Source: Fodinicurvata sp. EGI_FJ10296 (GTDB taxonomy: Bacteria; Pseudomonadota; Alphaproteobacteria; DSM-16000; Inquilinaceae). From it: a stretch of 64,000 nucleotides of DNA. Position numbers and translations under genes: made by a program. Numbering within the stretch: position 1 is the first letter of the stretch; the number at the start of each line of letters is the position of its first letter. The stretch lies in assembly GCF_040712075.1 (NCBI RefSeq), contig NZ_JBFCVL010000008.1, forward strand, positions 124,001 to 188,000, written 5' to 3'. Shown here piece by piece: positions 1 through 64,000 of this stretch. The notes beneath the pieces were generated by a model. That model ran no database searches, was not told the DNA's origin, and was given only the letters and a program-made list of their open reading frames with translations.

Positions 1-753
1 GGAATTGGTCGAGGCATGGCCGTCGGTGAACAGGGATTGAAACCACGTCGCCGCTTCGACGGCTTCCGGACCGTTAGCCACGCCTTCGGCAGTCAGGAAC
101 GTCGAGCGATCGATCAGATCGCCCCCCGCCGACTGAATCAACGGCGCGAAGGCATAAGCGAACCACTCACCCTGTGTGCCGGATTCAACGTCGATGGCGA
201 AATTGAAGTCGCCGCTTGCCGTGATCGTCTCAAGGATTTCCGACAATTCGTCGGCGGTATAGGGCTCCTCGACCGTTGCGGCGCGGAATCCATATTCATC
301 CAGCGTCGATTGTGTCGAATAAAGCGTCAGCGCTGCGTCCCAAAGCCCCACCGAATACAGGCTGTCCTGATAGGTCCCGCGGGCGCCGGTCGTAAACGCA
401 TCGGCGAAGTCTTCGCCCAGATAGGGCGTCAGTTCGGCAACATGGCCACCCCATGCAAAGCTGGGCACGACCGGCTGATCCATATCGAAAACACACGGCA
501 AGGTGCCCGCCGCAGCAGCCGCCTGAATTGTATTGGTATAGCTGCCTTCGGGTATCAACTCGCGCACGATCCGGAATTCGGACTGGCTGGCATTGAACTC
601 GGCGATGGCGTCGGCGAAAAAGTCCAGTTCGGCCTGGTTGGCCGTTTCATGCTCCCAGAGCAGCAGTTCGGTCTGAGCCATGGCTGGCGCGAACAGAGCC
701 GGCGTCAGGGTCAATATGGCAGCCGCGCTGCCGAACAGGATTCCTCTTTTCAT
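1..753 (-). CDS. Sugar ABC transporter extracellular substrate-binding protein (family 1), C-terminus off window
   Basis: The reverse strand is open from ATG at 753 to the window edge, giving the first 251 residues; the family is usually 400-430 residues, so the C-terminal lobe is missing. A GGAGGA Shine-Dalgarno lies just upstream. Residues 1-26 form a Sec signal ending APAMA|Q. The mature start (TELLLWEHETANQAELDFF) and the later GDFNFAIDVESGTQGEWF and AEGVANGPEAVEAATWFQSLF stretches are typical of maltose/glycerol-3-phosphate-type binding proteins, which bind a sugar in the periplasm and deliver it to MalF/MalG-like permeases. The permease and ATPase genes should lie beyond the left edge. 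The sugar cannot be told from sequence. Confidence 0.85.
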   Translation of the reverse strand, partial: MKRGILFGSAAAILTLTPALFAPAMAQTELLLWEHETANQAELDFFADAIAEFNASQSEFRIVRELIPEGSYTNTIQAAAAAGTLPCVFDMDQPVVPSFAWGGHVAELTPYLGEDFADAFTTGARGTYQDSLYSVGLWDAALTLYSTQSTLDEYGFRAATVEEPYTADELSEILETITASGDFNFAIDVESGTQGEWFAYAFAPLIQSAGGDLIDRSTFLTAEGVANGPEAVEAATWFQSLFTDGHASTNS

Positions 754-1125
754 TCGTGCTTCCTCCCTCTGGTTCGTTGAATCGTCCCGGTCGGTCGACA
801 CCGATTCATGACCGTGGCCGTACAGCCTCCCATCACCACGCGACGGAGCCGCGGATCCGGGTCCACCGTCGGCACGATTCGAGAGTGCTGTCGGGCTGGA
901 ATCGGATGCCGACGCCCACACCGATCAGGACGAGGAGGCTTTGGAAGGGGCCACAGGACCTGAGTTCGCCGCAGAAGGGCGCTGGATGTCGGCACCGGGC
1001 GGATATCCCGGGTGACACCAGCGTTATACCTTCTGACAGAGTGAGTCGGCAACCCCTGGATGAGGAATACGAAAATTATTTAATCAAAAGATGCATTTCA
1101 GCTTGTCGATTGCGGGGTTCCGGCC
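754..1125. other. Intergenic region upstream of the binding-protein gene
   Basis: This 372-base stretch lies between the stop of the beta-lactamase-like gene and the start of the sugar-binding protein gene, both on the minus strand. It is GC-rich except for an AT-rich patch at about 1068-1098. It should hold the promoter of the ABC operon, but no -35/-10 pair with good spacing was recognised. Open frames here lack start signals and recognisable protein sequence. Confidence 0.4.
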
Positions 1126-2712
1126 TCAGGGTCGCCGAAACGTGCCCATCCCGGCGCGGTCAAAGAACTCCACCCGAAGACTTCCCATCGCTTCAGTCTC
1201 ATCCAACGAGAAATCGACCGCCGAGATGGTTCCGATCGGTGCATTTTCGTTCTGGATATCGAACACGAACCGGTCGCCCGACCAATGGCGCAGGGGATAG
1301 ACCTGCGGTTCCGGGCCGATCGACAGATGGAGTCGGTCACCCTCGACCCCGATCTCGACGGGCCCGAAATAGGCGTTGTCGTAGGTGCCGGCATAGGCGT
1401 CAGCGGTACGAGCCGGTTCGGGATCGACAGGCGGTTCGGTGCCGACGAGGCTGCCGATCGGTTCGCTGATCGATGCCATCATCGGCTGATAACCGGCCAG
1501 CCAGTCGCGCGTGACTTCTCCGAACTGGACCAGATCGGCAAAGGCGGCGCCGATGGTCTCGACCGCCCCGACCGGCGCCGCATTGCTGAGGACCACGATG
1601 CCGGTATCCGCAGAGGGGATGATCGAATAATGTGTCGCCCAGCCCAGGGCAAAAGCGCCGGAATGACTGAGCACGACCCGTCCGGAGGGTTGATAGCCGA
1701 CGCCGAAGCCAAAGCCGTAAAAGCCCGCCCGGGCATCGACAGTCCGGGGTGGCGACGAGATCGCCTGCGGACTGGTCGCGGCAAGCAATGCCTCGGCATC
1801 GATGATCGGCGTGCCGTCGATGCTGCCGTCATCGAGTACCATGATCATCCAGCGGGCCATGTCGATCGCGGTTGAGTTGACGCCGCCCGCCGCCGTCTGG
1901 GCATCCGGCCGGCGCTCGAACCGCGCTTCGTAGCTGCCGTCGACCAACACATGTCCGGCGGCACGGTTGGACCGGGCGAGAAAATCGTCATGGCGCGAAC
2001 TCGTCCGGGTCATCCCGGCCGGCTCATACAGAACGGTCTCGGACAAGGCTTCCCACTGCGTGCCCGACGCGGCGGCAACCGCCTCGGCCGCAGCCATCAG
2101 ACCGAAGTTCGTATAGGCATAATCATCGCGAAACGCGGCGAGCGGCAGGTGGCGCAGCCGCTCCAGCGTCGTGCGCCGGTCGAAGCCGAGATCCTCCAGA
2201 TCGTCACCGGCGTGTCCGGGAAGGCCCGTCCGGTGTGCAAACAGATCACCGATGGTGACGGCCCCGGTCACCCACGGATCGGCCAGTTCGAACCAGGGCA
2301 GATGCTCGGCCACCGGCGTATCCCAGGCTATCACGCCCTCGCCCACCTGACCGGCCACGACGCTCGCCGCCAGGGACTTCGACAGCGACGCGATCTGGAA
2401 GACCGTCTCCGGCGTCACTGGTGCATCCTCGCCAATCCGGCGCAGGCCATAGCCCTCGGCCAGCACGACCCGGCCCTCGTGGACGACCGCAACCGCCAGC
2501 CCGGGCACACCGGTCGCCGCCATGACGTCGCCGATCACGTCGTCCAGGGCCGCGACGGCCATTTCCACCCGGCCCTCGGGTATCGGCACGCCGGCGGTCT
2601 CGGCCGGAGATAGCGGCTGGCCGACGGCAGCGGAGGACATCACGACGCTGGCGATCGCCATCACGACCGGTCCGCCCCACATTGAAATTCCGCGCTGCTT
2701 GAATGAATCCAT
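1126..2712 (-). CDS. Periplasmic serine hydrolase of the beta-lactamase/class C (PBP4*-like) family
   Basis: A 528-residue exported protein with a hydrophobic leader (about residues 10-32), a beta-lactamase fold domain and a C-terminal DUF3471-like beta domain (about 430-528). The catalytic motifs are all present: S-L-S-K at 109-112 with the nucleophilic serine, Y-T-N at 200-202, and H-S-G at 350-352 in place of the KTG triad. That pattern is usual for class C-like esterases and D-amino-peptidases rather than true beta-lactamases. The substrate is unknown; peptidoglycan peptides or small esters are typical. A GTG six bases upstream (2718) is an alternative start. It stands alone, with 84 bases to the next gene upstream. 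Confidence 0.85.
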   Translation of the reverse strand: MDSFKQRGISMWGGPVVMAIASVVMSSAAVGQPLSPAETAGVPIPEGRVEMAVAALDDVIGDVMAATGVPGLAVAVVHEGRVVLAEGYGLRRIGEDAPVTPETVFQIASLSKSLAASVVAGQVGEGVIAWDTPVAEHLPWFELADPWVTGAVTIGDLFAHRTGLPGHAGDDLEDLGFDRRTTLERLRHLPLAAFRDDYAYTNFGLMAAAEAVAAASGTQWEALSETVLYEPAGMTRTSSRHDDFLARSNRAAGHVLVDGSYEARFERRPDAQTAAGGVNSTAIDMARWMIMVLDDGSIDGTPIIDAEALLAATSPQAISSPPRTVDARAGFYGFGFGVGYQPSGRVVLSHSGAFALGWATHYSIIPSADTGIVVLSNAAPVGAVETIGAAFADLVQFGEVTRDWLAGYQPMMASISEPIGSLVGTEPPVDPEPARTADAYAGTYDNAYFGPVEIGVEGDRLHLSIGPEPQVYPLRHWSGDRFVFDIQNENAPIGTISAVDFSLDETEAMGSLRVEFFDRAGMGTFRRP

Positions 2713-2802
2713 TGTCACGATGCCGCCCCGGTCGTTGATTCTTCTATCCGCGATGATACCGATTTCCGGCCCGGTCGACGGCAGATTCGCAGCAGCTGTA
2801 TG

Positions 2803-3924
2803 CTATCGATCGGTCCGTGGCGCCTGACGGCGGCGCCAGAACGGTGAGTGGCCGAACCGGCGCTCCAGCGCATAGATCGCAGCCCGCTGTTCGGCAAACC
2901 GCTGCGCGCCCGCCCGAACCGCACCCGCATAGGCATCGAGCGAAGCGCCATCGCCGCCGAGCCAGTCGGCCGCAGCCGTGCCAGCCCGGGCGCCGGTCCA
3001 GAGTGCGGTGGTGATGCCATGCGACGACAGCGGATCGAAGGCCGCGGCGGCATCGCCAACCGCGGCCCAGCCCGATTGCGCGTCTGCAGCCGGTTCCAGC
3101 CGGGTAACACCCGCACTGGCCAGCCGAGGGGCCGTCTCGACAGAAAAACCGGCATCATCGATCCAGCGGCCGACATGCGCGGTTCCGGCAAGCAGGTTGC
3201 GCCAGGCGGTCGTGTCATGCGACAGCCCGGCCGGCAGCAGGTCCGGGTCGGAAAACCAGGCAACCGAAAGCCGCCCATCGGGCAAAAGCGCCGCGTAGAA
3301 CCAGCCATGCTCGGCCGATTCGATCAGCGTGGCCGGGGTTGGCTGAACGCTGTCGTCGCGATGCGGCAGGATCGAACAGGCGGCCACCATTTGGTCGGTC
3401 CGGCAATAGTCAGCCCGCTGGCGACCGAACACTGCGGATCGGCCGCTGGCGTCGATGACCATACGCGCCTCGATCGCGCGGCTGCCTTCGCTGCCAACGA
3501 CCGACAGATGCCAGAGGCCGTCGCGCGCCGCTGCCGTCTTGAGCGGCCAGGTTCGCCGGTCGCTGACATGGTCGGCCGCAGCAGCGAGATCGTCTTCGAA
3601 GCGGCCCCTGTCCAGCACACGCCCGGGGCCTTCGAGATGAATGGCGGCGTTGCGCTCAACGAGATGCGCCGACCCCCAGGCCGAAAACGTCGCATTCGAC
3701 GGCCGGTGGGGCGGTGACGCGAGCAGGTCCTCAAGGCCGAGAGAGGCGAGGACCGGCTGCGCGGCCGGCGAAAGCGACTCACCGACCGGCTCGACGCGTC
3801 GATCGCGCTCCGGCGCCAGCCAGAGCGCGCGGATACCCCGCCGGGCGACCGCCACGCAGGCGGCAGCGCCAGCAACCCCGCCGCCGACCACCGCGACATC
3901 AACGCGCTCAGCGGTTTCCGTCAC
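2803..3924 (-). CDS. LodB/GoxB-like FAD-dependent maturase for the CTQ quinoprotein oxidase
   Basis: A 373-residue flavoprotein starting at GTG, with the ADP-binding loop GGGVAG at residues 14-19 and a tryptophan-halogenase-like layout (VGDAAAAFDPLSSHGI near residue 290). Its start overlaps the stop of the LodA-like gene by four bases (GTGA), so the two are translationally coupled. In Marinomonas, LodB and GoxB are the flavoproteins that help hydroxylate the tryptophan needed to form cysteine tryptophylquinone in LodA/GoxA; family knowledge plus adjacency give the assignment. Cytoplasmic: there is no signal peptide. A generic FAD monooxygenase is the alternative but much less likely beside a LodA homolog. 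Confidence 0.83.
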   Translation of the reverse strand: MTETAERVDVAVVGGGVAGAAACVAVARRGIRALWLAPERDRRVEPVGESLSPAAQPVLASLGLEDLLASPPHRPSNATFSAWGSAHLVERNAAIHLEGPGRVLDRGRFEDDLAAAADHVSDRRTWPLKTAAARDGLWHLSVVGSEGSRAIEARMVIDASGRSAVFGRQRADYCRTDQMVAACSILPHRDDSVQPTPATLIESAEHGWFYAALLPDGRLSVAWFSDPDLLPAGLSHDTTAWRNLLAGTAHVGRWIDDAGFSVETAPRLASAGVTRLEPAADAQSGWAAVGDAAAAFDPLSSHGITTALWTGARAGTAAADWLGGDGASLDAYAGAVRAGAQRFAEQRAAIYALERRFGHSPFWRRRQAPRTDR

Positions 3925-5975
3925 CCAGGCAGGTCTCCGTCAGCGGGCCGCCAGTCGAAGCGCAGTTCCATGTTGCCACGGCCGGTCTCAACGAACATTT
4001 CCGCCGGAATCGCGGCTGGTCGGTCCGGATCGTCCGGGCCCGGGCGTTTCTCAATGAAGCCCATGCGCTGCCACAGCCGGATCATGTTGGTGATGCCGTC
4101 CCAGTAGCTGGCATTGGCGTGATAGCCGATGCCGGCCACCCCGCGCGACCAGGCGACGCGGTTTTCGAAGGAGCGCACCCGTTGATCCGGCGCCAGATCG
4201 GGGCGCATGACCTGCTCGTAATGGGCTTCCGGCAGCACGTCGATCGGCAGCAGCGCCGGCCACCAGACGGCGGTCGGGAAATCCTCCTGCATTTCCACCT
4301 GCTGGCAACTGAACGCGTCACACTGCCAGGGCAATCCCATCCAGCGGGTCAGATCGCCCGGCATCTGCGGGCCGATCGGCGGCGGCGCGCCGTTGCCACC
4401 GTCGAAAGCCGTTTCGGGCGTGAGCAGCCGGCCGATATTCTGAATCAGGCTGTCGCGGTCGCCGAGCGCGATGCGGAACGGCTCCGTGCTTTGGCCATGC
4501 GCCCGCGCGTACATGGCCTTCAGGCGCAGATAATAGGTCAGCTCGACACCCGGATGGAACGCACCGCCGGAACAGGGTTCAAGCGCCGCCTCGGTCAACG
4601 CCGCCGGCTGGTTGGCCGGATCGATGTCGTCGAGACGTGTGATTGCGTCGGTTTCGGCATCGTCAAAGTCGTTAACGAAATCGCCCGCCGCCCAATGCTC
4701 AAGGAATGAATACTGCAGCTTGGGAAACTGGAACCATTGCAACGGACTGCCGTCATAGTTGATCCCGTCGCCCAGCATATAGGGCATTTTCAGTTGTTCT
4801 TCCCGGAACGCCTCGGGTCCGAGATTGTCGGGATCGCGGAATTTCTCGAACACAGAGCGGCGGAACTCGGCGTTGTCGGCACCGGGATCGGCGAGCCGCG
4901 CCAGATAAGCCGGATCGGCGAAGTCGCCGACATCGAGCCAGCCCTGGCGCAGGTTCGCCGCCGCAGCCACCCATTCCATCAGCGCGAGGCGGCGAAAGGT
5001 TGGGTAAATGTGCCGGCGGAACGACAGCGGCAGTTCCGGCGCCTCGCTCCAGCCTTCGCTGACATTGAGATCCTCGATCACGTCGAAAAGCGTGGTGATC
5101 GGCGGAATCTCCGGGGCGAAATTCGGGCCGACACTGGCGACCCAGCCGTGGTCGGCGTCCATGGTGCGGCCGTTCGGCATTGTGATGCGCGCCCGCACCG
5201 GGCCGTCGCACCAGTCGTCGTGCCATCCGTCATTGTCGGCAAAGCTTGTGATCGGGCTGTTGACCGGGCTGTGAGAAACGCCGTCCGGCGGAAAAACCAG
5301 AAGCCGCCCCCGGTCGTCGGTGCGCAGATGACCCAGGCCGACGGACTCGGAGCCGTAAAAGACCCCACCCATCGCATAGCGTGACTGGTCGCCGTCGGTA
5401 TTGGTGCCGGCGCCCCCGATCGTCGTCTCGCCGCCGTCGATGACCAGCATGCGCTCGCGCTCGGCGTCGTCGACGAAATACTGATTGCGCCGCTGCCCGG
5501 GCAGGCCGGGGGCGGCGTCGCCGTTGTCGAGCGGATTGTTGAAGCCGTACCAGGCGGCCTTCGTGTTGGCGACGTGGACGCTCCAGGAGATGTCGGCGTC
5601 ATCGGCGGTCACTTCGCCGATCACCCGGTCCTGATCGTCGAACGCATAGACGCGGAACCGCTGGACCTGCTTCTTGATGAGCTGCTCGCCGTCCTTGAAG
5701 CCGCCGTCGGCCTGCGGCGGCAGGCCGGGCACTTCGGGGGCAAGAAACCACCGCGGGCTGCCGCCAACGCGCGAAATGCCGATGGCGGGGTAAATTCCCA
5801 GCCGCGCGACCTCTGCCCCCTCCGGCGCCAGCCCGGCACTGGCCCGCGCGATGGTTGGTTTCGCCAGAAAGGGAAAAGCGGCAGCAACAGCGCCGGCCCC
5901 GGCACCGGCCCCGGCACCGGCCAGGAAATCGCGGCGTCGCAGAACGTTCGTCGGCTTGAAGGTGGAGTCGTCCAT
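3921..5975 (-). CDS. LodA/GoxA-like amino-acid oxidase with cysteine tryptophylquinone cofactor, Tat-targeted
   Basis: A 684-residue protein (start at 5975, AAGGGTG ribosome site; an upstream in-frame start at 6062 is poorer). Residues 13-44 read as a twin-arginine signal (LRRRDFLAGAG, then Ala/Gly-rich, ending in an A-x-A-like site). The body matches the LodA family: RLGIYPAIGISRVGGSP, NFAPEIPPITTLFDV, and the C-terminal EPCSGGAFHPGVE (Cys468) and RWMGLPWQCDAFSC (Trp550) blocks that in LodA supply the two cofactor residues. The family oxidatively deaminates lysine (epsilon), glycine or other amino acids, producing H2O2. The substrate here is not deducible. The partner flavoprotein follows directly. 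A Tat signal would mean folding and cofactor formation occur before export. Confidence 0.85.
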   Translation of the reverse strand: MDDSTFKPTNVLRRRDFLAGAGAGAGAGAVAAAFPFLAKPTIARASAGLAPEGAEVARLGIYPAIGISRVGGSPRWFLAPEVPGLPPQADGGFKDGEQLIKKQVQRFRVYAFDDQDRVIGEVTADDADISWSVHVANTKAAWYGFNNPLDNGDAAPGLPGQRRNQYFVDDAERERMLVIDGGETTIGGAGTNTDGDQSRYAMGGVFYGSESVGLGHLRTDDRGRLLVFPPDGVSHSPVNSPITSFADNDGWHDDWCDGPVRARITMPNGRTMDADHGWVASVGPNFAPEIPPITTLFDVIEDLNVSEGWSEAPELPLSFRRHIYPTFRRLALMEWVAAAANLRQGWLDVGDFADPAYLARLADPGADNAEFRRSVFEKFRDPDNLGPEAFREEQLKMPYMLGDGINYDGSPLQWFQFPKLQYSFLEHWAAGDFVNDFDDAETDAITRLDDIDPANQPAALTEAALEPCSGGAFHPGVELTYYLRLKAMYARAHGQSTEPFRIALGDRDSLIQNIGRLLTPETAFDGGNGAPPPIGPQMPGDLTRWMGLPWQCDAFSCQQVEMQEDFPTAVWWPALLPIDVLPEAHYEQVMRPDLAPDQRVRSFENRVAWSRGVAGIGYHANASYWDGITNMIRLWQRMGFIEKRPGPDDPDRPAAIPAEMFVETGRGNMELRFDWRPADGDLPG
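5893..5922. repeat. 12-bp tandem repeat inside the Tat signal coding region
   Basis: The unit CCGGCCCCGGCA occurs twice in full and is followed by a half unit (5893-5904, 5905-5916, 5917-5922). It encodes the alternating Gly-Ala run in the hydrophobic part of the LodA-like Tat signal. Because the unit is 12 bases, copy-number change keeps the frame and would lengthen or shorten the signal core by four residues. Confidence 0.7.
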
Positions 5976-6369
5976 GCAGGCACCCTTGCAGATCAGAAAA
6001 TCGTTGCGAAAGATATCAGACCCGCCATACCGCGAAAAGACAACCCCGAGACTTGCACTCACTGATTTTCAAGGATAAATTCCTTAACCAACTTACCGAA
6101 GGCGGCTGCGCCGCGCAGCTGATCCGTAGAAGTGCTTAGTATTATCTTAATGGTTTTTATCGCCACCCTCTATACCATGCTCCATATTCATGCCAGCTTC
6201 ATGAAAGTATAGCGGAACCGGTTGAATTGGCGCGACACGCTCCGGTATCAACGATTTCACGAGTGATGGCAGCAGACGGCATCTCCCACCTTCCTGGCCG
6301 AACAGGCTCCAACGGGTGAACTGACGCCTCCTCTTGCCGCTCTCGCTGCCGCCGATGGAGAAAATACCG
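5976..6369. other. Divergent intergenic region between lodA-like operon and hydrolase-OsmC gene
   Basis: The 394 bases separate two divergent transcription units and are clearly AT-richer than the surroundings between about 6060 and 6200. Promoters for both directions must lie here, but no confident -35/-10 pair, riboswitch or RNA gene was recognised. Confidence 0.45.
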
Positions 6370-7596
6370 ATGAGATCCGATAAATTCGTATTCATGAGCG
6401 CGTCAGGCCATGAACTGGCTGCCCGGATGGAGCAGCCGGCGGAGCAGCCGCGCGCCTACGCATTGTTCGCCCACTGCTTTACCTGCGGCAAGGACAGTCT
6501 CGCGGCCAGCCGAATCGCCAGGGCGCTGACCGAGCACGATATTGCCGTACTGCGTTTCGACTTTACCGGCATCGGCGGCAGCGACGGCGAATTCGCCAAC
6601 AGCAACTTTTCGTCCAATGTCGAGGATCTCGTCGCCGCCGCCGACCATCTGCGGGATCGGTTCTCTGCCCCCGCCATCCTGATCGGCCACAGCCTTGGCG
6701 GCGCGGCCATGCTCGCCGCAGCCGGGCGGATTCCCGAAGCGCAGGCCGTCGCCACGATCGGTGCGCCCTACCAGCCCCGGCACGTGGCCCATCTTTTCGC
6801 CGATCACCTGCCGGAGATCGAGAGCGAGGGCCACAGCCAGGTCACGCTGGCAAGCGGCCGGTTCGAGATCAACAGACAGTTTGTGGACGACCTCGACCGG
6901 CACGACCCGGCGGAATCCATCGGTAATCTCCGCAAGGCGCTGCTGGTCCTCCATTCCCCGACCGACGAATTCGTCGGCATCGACAATGCCGCGTCGATCT
7001 TCCAGGCTGCCCGCCATCCCAAAAGCTTCATCTCGCTCGATTCGGCCGATCATCTGCTGACGGCGAAACGCGACGCCGCATATTGTGCTGCCGTGCTTTC
7101 GGCCTGGGCGTCGCGCTATATCGGCATGGATGCCAGGGACGAACCGCGGGAAGACAGATCAGCGGAAAAGGATGTGGTCACCGTCTCGGAAACCGGCGAC
7201 GGCAAGTTCCAGCAGCGCGTCGTTGCCGGTCGGCATTATCTGACGGCCGACGAACCGGAAAGCGTCGGCGGCACGGACACCGGCCCCTCACCCTATGACC
7301 TGCTGCTGGCCGGACTCGGCGCTTGCACGGGGATGACCATTCGAATGTATGCAGATCGGAAGGCCATCACGCTCGACCGGGTCTCCGTCACGCTGCGCCA
7401 CGACCGGATTCATGCCGAAGACTGCGCCGACTGCGAGACGACAACCGGCACGGTCGACAGGATAACCCGCACGATCGTTCTCGACGGCGTGGAAAGCGAC
7501 GAAGACCGTGCGCGGTTGATGGCCATCGCGGACAAATGCCCGGTTCACAAGACCCTGACGAACGAAATCGATATCGTCACCATCGGCGGCGCGTAG
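6370..7596 (+). CDS. Bifunctional alpha/beta hydrolase - OsmC family protein
   Basis: A 408-residue fusion. The N-terminal half (1-250) is an alpha/beta hydrolase with nucleophile elbow GHSLGG and a C-terminal His in DSADHLL. The C-terminal half (about 270-405) is an OsmC/Ohr-like domain with its two redox cysteines in GACTGMT and DKCPVHKTL. OsmC domains reduce organic hydroperoxides by a thiol mechanism; hydrolase-OsmC fusions are a known family whose joint substrate is not established. Start 6370 is preferred because GGAG lies ten bases upstream; an in-frame ATG at 6334 lacks a ribosome site. Cytoplasmic, transcribed alone. Confidence 0.88.
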   Translation: MRSDKFVFMSASGHELAARMEQPAEQPRAYALFAHCFTCGKDSLAASRIARALTEHDIAVLRFDFTGIGGSDGEFANSNFSSNVEDLVAAADHLRDRFSAPAILIGHSLGGAAMLAAAGRIPEAQAVATIGAPYQPRHVAHLFADHLPEIESEGHSQVTLASGRFEINRQFVDDLDRHDPAESIGNLRKALLVLHSPTDEFVGIDNAASIFQAARHPKSFISLDSADHLLTAKRDAAYCAAVLSAWASRYIGMDARDEPREDRSAEKDVVTVSETGDGKFQQRVVAGRHYLTADEPESVGGTDTGPSPYDLLLAGLGACTGMTIRMYADRKAITLDRVSVTLRHDRIHAEDCADCETTTGTVDRITRTIVLDGVESDEDRARLMAIADKCPVHKTLTNEIDIVTIGGA

Positions 7597-7624
7597 CGAT
7601 CGGTCGGCATTGCAGGCACCGTAA

Positions 7625-8863
7625 TCAAGCCGGATCGGAGTGGCGCGGCCAGTTCAGCGTGACGGTCGTTCCGGCATTGACTTCACTCTCGATATGGAGT
7701 TCGCCGGCCATACCCTGCATCAGCCGCTTCGAGAGCGCCAGGCCCAGCCCGCTGCCCGGCGTCGCGCTTTTCTCCGCCGACAGCGCCCGGGTGAACGGCT
7801 CACCGATCATCTGCAACGTTTCATCGTCGATGCCCACGCCGGTATCGGCGATCGCGATTGCCGCATGGTCTTCATGCACTCCACCGGAAAGGGCAACGAC
7901 CCCACCTGTCGGCGTGTATTTGACCGCATTGCCAAGAATATTCAGCAGCACCTGACGGCATCGCTGCCGATCGGCCACGACCGGCAGCGGATCGTCGCCG
8001 ATGGCGTCATTGATGGTAATCCGGTTGGCCGCGGCTTTGGTGCGCAACAGATGCAGGCACCAGAGGGCTTCGTCGCCGAGGTCGATCGGCTCCGGATGGA
8101 AATCGGGTCCGTCGGCGTCGATCCTGGAAATCGCCAGGATGTCTTCGATCAGCCCAAGAAGGTGGCGGCTGCTTTCAAGGATGTCGGCGGTATAGGCCTT
8201 GTACCGGATATTGCCGAGCGGACCGAAAAGCTCCGCGTCGAGAATTTCCGTGAATCCGATGACAGCGTTGAGCGGGGTACGCAGCTCGTGGCTCATGGTC
8301 GCAATGAAGACCGATTTTGCCCGGCTCGCGGCTTCGGCCTGGTGCTGCTTTTCCAGCGCGCTCCTTCGCGCTTCGTCCGACCGGATGTGATCACTGATGA
8401 TACGGCCGGCGGCCTGGGCCAGATTGGCCAGAATCTTGAGCATATCCGGCGAAAAATCATGCCGGGGCTGCACATCGAGGACGCATACCGATCCGGTCCG
8501 CTGACCACTGTCGAGCACGATCGGTGCGCCCGCGTAGAACTGGAATCCGGGCTCCCCGACAACCATCGGGTTGTTCCTGAAGCGGTGATCCAGGCGTGAG
8601 TCCGGAACCACCAGCGGCGCGTCCAGTCCCACCGTCGTCACGCAGAACGCCTGGTCCACCGGGGTTCCCGTCATGGCGGTACCGTGTCGGCCCAGGAACA
8701 ACTGGCGATGCCGCGTAAGATAGGTCACCAGCCCGATGGGCAACGCGGTGGTCTGCGCGGCAACTTCGGCGATAGCACTCAAGGCGGCATCAGCATTCAA
8801 ATTCTGGGGAACTGAAATTCCGCTGCTTTTAAACGAAATGCTATCTTCTGTTGTGGGTACCAA
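7625..8863 (-). CDS. GAF-domain sensor histidine kinase (cytoplasmic)
   Basis: A 412-residue kinase without membrane segments. Order: GAF domain (about 25-165, FYAGAPIVL core), coiled-coil linker (about 165-195), HisKA with phospho-acceptor motif SHELRTPLNAVIGF (about 200), and HATPase_c with N-box NILGNAVKYTP, DTGVGI and GSGLGLALSKRL. It probably senses a small ligand through GAF and phosphorylates an unlinked response regulator, since none is adjacent. The start is a TTG with AGGA about ten bases upstream; no better ATG or GTG exists before the GAF domain, so the exact start is uncertain. Confidence 0.85.
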   Translation of the reverse strand: MVPTTEDSISFKSSGISVPQNLNADAALSAIAEVAAQTTALPIGLVTYLTRHRQLFLGRHGTAMTGTPVDQAFCVTTVGLDAPLVVPDSRLDHRFRNNPMVVGEPGFQFYAGAPIVLDSGQRTGSVCVLDVQPRHDFSPDMLKILANLAQAAGRIISDHIRSDEARRSALEKQHQAEAASRAKSVFIATMSHELRTPLNAVIGFTEILDAELFGPLGNIRYKAYTADILESSRHLLGLIEDILAISRIDADGPDFHPEPIDLGDEALWCLHLLRTKAAANRITINDAIGDDPLPVVADRQRCRQVLLNILGNAVKYTPTGGVVALSGGVHEDHAAIAIADTGVGIDDETLQMIGEPFTRALSAEKSATPGSGLGLALSKRLMQGMAGELHIESEVNAGTTVTLNWPRHSDPA

Positions 8864-9010
8864 CGATAGAGATCCTGGGTAATTTTGCGCGCAGAATACA
8901 GGGTTGTTATTCGCGTATTCTGAAGCACAAGTCCATCAATGATTTCCCTTGTGACTGAATCGCAATGCTTGACCTGTACCCGAGAATCCGATCGTTCGAT
9001 CCACACGCCC

Positions 9011-9661
9011 TCAGCACAACAGATCGCCATTCGGCGTCAGTGCGTTCCACGCTTCCACGAATCGGCGCGCCGAGGTCGAGACCGCCGCCGGTGTGCGTCC
9101 GGGCTTGTAAAGCGCCGATCCGAGCCCGAAACCCGATGCGCCCGCAGCCACATATTCAGCCATGCTTTCCGGCCGGATGCCGCCGACCGGCAGTAGCGGC
9201 GTTCCCGGCGGGATGACGGCCGTCATCGCCTTGACCACGACTGGCGGCAAAATTTCGGCCGGGAACAGCTTCAGCCCGTCCGCGCCGGCCTTGAGACAGG
9301 CGAAGGCTTCCGTTGGCGTCGCGATACCCGGTATGCACCAAAGACCGCTGTCGACGGCGGCACGCACGATCTCGACATCGCCATGGGGCGTAACGATCAG
9401 GCGCCCGCCAGCGGTGGCCACTTCGCCCACATCGCTTGGCGTCATGACCGTCCCGGCCCCGATGACGCAGCTGTCGCCGAAACGGTCGGAAAGCTGCGAA
9501 ATCGCTTCCAGCGCCCCGGGCCGGTTCAGCGGCACCTCGATGATGCGAAAACCGCTGTCGACCAGTGCCTGACCGATCGGCAACGCCGCCTCCGGCATGA
9601 TCCCGCGCAGAATCGCGATCAGCGGAAGTTCCCTCATGGCTTGGTCGAGTTGTGTGGCCAT
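9011..9661 (-). CDS. dgoA: 2-dehydro-3-deoxy-6-phosphogalactonate aldolase
   Basis: A 216-residue class I aldolase of the KDPG/KDPGal family. It cleaves 2-dehydro-3-deoxy-6-phosphogalactonate to pyruvate and glyceraldehyde 3-phosphate in the De Ley-Doudoroff (D-galactonate) pathway. Visible hallmarks are LPLIAILRGIMPE, IIEVPLNRPGA, VIGAGTV, the Schiff-base lysine block GLKLFPAE and the phosphate-binding LPVGGI. The N-S/T difference of KDPG aldolases cannot be judged alone, but the adjacent dgoK settles the galactonate assignment. An AAGGGGA ribosome site precedes ATG 9661. It is the second gene of the dgoK-dgoA unit, 39 bases apart. Confidence 0.9.
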   Translation of the reverse strand: MATQLDQAMRELPLIAILRGIMPEAALPIGQALVDSGFRIIEVPLNRPGALEAISQLSDRFGDSCVIGAGTVMTPSDVGEVATAGGRLIVTPHGDVEIVRAAVDSGLWCIPGIATPTEAFACLKAGADGLKLFPAEILPPVVVKAMTAVIPPGTPLLPVGGIRPESMAEYVAAGASGFGLGSALYKPGRTPAAVSTSARRFVEAWNALTPNGDLLC

Positions 9662-9700
9662 TCGACGTCCCCTTGTTGATAGTGCAGCAAACCGGGTTCG

Positions 9701-10729
9701 TTAACGCAGCAATCCGGCCGCCCGGGCAATGCGCTCCAGACCGGCAAAGGCGCTGTCATGCGACCAGGGCTCGGGCGTCCAACCCTGCACCGCGCCCTGG
9801 GCCTCCAGTGCACCCTGGTAGAGACCGACCAGCGGCCCGTCGCCGAGAATGACGACGCGCGCGCCGTCCAGGGTTCCCGACGTGCGGGCATTCAGCGCAG
9901 CCGTCGCTTCCCGCGCTTCCGATCCGATCACCAGACCGGACAGAAACGCCTCCTGGTCGCTGCCGCCGAGCCGGTCGAAAAGCCCACGGGTGCGAACCCC
10001 GAACAGCCGGTGCAAAAGCCCCCCGGCGGCCGGATCGGGGTCGATGCCCGCCGCCGCACCGGCGGCGAACGACGGGTCCTCTGGCGCCGGCGGGGTGGCG
10101 CGGCGTTCGATCGTCCGGGACAGCAGGCTATGGTCGCGCATCGCGGCAAATACCTCGCCGGACATGAAGGTCATGAACGACGTCAGCCGCCCTTCCTCGA
10201 CCAGCGCCCATTTGCTGTGAGTGCCGGGCAGGACGAACAGCCCCGATCCCGACGGATCGTCCAGCGCCCCCAGTATCTGGGTTTCCTCGCCGCGCATGAC
10301 ATCGGGCATGCCGCCGTCGTCGCGGCAAACGCCGGGCACAAGCTGGACCGGACGGTCGAAAGGGACCGGCGTCAACTGCCGCGCGAGCCCCGCCAGCGGC
10401 GCGGGGCAGCGGGCATAAGGCGCCTCGACCCAGCCCTGCCGGCTGCCGATCATGCCCGACATCAGGATCGGCGCAACGCCGCCGGCCCTTTGTTCCCGAC
10501 CCCACATTTCTTTCTCACCCAGCGCCGACAGGACACGACGAAGGACGCCGGCGAAATCACCGTCGGTAACCGATGCAATTCCCCATGGCTCTGATACGCG
10601 GGGGGCCCCGTCCCGCTCACCTTCGGCCCCCTCACTTTCAGTCGCACCGGATTGAAGAACCCGCGCCCGCAAACGGGTCGTGCCCCAATCCACCGCGATC
10701 AACCGCCCGTTCGGCTCCGACAACGCCAT
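9701..10729 (-). CDS. dgoK: 2-dehydro-3-deoxygalactonokinase
   Basis: A 342-residue DgoK kinase that phosphorylates 2-keto-3-deoxygalactonate at C6 with ATP. It shows the sugar-kinase phosphate-1 loop IAVDWGTTRLRARV at the N-terminus, the family block MSGMIGSRQGWVEAPY, and LPGTHSKWA, FMTFMSGEVFA and FLSGLVIGSE. The start at 10729 (MALSEPNGRLIAVDWG) fits the family and has GAGGGAAA upstream; the longer in-frame start at 10780 adds a non-homologous arginine-rich stretch. It is upstream of dgoA in the same unit. No galactonate dehydratase or regulator is in the window, so the rest of the pathway is elsewhere. Confidence 0.9.
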   Translation of the reverse strand: MALSEPNGRLIAVDWGTTRLRARVLQSGATESEGAEGERDGAPRVSEPWGIASVTDGDFAGVLRRVLSALGEKEMWGREQRAGGVAPILMSGMIGSRQGWVEAPYARCPAPLAGLARQLTPVPFDRPVQLVPGVCRDDGGMPDVMRGEETQILGALDDPSGSGLFVLPGTHSKWALVEEGRLTSFMTFMSGEVFAAMRDHSLLSRTIERRATPPAPEDPSFAAGAAAGIDPDPAAGGLLHRLFGVRTRGLFDRLGGSDQEAFLSGLVIGSEAREATAALNARTSGTLDGARVVILGDGPLVGLYQGALEAQGAVQGWTPEPWSHDSAFAGLERIARAAGLLR

Positions 10730-10968
10730 GATCCGTTTCCCTCGGTTCCTGTCTGCTCGCATACGAAAGTCGGCCGACACACCTCCGGCGAAGGCGGGAG
10801 GGCCCCGTTGACATCGGGATTGGCAACGCGTTTAGTGCCTGCCTACCCCGACGGTCAGCCGGTGCTTTTGCCGTTTGCCTATCGTCATACACCAACCTCG
10901 ACGCGACGGGCCAGTGGCGCGACCATACCACGGCAATCGACCTGCCACTCAATAGCGGACGCAATACA

Positions 10969-12153
10969 ATGATATCGCCCTTGATGCCCACCTACGCCCG
11001 TGCAGACGTATCGTTCGAACGGGGCGACGGCCCCTGGCTGTTCGCGGCAGATGGGCGACGATATCTGGATTTCGCCTCCGGCATCGCGGTGACCGGCCTG
11101 GGGCATTGCCACCCGCATCTGGTCAAGGCGCTGACCGACCAGGCGGGCAAACTGTGGCACACCTCCAACCTGTTCCGCATACCCGGGCAGGAGCGTCTGG
11201 CCGAGCGGCTGGTCGCCAACACCTTCGCCGACACGGTATTCTTCACCAACTCCGGTGTCGAGGCGTGGGAGTGCGGCGTCAAGCTGGTTCGCAAGTACCA
11301 GTACGAACGGGGACAGCCCAAACGCTGGCGGGTCATCACCGCGACCGGTTCGTTCCATGGCCGGACGCTGGCCGCCATCGCCGCCGCCAAGGGCGAGAAA
11401 CTGACCAAGGGCTTCGGTCCGATGGTCGACGGCTTCGATCAGGTCGCATTCGGCAACACCAACGAACTGCGCGCCGCCATCACCGATGAAACCGCCGCCA
11501 TCCATGTCGAGCCGGTTCAGGGCGAAGGCGGGGTTCGCCCGGCCGACCCGGAATATCTGCGCCACATCCGCGCGATTTGCGACGAATACGGCCTGCTGCT
11601 GTATCTGGACGAGATCCAGTCGGGCTATGGCCGCACCGGGAAATTCTTTGCCCATGAGTGGAGCGGCGTTCAGCCGGACGTCGTCTGCGCCGCCAAGGGG
11701 ATCGGCGGCGGATTCCCGCTCGGCGCCTGTCTGGCGACCGAAGCCGCCGCCGCCGGCATGACGGCCGGCAGCCACGGCACGACCTATGGCGGCAACCCCC
11801 TGGCCATGGCTGTCGGCAATGCCGTTCTCGACGTGCTGCTGGAACCGGGATTCCTCGATCACGTCCAGACCATCGCGGCACGGCTCCGCGGTAAGCTTGA
11901 CGAGCTGGCGGCTCGCTATCCAACGGTGATCGAAGAGGTGCGCGGCACGGGTCTGCTGCTCGGCCTGAAGGCACGCGTGCCCAATGCCGATCTGATCACG
12001 GCCCTGCGCGAAGCCGGCATGCTGACGGCGCCGGCGGGCGAGAACGTCGTGAGACTGCTGCCTCCGATGATCATCGACGACGAACACGTCGAGCGGGCGA
12101 TCGAGATCCTGTCCGGCGTCGCGGCCGAATTCGCATCAGGAAGGGCCGACTGA
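10969..12153 (+). CDS. argD: Acetylornithine aminotransferase
   Basis: A 394-residue class III PLP aminotransferase that converts N-acetylglutamate semialdehyde to N-acetylornithine in arginine synthesis (and possibly acts as succinyldiaminopimelate aminotransferase). The PLP lysine is K243 in [13 protein letters not shown]; the aspartate contact is D214 in [22 protein letters not shown] and [11 protein letters not shown] are also typical. Start ATG 10969 is used; ATG 10984 (MPTYAR) is an alternative. The stop overlaps the argF start (TGATG). The argD-argF-hslO order is common in Alphaproteobacteria. Confidence 0.95.
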
Positions 12154-13085
12154 TGACCGAGCCGAAACATTTTCTGGGTCTGAACCTTCCCCCCGCTTCG
12201 GCCTTGCGGTCGATGCTGGACAATGCCGCCGCCATGAAGGCGGGCCTGAAGAAGCCGCAGTCCGGCGCCCCTGTACCGAACGGCGATCGCCCGCTGGCCG
12301 GCAAGACGCTGGCCATGATCTTCGAGAAGCCCTCGACCCGTACCCGGGTGTCGTTCGAGGTCGGCATGCGCCAGCTTGGCGGCGATGTCGTGATGCTGTC
12401 GGGCGACGAGATCCAGCTGGGCAGGGGCGAGACGATCGCCGATACCGCCCGCGTCCTGTCGCGTTATGTCGATGTCATCATGATCCGCACCGGCAGCGAG
12501 GCGCGTCTCGCCGAGATGGCCGCCAACGCCACCGTCCCGGTCATTAACGGCCTGACCGACGACAGCCATCCCTGCCAGCTCATGGCCGATGTGATGACAT
12601 TTGAGGAACACAAGGGCCCGATCGCCGGCCGTGTCGTCGCCTGGTCGGGTGACGGCAACAATGTCGCCCGTTCATGGATCAGGGCGGCGGTCGCCTTCGG
12701 TTTCGAGCTGCGTCTGGCCTGCCCGGAAAGCCTGAAGCCGCCCGCCGATCTCGTCCAATGGGCATTGAAACAGGGCGCCCGGATCTCGGTCGGCACCGAT
12801 CCGGAATCGACGGTTGCCGGCGCCGACTGCATCGTGACCGACACCTGGGTATCGATGGGCGACAAGGAAGCGCCGTCCCGCCACAATCTCTTGCGACCCT
12901 ATCAGGTCGATTCCAAACTTATGGCGCGGGCGGCGCCCGATGCGATCTTCATGCATTGCCTGCCCGCCCATCGCGGCGAAGAAGTCTCCGACGACGTCAT
13001 CGACGGGCCGCAATCGGTCGTCTGGGACGAAGCTGAAAACCGCCTTCATGCTCAAAAGGGTATATTGCACTGGTGTCTGACCTAA
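12153..13085 (+). CDS. argF: Ornithine carbamoyltransferase
   Basis: A 310-residue anabolic OTC joining ornithine and carbamoyl phosphate to citrulline. The carbamoyl-phosphate motif STRTR is at residues 61-65, the ornithine/phosphate motif DDSHPCQL is in the middle, and the signature [11 protein letters not shown] is near the C-terminus. It is coupled to argD by a one-base overlap and its end overlaps hslO by 13 bases, so all three are likely one transcript. Confidence 0.96.
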
Positions 13086-14071
13086 GCACGACCGCGCCAG
13101 CCGGCAACGACGCCGGCGGCGACGATATCGTCCAGCCTTTCATGATCGAACTGTCGGGCCTTCGCGGACGAATGCTCCGGCTGGGCCCGATGCTCGACGA
13201 CATTCTGGGGCGGCACGACTATCCGCTCCCGGTCGCCCGGCTGCTGGGCGAGACGGTGGCGCTTGCCTGCCTGCTGTCGTCGGGCCTCAAATACGAGGGG
13301 ATATTCACGCTGCAGATCAGCGGCGACGGACCGGTCAGTCTGGTCGTTGCCGACGTTACCTCTGCCGGTCAGGTGCGTGGCTATGCGCGCTATTCCGGGC
13401 AGCCGGTGCCGGTCGATCCGGATTCCCCGCTGTCGCTGGTCGGCGACGGCCGCATGGCGTTCACCGTCGATCAGGGCGAAGACACCGACCGCTATCAGGG
13501 CATTGTGGCGCTGACCGGACCGACGCTGGCCGATTCCTTCCGTCACTATTTCAAGCAGTCCGAACAACTGGAAGTCGGGGTCGCGCTGTCGGTCGGACCG
13601 GCAGCGGTCAGTCCCGGAACCGGCCGGTCGGATGGCCAGTCGGTCGGACAGTCGGATGACCGCGCAACCGGCTCGTGGCGGGCGGGCGCGATCATGATCC
13701 AGCGCCTGCCGGATCAGGAACGCATCGTTCCCGCCGTCGATCGCGACGAGCTCTGGTCGCGGGCGATGATCTTCATGGAGTCCGCGACGCAGCAGGAACT
13801 GCTCGACCCCGGCCTCAAGACGACGGACCTGCTGTTGCGGCTGTTCCACGAAGACGGTGTCCGGGTGTTCGAGCCGCTGGCCTATCATCGCGGGTGCCGG
13901 TGCTCGCGCGAGCGCATACTCACGACCCTTGCCTCATTCCAGCCCGAAGAGCGTGAAAGCCTGCAGACCGATGGCCGCATCGAAGTCGTGTGCGAGTTCT
14001 GCAACACGGCCTATGAGATCGACGCGGACGAAATCGCCGATGGCCCGCCAGAGGCCGGTTCGACGCATTGA
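13073..14071 (+). CDS. hslO: Redox-regulated chaperone Hsp33
   Basis: A 332-residue Hsp33: a holdase activated by oxidation when its zinc-binding cysteines form disulfides. The zinc switch CRCSRERI followed by [11 protein letters not shown] is in the last 60 residues. The N-terminal body has [20 protein letters not shown]. An unusual Gly/Ser/Asp-rich insertion with repeated G-Q-S and S-D lies at about 182-203, probably a loop. It starts at GTG inside the end of argF, with AAAAGGG about 12 bases upstream. Confidence 0.94.
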
Positions 14072-14144
14072 TCGGATGATCGCTGGCGGCAGGAACAACG
14101 GGAATATGACTGTGACCGCAGCCTTGAATCCGGACCGCCCGATA

Positions 14145-14753
14145 ATGCCTCTGAAACGGAACCGCTCCCATCCGGTGCGCATTCTTGCGGTTGCACTGCT
14201 GACCCTGACGACCGCGCTGGTCGCCGCCTGCGATACCACGGCGCCACCGGGCCGGCCGGGACCGTTGACCTTTGACACGATGACGCCGATCGCGCTCGAC
14301 GTCGCCCGGCTCGAAGTCGTCGATGTTTATCAGGCGCCGATGCAGGACCCGAACATCGATCACACCTTTCCGCAGACACCGACGGACGCCATGCGGGCCT
14401 GGGCACAGAACCGCTTCCGGCCTGAGGGATCATCCGGCACGGCGCGGCTGATTATTCAGGATGCGTCGGTCAGGAAAGAAGAACTGCCGCGCACCGGCGG
14501 CATTGCGGGCATCTTCACGCGCGATCAGTCCGAACGGCTGACCGCGGCGATGCGCGTGCGGCTCGAAATCGAAGGCGCGGCCCGGGGCGGCTATGCAGAG
14601 GCACGCGCCCGGCGCTCGGTAACCCTGGCCGAGGACATCAGCGTTGCCGAGCGCGAGGCCGCCTGGGCATCGCTGACCCGCGATACGCTGCAGGCGCTCG
14701 ACGAACAGTTCGTGGAAACCGTCAATCGCGAATTGGCGCCGATTCTAAGGTAG
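14145..14753 (+). CDS. Conserved alphaproteobacterial outer-membrane lipoprotein, function unknown
   Basis: A 202-residue predicted lipoprotein: basic n-region (PLKRNRSHPVR), hydrophobic core, and lipobox LVAAC with the lipidated Cys at about residue 29. The mature part has RLEVVDVYQAP, a segment RAWAQNRFRPEGSSGTARL and conserved-looking alpha/beta alternation; no enzyme motif is visible. It follows argD-argF-hslO at a short distance and may share the transcript. ATG 14145 gives a textbook signal; ATG 14106 or 14076 would add residues before it. No clear ribosome site helps the choice. Confidence 0.7.
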   Translation: MPLKRNRSHPVRILAVALLTLTTALVAACDTTAPPGRPGPLTFDTMTPIALDVARLEVVDVYQAPMQDPNIDHTFPQTPTDAMRAWAQNRFRPEGSSGTARLIIQDASVRKEELPRTGGIAGIFTRDQSERLTAAMRVRLEIEGAARGGYAEARARRSVTLAEDISVAEREAAWASLTRDTLQALDEQFVETVNRELAPILR

Positions 14754-14799
14754 ACATATCATCAATTCCACATTGAGGCCGGAAATATAGGGCACCGTC

Positions 14800-16038
14800 C
14801 TAGGGACCGACCTCGGAAACGATGGCGTCGAGAAGAGTTCCCTCATCAGCTCCCAGTTGCCAGATCACCACCCCTCCAAGTTGCTCGCGGCGCGCGAAAT
14901 CTGCCTTCAACCCTATTGACCGCGCATCGTCGTAGGTCACCCATATGCCGCTCTCGACGCCGTAAAGATACGGCACACGCGCCCCTTCGTGCCAGTGCGG
15001 AACAAGATCGGGATAAACAGCACGAAGGCGGTCAAGCTGGCGGTGGTTGACCGTATCGCTTTGCCAATGCGGGCCTCCGCCCGGCGTGCCGGGCTGGAAA
15101 AGACCGTCGTCCGGTCCTGTTACGCCGGAAAATACCCTGCCGTAGAAGGGAATACCGAGTACAAGGCGTTCGCCACGCACGCCGGCAGCGCGCAGAGCAC
15201 TGATGCTTGCCTCGGCGCTACCGGACGGTGCCGACTCCGCTGAAGCCTGGTGAAGGGGAGAATTGAACCCCGTGACGTTCCTCCCCGCGATGTAGTCGTA
15301 GGTCATCACGTTGATCCAGTCCACCACGGCACCGAGGGCCGCAGGCTCTATATTGCCAAGCATTGGCACACTGGCCGAAACCGCCACGGAGAGTTGATAG
15401 CGCTCGCCCTGGGGATGGGTCAGTGTGTCTAGCTGTCTGCGGAATTCCACCATCAGTTTCGTGAAATTGCTGCGATCCGAAGGGTTGTAGACGTTGTCCG
15501 GCAAACCACCCGAAACAGGGTATTCCCAGTCGATATCGATCCCGTCGAAGATCGTCGGATACCCTTTGATGAAGAGATCGATCGCCGAGCGGACAAAGCG
15601 CTCGCGGCTTTCGGGTGTACGAGCCACCTCGGAAAAGTGGGTGGAACCGGTCCAGCCGCCGATGGAGATCATGACACGAAGATGCGGATACCGATGCTTG
15701 AGCGCGGCCAGCGCTGCGAAGTTGCCGCCGGTCGGCACCGTGGCATTATCGCCGCAGGCGCCGATATCGGCGCACGGATCTCCCAGCTCGGCATGCCCTT
15801 CCCGGGATACAGCGCCGAAGGCGTAATAGATGTGCGTGAGCGCATCGCCATCGATCGCGGAAATCTCCGGCGCATCACCGTATATGTCCCAGGAGGTGAC
15901 GTATCCCTTCACTGCCAGGAGCGGATCGGGTGACCGATCGCCCACACCGGCACCAGCGGGCACGCCAACCAGAAACGCCACGACTGCGGCTGCCCAGAGT
16001 ACCGCGCCTTGGCGGCCCTTATAAAGAAAGATATGCAT
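14800..16038 (-). CDS. Secreted GH18 glycoside hydrolase (chitinase-like)
   Basis: A 412-residue exported protein with signal peptide (about 1-31) and one GH18 TIM-barrel. The full catalytic motif D-G-I-D-I-D-W-E is at 165-172, so the proton-donor Glu is intact; RVMISIGGWTGS, VDWINVMTYDYI and the C-terminal GGVVIWQLGADEG are also family features. GH18 enzymes hydrolyse beta-1,4-GlcNAc chains with substrate assistance by the N-acetyl group. Its place as last gene of an exopolysaccharide operon suggests it trims or remodels that polymer rather than feeding on chitin. ATG 16038 has GGTGGTAGGT before it; its start overlaps the exporter gene. Confidence 0.86.
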   Translation of the reverse strand: MHIFLYKGRQGAVLWAAAVVAFLVGVPAGAGVGDRSPDPLLAVKGYVTSWDIYGDAPEISAIDGDALTHIYYAFGAVSREGHAELGDPCADIGACGDNATVPTGGNFAALAALKHRYPHLRVMISIGGWTGSTHFSEVARTPESRERFVRSAIDLFIKGYPTIFDGIDIDWEYPVSGGLPDNVYNPSDRSNFTKLMVEFRRQLDTLTHPQGERYQLSVAVSASVPMLGNIEPAALGAVVDWINVMTYDYIAGRNVTGFNSPLHQASAESAPSGSAEASISALRAAGVRGERLVLGIPFYGRVFSGVTGPDDGLFQPGTPGGGPHWQSDTVNHRQLDRLRAVYPDLVPHWHEGARVPYLYGVESGIWVTYDDARSIGLKADFARREQLGGVVIWQLGADEGTLLDAIVSEVGP

Positions 16039-17494
16039 ACCTACCACCCGACCTGGGCTTTACATCAAGAATGTCGCCCGGTTGCAACGGTGTGTAGAGA
16101 TCAGCCTCCAGCCGCTCGATACCTGCGGGCGTTCGCCGGACGATCTCAAACTCGAGGTCATGCTCCGACTCACCACCAGCACCGAACGGAGGACGCGCGC
16201 CGAGCATGGGGGCCAGGCTTTCCAGCACCTGTTCCTCCTGAGCGATCGCGGCGCGCAGTGACTGAATCTCCTGCTCCTGGTCGACGATACGTTCCAACTC
16301 GATGCGGATAGCCGTCTGGCGAACCTCTGCCAGGTTGCGTTCAAGGCGGCTGCGCGTCGCGCGCATGGAATTCCAGCGATTGATCGCCTCGGCACGCTCA
16401 TTGCGAACGATTTGAACATGATTATCGCTCGTCAGGCCACTCGCGAGATGCGCTTCGAATTGGCTGGCACGCTCCGATTTCAGCCGCATGTCGGCTTCCG
16501 CGTCGCCGAGACCCTCCGTGACGATCCCGAGTTCTTCCCCAATCATTTCAGCGCTCTGCTCTGCCGCTCTTATCTCGGCCGTTCGGTGTGCATCCTCAAG
16601 TTCGAATACCCGCCGCGCCTCGGCGAGCCGCCTCTCTGCCTCCTGCTGCCCGACTTGCGCGGCGAGCATGTCGGACGCCGTGTCCGGGCGGCCCGCGTTC
16701 GTCAGCAGAACACTTGCTCGCCCCAGCAGATCGACCAGCCGCGCCCGCGCTTGATGCATGCGGACGCGCTCGCGCGCAAGATCGAGTCGCTGCCAATCAT
16801 CGACGCCTGCCCGCTGGTCCGTGCCTGTTACAGCAATGGCATGCATCACGATCATGTTCGGCCGATAATCCAGCGCGGCGGAGCTTGGGATGGCTCCGGT
16901 GACATAGACGGGTTCGCGTTCCACGACGCGCACGACCACCGAGATTTCGCCGCCAAGGACGGCGGCGTATTCCTCCGCAAGGAGCGCCTCGAAGGCTGTG
17001 GCACTCATCGACGCCGCGGGCAAGGCGCCGATAAAGGGCGCCATTACAGTGCCGTCAGCCTGTATTGTCTGTTCGCCGCTTATTTCCGAACGCTCGACGA
17101 GGGTGGCAAGCGCCGCACCTTGTTCGGCCTGCTCCATCGTCGTGTATTTCTCGAAAACACCAATCCCGAGCCGATCGCCTACTACGAGCCGGCTACCGAC
17201 TGCGGGCGGATTGCCCACTTCGGACCGATAGCCGACGTCGATCCGGTCGCCGACTGCGGTCCGGTCGCCAACTGCGGGTTGGTCGCCGACCACGGTCGTT
17301 GCGCGCGCCTCAGCATCACGGCTTATGTCAGCGTGCGCCAAAATGGGGACAAGCGCGGCACCCCTCACCGGGAGTAATACTGTCATCGCAAGTAAAAATA
17401 TCACCCCACCCACGATCAATGCCGCCCAGCAGGGCGCCATCATGCGACGGCGCCAATCCGCTTTTGCCGTCGTGGAATACTGGGCCATGAACAT
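16019..17494 (-). CDS. ExoF-like polysaccharide export protein with coiled coil
   Basis: A 491-residue protein: cytoplasmic N-terminus, a membrane segment or signal at about 22-47, a hexapeptide repeat region (68-109), a polysaccharide-export (PES/SLBB-like) domain (about 104-230; VVGDRLGIGVFEKYT, IQADGTVMAPFIGALP, YVTGAIPSSAALDYRP), a long coiled coil (about 245-430) and a C-terminal beta part ending LQPGDILDVKPRSGG. This is the ExoF layout: outer-membrane or periplasmic conduit protein of exopolysaccharide export. AGGGAAGA overlapping the synthase stop is its ribosome site. It sits between the synthase and GH18 genes. Confidence 0.8.
   Translation of the reverse strand: MFMAQYSTTAKADWRRRMMAPCWAALIVGGVIFLLAMTVLLPVRGAALVPILAHADISRDAEARATTVVGDQPAVGDRTAVGDRIDVGYRSEVGNPPAVGSRLVVGDRLGIGVFEKYTTMEQAEQGAALATLVERSEISGEQTIQADGTVMAPFIGALPAASMSATAFEALLAEEYAAVLGGEISVVVRVVEREPVYVTGAIPSSAALDYRPNMIVMHAIAVTGTDQRAGVDDWQRLDLARERVRMHQARARLVDLLGRASVLLTNAGRPDTASDMLAAQVGQQEAERRLAEARRVFELEDAHRTAEIRAAEQSAEMIGEELGIVTEGLGDAEADMRLKSERASQFEAHLASGLTSDNHVQIVRNERAEAINRWNSMRATRSRLERNLAEVRQTAIRIELERIVDQEQEIQSLRAAIAQEEQVLESLAPMLGARPPFGAGGESEHDLEFEIVRRTPAGIERLEADLYTPLQPGDILDVKPRSGGRYAYLSL
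17168..17293 (-). repeat. Seven 18-bp units encoding xVGDRx hexapeptides
   Basis: Residues 68-109 of the exporter are seven consecutive hexapeptides around V-G-D-R (VVGDQP, AVGDRT, AVGDRI, DVGYRS, EVGNPP, AVGSRL, VVGDRL). They correspond to seven degenerate 18-base units. The last unit is also the first strand of the polysaccharide-export domain, so the array looks like repeated duplication of that strand at the domain edge. Confidence 0.8.
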
Positions 17495-17505
17495 CGCGGT
17501 CTTCC

Positions 17506-20500
17506 CTAGTTCCGCATGGATTTCGATAACGACGCCGCGCCGACCACCAGACCCGTGCGCATCAGTTTACCCCAACCGACGAGATTGCCGCGAACCGCGG
17601 CCAGCAGCGCCCGGATCGCGATAACGTATAGAAGCTGTCGATACGTAAACCGCTGTATCATCAAGAGAGGCAGCAGACGCCACGCCCTGCGATCTCCGTG
17701 CAGCGCCAGCCCAACACCCGCCGCGAAGAGATCAAACGCCTGAAATACTGCCCAGTAGAGCGCGAGCACAACCAATGTTTCATTGTCGATTCCCGCACCC
17801 GGCGCCATAATCGAGAATAGAAGCGACAGTAACGAGATCACTAATACAAGATCCATGAGCGGCGCGATCAACGTGAAAGCGTATTGGAACATGACGTTTG
17901 GGAGAGTTACGAGCGACACGCCGCCCGGGCGGGCCAGGAATGCGCCGCGGTGCTTGAATGTGACCTGAAGTGTTCCGAACAGCCAGCGGAATCGCTGCTT
18001 CATGAAACTGCCCAGAGTTTGCGGCGCCTCGGTCAACGCCACTGCGGCCGGGGCATTGCAAACGCGCCAGCCCGCCCGTTGGAGTGCAATGGTCAGGTCG
18101 CCGTCTTCGGCGAGCGTATCGCTCGCGTAGCCCCCGACCGAGACGACGGCGGTGCGCCGCCAAGCCCCGATCGCACCCGGCACCACACCGATCGCACTGT
18201 AGAGTTCGAACGCGGTCCGCTCGAGATTCTGGCCAACAATGTATTCAAGGGCCTGAAAGCGTGTCAGCAGATTCATTGTGTTTCCGACAAGAACGGTACC
18301 GGCGACGGCACCGACCTCCGGATCTTTGAACGGCGCCAGAAGGTGGCCGATCGCGTCGGGCCTCAATACGGTGTCGCCATCGATGGCAACGATGACATCG
18401 GCATCGCACATTGCAAAGCCGTGGTTCAGTGCGCTCGCCTTGCCGCCATTTGGCTTGCGCAGCACCTTTACGCGTGCATCCGCGGCAAACGTTTCCTCCA
18501 CGACAGCCGCGGTGCGGTCGGTCGATCCGTCATCAATAACGGTGATGACGAGCTGGTTGGCGACCGTAGCCTCGAGCAGCCCCAGAACCGTGTCGCAGAT
18601 AACCGTCTCTTCGTTGTAAGCGGGCACGAGGACCGCGACACTCCCCTGGAAACCGGCCTGGCACGACCGATCCTGGCGCCTGCGCTGCACGATGGCTGAG
18701 CCTGCGATGAGCACAAGCCGGGCCATTCCGAAGAGGGCCGTGGCAATGAATAGCGTTGGCAGGACGGCAAAGAGGCCGCGAAATACCCGAATTGCCCCGT
18801 CGCGGAGCATCGTGGCGCCCTCAGCCAGAATCGAACCCTCGACCAGCGGCGGCATCAGTGCATCGCGCGGCAGACCGACGAGTTCGTGGGTGGTGACAAA
18901 CCGGTATCCTTCAGCACGCAGTGTGTCGATTATGATCGGCAACGCTTCTACTGTGGGTGTACGATTTCCGCCCGAATCATGCAGCAGGATCGCTTGGCCC
19001 TGCCCGCGACGCACACCATTGACAACCCGTTCCGCGATCTGTTCGGGCGACCATGAGTAGTAATCGTATGCACTAATATCGATGCCGCCGAACAGGTATC
19101 CCATCTCCGATACCGTTGCCCAAAGCGTCGGCGATCGTTCCAGATACTGGTATTGGGTACTCGCGAAGGGGGGCCGGAACAGCAGCGATCCGCGCCCCAA
19201 CTGCGCTTCGAACAGCCGCTGGGTTGCTGTGATCTCCGCCGCAATCAACTCAGCGCCGCGATGGGTGAGATCCGGATGGAAGAACGTATGATTGCCGAAA
19301 TCGTGGCCCTCGGCGACTATGCGCGCCATCAGGTCGGGGTGCGCGAAAGCCGGCGTTCCAACCACGTAGAATGTCGCCTTGACGTCTTTCTGCGCCAGGA
19401 CGTCGAGGATCCGGGGCGTGAAAACCGGATCCGGACCATCGTCGAAAGTGAGCGCCAACACCCTGTCATCGATCGCGGTGTACTGCGCCAGCCTCGCTTG
19501 AAGCGGGACATCTGCCATGACCTGCCCGACGATGAGTCCGAGTCCGTTATGATAGGTCGTGGTTCGGCGACCCTGCGCCCCGGGCCGGGCCGACAGCAGC
19601 GCGCCGCGTGCCGCATCGAGCATACCGTACCCCGCCGGAACCACATTGAGCGACGCCATGCCTTGCGCATCGGGAAGGGCATCGCGGCCAGCGACGTCCC
19701 AGATCCCCTGGTCTTCGAGGCCAAGCCGCCAAACGGCAATTCCCGCCGGTGGCTCGGCAAATACCGCCTTGAGGTGATTGAAGGCGGTCACCGCATCGAG
19801 GTACCAGACGGTACGCGCACCATCCGATGTCGTCCGATATCGAAATCCCGGATTCAGCGTCGCCGGGTCGAAAGATATCGAGGCACCATGGTCATCCGCT
19901 CTCTGCCAGGCCTGCTGCACGGAAATCAGTTCGTCTATTCCGGCCTCTGTCCACTCGCGGCCATAGGATCCAACGGACACGATCAGTTTCTCGCGCGCGA
20001 CCCCGGACCGGTAGTGGGCCAGTTCAGCCTCGAAACGCCCTTGGCTTGCGATCGGACCCGTTCGATCCGAGCCGGCCTGTCCGTGCGTCGGAACGATGAC
20101 GTAGTCGACGGCTCTGGAAAGCTCGCGCAAGTGGCCGGTCGTGGCGAGCGGTGGGGCCATCAGGACCAACCGGCGCCCCTCGGGCGCAAGTGCCCGCCTG
20201 AGCTGGTCCAGAAACATCACTAATGACCTGTGCCCGATACGAGGCGAGTATGGCATCGAAATCGCCACGCCATCGAAATCACCAGCGCGCAGATGCTCCG
20301 CTGTGTCAGCGATGATGCCTGCACGGCGGTCAGGCAATGCCAGCAGCCTGTGCACCTCGTGCGCCGGCAATGCCGTGGACATCACTGGAAAAATCTCCGG
20401 CGGGTCGCGCTCCTGTTGCACCCAGGCATGCGCGTTGCTTGCGCCCGCCGAAGAGCGCAAACCACTCCGCTCCAGTTCGAACCAATCCGGCAGTAGGATA

Positions 20501-20844
20501 TCAATCCGCGCCGCATTTCGCTTGAGCGACGGAAAGGCTTCAACATCGGCTTCCGAATAGAACGCGAGCCGCAAGGCACCGCGCGCCGCATTTTGCACCC
20601 CGCGTTCCCGGCCCGGGACCAAAGCAGGTTCGTCTGGGCTGCCACGCAGAGGAAAATTCGAATGCATCTCGCCCGAGCTATTATCTCTATGTTGCATCTC
20701 GGGGAAATTCGGTCCATAAATCACGCCGATCACAATTGCCGAAATGCCAAAAATAATCAGCATCACAAAAAATGCTATAACGATATTTGTCACTCTCGTG
20801 CGAATACCAGACCTATCAATAAATACTGGCAGTTTCTCTCGCAC
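17506..20844 (-). CDS. Trifunctional exopolysaccharide synthase: GH18-like / polysaccharide deacetylase / GT2 glycosyltransferase
   Basis: A 1112-residue membrane protein. Order: transmembrane helix (18-44); GH18-like barrel (about 85-400) whose catalytic motif is degenerate (DGVAISMP at 191-198, no Glu); CE4 deacetylase (about 460-650) with metal Asp in TFDDGPD (466-472), H519/H523 in NHTFFHP, RPPF at 557 and LLHDSG; helices near 690-715; GT2 domain (735-960) with DDGSTD (771), DGD (822), EDGD (913) and QRFRW (950-954); and C-terminal helices (980-1100). GT2 with Q-x-x-R-W makes processive beta-linked polymers; with CE4 the product is probably a partly deacetylated GlcNAc polymer. First gene of the EPS operon. 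Confidence 0.87.
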   Translation of the reverse strand: MREKLPVFIDRSGIRTRVTNIVIAFFVMLIIFGISAIVIGVIYGPNFPEMQHRDNSSGEMHSNFPLRGSPDEPALVPGRERGVQNAARGALRLAFYSEADVEAFPSLKRNAARIDILLPDWFELERSGLRSSAGASNAHAWVQQERDPPEIFPVMSTALPAHEVHRLLALPDRRAGIIADTAEHLRAGDFDGVAISMPYSPRIGHRSLVMFLDQLRRALAPEGRRLVLMAPPLATTGHLRELSRAVDYVIVPTHGQAGSDRTGPIASQGRFEAELAHYRSGVAREKLIVSVGSYGREWTEAGIDELISVQQAWQRADDHGASISFDPATLNPGFRYRTTSDGARTVWYLDAVTAFNHLKAVFAEPPAGIAVWRLGLEDQGIWDVAGRDALPDAQGMASLNVVPAGYGMLDAARGALLSARPGAQGRRTTTYHNGLGLIVGQVMADVPLQARLAQYTAIDDRVLALTFDDGPDPVFTPRILDVLAQKDVKATFYVVGTPAFAHPDLMARIVAEGHDFGNHTFFHPDLTHRGAELIAAEITATQRLFEAQLGRGSLLFRPPFASTQYQYLERSPTLWATVSEMGYLFGGIDISAYDYYSWSPEQIAERVVNGVRRGQGQAILLHDSGGNRTPTVEALPIIIDTLRAEGYRFVTTHELVGLPRDALMPPLVEGSILAEGATMLRDGAIRVFRGLFAVLPTLFIATALFGMARLVLIAGSAIVQRRRQDRSCQAGFQGSVAVLVPAYNEETVICDTVLGLLEATVANQLVITVIDDGSTDRTAAVVEETFAADARVKVLRKPNGGKASALNHGFAMCDADVIVAIDGDTVLRPDAIGHLLAPFKDPEVGAVAGTVLVGNTMNLLTRFQALEYIVGQNLERTAFELYSAIGVVPGAIGAWRRTAVVSVGGYASDTLAEDGDLTIALQRAGWRVCNAPAAVALTEAPQTLGSFMKQRFRWLFGTLQVTFKHRGAFLARPGGVSLVTLPNVMFQYAFTLIAPLMDLVLVISLLSLLFSIMAPGAGIDNETLVVLALYWAVFQAFDLFAAGVGLALHGDRRAWRLLPLLMIQRFTYRQLLYVIAIRALLAAVRGNLVGWGKLMRTGLVVGAASLSKSMRN

Positions 20845-21347
20845 TACACACCACCAATATTCTGTATCCTCGATTATAATGATTACAAAATTTTATTACT
20901 TTCACATGATATTATCCTTAGTACACAAAACTGTCCGTCAACGACAAATTTCTTGAACTCTAAAAAATAATTTCAATGAATTTACGCCAGTTATTAAAAA
21001 GCGTTCGCAGTATGACAATATGCCCGATATTGAGGGCACGATCCGACAAAGATGGAACGACACCTTAAATACGACCAAAACGCGTGCCCCTCGGAATGCA
21101 GTCAATTTTTTTGCATAGTTCGTTAGTAAACTATTAGATATTCCATTAAAGTGCAATATATTTATCCGAAGCGCAGATCCCCGCCAGCCTTGTTAACTGT
21201 AACCACTTAACGCCCGAGCAGTTTGAAAATTATAAATAAATAATGAACTTTATAACAATATACTTCTGCAATCGGCACAAGACGCACTCGCGTCAAGATC
21301 CGCATGGGATCGGGCGCCAAAAGAAATGCAGCATTCTGATATCACCA
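20845..21347. promoter_or_regulatory. AT-rich region upstream of the exopolysaccharide operon
   Basis: About 500 bases without a gene, strikingly AT-rich in a GC-rich window; the low GC continues into the first 200 bases of the synthase gene. On the minus strand a perfect TATAAT (20878 to 20873) lies about 30 bases before the synthase ATG without a good -35 box. A hairpin TGCCC-8-GGGCA is at 21021-21038. This is the likely promoter and regulatory region of the EPS operon. No ORF with a plausible protein was seen. Confidence 0.55.
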
Positions 21348-23582
21348 CTACCGGGCGGCCGGTTCTTCCCGCGCGCCCCCGACGATGCGTTCAAGCATCA
21401 CCGATGCAAGGTCTGCACGAGCTTGCGGCGTTTTCTCGACCAGATCGAGCAGCACCTGACGGGAGATGACGAGCAGGTCGACGGCCTCGCCGGTCGCAGC
21501 GGTTACCGTCGCAGTGCGCGGCCGGGATTCCAGGATGCCGATCTCGCCGAAGAATTCGCCAGGGCCCAGCGTCGCGACGACTTCGGCGGTGCTTGGCCCG
21601 GGGCCAATCCCGGCCCCGGCCTCTGGGGCGACCGAAACGTCGACGCGGCCGGTCAGGACGATATAGAAGTTCTCCGCCTCGTCGCCCTGGCGGATGATCA
21701 CCTCGCCCGCGGGAACGGTCTGGATATCGCCGGCGCCGATCAGCGACTTGACCTTGTCGGCGCCAAGGCTGGGTAGCGCCTGCTGCGCGCGGTCGGCCAG
21801 ATAGCGCTGGCGGACGCTGGCCGCGATTTCGCCGGGCACCAGATCGCTGTCGCGCACGATCGCCATAAAGTCGTCGCGCTGCATTTCCAGCACAACGACA
21901 TCGCTTGACGCCCGACAATTCGCAGTGCGCCGTCCCTCGCCCAGCAGTCCGATTTCACCGAACGCCGCACCGGCCGACAATACAGCCAGCGGCCGCTCCT
22001 CGCGTCCGGCCGAGACCTTAATGGTGCCGTCGACCAGAACATAGAACGCCTCGGCAGTGTCGCCCTGCCGCAGGATCAGGCTGCCGGAATTGAACCGCCG
22101 CTCCTGCACCCGGCCGAGCCGCTCGCGCAGCAGCGGATCGCGCAACCGGTCGCCGCCGAACAGCTCCTCCAGAGCATTGGCCGCCAGTTTCCAACGGTCG
22201 GCGCCGCCGGATTCCTGGTCGGTGCGTTCCTCGGTGAACCGAATGCGAAAGCGATTGTCCGGACCGGGAAGCGGCGACAGCACCGTGCGCAGCGGATCGC
22301 CTTCCGGCACCATCACCATTTCGCGGCGATGGATGATCCGGCTGACCGTGCACAGCACCAGCGTTTCGACCAGCCCGACCGCCGGACAGAGCCGTCGGCC
22401 GAAACCATAGGGTGCATAGGCGCCGCGTTGCTTGTGCTCGTTGCGGGGCGCGCGGCAGCGGTCCGGTTCGAAGCGGTCGGGTTGCGGATAGAAGTTGGGC
22501 GCATAATGGGCGGGCACCCCGGTATAGACGCAGAACAACCCCTTTTCGACGGCGTGACCGTTGAAGGCGAAGGATTCGTCGACCATGAACGGCATGCCCA
22601 GGGAAACCGGGTGAAGCCGCATGGACTCCTTCAGCGCGCCACGCAGGACACTCATTCCGCGCAGGCCGAGGCTGTCCGGCGGTCCGGCGGCATAGATGCT
22701 CGCGACTTCCTCGCGCACCCGGGCATAGGCTTCGGGATTCGACAACAGGTCGTGAAGCAGGAACGAGATCGTCCGGTTCATGTAAATGATCGTGCCGATG
22801 ATGCCATACTGGATCGTCGCGATCAGATCGTTGCGGGCCAGCGGTTCGCCGTCATCGGTTCGGGCGTCCATCAGGGCATCCAGGATCGTATAGGGCATGC
22901 CGTGATCGGCCGGACGGCGTTCATAGCTGTCCAGTACGCTCTCGATCATCGCGATTACCTCGGCCCGCGCCTTTTTGTAGGCCGGCAGCCGGGCCGACCA
23001 TTTCGGCCATTTCTTGACGCCAATATTCATGACCCAATGTGCATATTTCTGTGCCGACTCGTAGTGTGCGGCCAGGCTTTCCCCGCACATCAGACGGCTG
23101 TATTCGTCAAAGGCGATTCGGGTCGTGAAGTCCATGACCGAGACTTCGGCGGCCTTACCCCGGCCGGGCGGGTGTTGGTCGAGCGCCGTATCGACGGCGG
23201 CGATGATCTGCCCAATGAACTCCGACGCCAGTTGGCGCGAGAACGCGATCCGGGCCTGCCCTCGCAGATGCTGAAACGTGCCAAGCGGCTCGCTGAGCAG
23301 CACGACGCCGCCCACTTCCTCGTCCATCGCACCGAAAAAGGCCCGTCGGCTGAGCCCCTTCTCGTTCGATTTGGTGAAATGGTCCAGCGCCTCGGCCCCG
23401 GCAAGGACGGTGTAGTCCTTGAACAGGAAATTGATCTTGAACACCGGGCCGTGTTGGCGATAGGCATCGATGAAATAGGTTTTCGTGTCTTTGGTCAGCA
23501 GGTCCAGCGTATTGCCGAGCAGCGGCAGGCCGGGCAGACGGGGCGGCGGCGGAAGATCGGCGGCGGTTTGCGGCTTTGACAT
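21348..23582 (-). CDS. Cytochrome P450 fused to two C-terminal cyclic-nucleotide-binding domains
   Basis: A 744-residue cytoplasmic protein. Residues 1-450 are a P450: E319-S-M-R322 (ExxR), PDRFEPDRC, and the haem loop GFGRRLCPAVG with ligand Cys399. The I-helix (about 255-280) lacks the usual acid-Thr pair. Then come two cNMP domains, about 483-580 and 606-710, each with a phosphate-binding cassette: FGEIGLLGEGRRTA (541-554) and FGEIGILESRPRTATV (678-693), retaining the Glu and Arg that bind cyclic nucleotide. Start 23582 has AAGGAGA six bases upstream; the in-frame ATG at 23687 adds an unsupported stretch. No reductase domain. A nucleotidyl cyclase gene is divergent 213 bases away, suggesting that cyclic nucleotide controls this P450. 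Confidence 0.9.
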   Translation of the reverse strand: MSKPQTAADLPPPPRLPGLPLLGNTLDLLTKDTKTYFIDAYRQHGPVFKINFLFKDYTVLAGAEALDHFTKSNEKGLSRRAFFGAMDEEVGGVVLLSEPLGTFQHLRGQARIAFSRQLASEFIGQIIAAVDTALDQHPPGRGKAAEVSVMDFTTRIAFDEYSRLMCGESLAAHYESAQKYAHWVMNIGVKKWPKWSARLPAYKKARAEVIAMIESVLDSYERRPADHGMPYTILDALMDARTDDGEPLARNDLIATIQYGIIGTIIYMNRTISFLLHDLLSNPEAYARVREEVASIYAAGPPDSLGLRGMSVLRGALKESMRLHPVSLGMPFMVDESFAFNGHAVEKGLFCVYTGVPAHYAPNFYPQPDRFEPDRCRAPRNEHKQRGAYAPYGFGRRLCPAVGLVETLVLCTVSRIIHRREMVMVPEGDPLRTVLSPLPGPDNRFRIRFTEERTDQESGGADRWKLAANALEELFGGDRLRDPLLRERLGRVQERRFNSGSLILRQGDTAEAFYVLVDGTIKVSAGREERPLAVLSAGAAFGEIGLLGEGRRTANCRASSDVVVLEMQRDDFMAIVRDSDLVPGEIAASVRQRYLADRAQQALPSLGADKVKSLIGAGDIQTVPAGEVIIRQGDEAENFYIVLTGRVDVSVAPEAGAGIGPGPSTAEVVATLGPGEFFGEIGILESRPRTATVTAATGEAVDLLVISRQVLLDLVEKTPQARADLASVMLERIVGGAREEPAAR

Positions 23583-23795
23583 AGTGTCTCCTTCATCCTG
23601 AACAGGCCGCCGATACGGCCGCGCGACATCCCATCCCAACCAGAAAAGATTCCGCAATTCAACCAAATATGCTTGAATGCTCTGCATAATGAGAGCAATT
23701 ACAGCGCGTTAAATGGCCGCCCCCGGCTTTCACCAATTCTTCACCTGGCTGGATTATGCTCCGCCCTGATCTTTTCGATTAAGTGAATATCTGCA
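23583..23795. promoter_or_regulatory. Shared divergent promoter region of P450-cNBD and cyclase genes, with a perfect inverted repeat
   Basis: The 213 bases carry promoters for both directions. A perfect inverted repeat TGCTCT-N8-AGAGCA is at 23678-23697, the size of a typical dimer operator. Local sequence around it is AT-richer. It does not match the CRP consensus TGTGA-N6-TCACA. -10-like elements (TTATGC near 23752 on the plus strand) are weak. Confidence 0.45.
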
Positions 23796-25871
23796 ATGGC
23801 CTCTTCTGCCCCCTCATCCTCCACCGGTCACCCGGCGACGCTTCGCCCCGGCACCGAAGGCGAATGGGCGGCTCTGATCGAGGCACAGATCGGCGAGGGT
23901 CAGTTCTTCCTTGCCTACGACACCTACCGCGAGGCCGTCCACCACTGGCCAGACAGTCTGCGTCTGAGGCTTCAGGGAGTGCTGGCGCTGCTGCGCGGCG
24001 GGGCGATCGAAGAGGCTCAGCGGGCGCTCCAGCCACTGGAAATGCGGCTGGAAACCCGTCGCCAGCGACAGCGCCGCGTCGCTGTCGCCCTTCGCCGGGC
24101 ATTGGCGGATCCGCACGACGACGAAGGCATTGCGCTGACGATCGCGGAGCTGCAAGCGGCCGCCCGCCCCGACGCGCCCGATCTCGAAACGCCGGAAACG
24201 CTGCGCCTGATCATCGAGATCCAGATCGAAATCTGGGTGCGGCTGGGCGAGCGCCACCATATCGAACATGGCCGCGACATTGCCGAAGACGCCTATCAGA
24301 CAACCGGATCGGCCTATGACGGCATCACGGCCGCCGTCCTCATGGCGATGACCGGCGACGTCGACAAGGCGCGCACGCTGGCGGCGCGGGTCCGCGACGA
24401 GGATGCTCCGGCCGACGGCGGCGATGCCGAGTTTCTGCGCTATCACATCACGCGCGGCACGGCGTCCCTCGTTCTGGGCGAGACCGATGCCGCCGTGGCG
24501 GCCTTCGGCCGCGCCGTGGACGAAACGGCGCGCCATTATCCGACCGTCATCGGTCTGCTGGACCGCCTGGACCTGATCGCCCATGCCGGCATCGACGTCC
24601 CCAGGGCCGTTACTGATCTGTTGCGGCTCCCCCGGACGGCAATTTTCGCCGGGCAGCCGCTGGATCATCCCGATGCGGAGACACCCACCTTCCCGGTCTG
24701 GGCCGAAAACCGCGTCGCCGAAGCAATCCGCGAACGGCTCGCCGCGCTCGACATCGAAGTCGGCTACTGCGGTGCAAGCGCCGGATCGGATCTGCTGTTC
24801 ATCGAGGCCATGCTCGATCGCGGCGCAGAGGTCCATGTCTTCCTGCCTTTTGCCTTCGATGATTTCGTCGCCCACCGCGTTGCCTATGCCGGCGGAACCT
24901 GGGAACGCCGGTTTCGCAATGCGATGAAGCTGGTGACGTCGGTCACCTACGCGACCGAAGAGCCGTATCTGGGCCACGATGTTCTGCTGCGATACAACAA
25001 CACACTGATCGAGGGGGTGGCGCGGGTTCAGTCCATCATGCGCCGCACCCAGCCGGAGCTGATCGTCGTCTGGGATCACGAAGCGTCGACCGGCCCCGGC
25101 AGCACCGCCGATTTCATGGACGGCTGGCCCGACATCACCCGCCTTCACCTGATCGACCTGGACGATGCGCGCGCGGCCGCCGAACCGCCGATGGCGCCGC
25201 CGCCAGCCCGGCCCGGCTTCAAGACCGGCCGTCAGTCCGGCACAAGTGACCGGCGCGTGGCGGGCGAGCCGCCGGCCGGCCCCCACCGCGTCATCCGGAC
25301 CATGCTGTTCGCCGACATGGCCGGCTATAGCCGGATGGGCGACGGCGAATTGCCGGGATTGTGGGAGGGTCTTGGCGGCATTGCCGACGCGGTCGGCCAT
25401 CACGCCCGGTCGCTGACCCTGATCGAAAGCTGGGGCGACGCGATCTATGCAGTTATGCAGACGGCCACCGCCCTGGCCGATTATGCCTTCGCGCTACTGA
25501 TGGCCATCGACGCCCACCGCCGCAAGCACCAGGACGAAGCGGACACCATTCCGCTGCTGGAACTCCGGGTGGCCCTGCATGCCGGGCCGGTCTACCAGGG
25601 CATAAACCCGTTGACCGGGCGCGATATCGTCTATGGCAGCCAGGTCAGCCGCGCAGCACGGATCGAGCCGGTTTCGCTGGCCGGCCATGTCTATGCCTCG
25701 CAGCAGTTCGTGGCGATGCTGGTGTCCGAGCAGAACGCCGAGCGTCATGCCGCCGAAGCGACCGGCGGCACCTTCCGCGACAGCTATGCCTGCGAGTATA
25801 TCGGCAACCTGTCGCTGGCCAAGAACTATGGCCGCCAGCCTATCTACCGGATACGGCGGCTGGCGGAATAG
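23796..25871 (+). CDS. TPR-type class III nucleotidyl cyclase with an internal Rossmann-like domain
   Basis: A 691-residue soluble protein. Residues 1-300 are helical repeats (TPR-like: AYDTYREAVHHWPDSLRLRLQG, and GETDAAVAAFGRAVDE). Residues 315-460 form a Rossmann-like module with CGASAGSDLLFIEAML and EVHVFLPFAFDDFV. After a Pro-rich linker comes a class III cyclase domain (500-691): metal Asp507 in LFADMAGYS and Asp548 in ESWGDAIY; Glu544 sits where adenylate cyclases carry Lys; Ser618 replaces the usual Asn, and Arg622 is kept. Product (cAMP, cGMP or other) cannot be fixed. Divergent from the P450 with two cyclic-nucleotide domains. No clear ribosome site before ATG 23796. Confidence 0.82.
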   Translation: MASSAPSSSTGHPATLRPGTEGEWAALIEAQIGEGQFFLAYDTYREAVHHWPDSLRLRLQGVLALLRGGAIEEAQRALQPLEMRLETRRQRQRRVAVALRRALADPHDDEGIALTIAELQAAARPDAPDLETPETLRLIIEIQIEIWVRLGERHHIEHGRDIAEDAYQTTGSAYDGITAAVLMAMTGDVDKARTLAARVRDEDAPADGGDAEFLRYHITRGTASLVLGETDAAVAAFGRAVDETARHYPTVIGLLDRLDLIAHAGIDVPRAVTDLLRLPRTAIFAGQPLDHPDAETPTFPVWAENRVAEAIRERLAALDIEVGYCGASAGSDLLFIEAMLDRGAEVHVFLPFAFDDFVAHRVAYAGGTWERRFRNAMKLVTSVTYATEEPYLGHDVLLRYNNTLIEGVARVQSIMRRTQPELIVVWDHEASTGPGSTADFMDGWPDITRLHLIDLDDARAAAEPPMAPPPARPGFKTGRQSGTSDRRVAGEPPAGPHRVIRTMLFADMAGYSRMGDGELPGLWEGLGGIADAVGHHARSLTLIESWGDAIYAVMQTATALADYAFALLMAIDAHRRKHQDEADTIPLLELRVALHAGPVYQGINPLTGRDIVYGSQVSRAARIEPVSLAGHVYASQQFVAMLVSEQNAERHAAEATGGTFRDSYACEYIGNLSLAKNYGRQPIYRIRRLAE

Positions 25872-25879
25872 CGCACCCG

Positions 25880-26902
25880 TTACATGAATTTTTCTTCGAT
25901 ATCGGTCGATGACTCGACGCCGACCTTGTCGAAATGAGCCGACAGGAACACATCGGCCTGCTCGCGGCCCCGTTCGAACAGGCCGCCGATGAATTTGCGG
26001 TCGAGATTGGCCTGACTGGAGGCGCCGAGCTTGTTCATCGTCTCTTCGGTGTCGATCGTATGGATGAAGACTTCCTTCAGGCGACCGCCATCGTCGATCC
26101 CGCGCCGAACGAGGTCGGAAATGAAATTCACGACCCGCATTTCGCGCATGAGCGAGGAATTGAAGCTCAACCCGTTGATGCGGTCGAAGATCGAGGTCGA
26201 GTCGGTGGGCAGTTCCGACAGGTTGATCGGTGTGATCTGAACGACGAGAACGTCGCGGCAATCGCAGTTGTAGAAGATCGGGAACAATGGCGGATTGCCC
26301 ATATAGCCGCCATCCCAGTAATATTCGCCGTCGATTTCGACAGCATGATACATAAAGGGCAGACAGGCCGACGCCAGAACGGACTCGACCGACAGTTCGT
26401 CGCCCTGGAAAACCTTGACCCTGCCGTTCATGACATTGGTGGCGCACAGGAAAAGTTTGGGGCCCGGACCGGATGCCCGCAACGCGTCGAAATCCACGAC
26501 CTTCGAGATAATCGGCTCGATCGGATTATAGCCGAGCGGGTTGAGCGCGTAAGGCGACATGACCTTGGTCAACGCATCGCTGAAGGCAAAGGCCGGCGAG
26601 TATTTGATATTCCCGTCGCCGATCATCCGGTCGATCATCGATGGCCAGGGCGCAAAGGCGCCGACCTTCATCATGGCTTCCCAATAGGCCGTCAGCGCCT
26701 CTCGGGCCTTTTCGGGACCGCCGGTCTTCAGGCCATAAGCCAGGGCCGCGGCGTTCATGGCCCCGGCGCTGGTCCCGACGATACCTTCGAAGTCGAAACA
26801 GTCGGCTTCCAGGAACCGGTCAAGAACGCCCCAGGTAAAGGCTCCATGTGATCCGCCGCCCTGCAGGGCGATGTTCAGCGGCTTGCGGTCAACCGATTTC
26901 AT
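25880..26902 (-). CDS. Patatin-like phospholipase (RssA-type)
   Basis: A 340-residue lipid acyl hydrolase with oxyanion loop QGGGSHGAF, nucleophile elbow GTSAG and dyad Asp in WDGGYMGNPPL. It is cytoplasmic or peripheral with no signal peptide. The C-terminal 120 residues (SFNSSLMREMRVVNFI and following) are typical of the proteobacterial patatin subgroup. ATG 26902 is favoured; a GTG at 26914 would add MWEV. It converges on the cyclase gene with 8 bases between stops, so it is not co-transcribed with it. The substrate is likely phospholipid or a related acyl ester. Confidence 0.86.
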   Translation of the reverse strand: MKSVDRKPLNIALQGGGSHGAFTWGVLDRFLEADCFDFEGIVGTSAGAMNAAALAYGLKTGGPEKAREALTAYWEAMMKVGAFAPWPSMIDRMIGDGNIKYSPAFAFSDALTKVMSPYALNPLGYNPIEPIISKVVDFDALRASGPGPKLFLCATNVMNGRVKVFQGDELSVESVLASACLPFMYHAVEIDGEYYWDGGYMGNPPLFPIFYNCDCRDVLVVQITPINLSELPTDSTSIFDRINGLSFNSSLMREMRVVNFISDLVRRGIDDGGRLKEVFIHTIDTEETMNKLGASSQANLDRKFIGGLFERGREQADVFLSAHFDKVGVESSTDIEEKFM

Positions 26903-27151
26903 AACTTCCCACACATTCTTTGACTGACAGGATTAGGCGGCCGACGAGACCATTCGGCCAGGTTCGAGTGTCCCGATAGGCTAAGCGGAATCGACCGTTG
27001 TGGCCGTGACCATAGCGCAAAGGAACCGGTACCGACATGGTGATCGGCGACGGAACCGGCATTGCCCCTGGTCTTTCTGCTTCTCCGGTCCGATCGTGGC
27101 AGCTAGGGTAGCGCTTCCCGTCCGATCAGAAACAAGCGAGGCAAAATCGCC

Positions 27152-28570
27152 ATGGTCGACTCCGACAGCAGCACCAGCAAGCCCGACCTGAACAACCCGG
27201 ATTCCAGTCGGAATTCCGGCAATCAGGCCGGGACGCTGCCGGCGCCGGCCACGGCACCCGCGCATCCTGGCGCACGAAATGGTGACATTCGGTTATTCGC
27301 TCTCGCAGATCTGCACTCACCCTATCGAACGCTTTCCCGACTGCTGCGGGCCGTCCGCGATGCCATCGCGGACCGCGATAAGCCCACAGCGATCGTCATC
27401 AACGGCGACATCTTCGAGCGCGGCAATGCCGCCGCCCTCAGATCCGCGGGCGCCGCCGACTGGCAGTTCGTCGAGGCGCTGTCGGCACTGGCCCCCCTGA
27501 TCATCAATATCGGCAATCATGAAACGGCGATCGTTGACGACCTGGCCGATTTCGTCGCGCGGGCCGAGACGATTGGCGCAACGGTCATTGGCAATATCGT
27601 CGACCGGCGCACCGGCAGCCTGTTCGCGCGCCCGTCGGCCCGGCTGACACTGGCCGGACACCGGATCGCCTTTATGGGATTGGCGGCGACCAACCCGTTC
27701 GTCTATCGCGATGCCGTCCGCCATACGCTGGGACTGGTCGAGCCGGTCGGCTATGCCCGCTCCGTCTTCGACGCATGCATGGCCGATGCAGATGTGCCCG
27801 TGGTGGTCAGTCATGCCGGTATCGTCGCCGACCGCGCCATTCTGCCAACGCTACCTGACGGCACGCTTGTGATCGGCGGCCACGACCATCTCTGTCTCGA
27901 TTACCGCCAGTCCCGCTCCCGCTATCTTCATGGCGGATCGTGGGGCAATGCCCTGAGTGTGATCGATATCGCGGTTGACGCGAGCGGCCCCCGCTACGAC
28001 GCCCACCTGATCCCGATCACCGCCGATATGCCGGCCGACGACGCGCTGGAAACCGCGATTGCCGACATTCTGGCGACCCATCTGAGCGCTTCGGACCGGG
28101 AGATCATCGCAAGGATGCCGGTTTCGCGAAATCTGGCGGAAAGCGCGCTGATGGCAACCCGGGCAGTACGCCAGACGGCCGGTGCCGATATCGCCTTTCT
28201 CGGCCACACCACCTTCGGGGCCGGACTGGCCGCCGGGCCGCTCACCCGCTACGACTTCGATACGTTCGTGCGGTTCGATGGTGCGATCCTGACCGCCGAC
28301 ATCTCCGGGCGAACACTCGCCGGCATCATGGATGGCGCCAACCAGCATCGCGCCACCGCGCTCGATGCGTTTACCGGCGATTTCGTCTATGCCGAGTCGA
28401 TCGACGTCGATCCGTCGGCGCGCTATCGCATCGCCACAAACGATTGGATCGCCACCAATCAGCGGGCCTATCTCGGCACCGACGGCATCGCGTTTCAGCC
28501 GCTCGACGACGTCCGGCTGAAGGAAAGCGTGGAACGGTTCGTTGCGACACAGGCAGCTGCCCAGACCTGA
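27152..28570 (+). CDS. 5'-nucleotidase family metallophosphoesterase
   Basis: A 472-residue protein with a calcineurin-like dimetal domain (about 45-300): ALADLH, INGDIFE, GNHE, SHAG and GGHDH supply the metal ligands. A 5'-nucleotidase C-terminal domain follows (about 310-460; GADIAFLGHTTFGAGL, LTRYDFDTFVRFD). Family members hydrolyse 5'-nucleotides, UDP-sugars or cyclic 2',3'-nucleotides. Unlike UshA it has no Sec signal; the first 42 residues are Ser/Asn/Pro/Ala-rich and probably disordered, so it may be cytoplasmic. GAGG lies about ten bases before ATG 27152. Transcribed alone. Confidence 0.8.
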   Translation: MVDSDSSTSKPDLNNPDSSRNSGNQAGTLPAPATAPAHPGARNGDIRLFALADLHSPYRTLSRLLRAVRDAIADRDKPTAIVINGDIFERGNAAALRSAGAADWQFVEALSALAPLIINIGNHETAIVDDLADFVARAETIGATVIGNIVDRRTGSLFARPSARLTLAGHRIAFMGLAATNPFVYRDAVRHTLGLVEPVGYARSVFDACMADADVPVVVSHAGIVADRAILPTLPDGTLVIGGHDHLCLDYRQSRSRYLHGGSWGNALSVIDIAVDASGPRYDAHLIPITADMPADDALETAIADILATHLSASDREIIARMPVSRNLAESALMATRAVRQTAGADIAFLGHTTFGAGLAAGPLTRYDFDTFVRFDGAILTADISGRTLAGIMDGANQHRATALDAFTGDFVYAESIDVDPSARYRIATNDWIATNQRAYLGTDGIAFQPLDDVRLKESVERFVATQAAAQT

Positions 28571-28584
28571 AACTGCGGGGAAGC

Positions 28585-29778
28585 CTACCCCTCCGCCTCG
28601 GCGTTGAGCCAGCCGCCATCGGTCAGGAACCCCTCAAGCGCCAGCGCAATACCGCCCATGGGCACACTGTCGGCGCCCAGCGGCGAGGTCAGCACCCGGA
28701 CATGCCGGCCTATCGGTGCAATGGTGTTCGCCTGGATGCTGGCGGCAAGCGGCATCTCCAGGAATGGCGCAATCGGCGCGAAATTTCCGGCCAGCACCAC
28801 GCATTCCGGATCGATGACATGCAGCAGATTGGAGATCGCCACGCCCAGATGTCCCGCCGCCTCGGCGAGCACCGCCAGCGTCTCGGGGTCGCCCCGACAC
28901 GCGCGCGCGGCCACGGCTTCGGCATCGGGGGCCAAGATGCCCCTGTCGGCAAGCATCGACACGATCGCCTGTTCCGACGCATAGGCATCCAGGCATCCCA
29001 GCGCCCCGCAGCCGCACCGTCGTCCGCCGGCCACGACCTTGATGTGGCCGATCTCGCCGGCATAACCGTGACCGCCGCGATAGAGATCACCGTTCAGATA
29101 CAGGCCGCCGCCGACGCCCGAATGCCCGGTAACGAACAGGAATGTGCGCGAATCCTGGCACACACCGAACCGGCGTTCGGCCAGAGCGCCGGCGTTGGCT
29201 TCGTTGTCCAGGAATACCGGCACCGGGCCCAACCGGCGCCGAAGCCGCGCGCCAAGTGGCACGTCACGCCAGCCGAGATTGGGTGCGAACACAACCCTTC
29301 CCGACTCATCGAGCAGGCCGGGAACACCGATACCGATGCCGCGGCAGGGCGGCTGACCGTGCGTTCCGTTCGGCGCCATATCGTCGATGATCGACACGAG
29401 GCGGTCGACCAGTGCATCGACGTCGCGTTCTCCCGGCCATTCCCGTACGGCAATGACGGTGCCGTCGAGATTGGTCACGACGGCACGGGTGGTGGCGACT
29501 TCGACCCGGATGCCGATGAAGGTCCCCGCGCTGGCGGCAATCCGCAAGCCCACCTGCGGCCGCCCGACACTGCGTTGGCCGAGGCGTCCCGCGCGGGGCA
29601 CGCGTTCCAGCAGTCCGGCCGCTTCCAGGTCCGCAACCACGGCTGAAATCGTCGCCTTGTCGACCCCGGTCAGGGTGTGGACGTCCCGTTGCGACGCGAG
29701 CGGTGATCGCTGCACGGCCTGAAAGATCCGCGCCGTGTTCAGCCGCCGGATCATGGCCGTGTTGCGCGGCTTCGTCAT
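28585..29778 (-). CDS. ROK family transcriptional repressor (NagC/XylR-like)
   Basis: A 397-residue regulator: N-terminal winged helix-turn-helix (about 8-65, SQRDVHTLTGVDKATISAVV) and a ROK sugar-kinase-like domain with IGIGVPG, a glycine-rich GVGGGLYLNGDLYRGG and the zinc motif CGCGALGCLDAYAS. ROK repressors release DNA when a sugar or sugar phosphate binds. It is divergent from the sugar ABC operon, whose promoter carries an AT-rich palindrome, so it very likely represses that operon and possibly itself. The effector sugar is unknown. Confidence 0.88.
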   Translation of the reverse strand: MTKPRNTAMIRRLNTARIFQAVQRSPLASQRDVHTLTGVDKATISAVVADLEAAGLLERVPRAGRLGQRSVGRPQVGLRIAASAGTFIGIRVEVATTRAVVTNLDGTVIAVREWPGERDVDALVDRLVSIIDDMAPNGTHGQPPCRGIGIGVPGLLDESGRVVFAPNLGWRDVPLGARLRRRLGPVPVFLDNEANAGALAERRFGVCQDSRTFLFVTGHSGVGGGLYLNGDLYRGGHGYAGEIGHIKVVAGGRRCGCGALGCLDAYASEQAIVSMLADRGILAPDAEAVAARACRGDPETLAVLAEAAGHLGVAISNLLHVIDPECVVLAGNFAPIAPFLEMPLAASIQANTIAPIGRHVRVLTSPLGADSVPMGGIALALEGFLTDGGWLNAEAEG

Positions 29779-29865
29779 GCCGAACCGACGGGCCGCTGGT
29801 ATCGGACCCGGTATCTACGGTGGCATCTCTGTCGACGAAGACAATTCATGGCATCCTTGATTAAC

Positions 29866-29913
29866 TTGACATCGCACCATAGGCACCACAGAATTAATTT
29901 GATAGTCAATTAA
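29866..29913 (+). promoter_or_regulatory. Promoter of the sugar ABC operon with overlapping palindromic operator
   Basis: TTGACA (29866-29871), a 17-base spacer and CAGAAT (29889-29894) form a good sigma-70-type promoter. An AT-rich palindrome with arms TTAATT and AATTAA (29894-29913) begins at the end of the -10 box and covers the expected transcription start, an ideal place for repression by the divergent ROK regulator. The downstream ribosome site GGGGGAAA precedes the ATPase ATG at 29960. Confidence 0.6.
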
Positions 29914-29959
29914 AACGACGGCGGGGTCAACGCGCCGTCGATACCGGGGGAAACGGCGA

Positions 29960-31504
29960 ATGGCTGGTCACACGATCGCCATGCAGGGAATCGTAAAGGA
30001 ATTCGGCGATGTCCGGGTTCTGCACGGCGTCGATTTCGATATCGCGTCCGGCGAGATCCATGCCCTGATCGGCGAGAACGGGGCCGGCAAATCCACGCTG
30101 ATGAAGATCCTGAGCGGAATCGAACAGCCGACTCAGGGACGACTGGTCGTCGACGGCGAAACCGTCAGATTGCGCAACACCGCCACGGCGGAATCCCACG
30201 GCATCGTCCTGATCCACCAGGAGTTCAACCTGGCCGACCATCTGACCGCGGAAGAGAACATCTTTCTCGGCCGGGAACTGCAGTGGCGCAACACGCCGTT
30301 CATCGATAAACGCCGGATGCGCGACGCCGCCCGCGAGGCCTTGCTCGAACTCGATTGCCGCGTCGACCCCGACACGCGGGTCCGCGACATGCCGGTATCC
30401 GACCGCCAGATGGTGGAAATCGCCAAGGCCATCACCCACGATGTCCGCTTCCTGGTGATGGACGAACCGACCGCCGTTCTGACACCCAACGAAGCCCGGT
30501 CGCTTTTCACCCTGATGCGCAAGCTCAAGGCGCAGGGCGTCGGCATCGTCTATATCTCTCACAAGCTGGACGAGGTGAAGTCCATCGCCGACCGTGTCAC
30601 GGTCCTGCGCGACGGACAGCACATTGCCACGCAGCTGGCGGAAAGCCTGACCCAGGACGCCATGGCCAGCCTTATGGTCGGCCGCGACATCACTCAGATG
30701 TACCCTGAAAAACCGCCCATCGCCGACGACGCCGATATCGTGCTCAGCGCGCGCGGCATCTCGGTCGAAGGCGGCATCCATGACGCCAGTTTCGAGTTGC
30801 GCCGCGGCGAGATTCTGGGATTTGCCGGACTGATCGGCGCCGGGCGCACCGAACTGATGGAGGGACTGGTCGGCCTGCGTCGGCGACTGGGCGGCACGAT
30901 CGAGCGCAATGGCCGACCGGTCGGGTATTCGCGCTATGCCGACGCCGTCAACGACGGCATCGTCTATCTCAGCGAAGACCGCAAAGGCAAAGGCCTGCTG
31001 GTCCGGATGACCATGCGCCCGAACCTGACCCTTTTGGCGCTGGATCGGTATTGCAAGCCGTTCATCGACTTCCAGGCCGAGCGCGAGGCTCTGTCACGCG
31101 CGGTCAAGACTTACGATATTCGCGCCGGATCGGACGACATGTTGGTGGCGTCGCTGTCCGGCGGCAACCAGCAAAAGCTGGCCATGGCCAAGATCATGGA
31201 AATCGACCCCGACATCATTATCCTCGACGAACCCACCCGCGGGATCGATGTCGGAACGAAACGCGACATCTATTTCCTGATCAAACGGCTGGTCGAGGCC
31301 GGCAAGGCGTGCATCGTCGTCTCGTCCGAATTGCCGGAGATCATCGGCCTGTCGAACCGCGTCGCCGTCATGCACGCCGGAACCATCACCGGCATTCTGG
31401 AGGGCAGCGACATCTCCGAAGACGTCATCGTCAGATACGCCACTGGCCTCGAAGGCCGGAACAACGCCAAAGCGGAGGATCATGCCCGTGTCGTCAGTGC
31501 CTGA
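29960..31504 (+). CDS. Sugar ABC transporter ATP-binding protein (RbsA/MglA-like)
   Basis: A 514-residue duplicated ABC ATPase. The first half has Walker [10 protein letters not shown], a degenerate signature and Walker [10 protein letters not shown]; the second half has LSGGNQQK and [16 protein letters not shown], as in RbsA, XylG and MglA. The first nucleotide-binding half carries the canonical lysine, the second a degenerate Walker A ([12 protein letters not shown]), the usual asymmetry. It energises import of a monosaccharide. First gene of the operon; its end overlaps the permease start by 23 bases. Confidence 0.94.
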
Positions 31505-32483
31505 GACCCTTCGCCGGCCGATGGCCACATGGAGCCTGAAGAAGCTGGGGCCGTTGATTGCGCTGGTCGCCCTGATCATCCTTGGCACCATCGTCAATCC
31601 GGCCTTTCTGGATCCGGCGAACATCACCAATGTCCTGACGCGAACGGCCTTTATCGGGATCATCGCGGTGGGCATGACCTTCGTCATCACGGCGGGCGGG
31701 CTCGACCTGTCGGTCGGATCCATGGCGGCCTTCATATCCGGCGTCATGATCATCTCCCTCAACGGCCTGATGGACACGATCGGCCTGAACTGGATGCTGA
31801 TCGCCGCCGGCATGTTGATCGCACTGGCGGTCGGTCTTCTGGCCGGCCTGATCAACGGCCTGATCACGACCAAGGGCCGGATCGACGCCTTCATCGTGAC
31901 GCTGGGCACGATGAGCATCTATCGCTCGCTGGTGACCTATCTGGCCGACGGCGGCACGCTATCGCTGGATTTCGGCATCCGCGGCGTCTATCGGCCGGTC
32001 TATTACGACGCATTTCTCGGCATTCCCATTCCGATCTGGGTGTTCGCCGCCGTCGCCGCCATCGGCGCGGTGCTGCTGAACCGGACCCGGTTCGGGCGCC
32101 AGGTGTTCGCGATCGGATCGAACGAGGATGTGGCGCGCTATTCGGCGATCAATGTCGACCGGACGAAAACGCTGACCTATGTGCTGCTCGGCCTGTGTGT
32201 CGCCATCGCGACCATGGTCTATGTGCCCCGACTGGGCTCGGCCTCGGCGACGACGGGCCTGATGTGGGAGCTGGAGGCGATCGCGGCCGTCATCATCGGC
32301 GGCACACTGCTGAAGGGCGGCTATGGCCGCATCTGGGGCACCGTGGTCGGCGCCATCATCCTGAGCATGATCGGCAACATCCTCAACCTCACGGGCGCCA
32401 TCAGCTCCTATCTGAACGGCGCCGTGCAGGGAATCATCATCATCGTCGCCGTCCTGATGCAGGGCGGGCTCAAACGGCGCTGA
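31482..32483 (+). CDS. Sugar ABC transporter permease (RbsC-like)
   Basis: A 333-residue inner-membrane permease with about nine or ten hydrophobic helices and the family blocks [30 protein letters not shown] and [20 protein letters not shown] (EAA-like loop). It forms the homodimeric channel for the ATPase encoded just upstream. GGAGG precedes ATG 31482. The helices [15 protein letters not shown] are typical of the ribose/xylose/galactose carbohydrate uptake class 2 (CUT2). Confidence 0.94.
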
Positions 32484-32553
32484 CGGCCGGACGGGACTGT
32501 CGACGGTTCCCGCCCGCCAAGGCTATCGAAAACACGAAACGGGAGGAAACACC

Positions 32554-33504
32554 ATGACAGGAAAAGCGATACTGGCGACAGCGGTCGCGATACCGGCGAT
32601 GCTGGCGGCCGGGGCCGCAGCGGCACAGGACGTCACCATCGGCGTCTCGATCCCGGCGGCGACCCACGGCTGGACCGGTGGCGTCAACTATCACGCCAAC
32701 CAGGCCGCCGAAGCCCTCGAAGCCAAATATGACGGTCTTGAGATCGTGCTTGTGACCGCCGGCAGCGCCAGCGAGCAGGCCAACAGCCTGGAAGACCTGC
32801 TGATCGTCCACGAGATCGATGCGCTGGTGGTGCTGCCGTTCGAAAGCGATCCGCTGACCGATCCGGTGCGTCAGGTTGCCGACCAGGGCGTGTTCGTCAC
32901 CGTGGTCGACCGTGGCCTTGCGGAAGACGGCATCGAGGACATCTATGTCGCCGGCAACAACCCCGAAATGGGCCGCATTTCCGCCGAGTACATGATCGAC
33001 GCGCTCGACGGCAGCGGCGAGATCGTCGTCCTGCGGGGCATCCCGACCGTAATCGACGATCAGCGGGTCGAAGCCTTCATGGGCGAGATCGAGGATACCG
33101 ACATCGAGGTTCTGGGCATGGAATATGCCAACTGGAACCGCGACGACGGGTTCGAGGTCATGCAGGACTTCCTGTCCCGCTTCGACAATATCGACGCGGT
33201 CTGGGCGCAGGACGACGACATCGCGATCGGTGTCATCGAGGCGGTTCGTCAGGCCGAGCGCGAGGACGAGATGTTCATCGTCGGCGGCGCCGGCATGAAG
33301 GAGATCATCCAGCGCGTGATGGAAGGTGACGACCTGACACCGGTCAACGTGCTCTATCCGCCGGCAATGATCGCCACGGCCATGGAAGTGACGGCCCTGC
33401 ACTTCTACACCAACGCGCCGGTGCTGGGTGAATACATCCTGGGCTCGCCGCTGATCACGCAGGAAAACGCCGAGCAGTACTACTTCCCCGACTCGCCGTT
33501 CTGA
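32554..33504 (+). CDS. Periplasmic sugar-binding protein (RbsB-like, CUT2)
   Basis: A 316-residue type I periplasmic binding protein. The signal peptide ends [13 protein letters not shown] at about residue 24. Ligand-pocket hallmarks include [59 protein letters not shown] and [19 protein letters not shown] ribosome site precedes ATG 32554. It receives the sugar that induces the operon; xylose-like or related sugars are plausible from the downstream xylose isomerase but not shown by sequence. Confidence 0.92.
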
Positions 33505-33525
33505 TCGACCACCGGTAGCGCGCAC

Positions 33526-33554
33526 GGTCCGGCGGCGGCGACATCCGCCGGGCC
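33526..33554 (+). other. Intercistronic stem-loop after the binding-protein gene
   Basis: The arms GGTCCGGCGG and CCGCCGGGCC pair over ten positions with one G-T wobble around a nine-base loop. There is no T-tract, so it is more likely an mRNA-stabilising or processing hairpin that keeps binding-protein mRNA high relative to downstream genes than a Rho-independent terminator. Confidence 0.55.
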
Positions 33555-33619
33555 ATGCGGTCCGGATTTCAGCCGCCGACGGCGTGACCCGCGAGACAAT
33601 CCATGGAGGACGACCAGTC

Positions 33620-34618
33620 ATGGGACGTTCGGTAACACTCTTCACCGGCCAGTGGGCCGACATGCCGATCGCCGAGTTGGCGCCGGCCGCGCGGCGGATG
33701 GGCTATGACGGCCTGGAACTGGCCTGCTGGGGCGATCACTTCGACGTCGACAAGGCCAACGACGATCCCGGCTATATCGACCGCCTGAAGACGCTTCTCG
33801 CCGACAACGGGCTGAAATGCTTCGCCATCGGCAACCACCTGATGGGCCAGGCGGTCTGCGACCCGATCGATGAGCGTCACAAGGGCGTTCTGCCGCCCGC
33901 GATCTGGGGCGACGGCGATCCCGAAGGCGTCCGCCGCCGCGCGGCGGAACAGATGAAGGCAACCGCCCGTGCCGCGAAAAAACTCGGTGTCGACGTGGTG
34001 ACCGGTTTCACCGGCTCCAGCATCTGGAACAGGATCTATTTCTTTCCGCCCATGGGCCAGGATGTCGTGGACGCCGGGTTCAAGGACTTCGCCGACCGCT
34101 GGAACCCGATTCTGGATGTATTCGACGAGGTCGGCGTGCGGTTCGCGCTGGAAGTCCATCCGACCGAGATCGCCTATGACATCCATACCGCCGAACGGGC
34201 ACTGGACGCGATCGGCCGTCGGCCGGCATTCGGGTTCAATTTCGATCCCAGCCACCTGATCTGGCAGGGGCTCGACCCGGTCAAGCTGATCAACCGATTT
34301 CCCGACCGTATCTTCCACGTCCACATGAAGGACGCCGCCCGCAATCTCGATGGCGAGACGTCGATCCTGGCATCGCATCTGAGTTTCGGCGACCACCGCC
34401 GGGGCTGGGATTTCCGCTCTGTCGGTCGGGGCGAGATCGATTTCCAGGCCATCATCCGCGCGCTCAACCGGATCGGCTATCAGGGCCCGCTGTCGATCGA
34501 GTGGGAAGACAGCGGCATGGATCGCATCCATGGCGCCACGGAGTCTGCCACCTATACCCGCAACGTCGATTTCCCTGCGTCGGATGTCCAGTTCGACGCC
34601 GCCTTCGAAAAGGAGTAG
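33620..34618 (+). CDS. Sugar phosphate isomerase/epimerase family protein (AP endonuclease 2 fold)
   Basis: A 332-residue TIM-barrel of the xylose-isomerase-like superfamily. Metal ligands are visible in [12 protein letters not shown] (Glu), [11 protein letters not shown] (Asp/His), IFHVHMKDA (His) and [11 protein letters not shown] (Glu). Relatives isomerise or epimerise keto sugars, inosose or 3-keto-glycosides. GGAGGA lies nine bases before ATG 33620, which is preferred over the in-frame ATG at 33584. It is separated from the dehydrogenase gene by only four bases, implying a joint pathway. Confidence 0.85.
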
Positions 34619-34622
34619 CGCC

Positions 34623-35837
34623 ATGGAACCGAAGATGGGGCGCAAGCTGAAGATGGGCATGGTCGGCGGCGGCAAGGATGCCTTTATCGGCGGCGTTCAC
34701 CGCACCGCCGCGATCATGGACGGCACGACGGAATTCGCCGCCGGCGCCCTGTCATCCACGCCGGAGAAGGCCAAGGAGTCCGGCCGCGCGCTGGCCCTTC
34801 CCGACGACCGGAACTATGGCTCGTGGGAGGAAATGATCGAGCGGGAACTCGCCCGCCCGGCCGGTGACCGGATCGATTTCGTCAGCATCGTCACGCCCAA
34901 TCATATGCATTTTCCGGTCGCCAAGGCGTTCGTCGAGGCCGGATTCAATGTCGTCCTCGACAAGCCGATGGTGCAAACCGGCGAGCAGGCGGCCGAGCTG
35001 ATCAAGGCTGTCGACAAGAGCGACGCGGTCTTTGCCGTCACCTATAACTATGGCGGCTATCCGATGATCAAGCAGGCCCGCGCCCTGGTGCGCGAGGGCC
35101 GGCTGGGCAAGATTCGCAAGGTCATCGTCGAATACAGCCAGGGCTGGCTGGCACGCAAGATCGAGGACGAAGGCGCCAAGCAGGCCGAGTGGCGGACCGA
35201 CCCGGCGCGCTCCGGCATCGCCGGCGCGATCGGCGATATCGGCTCTCATGCCGAGAATCTGGCCCATGCCGTGACCGGACTGGACATCACCGATATCTGC
35301 GCCGACCTGACGACTTTCGTGCCGGGACGGCGGCTCGATGACGATGGCAATCTGCTGCTGCGCTTCGAGAACGACGCCCGCGGCATCCTGATCGCCTCGC
35401 AGATTTCCGCCGGCGAGGAGAACAATCTCCGCTTGCGCGTCTATGGCAGCGAAGCCGGGCTGGAATGGCATCAGGAGAACCCGAACTATTTGTATTTCCG
35501 ACCGCTCGATGCCCCGGAACAGGTGTTCAAGCGCGGCAATCCTTACGTCGCCGACGACGCCAGCCGGTTGACGCGCACGCCGTTCGGCCATCCCGAAGCC
35601 TTCTTCGAAGCCTTCGCGAATATTTATCGCAATGTCACCGACACCATTCGGGCGCGGAGCGACGGCCGCCAGCCGACGGACCAGGAACTCGATTTCCCGA
35701 CTGTTCGCGATGGCGCGCGGGGCGTCCACTTCATCGAGAAGACAGTCGAAAGCAGCCGCAGCGAAAAGAAATGGCTGCCCGCGCGCTGGTCCGAGCCCGC
35801 TGCAGGTAAAGGCACAGACAAGAAGGACCACGGCTGA
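34623..35837 (+). CDS. Gfo/Idh/MocA family NAD(P)-dependent oxidoreductase
   Basis: A 404-residue sugar dehydrogenase-type protein: Rossmann motif [14 protein letters not shown] at the N-terminus, [17 protein letters not shown], the catalytic-lysine block [12 protein letters not shown] and [17 protein letters not shown] in the second domain. Family members oxidise sugar or cyclitol hydroxyls or reduce keto sugars with NAD(H). The start at 34623 follows GGAG that overlaps the previous stop. It is coupled to the xylose isomerase gene by a one-base overlap (TGATG). With the neighbouring epimerase it suggests a keto-sugar intermediate. Confidence 0.9.
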
Positions 35838-37003
35838 TGGACGCGTATCTGCCGAAACCGGAAGACAAGTTCACCTTCGGCCTGTGGACCGTCGGCAATC
35901 CGGGCCGCGATCCGTTTGGCGAGCCGACACGCTCGCGCATGGACCCGGTTCATACCGTCAGGAAACTTTCCGAACTCGGGGCCTGGGGCGTCAACTTCCA
36001 CGATAACGACCTCGTCCCGATCGACGCCAGCACCGCTGAGCGCGACCGCATCGTGGCCGATTTCAAGAAGGCGCTCGGCGACCACAACATGGTCGTGCCG
36101 ATGGCCACCACCAATTTGTTCGGCGATCCGGCGTTCAAGGATGGGGCCTTTACCTCGGCCGACAGCCGGGTGCGGGCCTATGCCCTGCAGAAGACCATGC
36201 AGGCGATGGATCTGGGGGCGGAATTCGGCGCGAAGACCTATGTCTTCTGGGGCGGCCGCGAAGGCGCCGAGGTCGATGCCGGCGGCGTCATGAATGACGG
36301 CCTGAAACGGTTCCGCGACGCCATCAACTTCCTGTGCGACTACAATCACGACCAGGGATACGGCTATCGCTTTGCACTGGAGCCCAAGCCGAACGAACCG
36401 CGCGGCGACCTGTTCCTGCCGACCGCCGGCGCCATGCTGGGTTTCATCGCGACGCTGGATCAGCCGGACATGGTCGGCGTGAACCCGGAATTCGCCCATG
36501 ACACCATGGCGGGGCTGAATTTCGCCCATGCGCTGGCCCAGATCATCGATGCCGGCAAGTTGTTCCATGTCGATCTGAACGACCAGAAGATGGGACGGTT
36601 CGACCAGGACCTGCGGTTCGGCGCGGAGAATTTGAAAACGGCTTTCTTCACCGTCAAGCTGCTGGAAGAAAGCGGTTATGACGGCCCCCGGCATTTCGAC
36701 GCCCATGCGCTGAGGACGGAGGACGAGGACGGCGTCTGGGCCTTTGCCGCCGGTTGTATGCGGACATACCTGATCCTGAAGGACAAGGTCGCGCGTTTCG
36801 CCGCCGACACCGAGATCCAGGACATGATCCGGGCCTACACTGTGACCGAGCCGGATCTCGACGGGCTGGGCCAAGGCTACAGCGCGGACAAGGCGGCCCG
36901 GCTGAAGTCGATGACCTTCGACCGCCACGCGCTCGGCAGCCGGCGCGTCGATCTGGAGCGGCTGGACCAGTTGACGGTGGAAATCCTGATGGGCGTCCGA
37001 TAG
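35837..37003 (+). CDS. xylA: Xylose isomerase (Streptomyces-type, group I)
   Basis: A 388-residue D-xylose/D-glucose isomerase. The short N-terminus and length match the actinobacterial-type group. Active-site blocks are intact: NFHDNDLVP (catalytic His), [24 protein letters not shown] (Trp), [11 protein letters not shown] (Lys and Glu), [25 protein letters not shown] and GPRHFDAHA for metal and substrate binding. It converts an aldose to the ketose. No xylulokinase follows, so the ketose must be handled elsewhere or by a non-phosphorylating route through the neighbouring dehydrogenase/epimerase. Confidence 0.93.
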
Positions 37004-37095
37004 CCGAATGGTGTTGGCGGCACGCATCGCGTTGCCGCCGGCGCCGATGATGGTATGGTCGGAGCCATCATGAACCAACCGGGCCGACCTTTCAC

Positions 37096-38241
37096 ATGTC
37101 CCAGAACAGCTCGCTACCGCCCAACGCGAATTCCGAAACCGACCGCCGCATTCAGAAGCCGAACCGGTCGCCGCATCTTTTCCAGCCAATCGACTTTCGC
37201 GCCGTCACAGCCCGCAACCGGATCATGGTCTCGCCCATGTGCCAGTATTCGGCGGAAGACGGCGTGGTCAACGATTGGCATCTGGCCCATCTGCTGACCC
37301 GCGCCGCCGGCGGGGCCGGCATCGTGTGCGTGGAAGCCACTCATGTGACGGCCCAGGGCCGCATCACGCCGGGGTGTCTGGGATTGTGGAACGACCGCCA
37401 GCGCGACGGGCTGGCCCGCATTGCCGCGGCCATCGACGGTCAGGGCGCGGTTCCGGCGATCCAGATCGGTCATGCCGGCCGCAAGGCATCGACGTCGAGG
37501 CCGTGGGAGGGCACGCGCCCGTTAGCGCCGTCGGACGGCGGCTGGGAGACCATCGCGCCGTCTCCGATCGCGCAGACCGACGCGACCCCGACGCCGCGAG
37601 AAATGACTGCCGGCGACATCGAGCAGGTCGTGGACGACTTCCGATCCGCCGCCCGCCGGGCCCGCGAGGCCGGTTTCCGGATTCTGGAAATCCACGGCGC
37701 GCATGGCTATCTGATCCACTCGTTTCTGTCGCCGATTTCCAATCTCCGCACCGACGAATTCGGCGGTCCGCTCGACAACCGCATGCGGCTGCTGAATGCG
37801 GTTCTGGACGCCGTGCGTACCGAATGGCCCGATGACCTGCCGCTGTTCGTCAGGCTGTCGGTGACCGATTGGGTCGAAGGCGGGCTGGATGTCGACGCCT
37901 CGGTGACGATTGCCAAACGCCTGGCAGCGCGCGGCGACGTCGATCTGATCGATTGCTCCTCGGGCGGCGTCGATCCGCGCCAATCGGTCAAACCGTATCC
38001 CGGCTATCAGGTCGGATTTGCCGAACGCCTCCGCCGCGAGGCCGATATCGCCACCGGCGCCGTCGGCCTGATCTCGGCCCCGGAGCATGCCGAGGAAATT
38101 CTGGCGAACGGCCGGGCTGATCTCGTCCTGCTCGGCCGCGTTCTGCTGTTCAATCCGCATTGGCCGCTGCACGCCGCCAAAACGCTGCACGCCGACGGCC
38201 CGCCGTGGCCGCTGCAATACGAGCGGGGCAATATCTACTGA
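37096..38241 (+). CDS. NADH:flavin oxidoreductase, Old Yellow Enzyme (YqjM-like class)
   Basis: A 381-residue FMN ene-reductase. VSPMCQYSAEDG carries the YqjM-type redox-tuning Cys and Tyr, HGAHGYLIHSFLSP gives the substrate-binding His pair and the FMN phosphate loop, and LVLLGRVLLFNPHWPL is the C-terminal FMN contact. It reduces activated C=C bonds such as enones. It lies 92 bases after xylA and may be the last operon gene or a separate unit; enone formation from keto sugars would give it a role, but this is speculative. Confidence 0.9.
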   Translation: MSQNSSLPPNANSETDRRIQKPNRSPHLFQPIDFRAVTARNRIMVSPMCQYSAEDGVVNDWHLAHLLTRAAGGAGIVCVEATHVTAQGRITPGCLGLWNDRQRDGLARIAAAIDGQGAVPAIQIGHAGRKASTSRPWEGTRPLAPSDGGWETIAPSPIAQTDATPTPREMTAGDIEQVVDDFRSAARRAREAGFRILEIHGAHGYLIHSFLSPISNLRTDEFGGPLDNRMRLLNAVLDAVRTEWPDDLPLFVRLSVTDWVEGGLDVDASVTIAKRLAARGDVDLIDCSSGGVDPRQSVKPYPGYQVGFAERLRREADIATGAVGLISAPEHAEEILANGRADLVLLGRVLLFNPHWPLHAAKTLHADGPPWPLQYERGNIY

Positions 38242-38274
38242 CGAGTTGCCATGCGGCATTAATGGGCACGCGGC

Positions 38275-38306
38275 AAAAAGCGGGCGTCGGATTAGCCGTC
38301 GCCCGC
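38275..38306 (-). terminator. Rho-independent terminator of the small basic protein gene
   Basis: The arms GCGGGCGTCGG (38280-38290) and CCGTCGCCCGC (38296-38306) pair over eleven positions with one mismatch. Read on the minus strand the stem is followed at once by TTTTT (38279-38275). It therefore terminates the minus-strand gene at 38335; in the other direction, the OYE gene ends 38 bases before the stem, which may also slow transcription coming from it. Confidence 0.8.
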
Positions 38307-38334
38307 CAAATTCATTTATTTATTGCTTATAGAA

Positions 38335-38472
38335 TTACTTCTTTTTCGGCGCGTTGATCGCGGAAAGTGTCCGTGCGCCTGCATCGACTTTGGTACCCGC
38401 AAGCGGTGCCGCCGGCTTTTCCGCCTTCGGCTTCTTGATTTCCTTGTTGCCGCGTTTCTGACCCTTGGCCAT
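38335..38472 (-). CDS. Small basic lysine-rich protein, function unknown
   Basis: A 45-residue protein (MAKGQKRGNKEIKKPKAEK and so on) of which about a third is Lys or Arg. Similar MAKGQ-x-R-x-NKE-x-KKPK proteins are widespread small hypotheticals in Alphaproteobacteria (from memory). The charge suggests nucleic-acid or ribosome association, but nothing proves it. A strong terminator follows immediately, supporting it as a real, separately transcribed gene. No good Shine-Dalgarno was seen. Confidence 0.75.
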   Translation of the reverse strand: MAKGQKRGNKEIKKPKAEKPAAPLAGTKVDAGARTLSAINAPKKK

Positions 38473-38766
38473 GATTTTTGCTTTCGCAGTGCGGGCGCGG
38501 TGAACGCAAGCCCGCCTCGTCGCTGCCGGATGAATGTATGAGACCCGCCGCGCCATCCGGCCGAACGCGCGCTGTCGGCGATCACCGCCCCTGAATCGGG
38601 GCCGCCAAACGCCGACTCTGAATATTGCGTGTGCCCGATGTCGATACAAGGCGCCATCTTCGAATTTACCAGATTTCAATAAATCGGCCCCTATGAATGC
38701 CAATGACCGAACCCAACACTGCCTTGCGTCTGAATGTCGGGGCCATGTGCGAGAAAGCAGCCTGAA

Positions 38767-41340
38767 ATGAGCGAAGTGAACGAATTTACAACCCGATCTG
38801 CACGTACGGGCGAGGACGACAATACGTGCTTCGTGAAATTCCGGCGGCCGACCCGGGCAGCCCGACGCAGCCGCATGGCCCTGCCGGTCGCCGCCGCAAT
38901 CGCGGCCGGCACCTCGGCCGCGGAGCCCGCGATCGCCGCACCGGATGCGCACTATTGGAGCAGCAACACGTCGACCACGTGGAATGATGACAACAACTGG
39001 GGTTATCACGGTGCGCCCGATGTCAAGTCGACATTGGATATCGTAATCGACCAGACCGATGCTGTTCCGGCCATAGTTGACTCTACCGAAAATTCGGGCT
39101 CAGGCTTTGTCCTGGTCGGGAGAGATGATGGACATACTGGCCGATTGGACATCAACAGTTCCGGCGGATCGGGTACAGTCGGGTTGACCTCCCTGGGCGC
39201 TCGCATCGGGCAGGGCGGGTCCGGCGAGGTCAATGTCAGCGGTCAGGGCGCGACATGGACACTGCACAATAATTTCGGCGGCCTCGTGGTAGGCGACGCG
39301 GGCACGGGCGTCTTGCGGATCGATGATGGCGCGACGGTTTCCGTCGCTGACGGAAAGGGGACGATCGATCTCGGCCGCCAAAATACTGGCAGCGGGACGA
39401 TCGCCATCGGCGGCATGGCCGGCCAGACGGCGTCAGCCCCCGGTACACTGAACGCCGATCGGTTGCAGATGAACACCGGCAGCGGCCAACTGGTTTTTAA
39501 CCATACCGGTGATGACTACGAATTCGACGCGCAGATCGTCAGCGAACTGAACCCTCCGCGCAGCGTACCCGATCACCACATCAGGCATCTGGCGGGCGTT
39601 ACGCGACTGACCGCAGACAGCAACGGCTTTCTGGGGGCCACAAGCGTCGACGGTGGAACGCTGATCGTCGGCAACCGGCTGGGCGGGACGATGACCGTCG
39701 GCGCGAACGGCACATTGCGCGGCACCGGCACCATCGGTCCCCTTACCCTGAACGGGGTTCTTGAACCCGGCAACCCGGGCGGCACCATGACCGTCAATGG
39801 CAACGCCACGTTCAACAGTGGCTCCACCTATCGGGTTCATGTCGATCGCAACGGCACCAGCCGGACAAATGTCAACGGCAATGCTGTGATCGAGGGCGGA
39901 ACGGTGGATGTCATCAGCCTGGAAGCCGACGGCGACGAGAGTGTGGTTGGCACGCACGAGATTCTGCAGGCGGCCACCCGCACCGGTGAATTCGACGACG
40001 TTGTGGCCAATTATGCCTTTCTCGACCCATCGCTCAGCTATGACGATAGCCGTGTCTTTCTGACCCTGGCGCTACGGGAAGTTCCAGATCCCGGACCTGA
40101 TCCGGAGACGACCCCGGATCCGGTAATGACTCACTTGCAAGCGCTGGCCCGGCCTTTTGCGGGCAATGCCAATCAGCAGGGGCTGGTGGCGATCCTTGAC
40201 AGCCTGGATCAGAGCGATCCGCGCTATCAGGCCTTTGTCGAGGAGTTCCGCAAACTATCCGACGACGAGGTCTCCGCCGTTCTGGAAGAACTCAGCGGCA
40301 GCCGGTCGGCCGGGACATCGGGCATTTCGGTCACGTTCTCCACCGCCCTGATGGATTTCGTCCAGATGGCGAATGGTTTCGGCGGGTTCGGGGGAACCGG
40401 GGCTCAGACCGCTTCGGCCCTGACACCGGGCACGATCCAGTTCGCCAGTGCCGAACCGCTGGCCCGTAGCGAGTACGATGAAGTCGCGCAGGCACCGGCT
40501 CCGGCAGGTGCCGGCCGCGCCGACGGCCCGGCAAGCTGGGTCCGCCTCGTCGGCCAGACCGGCCGACAGGGCAGCGCCGACGGCATGCCCGGCAGCGACA
40601 GCCGATCCGGCGGTCTGCATGCCGGGATCGACATGCCGGTGAACGATGCCGTTTCGGTCGGTGCGGCGATCGGCTATGAACAGGGCCGCGTCACCTCCGG
40701 CGGCATGCTGGGCGTCGACACCGAGAGTTACAGCGGCGCGGTCTATGGCCGTTATCAACGGGACGATCTGCGCCTGTCGGGCGCGTTCAGCTATTCCCGG
40801 ATCGACTATGACAGCAGCCGGGATGTGCCCCAATTCGGCCGGCAGTCGGCCGAGTATCACGCCGACGCCTGGAACATCGATGCCCAGGCGGCTTACGATT
40901 TCCGGCCCGGCCCCGATGGCCTCACCGTCTCGCCGCTGGTTGGCGTCCGCTATATCGGCATGCGTCAGGAAGGCTACGAGGAAAGCGGCGATGCCGGTCT
41001 GTCGGTCGACGGGCTGACCAGCGACAGCCTGCGCGCCAGACTGGGCGCGGAAACACGGTTCGAAAGCACCACGGCCGCGGGCACGACCGTCGCCCTGACC
41101 GCCCGCGCCGCCTGGAGCCGCGAGATCGGCTCGCCGGAAACCGCGCTCAGGGCCTCGCTTTTGGGCAGCGACAGCTTTGCCATCCAGGGTCAGGGCCTGC
41201 CGCGCGACATCGCCGAATTGGGCGTCACGCTGGATGTGGGCGTCACCGACAACGTTGATCTGTTCGCCGCCTATGACGGCAGCCTCGGCGACAACTACGC
41301 CGACCATCGCGGACAGGCCGGGCTTCGTTTCACCTGGTGA
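38767..41340 (+). CDS. Type V autotransporter with passenger beta-helix and C-terminal barrel
   Basis: An 857-residue protein. An extended N-terminus with an Arg-rich patch (FRRPTRAARRSR) precedes the hydrophobic leader (about 50-70, ending PAIA|A). The passenger (75-430) is Gly/Thr/Asn-rich with the PATR-type strand repeats GGTLIVGNRLGGTMTVGANG and GTGTIGPLTLNGVLEPG. A Pro-rich linker and a helix-rich segment (440-560) are followed by a 12-strand autotransporter barrel (about 585-857) ending in the aromatic residues F-T-W needed for barrel assembly. Adhesin or surface protein; no protease or lipase motif was seen. ATG 38767 is used, ATG 38734 is an alternative. Confidence 0.87.
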   Translation: MSEVNEFTTRSARTGEDDNTCFVKFRRPTRAARRSRMALPVAAAIAAGTSAAEPAIAAPDAHYWSSNTSTTWNDDNNWGYHGAPDVKSTLDIVIDQTDAVPAIVDSTENSGSGFVLVGRDDGHTGRLDINSSGGSGTVGLTSLGARIGQGGSGEVNVSGQGATWTLHNNFGGLVVGDAGTGVLRIDDGATVSVADGKGTIDLGRQNTGSGTIAIGGMAGQTASAPGTLNADRLQMNTGSGQLVFNHTGDDYEFDAQIVSELNPPRSVPDHHIRHLAGVTRLTADSNGFLGATSVDGGTLIVGNRLGGTMTVGANGTLRGTGTIGPLTLNGVLEPGNPGGTMTVNGNATFNSGSTYRVHVDRNGTSRTNVNGNAVIEGGTVDVISLEADGDESVVGTHEILQAATRTGEFDDVVANYAFLDPSLSYDDSRVFLTLALREVPDPGPDPETTPDPVMTHLQALARPFAGNANQQGLVAILDSLDQSDPRYQAFVEEFRKLSDDEVSAVLEELSGSRSAGTSGISVTFSTALMDFVQMANGFGGFGGTGAQTASALTPGTIQFASAEPLARSEYDEVAQAPAPAGAGRADGPASWVRLVGQTGRQGSADGMPGSDSRSGGLHAGIDMPVNDAVSVGAAIGYEQGRVTSGGMLGVDTESYSGAVYGRYQRDDLRLSGAFSYSRIDYDSSRDVPQFGRQSAEYHADAWNIDAQAAYDFRPGPDGLTVSPLVGVRYIGMRQEGYEESGDAGLSVDGLTSDSLRARLGAETRFESTTAAGTTVALTARAAWSREIGSPETALRASLLGSDSFAIQGQGLPRDIAELGVTLDVGVTDNVDLFAAYDGSLGDNYADHRGQAGLRFTW

Positions 41341-41821
41341 CCGGGGCGGTACCCGGTTTAACCGCGCCGGGCATTGGGGCGGGTGGCAACGCCCTCCCCT
41401 CCTGATCGCTCCTGACTTGGGCCACGGAAATCACAAATTGTCGGTGCAGTGCCAACTGTACTTGATAAGCCGAAATCCGTTTCCTATCCCTTCCTCGGCA
41501 ACTGTGTTTATCAACACAGCATCCGCCCCTGTCTCCTCCCCGGAGACGCGAAGCGTCATCCGGGGTCCACGCGTTCGGCGAGAGCGCTGATAGTGTGGGC
41601 CCCGGATCAGCGAAGCACCATTTCATGGTGCATCGCGTCCGGGGCAGGGGAATTCTTTGGGCGCTGTCCCCTTGTCCATTCGCCAGGAAACGGGACGGTC
41701 AGGGGGCTGACGATCGGCTTGAGATTTTACCCCACCCTGATCGCCCCTGACACCGATCAGGGGCCTCGATCCGCATGCACCCGGTTCGCTGCTTCAAGCT
41801 CCAGATATCGGCCACGCGTTC
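41341..41821. other. Convergent intergenic region between autotransporter and GGDEF/EAL gene
   Basis: The 481 bases lie between two convergent stops and hold no gene. A weak terminator-like hairpin (ACCGGG, six-base loop, CCCGGT, TT) starts at the autotransporter stop (41340-41359). Two larger palindromic elements follow at 41538-41645 and are listed separately. Confidence 0.6.
41538..41645. repeat. Pair of palindromic intergenic elements (REP/BIME-like)
   Basis: Two hairpins stand in tandem. The first (41538-41565) pairs CCCCGG-A-GACGC with GCGTC-AT-CCGGGG around GAA. The second (41599-41645) pairs GCCCCGGA, CGA and GCACCAT with ATGGTGC, TCG and TCCGGGGC around TTC. Both share the CCCCGGA/TCCGGGG end, as expected for copies of one mobile palindromic repeat family common between convergent genes in Alphaproteobacteria. 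They may also stop transcription from either side. Confidence 0.65.
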
Positions 41822-44212
41822 CTACGCCGCCTTGGCCTGGCGTACCAGCCGATCGGCTTCATCGACGCCCAGTGGTTTCGCGAACAGATAGCCTTGCGCG
41901 TACAAACAGCCGATCGAAACCAGATAGGCCCGCTGGGCATCGGTTTCGACACCTTCCGCGACGACGTCCATGCTCAGTCGCCGGGCGATGTCGACGATAG
42001 CGTCGACAATGTCGCTGCCTTCGATGTCCTGACCAATGCGCGAGACGAACGACCGGTCGATCTTCAGGGTATGGAACGGCAGTTTGTGCAATTGATTCAG
42101 CGACGAGTAACCCGTACCGAAATCGTCGATCGCCAGCCGGACCCCGAGATCGCCCAGCTCTTCCAGCATGGCGGTCGCGGTCTCGGGATTCTGGGCCGCA
42201 AGACTTTCGGTCACTTCGAGCTTGAGCTGCGCGGGTGGCAATCCCGCCTGCCTGACCGCAGTCGCCACGGTCTCGGCCAATCCTGCCCCACGCTCGAACT
42301 GGCGAGCGGACACGTTGACGGTCACGAACAGCGGCGGAATCCCGTCACCGCTCAGCCATTCGGCCAGTTTCCGGGTCGCCGTCTCGATCACCCATCGGCC
42401 GATTGGCACGATCAGGCCAGTCTCTTCAGCGATCGGAATGAAATCGGCTGGCGAGATGATGCCCCGTTCGGGGTGGCGCCAGCGCAGCAGTGCCTCGAAA
42501 CCGACCAGATCGCGGCTCGCGACATCGACGATCGGCTGATAGACGAGAAACAGTTCGCGGCGCGACAGCGCGTCGCGCAATTCGCTTTCGATCCGAAGGC
42601 GCTGATGAGCAGCCGCGCGCAACGTCTTTTCGAACACCGCATGACTTCCGCGTTCCTCGGCCTTCGCGCGGTACATGGCGAGATCGGCGTCACGCAGGAT
42701 GTCTTCGGGCGACAGATCCGGCTCGGTCGGCACCACGATTCCGATGGACGACATGCAGGAAACCGTCTGACCGTGCAGCGTCATCGGTTCGGCCAGCGAG
42801 GCGCGCACGACCGACGCGAGATCTTCAGCCGCCGCCATCGGATCGACCCGCTCGGCAAGGACGACGAACTCGTCGCCGCCCAGGCGCGCGACGGTGTCGT
42901 CCGGTCCCGCGATGCGCTCAAGTCGCTGGCCGACCGCGGTCAGCATCTCGTCGCCGATGGTATGGCCCAGGCTGTCGTTGATCGTCTTGAAATTGTCGAT
43001 ATCCATCGACAGCACCAGAAACGATCGATTGCGCTGCATGAGATGGCGAAGCCGTTCGATCAGCAGCGTGCGATTGGCCAGCCCCGTCAGACGGTCGCGC
43101 AAGGCATCGTTGACCAATTGTTCTTCGTAGCGTTTGCGTTCGGTGATGTCGCCCACCGACCCTACGATGCGATAGGGCTCGCCACTGCCGTCATAAACGA
43201 TCGCGGCACGAATATCGCCCCAGAGAACCGTGCCCAGGGCCGACCGGAGTCGAAGCTCGCAATCAAAGACGTCCTTGCCGCCCACGACCGCTTCCTCGAA
43301 CGCCCGAGCCAGAGCGAATTCGTCCTCCGGTACCAGGCAGGGCAGTATATCGGCCTTGATCTCGGCCAGATCGCCCTCGGTCAGGCCGAGCAATTCATGG
43401 GCCCGCGGCGAAAAATAGCGGTCCCCGGTTCTGAAATCGACGTCGAATATACCATCGCGCGAGCCTTCGATCACCAGCCGGTGCCGGTCGCGGGTCGCCA
43501 GCAGCGCGGATGAAAGATCGGCGTTATCCCGCGCGGTGGAAATCTGATGAGCCACCAGCCCGCGCCCGCGTGAGACTGCGACTGCCAGCACCAGGGTCAC
43601 CGCCAGTATGGTGGCGATCTTGCCGACCTCCGCGCCGATCAGAATGTTATTCGAGGTCAGGTGAACGACATAATCTCGCGTCCGTCCGGCTTCACCGGCA
43701 TTGTTCAGCAACGCATATCCCACCAGTGCCGCCCAGCCGGCGGCGGCCGTCAACCCCGTGATCACCAGATGGCGCGGATCGAACCGCAATGCCCTCAGGG
43801 CGATGAAAATGAAGATAAAGAAGAACTCCGGGGCCTTCAGGGAAAAGGCCGGCGGCTGCTGATACTGGATATGGAAGCTCCAGATCAGCCCGAGCAGCAA
43901 CAGCATATCCGCCGCCACGGACAGCACCGTAAACCAACCCGGCAAACGGCCCCGATAGGCGAGCGCCAGACGGATGACCGTAAACACGAGATACGCGGCC
44001 AGCGCCCAGGGCACCGGCTGAAAGTCGGATTCGACTACCGATTGTCTCGATCCGACCGAATACAGCACGGCGAACCCGGCCAGCAGAATCATTTGCGACC
44101 AGCCGACCAGAATCTCGCTCCGGCTCTGGTCGGCTTCCACGGCCTTCTGAACCACATCGGAAGCGCGCCTTAGCGGAAACACCTGATCTCTGAGATGATC
44201 GAACAGCCCCAC
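41822..44212 (-). CDS. Membrane PAS-GGDEF-EAL cyclic-di-GMP signalling protein
   Basis: A 796-residue protein. N-terminal membrane region with about six helices (35-220), PAS/PAC (about 245-365, ending VGDITERKRYEEQ), GGDEF (370-530) with intact ARLGGDEFVVLAERV, and EAL (545-790) with GFEALLRW, NVSARQF, DDFGTGYSSL, KIDRSF and EGVETDAQ all present. Both domains look catalytically competent, so it may make or degrade c-di-GMP depending on the input. It is transcribed alone. c-di-GMP commonly controls exopolysaccharide synthases such as the one at 17.5-20.8 kb, but no direct link is visible. Confidence 0.92.
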   Translation of the reverse strand: MGLFDHLRDQVFPLRRASDVVQKAVEADQSRSEILVGWSQMILLAGFAVLYSVGSRQSVVESDFQPVPWALAAYLVFTVIRLALAYRGRLPGWFTVLSVAADMLLLLGLIWSFHIQYQQPPAFSLKAPEFFFIFIFIALRALRFDPRHLVITGLTAAAGWAALVGYALLNNAGEAGRTRDYVVHLTSNNILIGAEVGKIATILAVTLVLAVAVSRGRGLVAHQISTARDNADLSSALLATRDRHRLVIEGSRDGIFDVDFRTGDRYFSPRAHELLGLTEGDLAEIKADILPCLVPEDEFALARAFEEAVVGGKDVFDCELRLRSALGTVLWGDIRAAIVYDGSGEPYRIVGSVGDITERKRYEEQLVNDALRDRLTGLANRTLLIERLRHLMQRNRSFLVLSMDIDNFKTINDSLGHTIGDEMLTAVGQRLERIAGPDDTVARLGGDEFVVLAERVDPMAAAEDLASVVRASLAEPMTLHGQTVSCMSSIGIVVPTEPDLSPEDILRDADLAMYRAKAEERGSHAVFEKTLRAAAHQRLRIESELRDALSRRELFLVYQPIVDVASRDLVGFEALLRWRHPERGIISPADFIPIAEETGLIVPIGRWVIETATRKLAEWLSGDGIPPLFVTVNVSARQFERGAGLAETVATAVRQAGLPPAQLKLEVTESLAAQNPETATAMLEELGDLGVRLAIDDFGTGYSSLNQLHKLPFHTLKIDRSFVSRIGQDIEGSDIVDAIVDIARRLSMDVVAEGVETDAQRAYLVSIGCLYAQGYLFAKPLGVDEADRLVRQAKAA

Positions 44213-44529
44213 TCATATCCCCTTGCGCAGACCTATACCGCCAATTCCCTCAAGGGTGGCGTCCAGCCCATAAGGTCAATCTAGAGATAAATCGTTAATA
44301 CCTGGTTTGAGCTTTTGCACAATCGGCAGGCACGGTCACCGATCCGCCCCAGTGGGTCGATCATGCCTGGTCGGTCGCTTTTGCCGAATGGTTCGTTTGT
44401 TCCAGACAATTCGTTTGTGAATGACTGCTTGTCAGGCAGGCCATGCGCTGTACACTTCCGCGCCTCGGGTGACGGAACCGGGCGACGAAGCACTCGTCGA
44501 ATCAAGAAATGCCTTTAGGGAGACCCATC
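44213..44529. other. Divergent region between GGDEF/EAL gene and TctCBA operon
   Basis: About 317 bases that must contain promoters in both directions. It includes T-rich, repeated GTTTGT-like stretches at about 44395-44420. No -35/-10 pair, operator or RNA gene was identified with confidence. The ribosome site GGGAGA (44518-44523) belongs to the tctC-like gene. Confidence 0.4.
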
Positions 44530-45519
44530 GTGAAATATCTCGTTTCCGCAGCCGCGATCGCGCTCGTCGCCGCAGCACCCGCCGCCATGGCCGAGTTTCC
44601 GGAGCGCGAGTTGCGCGGTGCGATCATGTGGGGCGAAGGCGGCGCGACCGACAATGTCGCCCGCGCCCTGACGCCTCATGTCGAAGACGCCCTGGGGCAG
44701 GATATCGTGCTTCAGAACCGGACCGGCGGTGTTGGGGCGATCGCGACGCAGTATGTCCATTCCCAGCCGGCGGATGGCTATAACCTGCTCTACGGCGCGG
44801 AAAACCCGCAACTATACCGGGTTCTGGGTCTGTCAGACCTCGACTACCGCAATTTCGAGCCGGTCAGCATCATCGCCCAGGGGCCGGCGGTGATCGTGAC
44901 GCATCCGGACTCGCCCTACGAAACGCTGGAAGATCTGGTCGCTGCGGCCCAGGAAAACCCCGGCGGCATCACCATGGGCTCGACCGGCCCGGGCGGCATC
45001 ACCGACGTCATCGACGCCATGATGCAGAGCATCACCGGCACCGAGTTCAATGCCGTCGTGTTCGATGGCGAAGGCCCGGGGCTGACCGATCTTCAGGGCG
45101 GCCACCTTGATTTCATGACCGTTGGACTGACGGCGGCCCGCGACACGATCGAGGCTGGCGCTGTCCGCGCGCTCGCCGTCGTTGCCGAGGAACCGATCGA
45201 AGGTATGGACGCACCGCCGATCACGGATATCTATCCGGAATTCGAGCGCTACCTGCCATGGGGACCGTTCTATGGTGTCTTCGTCCATGCCGATACGCCG
45301 ACCGAGACGGTCGATACTCTGGCCGAGGCCTTTTCCGAAGGCGTCAATAATCCGGAATTTCAGAGTTTCATCAATGATTTCGGCGCCGTGATCCTCGATC
45401 TCAGCGGCGAGGAAGCTCGTGAGTATCTGGACAACTGGCAGTCAACCACGACCTGGCTGATGCACGAGCAGGGCGCCACCGAGGTCTCGCCGGAAGAGTT
45501 CGACATACCTCGTCCGTAA
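44530..45519 (+). CDS. Tripartite tricarboxylate transporter substrate-binding protein (TctC/Bug family)
   Basis: A 329-residue periplasmic binding protein starting at GTG 44530, chosen because GGGAGA is seven bases upstream; the earlier ATG 44509 would place that site inside the gene. Signal peptide VKYLVSAAAIALVAAAPAAMA. Bug-family features: GGATDNVARALTPHVEDALGQ, VLQNRTGGVGAIATQYV, and TMGSTGPGGITDVIDAMM. It binds a carboxylate (citrate, tricarballylate or another organic acid) and works with the membrane proteins encoded next. The substrate is not predictable. Confidence 0.88.
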   Translation: MKYLVSAAAIALVAAAPAAMAEFPERELRGAIMWGEGGATDNVARALTPHVEDALGQDIVLQNRTGGVGAIATQYVHSQPADGYNLLYGAENPQLYRVLGLSDLDYRNFEPVSIIAQGPAVIVTHPDSPYETLEDLVAAAQENPGGITMGSTGPGGITDVIDAMMQSITGTEFNAVVFDGEGPGLTDLQGGHLDFMTVGLTAARDTIEAGAVRALAVVAEEPIEGMDAPPITDIYPEFERYLPWGPFYGVFVHADTPTETVDTLAEAFSEGVNNPEFQSFINDFGAVILDLSGEEAREYLDNWQSTTTWLMHEQGATEVSPEEFDIPRP

Positions 45520-45618
45520 TAAGGGCCCCTGATCTGGACGCACCGGCACTGCGGGGCAGCTTTACAAGCTGTCCCGGTACCGTCGAATCCGGTCGAACAG
45601 CCGAACGAGAGTTGGTTC

Positions 45619-46125
45619 ATGGCACAACGCGGCGAAGCCGTCTTTTCGCTACTCCTGCTCGCCGCCGCAATATTCCTGTCGGCTGAGGCCTACGGCATCG
45701 ACGGCATCGGCAACTGGGACTCCGCAGGCTCGATCCCGCTGATCTCAACGGCGGCGATGGTGCTGACAGCCGGCTTCGTTGCCGTTCGGTCGCTGGTGGG
45801 CCAGCGAACCGGTGATGCTGGCGGGCTCAAAACGTCAGGCGAGCCCGATAGCGCGACCGACAGCGGCACTGGGGCCAGCGCCTACGGCGCGGACACCTCT
45901 GCGCCTCTGCTGTCGATCGACCTGATCGGGGTCCTGATGCTGCTGTTCGCCTATGTCGTCGCGATCGGCTATACCGGCTTTTATCCGGCCTCGCTGGTGT
46001 TCGTCGCCGCCACCATCTGGTTCCTGCAGCGGGGCCGGCCTGTTCAGGCAACGGCGATCGCCCTGCTGTGCGTGGTCGCGATTTATGCCGCCTTCGAGAC
46101 CTTCTTTCAGGTCCGACTACCCTGA
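45619..46125 (+). CDS. Tripartite tricarboxylate transporter small membrane subunit (TctB)
   Basis: A 168-residue membrane protein with four hydrophobic helices (about 8-25, 38-60, 95-120, 125-160) and an unusually long Gly/Ser/Thr-rich cytoplasmic or periplasmic loop (about 63-92) between helices two and three. Position between the TctC- and TctA-like genes and size identify it, since TctB sequences are poorly conserved. It supports the large permease in proton- or sodium-coupled uptake. Confidence 0.82.
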   Translation: MAQRGEAVFSLLLLAAAIFLSAEAYGIDGIGNWDSAGSIPLISTAAMVLTAGFVAVRSLVGQRTGDAGGLKTSGEPDSATDSGTGASAYGADTSAPLLSIDLIGVLMLLFAYVVAIGYTGFYPASLVFVAATIWFLQRGRPVQATAIALLCVVAIYAAFETFFQVRLP

Positions 46126-46166
46126 CGCTGCACCTCCAGCGCCCCCAATTAGCACAGTGAGCCACG

Positions 46167-47690
46167 ATGGACGGGTCCGCCCTCAGCTATTTCTTCATGG
46201 CCTGGACCGATCCGATGCTGCTGGGCACGGCCGCCGCCGGCGTGTTCTTCGGCATCTATGTCGGCGCGATTCCCGGTCTGTCGGTGACGATGGCGGTGTC
46301 GATCCTGATTTCGTTCACCTTCTCGTGGGACGTCAACGCGGCCCTGGCGCTGATCGTCGGCGTGTTCTGCGGCGGTGTCTACGGCGGCGCCCGTTCCGCC
46401 GTCCTGCTCAACATCCCCGGATCGCCGGCCGCGGTCGCGACAGCTTTCGACGGATACCCTTTGGCAAGGCGCGGCGAAGCCGGTCAGGCGATCGGCATCA
46501 GTACCGTCGTTTCGGCCATCGGCGGCGTCTTTGGCGTCGTCATTCTGGCGGTCGGCGCCCCCGCCCTGTCGCAGTTCGCCCTGATGTTCGCCCAGCGCGA
46601 CTATCTGATCCTGGCCCTGATCGGCTTGCTGCTGGTCGCCAGCCTGTCGGGCACCTCGATGGCCAAGGGGCTGTTCGCCGGCGCCCTCGGCGTCATGATC
46701 GGCACCATCGGCATGGATCCGATGACCGCGACGCAGCGGTTTACCTTCGACAATGTCTATCTGCTGAACGGGGTCCATTTCGTCGTCGCCATGATCGGGT
46801 TCTTCGGCGTGGCCGAAGCCCTGTTCCAGATCCGCACCTTGAACGCGCCGGTAATCAAGCAGGACGTCTCGCGGATCATCCCCTCCTGGTCCATCGTCCG
46901 GCGTTTCATTCCGCTGTCGATCAGGTCGTCGGCCATTGGCGCGTTCATCGGCATGCTGCCCGGCGCCGGCGGCGATATCGCGTCGCTGTTGGCCTATGGC
47001 GACGCCAAGCGGTCGGTCCGAAATCCCACGCGACCGTTCGGAACCGGCGCATACGAGGGTCTCGTGGCGCCAGAATCGGCCAACAGTGCAGCGGTGGGCG
47101 GTGCCTTCATTCCGATGCTGACGCTGGGCGTTCCCGGCGACGCCGTGACCGCCGTGATCATCGGCGCGCTTTTCATCCACGGTCTGCAGCCCGGGCCGCT
47201 GCTGATGACGCAGACCCCCCACCTGTTCTGGTTCACCGTCGGCACGCTGACGCTGGCCAATATTTTCCTGCTGATTTTCGGCCTGACCGGCATTCGGCTG
47301 TTCACCCGCATCGTCGAAGTTCCGAAACGAATCCTCATTCCGATCATCATCGTGCTTTCAATGGTCGGCGCCTACACGATCAACAACAACATTTACGACG
47401 TCTATCTGATGCTGGGCTTCGGGGTTCTGGGCTATTTCTTCAAGATCTACGGTTACCCCGTCGGCCCGATCATTCTGGGCGTCATCCTGGGGCCGCTGAT
47501 GGAGCGCTCGTTCCGCCGATCAATGCAATACGCGCGCGACGACCTCGGAGACTTTTTCGCGGCGTTCTTCGTCAATCCCATCTCGCTGGTGCTGACAGTC
47601 GCGTTTCTGGCGATGCTGCTGGCCCGAACGCCGTTGGCAAAAACCTTGCGATCCGCCAGACAGAAACGGCCCCGGCGCGGCGGCCACTGA
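46167..47690 (+). CDS. Tripartite tricarboxylate transporter large permease (TctA)
   Basis: A 507-residue protein with about eleven or twelve helices. TctA hallmarks are GIYVGAIPGLSVTMAVSILI, CGGVYGGARSAVLLNIPGSPAAVATAFDGYPLARRGEAG (read in parts), the second inverted repeat IGMLPGAGGDIASLLAYGDAKR, and PESANSAAVGGAFIPMLTLGVPGD. It translocates the carboxylate delivered by TctC. It is the last gene of the tctCBA unit, 41 bases after tctB. Confidence 0.94.
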   Translation: MDGSALSYFFMAWTDPMLLGTAAAGVFFGIYVGAIPGLSVTMAVSILISFTFSWDVNAALALIVGVFCGGVYGGARSAVLLNIPGSPAAVATAFDGYPLARRGEAGQAIGISTVVSAIGGVFGVVILAVGAPALSQFALMFAQRDYLILALIGLLLVASLSGTSMAKGLFAGALGVMIGTIGMDPMTATQRFTFDNVYLLNGVHFVVAMIGFFGVAEALFQIRTLNAPVIKQDVSRIIPSWSIVRRFIPLSIRSSAIGAFIGMLPGAGGDIASLLAYGDAKRSVRNPTRPFGTGAYEGLVAPESANSAAVGGAFIPMLTLGVPGDAVTAVIIGALFIHGLQPGPLLMTQTPHLFWFTVGTLTLANIFLLIFGLTGIRLFTRIVEVPKRILIPIIIVLSMVGAYTINNNIYDVYLMLGFGVLGYFFKIYGYPVGPIILGVILGPLMERSFRRSMQYARDDLGDFFAAFFVNPISLVLTVAFLAMLLARTPLAKTLRSARQKRPRRGGH

Positions 47691-47724
47691 TTTTGTCATG
47701 GCGCGATGTTTGGCGCCGCCGCAT

Positions 47725-48081
47725 TCATGCCCTGGGCTGGTGGCCACGGCCCAGTGATTGAACGACATAAACCAGGATCGATAGGCCGATCGCGCCCATG
47801 GCGGCCACACCCAGCATGACGATCCAATCGATCGCGCCACCCAGATCGCGCAGGCTGGAATTGGTGATCCACAGCACGAAGGCGACCGCCGCGACGGCAC
47901 CGAACGGCATGGAAATCTGTGCAATCAGGTATTTGCGCATCGACATCGACCGGTCGCGGATCAGCACATAGATCCAGGCTGCGGTGACCACGGCGGCTGC
48001 GGCAACCATCGCCCAGAACAGGCCGCGCCCGAAGATCTCTTCGAAAACGGCCAGAATCGTGCGCAGGCTGAACTCTTCCAT
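47725..48081 (-). CDS. DUF5368-like small membrane protein
   Basis: A 118-residue inner-membrane protein with three hydrophobic helices (about 22-40, 55-72, 85-107) and a basic loop RDRSMSMRKYL. It resembles the DUF5368 family (from memory), whose function is unknown. It lies 32 bases after the sulfide:quinone-oxidoreductase-like gene on the same strand, so the two are probably co-transcribed, and it could be a membrane partner for that enzyme. The purine-rich stretch before ATG 48081 supports the start. Confidence 0.7.
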   Translation of the reverse strand: MEEFSLRTILAVFEEIFGRGLFWAMVAAAAVVTAAWIYVLIRDRSMSMRKYLIAQISMPFGAVAAVAFVLWITNSSLRDLGGAIDWIVMLGVAAMGAIGLSILVYVVQSLGRGHQPRA

Positions 48082-48113
48082 CGGTCTGCTCCCCCTTTCT
48101 CTTCAGGCATTCC

Positions 48114-49430
48114 TCAGGCCAAACCGCGCAGCATGGCGTTATAGGTCGCCTTCAAGGCCACTTCTTTCATCAGCCAGGAAATCCACAGCTCTTCCAGGGG
48201 CGCAACGACGCCGGGAAAAGAGGGGACGAGGTTGTCGTTATAGTCGAATTCGATCAACATCGCGCGGCCGATCCGGGTAATCATCGGGCACGACGTATAG
48301 CCGTTGAACTGCCGAGTCCCTTCGCGGCCCTGAATTTCACTGATCAAGTGATCCTCGACCACGGGCAAATGCCATTTGACGCTGGCGGCCGTCTTGCCTT
48401 TCGGCACGCCGTTGATGTCGCCGATACCGAATACATTGGCATAGCGGTTGTGGCGCAGGGTCGCCATGTCAACATCGAGCCAGCCCTGATCGGTCCAGCG
48501 GTCGGCCCAGCTCAGGCCGGATTGGCGAACCACCTGTGGCGCGCGCTGGGGAGGAATGACGTTGATGAAATCATAATCCGTTTCAACGTCGCCGTCGGGC
48601 GTTGCATATGTGGCTACCTTTCGCTCCGCATCGATGGCCCTCAGCACATGGTCGTAGCGGGTCTCGATCCCGCGTTCATCGAAGATCTGGCGCAGGCGAT
48701 GATGGACGATGGGCACCCCGAACAGCGACGGGTTGTGCGCATTGTAAACGAACTGCGTGCCTGAGCGCGTGCCTTTGCGGGTGGCAATGTCTTCCGCGAT
48801 CATGGTGATTTTCAGCGGCGCGCCTGCGCATTTCATTTCGGTCGCCGGTCGGCCGAACAGGCCAATACCGCCCTGATCGGTGAAGCGGTCGAGCGCACGC
48901 CAACTCCGCTCGGCATAATCCGGGCCAGCGTAGTGCGCACTGATTCCGTTCTCGCCGACCATGTCGAGGGAAAACCCCTCCACCGCACCCCAGTCGAGGG
49001 ACAGACCCGTGGCAACAATCAGGTAATCGTAGTCAAGGCGCTCGCCGCCGGTTGTCGTGACGCTGTTCGCTTCGGGATCGATCTCGGCGGCAAAATCCTG
49101 AATCCAGCGCACCGCGCCCGGCAGCCACGCCCCCGTTTCGCTGATCGAATAGGAGGCAGGCTTCAGGCCGCTGGCGATCAGGGTGAAGCCGGGCTGATAC
49201 CAATGCACCCGGTGTCCGTCGAGGATGGTGATCTCGGCTCCATCCAATCGGGCGGCCAGGCGGTTGGCGATGGCGGTTCCACCGGCCCCGGCACCAACGA
49301 TGACGATGCGCGCTTGCGTTGCGACGCGCTGGGCCCGCCCTTCCGGCGCAAGAGCGGCGAACGCCGCACCCCCTGCGGCCAGCCCCAGAAACCCCCGACG
49401 TGTTGCGGAGAACTCGAACGGATCACCCAT
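48114..49430 (-). CDS. Tat-exported sulfide:quinone oxidoreductase-like flavoprotein
   Basis: A 438-residue FAD protein. A Tat signal occupies about 1-34 (SATRRGFLGLAAGG). The FAD-binding loop IVIVGAGAGGTAIA follows. Two cysteines sit in MKCAGAPLKI (Cys201) and TSCPMITRIG (Cys381), the same two contexts as the redox pair of mitochondrial-type SQOR, and VFGIGDINGVPKGKTAASV is the second FAD contact. It probably oxidises sulfide (or persulfide) to sulfane sulfur with electrons to quinone. GAGGGTG precedes ATG 49430; an in-frame ATG at 49466 would bury the Tat motif. Peripheral on the periplasmic face if Tat-exported. Confidence 0.85.
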   Translation of the reverse strand: MGDPFEFSATRRGFLGLAAGGAAFAALAPEGRAQRVATQARIVIVGAGAGGTAIANRLAARLDGAEITILDGHRVHWYQPGFTLIASGLKPASYSISETGAWLPGAVRWIQDFAAEIDPEANSVTTTGGERLDYDYLIVATGLSLDWGAVEGFSLDMVGENGISAHYAGPDYAERSWRALDRFTDQGGIGLFGRPATEMKCAGAPLKITMIAEDIATRKGTRSGTQFVYNAHNPSLFGVPIVHHRLRQIFDERGIETRYDHVLRAIDAERKVATYATPDGDVETDYDFINVIPPQRAPQVVRQSGLSWADRWTDQGWLDVDMATLRHNRYANVFGIGDINGVPKGKTAASVKWHLPVVEDHLISEIQGREGTRQFNGYTSCPMITRIGRAMLIEFDYNDNLVPSFPGVVAPLEELWISWLMKEVALKATYNAMLRGLA

Positions 49431-49563
49431 GGCCCACACACCCTCTGCGCATATTGCGACATTCATTTTTCAAGGTGGGGTGCGTTCATCATGGTACGGG
49501 GCCAAGCTGCCGATCAAGCGGCATTTCGCCGCCCTTAAGGGCGGCGGCACAACCCTTGTCCCG

Positions 49564-50703
49564 TCAGTCCCCGGCCTTCCCGGCGAATGCCGCAACATGA
49601 CGGGCAATGGCCAGACTGGCCGTCAGTCCGGGCGATTCGATGCCATACAGCGCGACATAGCCGGGCACGCCGGTCTCGTCCGGTCCCTGAATAACGAAAT
49701 CGCCCGGCCCCTCGCCTCGTCCGGCGATCTTGGGGCGAACCCCGCTATAGGCCGGCTCCAGCGCCGATTGCGGAAGGTCCGGCCAATAGCGCCGGATCGC
49801 GGCGTGGAAACGCTCGGATCGCGCCGGGTCGACATCATAATCGATGCTGAGCCCGTCGGCATTGGAATGATCCGCGTCCAGCCATTCGACATCCGGGCCG
49901 AACCGCGCCTGGCCGCCAAGATCCAGCGTCAGGTGGACGCCGAGACCGCCGGGCTCGGGCACCGGATAGATAAGGCGCGAGAACGGCGACCGTCCGGCCA
50001 GCGAAAAATAGTTTCCCTTGGCCAGATGCCTTTTCGGGATGGTTCGGCCGGGCACCCCGGCGATCCGGCCCGACACCGACCAGGCGCCCAGGCCGGCGGC
50101 GTTGATCACCGTATCCGCCACTATCTGCATCGGGCTTTCGCCGCCGGTTTCCAGGACGATGCCGGCATCCCCCGCCTCGCCGCGAATAACGGGCGTGTTG
50201 AACGCGATCATGGCGCCGGCCGCTTCGGCGTCGCCCTGATAGGCGAGCATCAGGCCGTGGCTGTCGATGATCCCGGTCGACGGCGACAACAGCGCGCCGA
50301 CACCGGCGAGGGACGGCTCCATCGCGCGCATCTCGTCGCCGTCGATCAACCGGACATCGGTGACGCCGTTGGCCATCGCCCGCTGGCGCAGCCCGGTCAG
50401 ATAGTCGAGATCCGTCTCGTCAGCGGCAACGACGAGTTTGCCGCAACGCCGATGGCCGATGGCGCGTTCGGCGCAATAGGCATAAAGGTCTTCGCGGCCT
50501 TCGACGCACAGCCGGGCCTTCGCGCTGCCCGTCGGATAATAGAGGCCCGCATGAATGACCTCGGAATTGCGCGACGATGTCGCGGTGCCGATGGCATCGG
50601 CGGCTTCGAGAACGACCACCTCCCGGCCGCACTCGGCCAGGGAGCGGGCAATTGCCAGACCAACGACGCCGGCCCCGACGACGACGCATTCGACCCTGTC
50701 CAT
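49564..50703 (-). CDS. L-2-hydroxyglutarate oxidase-like FAD oxidoreductase (DAO family)
   Basis: A 379-residue flavoenzyme with FAD loop [16 protein letters not shown], the L2HGDH-type block [34 protein letters not shown], and C-terminal [11 protein letters not shown]. The family oxidises L-2-hydroxyglutarate or related 2-hydroxy acids to 2-oxo acids, passing electrons to quinone. Start 50703 has GGAGGAAAGGA upstream; the open frame extends 91 codons further without homology. Divergent from the fluoride channel genes. Another 2-hydroxy or amino acid remains possible. Confidence 0.82.
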
Positions 50704-50861
50704 GAGGTTCCTTTCCTCCAACCCTGATCCTGTAAAGTCGAATGCGACGGTACCACAAGCGGCACCGGGGTTCATGTCCCCGCTGGCCGCGCGCCCGCGC
50801 CAATGATACGACCCAGTAGCACGACACGAGACCCGGCCGACAAACACCTGACAGAGCCCGC

Positions 50862-51248
50862 ATGAGCCAAACCCTGATTCAATTCGCCCTGATTGCCGCC
50901 GGCGGCGCGGTCGGCGGTATCGGACGGGTCGCTGTCGCATCGGCCTTCGACCGCCGCACCGGCGCGCGGTTTCCATGGGGGACGCTGGTGGTCAATGTCA
51001 CCGGTTCGGCGGCGATCGGCGTCGGCTGGGCTTTGTCGGCCGGAGGCGGCATGCTGGCCGATGCTCTGTTCGTCGGCGTTATCGGAAGCTTCACGACCGT
51101 TTCCACTTTCGCCCTGCAAACCCTGTCGCTGGGCCAATCGGGACGGGTCGGCGCCGCCATCGCGAATGCCGGGTTGTCTGTCGGGCTTTGCCTGATTGCC
51201 GCTGCCGCCGGCCTGAAAATCGGCAGCCTGATGATCGGCGGCCCATGA
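50862..51248 (+). CDS. crcB: Fluoride ion channel subunit FluC/CrcB, copy 1
   Basis: A 128-residue four-helix channel protein. Typical motifs are GGIGRVAVA, the pore asparagine in [11 protein letters not shown], and the phenylalanine box [16 protein letters not shown]. Fluc dimers expel toxic fluoride. It overlaps the second copy by four bases (ATGA), so the two products may form a heterodimer as in other tandem crcB pairs. No fluoride riboswitch was recognised in the 158 bases upstream. Confidence 0.92.
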
Positions 51249-51667
51249 GACGCATCCCTGTTTCCTCCGCCATCAGGCTTTATGCCGCCGTCGGCGCCGG
51301 CAGCGCGCTCGGGGCCGTGGCGCGCCATGCCTGCGCCGTCGCTTTTGCCACCGCGCCGGGCGCCTTTCCCTGGACGACACTTGGCGTCAATGGGCTCGGC
51401 GCCTTTCTGATCGGCGCCATAGCCGCCGCAACCGCCGATGGCGCACGATTTCCGGCATCGCCGGCGCTGCGGCAATTCCTCGTCGCCGGATTCTGCGGCG
51501 GCTTCACCACATTTTCGATCTTCAGCCTGGAGACCATCCGGCTGGCCCAGACAGGCCATACGGACCGCGCAGCCCTTTACGTCACGCTGTCACTCGTTGT
51601 CTGGATGGTGGCCGTCCGGGCCGGATACCGCACCGTCGTCCGGACCGGGGCCAGCCGAGGTCGGTGA
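51245..51667 (+). CDS. crcB: Fluoride ion channel subunit FluC/CrcB, copy 2
   Basis: A 140-residue paralog of the preceding protein: GAVARHACAVAFA, pore block WTTLGVNGLGAFLIG, and GFCGGFTTFSIFSLETIRL with the phenylalanine box, then a last helix VVWMVAVRAGYR. Translationally coupled to copy 1. The start at 51245 gives the normal family length. The pair diverges clearly in sequence, consistent with specialised halves of a heterodimeric channel. Confidence 0.92.
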   Translation: MRRIPVSSAIRLYAAVGAGSALGAVARHACAVAFATAPGAFPWTTLGVNGLGAFLIGAIAAATADGARFPASPALRQFLVAGFCGGFTTFSIFSLETIRLAQTGHTDRAALYVTLSLVVWMVAVRAGYRTVVRTGASRGR

Positions 51668-51717
51668 CGACCGTATTGCCGGATTGACGCACCCCCTAGC
51701 TCATGCCAAACTAAAAT

Positions 51718-51733
51718 TAGACCGACCGGTCTA
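51718..51733 (+). promoter_or_regulatory. NemR-type operator upstream of the cupin gene
   Basis: TAGACC-GACC-GGTCTA is a perfect six-base inverted repeat with a four-base centre. It is the sequence type bound by NemR-like TetR regulators (from memory). It overlaps the end of a TAAAAT -10-like element (51712-51717) and lies 68 bases before the cupin ATG; a TetR gene follows the cupin. A weaker relative with the core GACCGACC is near 52226, before the TetR gene. Confidence 0.6.
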
Positions 51734-51801
51734 TTCGTCGCGAAGAGGTCCGCTGCCTCCGCGATTTTCTACCATTCAGAAAGCAGAGTGGAGATGATGT
51801 C

Positions 51802-52167
51802 ATGGTTACAGCAATCGAGACCCGGCGTTTTGAGAAACCCGACGACCTGCTCGACATGAAAGAACGCGGTGGCATCGCCATCATCAATATGGGAACCGGC
51901 GCGACCGGCATGCACGCCGTGTTCGAGCCGGGCTGGACCTGGGAAAAGGACGAGAAGCCTCTGCTCGGCAACCCGGACACCTGCCCGATGCACCACACCG
52001 GTTATTGCATCTCCGGCACACTGGTCGTTCGCATGCTCGATAGCGGAGCGAGCACAACGATCGCGCCCGGCGATTTTTTCGAGATCCCGCCCGGCCATGA
52101 CGCCCATGTCGAAGGCAACGAGCGCGTAGAACTGATCCTCTTCTCGCCGCCCGAGCACAAGCACTGA
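51802..52167 (+). CDS. Small single-domain cupin
   Basis: A 121-residue beta-barrel protein. Cupin motif 1 is read in PMHHTGYCISGTLVVRM (two His that may bind metal) and motif 2 in APGDFFEIPPGHDAHVEG. Function is not predictable: small cupins can be enzymes, binding proteins or stress proteins. It follows a NemR-type operator and precedes a TetR gene by 130 bases, so it is probably the regulated target and may act on a reactive electrophile or similar compound. Confidence 0.8.
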   Translation: MVTAIETRRFEKPDDLLDMKERGGIAIINMGTGATGMHAVFEPGWTWEKDEKPLLGNPDTCPMHHTGYCISGTLVVRMLDSGASTTIAPGDFFEIPPGHDAHVEGNERVELILFSPPEHKH

Positions 52168-52297
52168 CCGACGGCGCACCGGTGCCCAGCCGGGCGCCGG
52201 TGCCGCAGCCGCCTCGCGTTGATTGGACCGACCTTGACCTTGTGCATCCGGCGGCCGATGTTCGGTCCTGAAGCATCATGAACCGGAAATATAATCG

Positions 52298-52906
52298 ATG
52301 AGCGATTCGACCAGGGAACGCATGCTCGATGCGGGGCTGAGCATGCTTCTGCGTCACGGCTACAACGATCTCGGCATCCAGGCCGTGCTCAAGGAGACGG
52401 GCATGCCGAAGGGTTCGTTCTATCATCACTTCGCCAGCAAGGAGGATTTCGCCCTCCAGGTGATCGACCGGTACATGGACGAGGTCCACAACGGTCTCGA
52501 CGGGACGTTGGGCGACCCCTCCCTGCCGCCGCTCGACCGCGTGCGCAAGTTCTTCGAGGCGACGCGCGACAAGTATCGCGACGACGGCTATCTCGGCTGC
52601 ATGCTCGGCGGGCTTGGCCAGGAGCTTTCCGGCGTAAGCCCGGTCTTTCAGGAAAAGATCGAGGCGTGCCTGAGCGCGATCGGCACACGGATCGCCGCCT
52701 GCATGGAAGAGGCAAAGGCGGCCGGCGACCTGCCGCCCCACGCGGATCCGGTTCACATGGCGAATCTGATGCTGAATTGCTGGGAGGGCGCTGCACTGCG
52801 CAGCCGCCTCTGGCGCGACCCGGCACCGCTCGACTCGATGCTCGACTTCTATTTTTCAGCTGTCGTTGCGGCACCGAAACCCCCGATCGACGCGTCCGCG
52901 AACTAG
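52298..52906 (+). CDS. TetR family transcriptional regulator (NemR/AcuR-like)
   Basis: A 202-residue repressor with N-terminal helix-turn-helix (about 5-50; GIQAVLKETGMPKGSFYHHF) and an all-helical ligand domain. Two cysteines (Cys108 in DGYLGCMLGG and Cys128 in KIEACLSA) could act as redox or electrophile sensors as in NemR. Its likely operator is the TAGACC/GGTCTA palindrome before the cupin gene 560 bases upstream. Confidence 0.85.
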   Translation: MSDSTRERMLDAGLSMLLRHGYNDLGIQAVLKETGMPKGSFYHHFASKEDFALQVIDRYMDEVHNGLDGTLGDPSLPPLDRVRKFFEATRDKYRDDGYLGCMLGGLGQELSGVSPVFQEKIEACLSAIGTRIAACMEEAKAAGDLPPHADPVHMANLMLNCWEGAALRSRLWRDPAPLDSMLDFYFSAVVAAPKPPIDASAN

Positions 52907-53026
52907 GCCGACCCGGCGGCAAGACCTGTAAAATTCATACGATCGAGCGTGTTTCGTTGCCGGATCGGCGGCAATCCCCCATCATGGCCCCATCAAAAGA
53001 CGATTCCCCGGATGACGAGGGCCCGA

Positions 53027-53578
53027 ATGGACAGCACCCCCACTGCCGACGCGCATACCGAAAACTGGCCGGATGCCGTGTTCGGTATTCTGAAATCCCA
53101 CAACATAAAACAGGTCGCGATCGTGCCGGATGCCGGACATTCGCGATTGATCCGCCTTTGCGAAGCCGATCCCGACATGACGGTGGTCAGGCTGACGACC
53201 GAGGAAGAAGGCATCGCGCTGCTCGGCGGCGCGTGGCTGGGCGGACAGCGCGGCGTTCTGCTGATGCAAAGCAGCGGCGTCGGCAACTGCATCAACATGC
53301 TGTCGCTGCCCAATACCTATCAGTTTCCGCTGCTGATGCTGGTCACGATGCGCGGCGATTGGGGCGAGTTCAACCCGATGCAGGTGTATATGGGCGCGGC
53401 GACCCGACCCAGCCTGGAAAGCATGAATGTCTTTGTCCAGCGTGCCGATCGGCCCGGCGACGTGGCGGAAACGGTCGAATCCACGCTCAAGATCGCTTTC
53501 AATACCTGTCGATCCGCAGCCACGCTGATCGGACAGCGGGTCATCGGCGCCAAGGATTTCAGAGAGTTGACGAAATGA
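53027..53578 (+). CDS. ComD-like TPP decarboxylase alpha subunit (sulfo/phosphonopyruvate decarboxylase family)
   Basis: A 183-residue protein equal to the N-terminal (PYR) domain of thiamine-diphosphate decarboxylases: IVPDAGHSRLIRLCE, LTTEEEGIALLGGAWLGG with the cofactor-activating Glu, and MQSSGVGNCINML. GAGG lies about eight bases before ATG 53027. It must pair with the product of the next gene, whose start it overlaps (ATGA). Split enzymes of this kind decarboxylate sulfopyruvate or phosphonopyruvate; no other gene of either pathway is near, so the substrate is open. Confidence 0.82.
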   Translation: MDSTPTADAHTENWPDAVFGILKSHNIKQVAIVPDAGHSRLIRLCEADPDMTVVRLTTEEEGIALLGGAWLGGQRGVLLMQSSGVGNCINMLSLPNTYQFPLLMLVTMRGDWGEFNPMQVYMGAATRPSLESMNVFVQRADRPGDVAETVESTLKIAFNTCRSAATLIGQRVIGAKDFRELTK

Positions 53579-54174
53579 CTGCATCGAACGGAAAACTTCG
53601 GCGGCGGGCGGTCGTCGAAAACCTGCTGGCCGACCGCCAGGACATGCTCGTTGTCGCCGGTCTCGGCTCGACCGCCTGGGACATCACCGCCGCCGGCGAT
53701 CACGACCTGTCCCTGCCGCTCTGGGGCGCCATGGGCGGTGCCGCCATGATGGGCCTGGGGCTGGCGCTGGCGCAGCCCGCGCGCCGCGTCCTCGTCGTCA
53801 CCGGCGACGGCGAAATGCTGATGGGGCTGGGCTCGCTCGCGACCATCGCCGTTCAGGCACCGGCCAATCTGTCGATCGTGGTCATCGACAACGAACATTA
53901 CGGCGAAACCGGCATGCAGCGCACCCACACGGGATACGGCGTCGACCTTGCCAGAATGGCCGAAGGCGCCGGCATTCCACGTGTTCTGTCCGTCAACGAC
54001 GACGCCGGTGTGGATGCCTTGTGCAAGGCGGCGCGGGAGACGAGCGGTACGTTGTTCGCAACGGTCAAGGTCGATCCGGAAAAGCTGCCGCTCGTGCTGC
54101 CGCCCAGCGAAGGCGCACATTTGAAGAACCGCTTTCGCAAAGCGCTGCTGGGCGAGCAGGCGTTCTACGACTGA
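53575..54174 (+). CDS. ComE-like TPP decarboxylase beta subunit
   Basis: A 199-residue protein equal to the TPP-binding domain: the GDGEMLMGLGSL to DNEHYGETG stretch is the GDG-x(25-30)-N cofactor motif, and LWGAMGGAAMMGLGLALA is the usual preceding helix. It forms the active enzyme with the alpha subunit encoded just before it. Translationally coupled through the ATGA overlap. Together the two are about the length of a single-chain phosphonopyruvate decarboxylase. Confidence 0.84.
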   Translation: MTASNGKLRRRAVVENLLADRQDMLVVAGLGSTAWDITAAGDHDLSLPLWGAMGGAAMMGLGLALAQPARRVLVVTGDGEMLMGLGSLATIAVQAPANLSIVVIDNEHYGETGMQRTHTGYGVDLARMAEGAGIPRVLSVNDDAGVDALCKAARETSGTLFATVKVDPEKLPLVLPPSEGAHLKNRFRKALLGEQAFYD

Positions 54175-54213
54175 CGCCATAAGCACGAGCCCGAACGAAG
54201 AGCCTTCTCCGCC

Positions 54214-54948
54214 ATGGCCGGTTTCGATTCACCAACACTGACGCCGACTGCGACCATCGGCGGCGAGCAGGTCGCGTCGACACGCCTGACCGTCGCCGGC
54301 ATCCCGATGGATGCCGGCGCCGATGGCGCCCTGTGGGTGCCGGGCCTGCGTCTGTTGGTGGTATCGGATCTGCATCTTGAAAAGGGGTCGAGCTACGCCC
54401 GGCGGGGCCGCTTTCTGCCACCTTACGACACCGCCGCGACGCTCGCCCGGCTCGAAGCGGCCATGGCGCGGTGGAACCCGCAGACCGTCATCGCCCTGGG
54501 CGACAGCTTCCACGATGTCGAGGCACCGGACCGGTTGTCCACGGCCGAGGGCGCCCGCCTCGGCCGCCTGGCAGCCAACAGCCGATGGATCTGGATCGCC
54601 GGCAATCACGACCCGAAAATCAACCACACACGCTCCGCAGCGTTCGGCGGCGAGGTCATGGCCGAGATCTGCACCGGCGGGCTGACCTTCCGTCACGAGC
54701 CGCATGGGAAGACCGCCCCCGGCGAGATCGCCGGGCATTTTCACCCCAAGACGACGGTGCACACACGGCTGGCCCGATTCTCGGGTCGGTGCTTCGTCAC
54801 CGATCACGCGCGCCTCGTTATGCCCGCGTTCGGCGCCTTCACCGGCGGGCTGAACATCGGCGACCCGGCGATCCGCGCTCACTTCCCCAGTGGTGGATTC
54901 GCCCATGCGCTGATCCGCGGCCGCATCGTCGCCCAAAGCTTTACCTGA
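54214..54948 (+). CDS. pdeM: Ligase-associated DNA damage response endonuclease PdeM
   Basis: A 244-residue calcineurin-like phosphoesterase. Metal ligands in LLVVSDLHLEKGSS, IALGDSFHD, IAGNHDPK and AGHFHPKT, and FVTDHARLVMPAFGAFTGGLNI is the family's C-terminal block. PdeM-type proteins usually accompany a DNA ligase, an exonuclease and the Lhr-like helicase in a repair cluster; here none of those is present, so the gene stands alone. It converges on uppP with 11 bases between stops. Confidence 0.88.
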   Translation: MAGFDSPTLTPTATIGGEQVASTRLTVAGIPMDAGADGALWVPGLRLLVVSDLHLEKGSSYARRGRFLPPYDTAATLARLEAAMARWNPQTVIALGDSFHDVEAPDRLSTAEGARLGRLAANSRWIWIAGNHDPKINHTRSAAFGGEVMAEICTGGLTFRHEPHGKTAPGEIAGHFHPKTTVHTRLARFSGRCFVTDHARLVMPAFGAFTGGLNIGDPAIRAHFPSGGFAHALIRGRIVAQSFT

Positions 54949-54959
54949 AAGTGCGGCCT

Positions 54960-55769
54960 CTATAAGAACGCGATGAGCAGAACGAGGCCAAGCACGATCC
55001 GGTAAACCACGAACGGCTGCATGCCGATCCGCTTTATGAAAAGCAGAAAATAGTGAATGCAAAGATAAGCGCTGATGCCGGAAAGTAGCGCGCCCAGCCC
55101 CAGCGTCCCCCACGAGACATCCGTTCCGCTGGAGATCAGGTCGATAGCCAGCAGACCGCCGGCAAGAATGATGACCGGGATCGAAAGCAGGAACGAAAAC
55201 CGCGCCGCCGCCTCACGGCTCAGGCCCAGGAACAGCGCCGCGGTGATCGTGATGCCCGAGCGCGAGGTTCCAGGGATCAATGCCAGCGCCTGCGCGCAGC
55301 CGATGACGACAACGTCCCGCCATCCCAACTGGTACTCGTCGCGGTCGCCGCGATGACGCCAGTCGGCCCATCCGAGCAGCACCCCGAACCCGATCAGCGT
55401 TGCTGCCATGACGACGGCTGCGATTTCCGGGGTTCGCATTGTCGTCTCGACCAGATCCTTGAGGGCCAGTCCGGCCAGCCCGACCGGGATCGTCCCCAGC
55501 AAAACTGCCCAACCCAGCCGGGCATTCGCCGTCGCGCCGCCGGTTGCCAGCGACCGCAACCAGTCCACGACGACGGCGGCGATTTCGTGCCGGAAATAGA
55601 TCAGCACCGCCGCCAGCGAACCGACATGCACGGCCAGATCGAATTCCAGCCCCTGATCGCGCCACCCCGTCACGATGGGGACGAGCAGCAAATGGGCCGC
55701 GCTGGAAACGGGCAGAAATTCTGTTACCCCCTGAACGACGGAGAGAACGAAGATTTCGATAAAACTCAT
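54960..55769 (-). CDS. uppP: Undecaprenyl-diphosphatase
   Basis: A 269-residue inner-membrane enzyme with about eight helices that recycles the lipid carrier of peptidoglycan and polysaccharide synthesis and gives bacitracin resistance. The two signature blocks are VQGVTEFLPVSSAAHLLL near the N-terminus and LIPGTSRSGITITAALFLGL near the middle, holding the catalytic Glu, Ser and Arg. ATG 55769 matches the family start; the longer frame to 55883 has no homology. Confidence 0.95.
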   Translation of the reverse strand: MSFIEIFVLSVVQGVTEFLPVSSAAHLLLVPIVTGWRDQGLEFDLAVHVGSLAAVLIYFRHEIAAVVVDWLRSLATGGATANARLGWAVLLGTIPVGLAGLALKDLVETTMRTPEIAAVVMAATLIGFGVLLGWADWRHRGDRDEYQLGWRDVVVIGCAQALALIPGTSRSGITITAALFLGLSREAAARFSFLLSIPVIILAGGLLAIDLISSGTDVSWGTLGLGALLSGISAYLCIHYFLLFIKRIGMQPFVVYRIVLGLVLLIAFL

Positions 55770-55954
55770 CGCACAGTCCTGGTTGGGCAGGTGATTGGAC
55801 CGGGAGCCCCGGGGCACACGGTCAGGCAGGTCATGCCACGATTGGCCGGGACCGGAAACCCCCTCGCAAGCGATACGGGTCATCCAACCACCGCTGGCCC
55901 GCGTATGAAGGGCGCTACAGGGTCCGGTTCAACAAGTCAGAAAGCTTCACCTAA

Positions 55955-57310
55955 ATGCGGATTGCCATCATCGGTACGGGAATCGCCGGCCTCGGGGCGG
56001 CATGGGCGCTGAACCGGCGTCATGACATCACCGTCTTCGAAGCAGACCAGCGCATTGGCGGACACGCCAACACGGTCGACATCGAGACCCCGGATGGCAG
56101 GGTCGCCGTGGACACCGGGTTCATCGTCTTCAACGACCGTACCTACCCCAATTTGAATACCCTGTTCGACCGGCTCGACGTTCCGATCAAACCGAGTAAC
56201 ATGTCGTTCTCGGTCAGCATCCGCGATGGAGGGCTGGAATATGCGGGTGACCGGCTTTCGAGCCTGTTCGCCCAGCGGCGCAATCTTCTGCGGCCGGGGC
56301 ATTATCGGATGATCAACGATATCCTGCGGTTCTACAGGACCTCGGTGGCTATGGTCGCCAACGACCGCATTCCCGAAGGAACCCTTGGGCGCCTCCTGTC
56401 CGACGGCGGGTACTGCCGGGCGTTCGTCTACGATCACATCCTGCCGATGGGTGCCGCGATCTGGTCGGCGGATATCCGGACGATGCTGGATTTTCCGGCC
56501 GCCACTTTTCTGCGTTTCTTCAGCAATCACGGACTGCTGACCGTCAATGACCAGCCCCAGTGGCTGACGATCGACGGCGGATCGCGGGCCTATACCGAAC
56601 GCCTGGCCAACTCGTTCAGGAACCGGATTCGCACCGCCACGCCAGTGCGCGCGGTCACGCGCGTCGACGGCGGCGCGATCGTCGAAACCGACGCCGACGC
56701 CCCGGAAAGGTTCGATCAGGTCGTCTTCGCCACCCATGGCGATACGACCCTGTCGCTGCTGCGCGACGCCGACGCCGAAGAAACCGACGTGCTGGGCAGG
56801 TTCGCCTTTCAGCCGAATACGGCCATCCTGCATGCCGATCCGGCGCTGATGCCCAAACGCCGGCGCGCCTGGGCCAGCTGGAACTATATCGCACCGGACG
56901 GCGTGACCGCCGGCAGCCGGGTTGCCGTCACCTATTGGATGAACAGATTGCAATCGCTGCCCTGCGACCAGGACATCTTCGTCTCCGTCAACCCGGTGAC
57001 CGCGCCCGCCCCGCACCGAACCTTCGGCACCTTCACCTACGATCATCCGGTTTTCGATGCCGGTGCGATCGCCGCCCAGTCGCGGATCAGCAGCATACAG
57101 GGACGCCGAAACACCTGGATTTGCGGCGCCTGGACAGGGTACGGGTTTCACGAGGACGGCCTGTCGTCGGCTCTGGCCGTGGCCGACGCCCTGGGATCTC
57201 CAGCGCCGTGGCGCGTGGACGAGGTCAGCACGGCCGCCGCCAACTGCCGGCCGCAGAACCTGCCCGAGGACGCGGATGAAACGTCCTACAACCTGGAGGC
57301 GGCGGAATAA
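55955..57310 (+). CDS. FAD/NAD(P)-binding amine-oxidase-like protein of a lipid-modification operon
   Basis: A 451-residue flavoprotein: RIAIIGTGIAGLGAAWAL then FEADQRIGGHANTVDIE (FAD binding), VDTGFIVFNDRTYPN, and C-terminal GAWTGYGFHEDGLSSALAVA. It belongs to the desaturase/amine-oxidase-type group that travels with DUF1365 and a cyclopropane-synthase-like protein. In Rhodobacter sphaeroides a related gene set is linked to furan fatty acid formation, where such a flavoprotein dehydrogenates a methylated acyl chain (from memory). First gene of the operon; two bases separate it from the DUF1365 gene. Confidence 0.85.
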   Translation: MRIAIIGTGIAGLGAAWALNRRHDITVFEADQRIGGHANTVDIETPDGRVAVDTGFIVFNDRTYPNLNTLFDRLDVPIKPSNMSFSVSIRDGGLEYAGDRLSSLFAQRRNLLRPGHYRMINDILRFYRTSVAMVANDRIPEGTLGRLLSDGGYCRAFVYDHILPMGAAIWSADIRTMLDFPAATFLRFFSNHGLLTVNDQPQWLTIDGGSRAYTERLANSFRNRIRTATPVRAVTRVDGGAIVETDADAPERFDQVVFATHGDTTLSLLRDADAEETDVLGRFAFQPNTAILHADPALMPKRRRAWASWNYIAPDGVTAGSRVAVTYWMNRLQSLPCDQDIFVSVNPVTAPAPHRTFGTFTYDHPVFDAGAIAAQSRISSIQGRRNTWICGAWTGYGFHEDGLSSALAVADALGSPAPWRVDEVSTAAANCRPQNLPEDADETSYNLEAAE

Positions 57311-57312
57311 CG

Positions 57313-58161
57313 ATGGCGGCAAATACGCAGCACGCTCAGCGACCGACGGCAGAGCCGCCTGCCGTGCTTTATGTCGGCCGGGTCATGCATCGGCGGCTGC
57401 GACCGTTCGGACACCGGTTCAGCTATCGCGTGTTCTCGATGCTGATCGACATTGACCGGATCGCCGAAGCGGCGTCGGGCAGCCGGATATTCTCGTACAA
57501 CCGGTTCAATCTGTTCGGCTACGACGATCGCGACCACGGTCCGCGTCGGCGATCGGATCCCTCGGCCCCGTCGCTGCGCGACTGGGTCGAGCAGCAGTTG
57601 GCGGCCGCAGGCATAGAGATTGACGGAGGCCGCATCCGGCTGCTTTGCTTCCCGCGTGTTCTGGGGTATGTTTTCAATCCACTGAGCATTTTTTTCTGTC
57701 ATCGCCATGACGGGGAGCTTGCTGCTATTTTATACGAAGTTCACAACACTTTCGGCGAAAGCCATGTCTACGCCTTCCGCATCGATCCGGCACCGTCAGT
57801 GGACGACCGGACAGGCGGCTCCCGGCCTGCGGTGCTCACGCATGCCGCCGACAAGGCGTTTCATGTTTCGCCCTTCATCGACATGACGCCGCGCTATCGG
57901 TTTCGCCTTCGTCCACCGGGCGATCGGCTGTCGATCCTTATCCGTGAAGGCGATGCAAAGGGCGATCTGCTGCTCGCCACCCTTCACGGGACGGCCGCTC
58001 CGTTCGGCGATAAAACGCTGACCAGGCTGTTCCTCACCCATCCCTTGATGTCGCTGAAAGTAATCGGGGCTATCCATTGGCAGGCGCTGAAATTATGGTC
58101 GAAAGGTGCGCGGTACCATCCCCGTCCGCGCTCCACGGCCGACGAACGCCACCAAACCTGA
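57313..58161 (+). CDS. DUF1365 family protein
   Basis: A 282-residue protein with the family blocks VGRVMHRRLRPFGHRFSYRVF, RIRLLCFPRVLGYVFNPLSIFFC, YEVHNTFGESHVYAF and HVSPFIDMTPRYRFRL, and the C-terminal HPLMSLKVIGAIHWQALKLW. Its biochemical role is not settled, but it is a constant neighbour of cyclopropane-synthase-like methyltransferases and the FAD protein upstream. It is placed two bases after that gene and before the methyltransferase, so all three are co-expressed. Confidence 0.9.
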   Translation: MAANTQHAQRPTAEPPAVLYVGRVMHRRLRPFGHRFSYRVFSMLIDIDRIAEAASGSRIFSYNRFNLFGYDDRDHGPRRRSDPSAPSLRDWVEQQLAAAGIEIDGGRIRLLCFPRVLGYVFNPLSIFFCHRHDGELAAILYEVHNTFGESHVYAFRIDPAPSVDDRTGGSRPAVLTHAADKAFHVSPFIDMTPRYRFRLRPPGDRLSILIREGDAKGDLLLATLHGTAAPFGDKTLTRLFLTHPLMSLKVIGAIHWQALKLWSKGARYHPRPRSTADERHQT

Positions 58162-58189
58162 TCGCAAAAACCGACGCAGATCCACGCCA

Positions 58190-59428
58190 ATGTTCGCCAT
58201 GTCGACCACCTCTCATCGTCCATACAAGCCGTCTCGCGGCATGCGGTTTCTGCTGTCCATGGCGCGCTCGCTGCGGGCCGGCGACCTGACTGTCGTACTG
58301 CCCTCGGGCGACGAGCACCGGTTTGCCGGCAGCGAGCCGGGACCCGCTGCCCGCCTCGTCGTGCATGACGATGCCATGGCGCGGCGGCTTCTGACCGGCG
58401 GCACTCTGGGATTCTGTGAAGCGTATCTCGACGGCCAATGGTCCAGCCCGGACATCGAGGCGCTGTTCATCCTGGCATTGGTCAACGAACAGGCGCTGGG
58501 CGATGTTCTCGACGGCCGGCCGATGGTGCGCGCGATCGCCCATTTCCTTCATCGCCTGCGCCCAAATACGCGCCGGGGTTCGCGCCGTAACATCAGCTAT
58601 CACTACGATCTGGGCAATGCCTTTTACGAACGCTGGCTCGACCCGACCATGACCTATTCATCCGCCATCTTCGCCGCCGAGGGTCAGGAGGACGAAACCC
58701 GGACCGGCACGGACCTGCTGACGGCGGGCCAGCAGCGCAAATATGCCGAGATCGCGCGGCGCATGGGGCTCGGCCCGAACGACCATGTATTGGAAATCGG
58801 ATGCGGCTGGGGCGGTTTCGCGGCCTTCGCCGCCGCAGAGATCGGCGCCCGCGTCACCGGCATCACGATCAGCCGCGAGCAGTACGACTTCGCCAGCCGC
58901 CGCATCCAGTCCCTGGGTCTGAACGACCGCGTGACCATCGAAATGCGCGATTACCGCGATACCGAGGGACGCTTCGACCGGGTCGCCTCGATCGAGATGA
59001 TCGAAGCGGTCGGCGAACAGTACTGGCCGACCTATTTCAATACCATCCGCGAGCGACTCTGCGAGGGCGGAAGCGCGGCGCTGCAGGTGATCACCATCGA
59101 CGACCGGTACTATGATTCCTATCGGCGCGGTGCCGACTATATCCAGAAATACATATTTCCCGGCGGCATGCTGCCCAGCATGACCGCCCTCAGGGACGAA
59201 GTCGCGCGGGCCGGCATGCGGGTGACCGACGCCGCCGGATACCGCAAGGACTATGCCCGAACCCTGCGGGAATGGAACCACCGCTTCCAGGCCGTTTGGC
59301 CCGAATTGCACACTATGGGATTCGACGACCGGTTCAAGCGGATGTGGGAACAGTATTTCGCGTATTGTGCGGCGGGATTCGAGGTTGGATGTATCGACGT
59401 CCGACAAGTCGCGATTGCCCGGGACTGA
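58190..59428 (+). CDS. Cyclopropane-fatty-acyl-phospholipid synthase family SAM methyltransferase
   Basis: A 412-residue enzyme with an N-terminal lipid-binding part (1-110), ISYHYDLGNAFYERWLDPTMTYSSA, the SAM motif VLEIGCGWGGFA, and IEMIEAVGEQYW, YIQKYIFPGGMLPS and RTLREWNHRF, all CFA-synthase blocks. The family methylates or cyclopropanates the double bond of membrane phospholipid acyl chains. In this gene setting a UfaM-like role, adding a methyl group to an unsaturated chain, is as likely as plain cyclopropanation. The start is uncertain (58190 or 58199; no clear ribosome site). Confidence 0.88.
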   Translation: MFAMSTTSHRPYKPSRGMRFLLSMARSLRAGDLTVVLPSGDEHRFAGSEPGPAARLVVHDDAMARRLLTGGTLGFCEAYLDGQWSSPDIEALFILALVNEQALGDVLDGRPMVRAIAHFLHRLRPNTRRGSRRNISYHYDLGNAFYERWLDPTMTYSSAIFAAEGQEDETRTGTDLLTAGQQRKYAEIARRMGLGPNDHVLEIGCGWGGFAAFAAAEIGARVTGITISREQYDFASRRIQSLGLNDRVTIEMRDYRDTEGRFDRVASIEMIEAVGEQYWPTYFNTIRERLCEGGSAALQVITIDDRYYDSYRRGADYIQKYIFPGGMLPSMTALRDEVARAGMRVTDAAGYRKDYARTLREWNHRFQAVWPELHTMGFDDRFKRMWEQYFAYCAAGFEVGCIDVRQVAIARD

Positions 59429-59481
59429 CACTGGCGCCCGACCCGAAACGCACCCTCTGATCAGAACTGGCGCAAGCGACA

Positions 59482-60855
59482 ATGGCCGTCAATCGAACCA
59501 CGAACGCGGCCCCGCGCCTTTCCGGCCGGGTGCTTGCCGCCTATGGCGCTCCGGCCCTGCCGCTTGCGGCGCTGGGACTGCCGGTATTCATCCATCTTCC
59601 GACCTTCTATGCGACCACCATGGGGCTCGGCCTCACCGCCGTCGGGGCGATCCTGCTGTTCGCCCGGCTCTGGGATGTGATAACCGACCCGCTGATCGGA
59701 TTTCTGAGCGACCGGACGACCGGGCGCTTCGGACGGCGGCGGCCCTGGATCGTCGCGGGAACGCCGCTGGTCCTGACGGCGACATGGTTTCTGTTCGTGC
59801 CACCTGACGGCGCCGGCGGCTGGCATCTTCTGGTCTGGTCGCTGGTGCTGTATCTGGGCTGGACCATGATGATCCTGCCGCTCAGCGCATGGGGGGCCGA
59901 ACTCTCGCCGGACTATCACGAGCGCTCGCGCATCTCCGCCTGGCGCGAAGGCTTTCTCGTCGTCGGAACGATGCTGGCCCTGGCGCTGCCGGTTGCGTTC
60001 GGCTACGTTGACGCCCAGGACGCTGGCGGGGCCCTGACCGTCATCGCGGTCATGATCGTCGTGCTGCTTCCAGCCTCCGTCATCCTGCTGTTGGCCGTCA
60101 CGCCGGATTCCCGCTTCCGCTCAACCGCCGGTGCTGCGGGATTTCTGCCGGGGCTGAAGGTCCTGCGCCGCAATGCCGGATTCCGCCGCCTGATCGCCGC
60201 CTATCTGATCAACGGCATCGCCAACGGTCTGCCCGCCACACTTTTCCTCTTGTTCGTCACACATCGTCTGGAAATTCCCGGCCAGGCCGGCAGCCTGCTG
60301 GCGATGTATTTCTTCTGCGGCATTCTGGCCGTACCGATGTGGCTGAAGCTCAGCTACCGCTACGGCAAACATACCGTGTGGTGTGCGGCCATGGTGTGGG
60401 CCTGCATCTGGTTCGCCATGGTGCCGTTCCTGGGTCCCGGCGATTTCTGGGCCTTCCTGGCCATCTGCATTCTCACCGGCATCCCGCTGGGCGCGGATCT
60501 CGTCCTTCCGGCGTCGATGCAGGCCGATGTCATCGACGCCGACACCATCGAGACCGGCGAACGGCGCGCCGGCCTGTTCTTCGCCCTTTGGGGCATGGCG
60601 ACGAAACTGGCGCTCGCGCTGGCGGTCGGTATGGCGTTTCCGATCCTGAACCTGGCCGGGTTCAGCGAAGACGGGGGCAACGGCGCGCCGGCCCTCATCA
60701 CTCTTGTCGTTCTTTATTCGCTGCTGCCGGTGATCTTCAAGGTTGGCGCCATCGTACTAATGGCAGGATTTCCGATCACGGCGGAACGGCAGTACGAGAT
60801 GCGGCGCCGTCTGGAGGAGCGAGACAATGACGAGAGTGAAGCCGCGGCGCCCTGA
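59482..60855 (+). CDS. MFS/GPH-type cation symporter family protein
   Basis: A 457-residue protein with twelve hydrophobic helices. GPH/MelB-type loops are seen in ARLWDVITDPLIGFLSDRT and GRFGRRRPWIVAGTPL, and SPDYHERSRISAWREGF. It is a common member of the DUF1365/CFA/DUF3833 gene set, where a role in lipid or lipid-precursor movement is suspected but unproven. It overlaps the lipoprotein gene by 29 bases. Confidence 0.87.
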   Translation: MAVNRTTNAAPRLSGRVLAAYGAPALPLAALGLPVFIHLPTFYATTMGLGLTAVGAILLFARLWDVITDPLIGFLSDRTTGRFGRRRPWIVAGTPLVLTATWFLFVPPDGAGGWHLLVWSLVLYLGWTMMILPLSAWGAELSPDYHERSRISAWREGFLVVGTMLALALPVAFGYVDAQDAGGALTVIAVMIVVLLPASVILLLAVTPDSRFRSTAGAAGFLPGLKVLRRNAGFRRLIAAYLINGIANGLPATLFLLFVTHRLEIPGQAGSLLAMYFFCGILAVPMWLKLSYRYGKHTVWCAAMVWACIWFAMVPFLGPGDFWAFLAICILTGIPLGADLVLPASMQADVIDADTIETGERRAGLFFALWGMATKLALALAVGMAFPILNLAGFSEDGGNGAPALITLVVLYSLLPVIFKVGAIVLMAGFPITAERQYEMRRRLEERDNDESEAAAP

Positions 60856-61528
60856 ACCCGGCGATGTCCCGACCGAACCCGGAACCCGCCCCGGGCCGCG
60901 CCGACGATCCCTGTTGGTCGCGGGGTTCGGATCGGTCGTTTTGATGGGCGTGTTGACGGGGTGCAGTAGCATGAAGCCAGAAGACTTCGCCGGAACAGAG
61001 CCGCGATTCCGACTGGAAGAATTTTTCGAGGGACAGACGCGCGCCTGGGGAATCTTCGAGGATCGCTTCTCGAATCTGCGGCGCCAGTTCACGGTCGACA
61101 TCGACGGCGAGTGGGACGGCCAGACCCTGACCCTGGTGGAAGATTTCGTCTATGCCGACGGCGAGACCGAACAGCGCATCTGGACGATCCGGCCCGACGG
61201 CGAGAACGGCTACGTGGGCGAAGCGGGGAACGTGGTCGGGACAGCCAGCGGCGCCGCATACGGAAATGCGCTCAACTGGCAATATTACTTCGATCTGGAC
61301 ATCGGTGACCGCACGATCAATGTCCATTTCGACGACTGGATGTTCCTTCAGCCCGACGGCGAAAGCATGATCAACCGGGCACATGTAACGAAATGGGGCA
61401 TCGAGATCGGCTCGGCGTTCATCTTCTTCCGCAAGGCTGACGACGAACTGGCGCTGGAAATGGATCAGGAGACGGTCGAGCAGGCGATCGACCAGGGTCT
61501 GGCACCGGGTTCCGCCGCGGCCCAGTGA
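60827..61528 (+). CDS. DUF3833 family lipoprotein
   Basis: A 233-residue predicted lipoprotein: a Pro/Arg-rich N-terminus, hydrophobic core LLVAGFGSVVLMGVL and lipobox LTGC with the lipidated Cys at about residue 46. The mature protein has RLEEFFEGQTRAWGIFEDR, FTVDIDGEWDGQTLTL, EDFVYADGETEQRIW and DWMFLQPDGESMINRA, the DUF3833 pattern. Envelope component of the lipid-modification operon; its mechanism is unknown. It starts inside the transporter gene. Confidence 0.9.
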   Translation: MTRVKPRRPEPGDVPTEPGTRPGPRRRSLLVAGFGSVVLMGVLTGCSSMKPEDFAGTEPRFRLEEFFEGQTRAWGIFEDRFSNLRRQFTVDIDGEWDGQTLTLVEDFVYADGETEQRIWTIRPDGENGYVGEAGNVVGTASGAAYGNALNWQYYFDLDIGDRTINVHFDDWMFLQPDGESMINRAHVTKWGIEIGSAFIFFRKADDELALEMDQETVEQAIDQGLAPGSAAAQ

Positions 61529-61572
61529 AGGGGCGCAGTGACGGGGCACGACAACTCCCGTCACGTCCGCCG

Positions 61573-61887
61573 TCAGGTGCTGAACTTCAGCCCGATGATG
61601 CCGGTGACGATCAGGCCGATGCAGACCAGCCTATTGATCGATGCCGCCTCCCCGAAGACGATGATGCCGAATATCACCGTGCCCACAGTGCCGATGCCGG
61701 TCCAGATGGCATAGCCCGTGCCAAGCGGAAGCGATTTCAGTGCGAGCCCGAGCAGCACCACGCTGATTGCCATACTTACGAGCGTCAGCACGGTCGGAAC
61801 CGGCCGCGTAAAGCCGTCGGTGAACTTCAGGCCGGCCGCCCAGCCGATCTCGAACAATCCCGCAGCGAATAGATAGATCCAGGCCAT
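61573..61887 (-). CDS. SMR family guanidinium exporter (Gdx/SugE-like)
   Basis: A 104-residue four-helix protein of the small multidrug resistance family. The essential Glu is in FAAGLFEIGWAAGLKF, followed by the Trp-containing LGTGYAIWTGIGTVGT typical of SugE/Gdx rather than EmrE. Gdx proteins export guanidinium in exchange for protons as antiparallel dimers. A candidate guanidine-II riboswitch in its leader strongly supports guanidinium as substrate. AAAGGG is the ribosome site, eight bases before ATG 61887. Confidence 0.9.
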   Translation of the reverse strand: MAWIYLFAAGLFEIGWAAGLKFTDGFTRPVPTVLTLVSMAISVVLLGLALKSLPLGTGYAIWTGIGTVGTVIFGIIVFGEAASINRLVCIGLIVTGIIGLKFST

Positions 61888-61917
61888 TCACAACCCTTTC
61901 CGGTCGGTTTTCCGGCT

Positions 61918-62009
61918 GGGTCGTCCCGGCCACAACTGCAGGCGAAAACGCGCCTGCCAAACACCATCCCAAGGATCTTCCCCCCGGGTTGTCCACTGGG
62001 GTCGTCCCC
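61918..62009 (-). promoter_or_regulatory. Candidate guanidine-II (mini-ykkC) riboswitch
   Basis: On the minus strand, two hairpins with the diagnostic ACGA tetraloop (consensus ACGR) precede the Gdx/SugE gene: GGGG-ACGA-CCCC (62009 to 61998) and GGG-ACGA-CCC (61927 to 61918), the second extended by GGC/GCC beyond one mismatch. The 70-base linker is longer than usual but contains a strong hairpin GCAGGCG/CGCCTGC (61938-61957) that brings the two together. The second hairpin ends 30 bases before the start codon, near the ribosome site, as in known members that expose the Shine-Dalgarno when guanidine binds. Confidence 0.78.
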
Positions 62010-62200
62010 GAATGCACAGAAACTGGTCCGAATGGCGCCGCAGATCAAGCCCGTACCCGCCGGGAACCATCACTCCCGGGCAATTGAAAATTCAATCTCC
62101 GACAAATCGGCACGCTGCATTGTCTTGTTAAGGCAGTGATGAGATAATTGGATTATCTGCGCGGCCGAATGCGCGGCAATATAAAAAAACAGGGTGGGCG
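62010..62200. promoter_or_regulatory. Divergent promoter region between Gdx leader and histidine kinase, with palindromes
   Basis: Two AT-rich palindromes are seen: ATTGAA-AA-TTCAAT (62083-62096) and the perfect AGATAAT-TGG-ATTATCT (62142-62158). The second is close to the histidine kinase start at 62201 and could be an operator for its regulation; the first may serve the Gdx transcript. A purine-rich GGGTGGG ribosome site precedes ATG 62201. No regulator gene is adjacent. Confidence 0.4.
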
Positions 62201-63604
62201 ATGGCGAGCAGGGTCTCCAGTGAAGATTGGACAACGGAGCAAAAGCTCCGGATTCTCGACCGGCTACCCGCCCGAATCGCCATCGCCTATGCCGTCATCG
62301 GCGCTTTCTGGATTCTGATCTCGGACCTGGCCCTCGGCACCCAGTTCGATGACCTCACACGCCCACCGATCATTGCACAGATCGTCAAGGGCTGGTTGTT
62401 TGTCGTGGTGACCGCAGCGTGCCTTTATCTGGTCACCAACCATCTGACCCGGCAAGCATCGGGCGCCACGCGATCCATGCTGGCCGCCGATCGAACCCGC
62501 GACCGGCTGGCCGCCATCGTCGATGCCGCACCGGACCTCGTGGCAACAGCCACTGTGGACGGCAGGCTGCTCTCGATGAACGGCGCAGGGCGCGAGATGA
62601 CCGGGGCAGGTCCCGCATCCGACATATCGCGATGGCATATTTCCGATTTGCATCCTGCCGACACGGGCCGTTTCCTCCGGGATCAGGCAGTTCCAGCTGC
62701 CATCGAGAACGGACAATGGTCCGGCGAGACCGAATTGTCCGGATCTGCGGGCCCGCCCCGGCCGATTTTCCAGACGATTCTGGTACACCGGGGCGAGGAT
62801 GGACGACCCGCTTTTCTGTCGACGATCGGCCGCGACCTTTCGGAGCGCAAACGAACGGAAGACCGGCTGAGGATGCTGCAGAAGCTCGAACTGCTCGGCC
62901 AACTGACGGGCAGCGTTGCCCACGATTTCAACAACCTTCTGGGTATTGTCATCGGCAATGCCGAAGCACTGGAATCGCGGCTCGTTGCAGACCCGCAGTC
63001 CAAACGCCTGCTCGGCCTGATCCTGCGCGCCGGCGACCGCGGAACCGAACTGACCCAGAGATTGCTCTCGGTCTCGCGCCAGCAATCGCTCAGGCCAGAA
63101 CCCGCGGACGTCAACCTGCTCATACAAGCCGCCCTGCCCCTGATCCAGCAGGCCGTCGGTCGCGGCATCGACGTCGACACCCGCCTCTGTGGCAGTGCCC
63201 GGAGCGCGACTCTCGATACGGCAGAGTTCGAAACCTGTCTTCTGAATCTGGCGATCAATGCACGCGACGCCCTGTCCGGTGGTGGCATGATCACGGTGTC
63301 GACACAGAACGTCGACCTGGCGCCATCGGACGTTGCGGGCCACACCGGCGCCCGACCCGGATCCTACGTTCTCGTTGAAGTCAGGGACACCGGCTGCGGC
63401 ATGCCCGATAGTGTGGCTGCGCGCATTTTCGATCCTTTCTTCACGACCAAGGACCCCGGCAAAGGCACGGGTCTGGGCCTCAGCATGGTGGCCGGTTTCG
63501 TGGCCCATTCCGGCGGCCACGCGACGGTCGAATCGCAGCCCGGCTCAGGCACCACCATCGGGCTTTATTTGCCGGCCACGCCGTCTGCGGCCGTCGCCTG
63601 TTGA
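62201..63604 (+). CDS. Membrane PAS-domain sensor histidine kinase
   Basis: A 467-residue kinase with two transmembrane helices (about 24-46 and 62-86), a PAS domain (about 100-225, ending GRDLSERKRTEDRL), a dimerisation/phospho-acceptor helix with LTGSVAHDFNNLLGIVIGN and a HATPase domain (NLAINARDAL, VRDTGCGMP, GTGLGLSMVAGFV). The H-D-F-N-N-L phospho-acceptor box is typical of NtrB/hybrid-like PAS kinases. No receiver domain or response regulator is adjacent. It precedes hmp, but the two have separate promoters. Confidence 0.9.
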   Translation: MASRVSSEDWTTEQKLRILDRLPARIAIAYAVIGAFWILISDLALGTQFDDLTRPPIIAQIVKGWLFVVVTAACLYLVTNHLTRQASGATRSMLAADRTRDRLAAIVDAAPDLVATATVDGRLLSMNGAGREMTGAGPASDISRWHISDLHPADTGRFLRDQAVPAAIENGQWSGETELSGSAGPPRPIFQTILVHRGEDGRPAFLSTIGRDLSERKRTEDRLRMLQKLELLGQLTGSVAHDFNNLLGIVIGNAEALESRLVADPQSKRLLGLILRAGDRGTELTQRLLSVSRQQSLRPEPADVNLLIQAALPLIQQAVGRGIDVDTRLCGSARSATLDTAEFETCLLNLAINARDALSGGGMITVSTQNVDLAPSDVAGHTGARPGSYVLVEVRDTGCGMPDSVAARIFDPFFTTKDPGKGTGLGLSMVAGFVAHSGGHATVESQPGSGTTIGLYLPATPSAAVAC

Positions 63605-63614
63605 TACTTTTTTT

Positions 63615-63654
63615 GATGCATATCGTTTACATCATTTGGCGGTCTTGCTATACG
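63615..63654 (+). promoter_or_regulatory. hmp promoter with NsrR-type operator
   Basis: The 19-base GATGCAT-ATCGT-TTACATC (63615-63633) matches the E. coli NsrR site type GATGCAT-TTAAA-ATACATC in both half-sites and spacing. Its right half contains TTTACA (63626-63631), which with a 17-base spacer and TATACG (63649-63654) forms a promoter. NsrR bound here would cover the -35 box, giving nitric-oxide-relieved repression of the downstream flavohemoglobin gene. Confidence 0.75.
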
Positions 63655-63716
63655 GTCGCTACGTTGTTTCGGTCAATCGGACCGGCACGGCGAAGACGTG
63701 GAAACAGGAGACGCCC

Positions 63717-64000
63717 ATGCCATCCCCCCTCAGCAGCCGGACTGTCGAGATCATAAAGGCGACAGCACCGGTGCTTGAAACGCACGGGTTGGACATTGTG
63801 CACGCCATGTATGGCCGCATGTTTAAAAATCCGGAAATTCGGGATATGTTCAATCAGAGCCACCAGGGCGACGATAGTCAACCCCGAGCTTTGACCGGCG
63901 CGATACTGGCCTATGCACAAAACATCGACAATCTGGACGCGCTGGTGCCGGTGGTCGAGCGTATTGCCCAGAAGCATGTCGGACTTCAGATCCTGCCCGA
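63717..64000 (+). CDS. hmp: Flavohemoglobin (nitric oxide dioxygenase), N-terminal part
   Basis: The frame from ATG 63717 (AGGAG upstream) runs to the window end, giving the first 94 residues of the globin domain. SRTVEIIKATAPVLETHGLDI and YGRMFKNPEIRDMFNQSHQ are the A/B/C-helix pattern of flavohemoglobins, and RIAQKHVGLQI carries the proximal haem-ligand His. Hmp converts nitric oxide and O2 to nitrate using NAD(P)H; the FAD and NAD domains should follow off the window. The NsrR-type operator upstream supports a nitric-oxide-detoxifying role. Confidence 0.9.
   Translation, partial: MPSPLSSRTVEIIKATAPVLETHGLDIVHAMYGRMFKNPEIRDMFNQSHQGDDSQPRALTGAILAYAQNIDNLDALVPVVERIAQKHVGLQILP

Follow-up and report, generated by a model that had tools for sequence, protein, structure and literature searches.

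A rare family of cytochrome P450s fused to two cyclic-nucleotide-binding domains, with one member beside a class III nucleotidyl cyclase in Fodinicurvata

Cytochrome P450s are known to be controlled through expression, redox partners, and substrates. In the bacterium Fodinicurvata sp. EGI_FJ10296 (genome size 4.83 Mb), a P450 gene continues into two cyclic-nucleotide-binding (CNB) domains, and a gene for a class III nucleotidyl cyclase diverges from it. The locus lies within the window, the whole 64,000-nucleotide stretch of DNA that was analyzed (G000:C8:124001-188000), and raises two questions: does a cyclic nucleotide switch this P450, and is the neighboring cyclase its source? A preliminary description suggested that this may be a self-contained pathway in which the cyclase feeds the P450. 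The features of the locus, in window positions, are as follows:

21348-23582, minus strand: P450-CNB-CNB fusion protein, 744 aa, start MSKPQ (Pfam, N-termini of homologs)
22290-23546, minus strand: P450 domain, residues 13-431 (Pfam p450, E 5.9e-34)
22782-22796, minus strand: I-helix site G263-T-I-I-Y267, which replaces A-G-x-D/E-T, with the acid-alcohol pair lost
22617-22628, minus strand: ExxR motif, E319-R322 (alignment)
22386-22388, minus strand: heme-thiolate Cys399 in PYGFGRRLCPA (alignment)
21852-22103, minus strand: CNB domain A (FGEIGLLGEGRRTANC), 76.3 bits to PF00027
21432-21722, minus strand: CNB domain B (FGEIGILESRPRTATV), 76 bits to PF00027
23583-23795, no strand: divergent intergenic stretch, 213 bases
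23796-25871, plus strand: protein of TPR, conserved middle domain, and class III cyclase, 691 aa; regarded as a neighbor, not a proven part of the system
25302-25733, plus strand: class III cyclase domain (Pfam, alignment)

The full open reading frame of the fusion gene (21348-23687, minus strand) matches Pfam p450 (E 5.9e-34) and two cNMP_binding stretches (whole-protein E 2.8e-42); the P450 and two cNMP domains first described for this protein are thus present at 21348-23582 on the minus strand. An in-frame ATG at 23687 offers an alternative that is 35 aa longer, and the start is probably 23582 because the N-termini of three homologs align with MSKPQ. This start leaves a gap of exactly 213 bases to the cyclase ATG at 23796 and so reproduces the divergent spacing originally given. 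No TGTGA-N6-TCACA-like (CRP-like) site with up to two mismatches is found in 23301-24000, around the divergent promoters. An AlphaFold model of the fusion built from four sequences (mean pLDDT 41.6) was of insufficient quality for use. Between the P450 gene and a GT2 gene lies an AT-rich stretch (20700-21300, GC 0.28-0.51 per 100 bases), in contrast to the ~60-65% GC of the surrounding region. The 1112-aa protein encoded at 17506-20844 (minus strand) combines GH18-like, polysaccharide deacetylase, and GT2 synthase domains, and the product of the ORF at 14800-16047 resembles, by eye, another GH18 protein.

The heme domain is clearly that of a cytochrome P450: the fusion protein scores 118.1 bits against the Pfam p450 gathering cut-off of 22.8, and the closest solved structures are CYP51 (E 1.7e-25) and CYP120 (E 1.4e-24). 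The ExxR motif and the heme-thiolate Cys are present in the window protein and kept across the fused family. To this extent the P450 motifs are intact, as the preliminary description had it; the O2-activating pair of the I-helix, in contrast, is absent. Alignment with CYP51 and CYP120 sets the I-helix position, which reads GTIIY in the window protein, GTVVY in three others, and GTIVY in the remaining copy, so that the acid-alcohol pair is missing from all five fused P450s. The five unfused relatives compared (L096, L097, L099, L100, and L101; 25-28% identity) all retain it as A[GA]LDT. The pair is typical of O2-activating monooxygenases, is optional for membership in the P450s, and is described (PMC9705902) as facilitating oxygen activation. 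Its uniform loss, with the heme Cys and ExxR retained, argues that the fused family bypasses the standard P450 cycle: normal O2 activation by these proteins is doubtful and, since none of the members found retains the pair, the heme domain probably does not act as an ordinary monooxygenase. Active P450s lacking the Thr are known exceptions to the standard rule, so this reading is unproven. Two of the unfused relatives (L096 and L097) sit in long dehydrogenase/SDR-like gene clusters that, by eye, suggest steroid or terpenoid catabolism.

Both CNB domains retain the phosphate cassette FGEIG...R-T-A in all five fused proteins, and with it the FGE...R that marks PF00027 proteins. RTAN and RTAT, the readings of the two cassettes in the window protein, are those of protein kinase G, and both recur in the Halomonas/Billgrantia copies. 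With the exception of the multi-CNB protein PCR12, the best sequence matches of the CNB pair are the regulatory tandems of protein kinases G and A. In CRP-family CNB domains, Ser/Thr marks cAMP recognition and the cGMP-specific XC_0249 has Glu instead (PMC11224242); the cassette Thr is therefore not decisive for cGMP. The window genome holds 14 PF00027 matches, including both fused domains, so that many other proteins besides the fused one could receive a cyclic nucleotide.

Five genomes, that of the window included, were found to carry the fusion. Over their full length, the copies of Halomonas salicampi (L058), Halomonas salipaludis (L059), and Billgrantia montanilacus (L060) are 59.8-61.1% identical to the window protein, and the full-length fused copy of gammaproteobacterium G1268 (L095) is 48.1% identical. 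The first three were located by scanning genome contigs with short exact peptide patterns, and the last came from a search of a gammaproteobacterial sample. The window genome itself holds the only fused copy among 61 relatives (one further match is an unfused P450), 372 genomes of its class (three further matches, unfused), and 398 genomes of a phylum sample. Fused copies were found in 2 of 151 Halomonadaceae, both already among the contig-scan loci, and in 2 of 369 genomes from the class of G397 (G397 and G1268), where the matches in G1246 and G1151 are unfused. These samples overlap, the count of five members comes from partial sampling, and at most two to three candidates per genome were scored in the 372-, 398-, and 369-genome searches and in the class search for the cyclase, so copies may escape. 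A plasmid search returned one P450 match covering 54% of the query. No published account of a P450-CNB fusion was found by title or abstract start, in a search outside which most subscription journals lie. The family is rare but real, and its patchy distribution suggests horizontal transfer.

Both halves of the protein are under purifying selection in Halomonas/Billgrantia, as low dN relative to dS indicates. Among the three copies, the P450 part (dN 0.011-0.022, dS 0.33-0.48, dN/dS 0.03-0.05) is the more strongly conserved half, and the CNB part (dN 0.043-0.069, dS 0.35-0.53, dN/dS 0.12-0.16) evolves faster.

No homolog of the TPR-cyclase was found in any of the three Halomonas/Billgrantia genomes with a fused P450, or within 12 kb around L095; the same query was positive in 23 of 385 class-sample genomes. 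Each of the three genomes has one PF00211 match, a CHASE2-cyclase with an adenylyl-type Lys, whose gene is separated from the fused P450 gene by ~3 kb (L059), 4 kb (L060), or 16 kb (L058). Two PF00211 matches occur in the window genome, namely the TPR-cyclase and a protein related at 34% identity to the CHASE2-cyclase. Within class III (PF00211), which this comparison covers, the source common to the four genomes is thus the CHASE2-cyclase rather than the TPR-cyclase.

A lead to the substrate comes from a squalene/phytoene-synthase-like (SQS_PSY) gene, which lies upstream on the same strand in all three Halomonas/Billgrantia loci, with its stop codon 87 bases before the P450 ORF. The encoded protein is 352 aa long (Pfam E 4e-53 to 6e-55), and the two synthases tested with NCBIfam resemble, at scores under the cut-offs, squalene synthase TIGR01559 and HpnD. 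Of 151 Halomonadaceae genomes, 8 have the synthase; the fused P450 adjoins it in two, and no such P450 lies beside it in the other six. At three loci a GST-like gene convergent with the synthase replaces the P450 (L083:7498-9252, L084:7550-9367, and L085:8456-10261), and these GST-like genes are 49-51% identical to one near L058. No synthase adjoins the fusion gene in its surroundings in the window, or L095 in the surroundings covered, where only 0.75 kb of contig precedes the gene. Three SQS_PSY genes occur in the window genome, two of them in tandem on contig C9 and HpnC/HpnD-like by layout rather than by model; partial identity below 31% rules out an orthologue of the Halomonas synthase among them. 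In G001, of the window's family, an SQS-like ORF (L098:12905-14392; E 1.7e-14 to the Halomonas synthase) lies 4.6 kb from a TPR-cyclase and is possibly a hopanoid gene. Among the literature matches listed, no title concerns a squalene synthase/P450 gene pair in Halomonas. Because the synthase neighbor was seen only in Halomonas/Billgrantia and lacks an orthologue in the window genome, an isoprenoid substrate is a lead and not a result.

The explanation that best fits these observations, to which we give about an even chance, is that the fused protein is a non-canonical P450 gated by a cyclic nucleotide, probably acts in isoprenoid metabolism, and reads the general cyclic-nucleotide pool. For ligand binding, gating, reaction type, substrate, and messenger, we infer the following steps. 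The CNB pair would bind a cyclic nucleotide, for which cAMP made by the CHASE2-type cyclase of the cell is the simplest candidate, and the bound nucleotide would change the activity of the heme domain. The chemistry of that domain would most likely be of the peroxygenase, isomerase, or dehydratase type, acting on a hydrophobic isoprenoid. In Halomonas/Billgrantia the substrate may be the isoprenoid product of the adjacent synthase-like enzyme, and in the window genome a related C30 isoprenoid could come from the tandem SQS_PSY pair. The nucleotide-switched P450 first proposed for this locus thus stays plausible, given the fusion and the cassettes kept in all five proteins, and the part that named its own cyclase as the source is unsupported.

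A more specific account, tentative and on the unlikely side, is that the tandem CNB domains were gained along with the loss of the O2 pair, that a cyclic nucleotide gates a non-monooxygenase step, peroxide-dependent or isomerizing, of bacterial triterpenoid-like metabolism, and that the TPR-cyclase was added secondarily in the window lineage as a dedicated source. The identity of this cyclase as a class III enzyme is borne out by a match to Guanylate_cyc above the Pfam cut-off (E 4.9e-7; 30 bits against 21.9). The TPR module described earlier is found in the family, of which 13 of 17 aligned members match TPR-S (PF20308) at E <=0.001 (an alignment that leaves out L040, L043, L047, L054, and L098); the matches of the window copy itself fall below the Pfam cut-offs (TPR_19, E 1.4e-4; TPR-S, E 0.0075, 17.3 bits against 27.6). 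The middle part, earlier called Rossmann-like, is conserved in the cyclase family, and its single-sequence AlphaFold model, too poor for use (mean pLDDT 44), shows alternating helices and strands. In alignment, D507, D548, and R622 are kept, S618 replaces Asn, and E544 stands at the Lys/Glu position; we take these to be the metal-binding Asp residues (507 and 548), the catalytic Arg (622), the site of the catalytic Asn (618), and the purine-specifying site (544). E544 aligns with the Glu of a soluble guanylyl cyclase, although Asn is the usual residue at this site among the relatives; position 611 is Ile, against Cys in that guanylyl cyclase. The literature search found nothing on point concerning TPR-S cyclases.

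Homologs of the cyclase occur in 22 of 384 other class-sample genomes and, in a search of the window's family, in 3 of the 16 other genomes. The surroundings of 21 relatives were examined (20 class-sample loci and one more, with genomes G171 and G075 left out), up to ~8 kb a side and in several cases ended by the contig: one side is below 0.5 kb in L037 and L051, 1.2 kb in L050, and 2-4 kb in L036, L038, L039, L040, and L049. Annotation of the neighbors covered selected genes. STAS genes lie near four relatives (L036, L041, L042, and L098). All three same-family relatives carry a fused RsbW-like HATPase_c_2 domain, with a STAS gene within 35 bases after (L041:7179-9854, L042:7125-9320, and L098:6199-8281), and may thus be partner-switching nucleotidyl cyclases; in L036, the RsbW-like ATPase and STAS are separate genes on the strand opposite to the cyclase. 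Elsewhere the neighbors include TIR (L045), nSTAND1-WD40 (L049 and L053), and DUF4062-AAA (L054) proteins, loci that are possible conflict or defense modules. At L049:2034-9160, the genes for the TPR-cyclase and for an nSTAND1-WD40 protein of 1773 aa lie end to end on one strand. The TPR-cyclase is also kept in three apparently reduced genomes of 0.8-1.0 Mb (G362, G070, and G191; L038, L039, and L040), which suggests an important role there. No relatives were found in viral contigs, or on plasmids at E <=1e-15. A CBASS-like link through the patatin gene at 25880-26914 was set aside: its matches were only weak (29.3 bits, where the cut-off is 200), and no relative of this patatin occurs in the surroundings covered of the 21 cyclase relatives.

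These loci bear directly on the pathway first proposed, in which an internal cue acts on the divergent TPR-cyclase, its cyclic-nucleotide product (perhaps cGMP) switches the P450-CNB protein, and both genes form one module in the window genome. The genes are divergent and 213 bases apart, their GC3 is alike (0.79 for the fusion gene and 0.80 for the cyclase gene), and E544 and the protein kinase G-like cassettes would fit a cGMP signal. The cyclase family can, moreover, pair with CNB proteins: in three relatives of one genus (L043, L044, and L047), a CNB gene overlaps the cyclase gene on the same strand, and Pfam confirms a Crp-type HTH in the two such CNB genes tested. Against this, none of the 21 cyclase relatives has a P450 in the surroundings covered (at most ~8 kb on either side, and less where a contig ends), and no homolog of the cyclase was found in any of the three Halomonas/Billgrantia genomes or in the 12 kb around L095. 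The RTAN/RTAT cassettes also occur in Halomonas/Billgrantia, where the PF00211 cyclase has an adenylyl-type Lys in all three genomes; the same-family cyclases go with STAS and RsbW; and the window enzyme has Ile for the guanylyl cyclase Cys at 611 and Ser for the catalytic Asn. Co-occurrence across genomes was the test that the preliminary description set for its pathway. Because the pair is not shared in the genomes and surroundings covered, a private cyclase-P450 module is rejected as the main reading, and even as a peculiarity of the window genome it is unlikely. The TPR-cyclase is probably a chance or secondary neighbor, drawn from a different and more widespread signaling family.

It is likewise improbable that the P450 domain is no enzyme at all, serving instead as a sensor of heme-bound gas or redox state, or of a hydrophobic ligand, that integrates two signals with the CNB pair on behalf of a partner. 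The loss of the acid-alcohol pair with the heme Cys and ExxR retained would suit such a role; the stronger conservation of the P450 part and the synthase gene adjoining three of the five fusions fit an enzyme better, and the protein lacks an output domain. That the CNB domains are structural or oligomerizing leftovers that bind no nucleotide, leaving the P450 constitutive, is very unlikely: the CNB part does evolve faster, but the cassette Glu and Arg persist in both domains of all five proteins, of which the window copy is just 48-61% identical to the others.

For the favored reading of a P450 gated by a cyclic nucleotide, known systems offer partial precedents. Mycobacterial Pat is a cAMP-gated acetyltransferase. 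Here too a CNB domain is fused to an enzyme (NF058543; PDB 4oll), and the CNB part matches (E 1.4e-19); Pat joins an acetyltransferase to one CNB domain, in contrast to a heme domain and two. Family 2B encapsulins (PMC8346489) have a CNB domain in the shell protein and common cargo that includes terpene cyclases and polyprenyl transferases, a precedent for suspected cyclic-nucleotide control of isoprenoid enzymes, whereas the CNB domains here lie in the enzyme-like protein itself. Pat and the encapsulins provide precedents for parts of the proposed gating logic. With the regulatory tandems of protein kinases G and A (3shr, 5j3u) the fused protein shares the tandem layout and the PKG-like RTAN/RTAT; in contrast, it is bacterial and has no kinase. 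The CYP51/CYP120 P450s (7jj1, 6mcw, and 2ve3; E 1.7e-25 to 1.4e-24) share the P450 signature, ExxR, and heme Cys at low sequence similarity, and differ in that the fused protein lacks the acid-alcohol pair and adds two CNB domains. Pycsar systems resemble the locus in having a class III cyclase (PycC) adjacent to a CNB effector, and the CNB part matches PycTIR (E 3.7e-21). However, the window cyclase matches none of the PADLOC families at E <=0.1, PycC included, the CNB protein is P450-like rather than TIR or membrane, and the cyclase-effector adjacency is not conserved; Pycsar-like defense was rejected on these grounds. TPR-S (PF20308) proteins are a further comparison: 13 of 17 cyclase family members tested match this model, and some neighbors in that family have TIR or STAND domains; the window copy falls below the cut-off, and no STAND or TIR gene was recognized beside it.

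The interest of this locus therefore lies in the P450-CNB family and not in the cyclase-P450 pair, and the fused protein is more interesting than was first stated. If receptors for a second messenger are built into a P450, a heme enzyme would come under direct cyclic-nucleotide control, and the absence of the acid-alcohol pair from all members found points to unusual chemistry. With the Halomonas/Billgrantia homologs comes a lead to the substrate, as well as a host suited to testing the claims of gating and chemistry.
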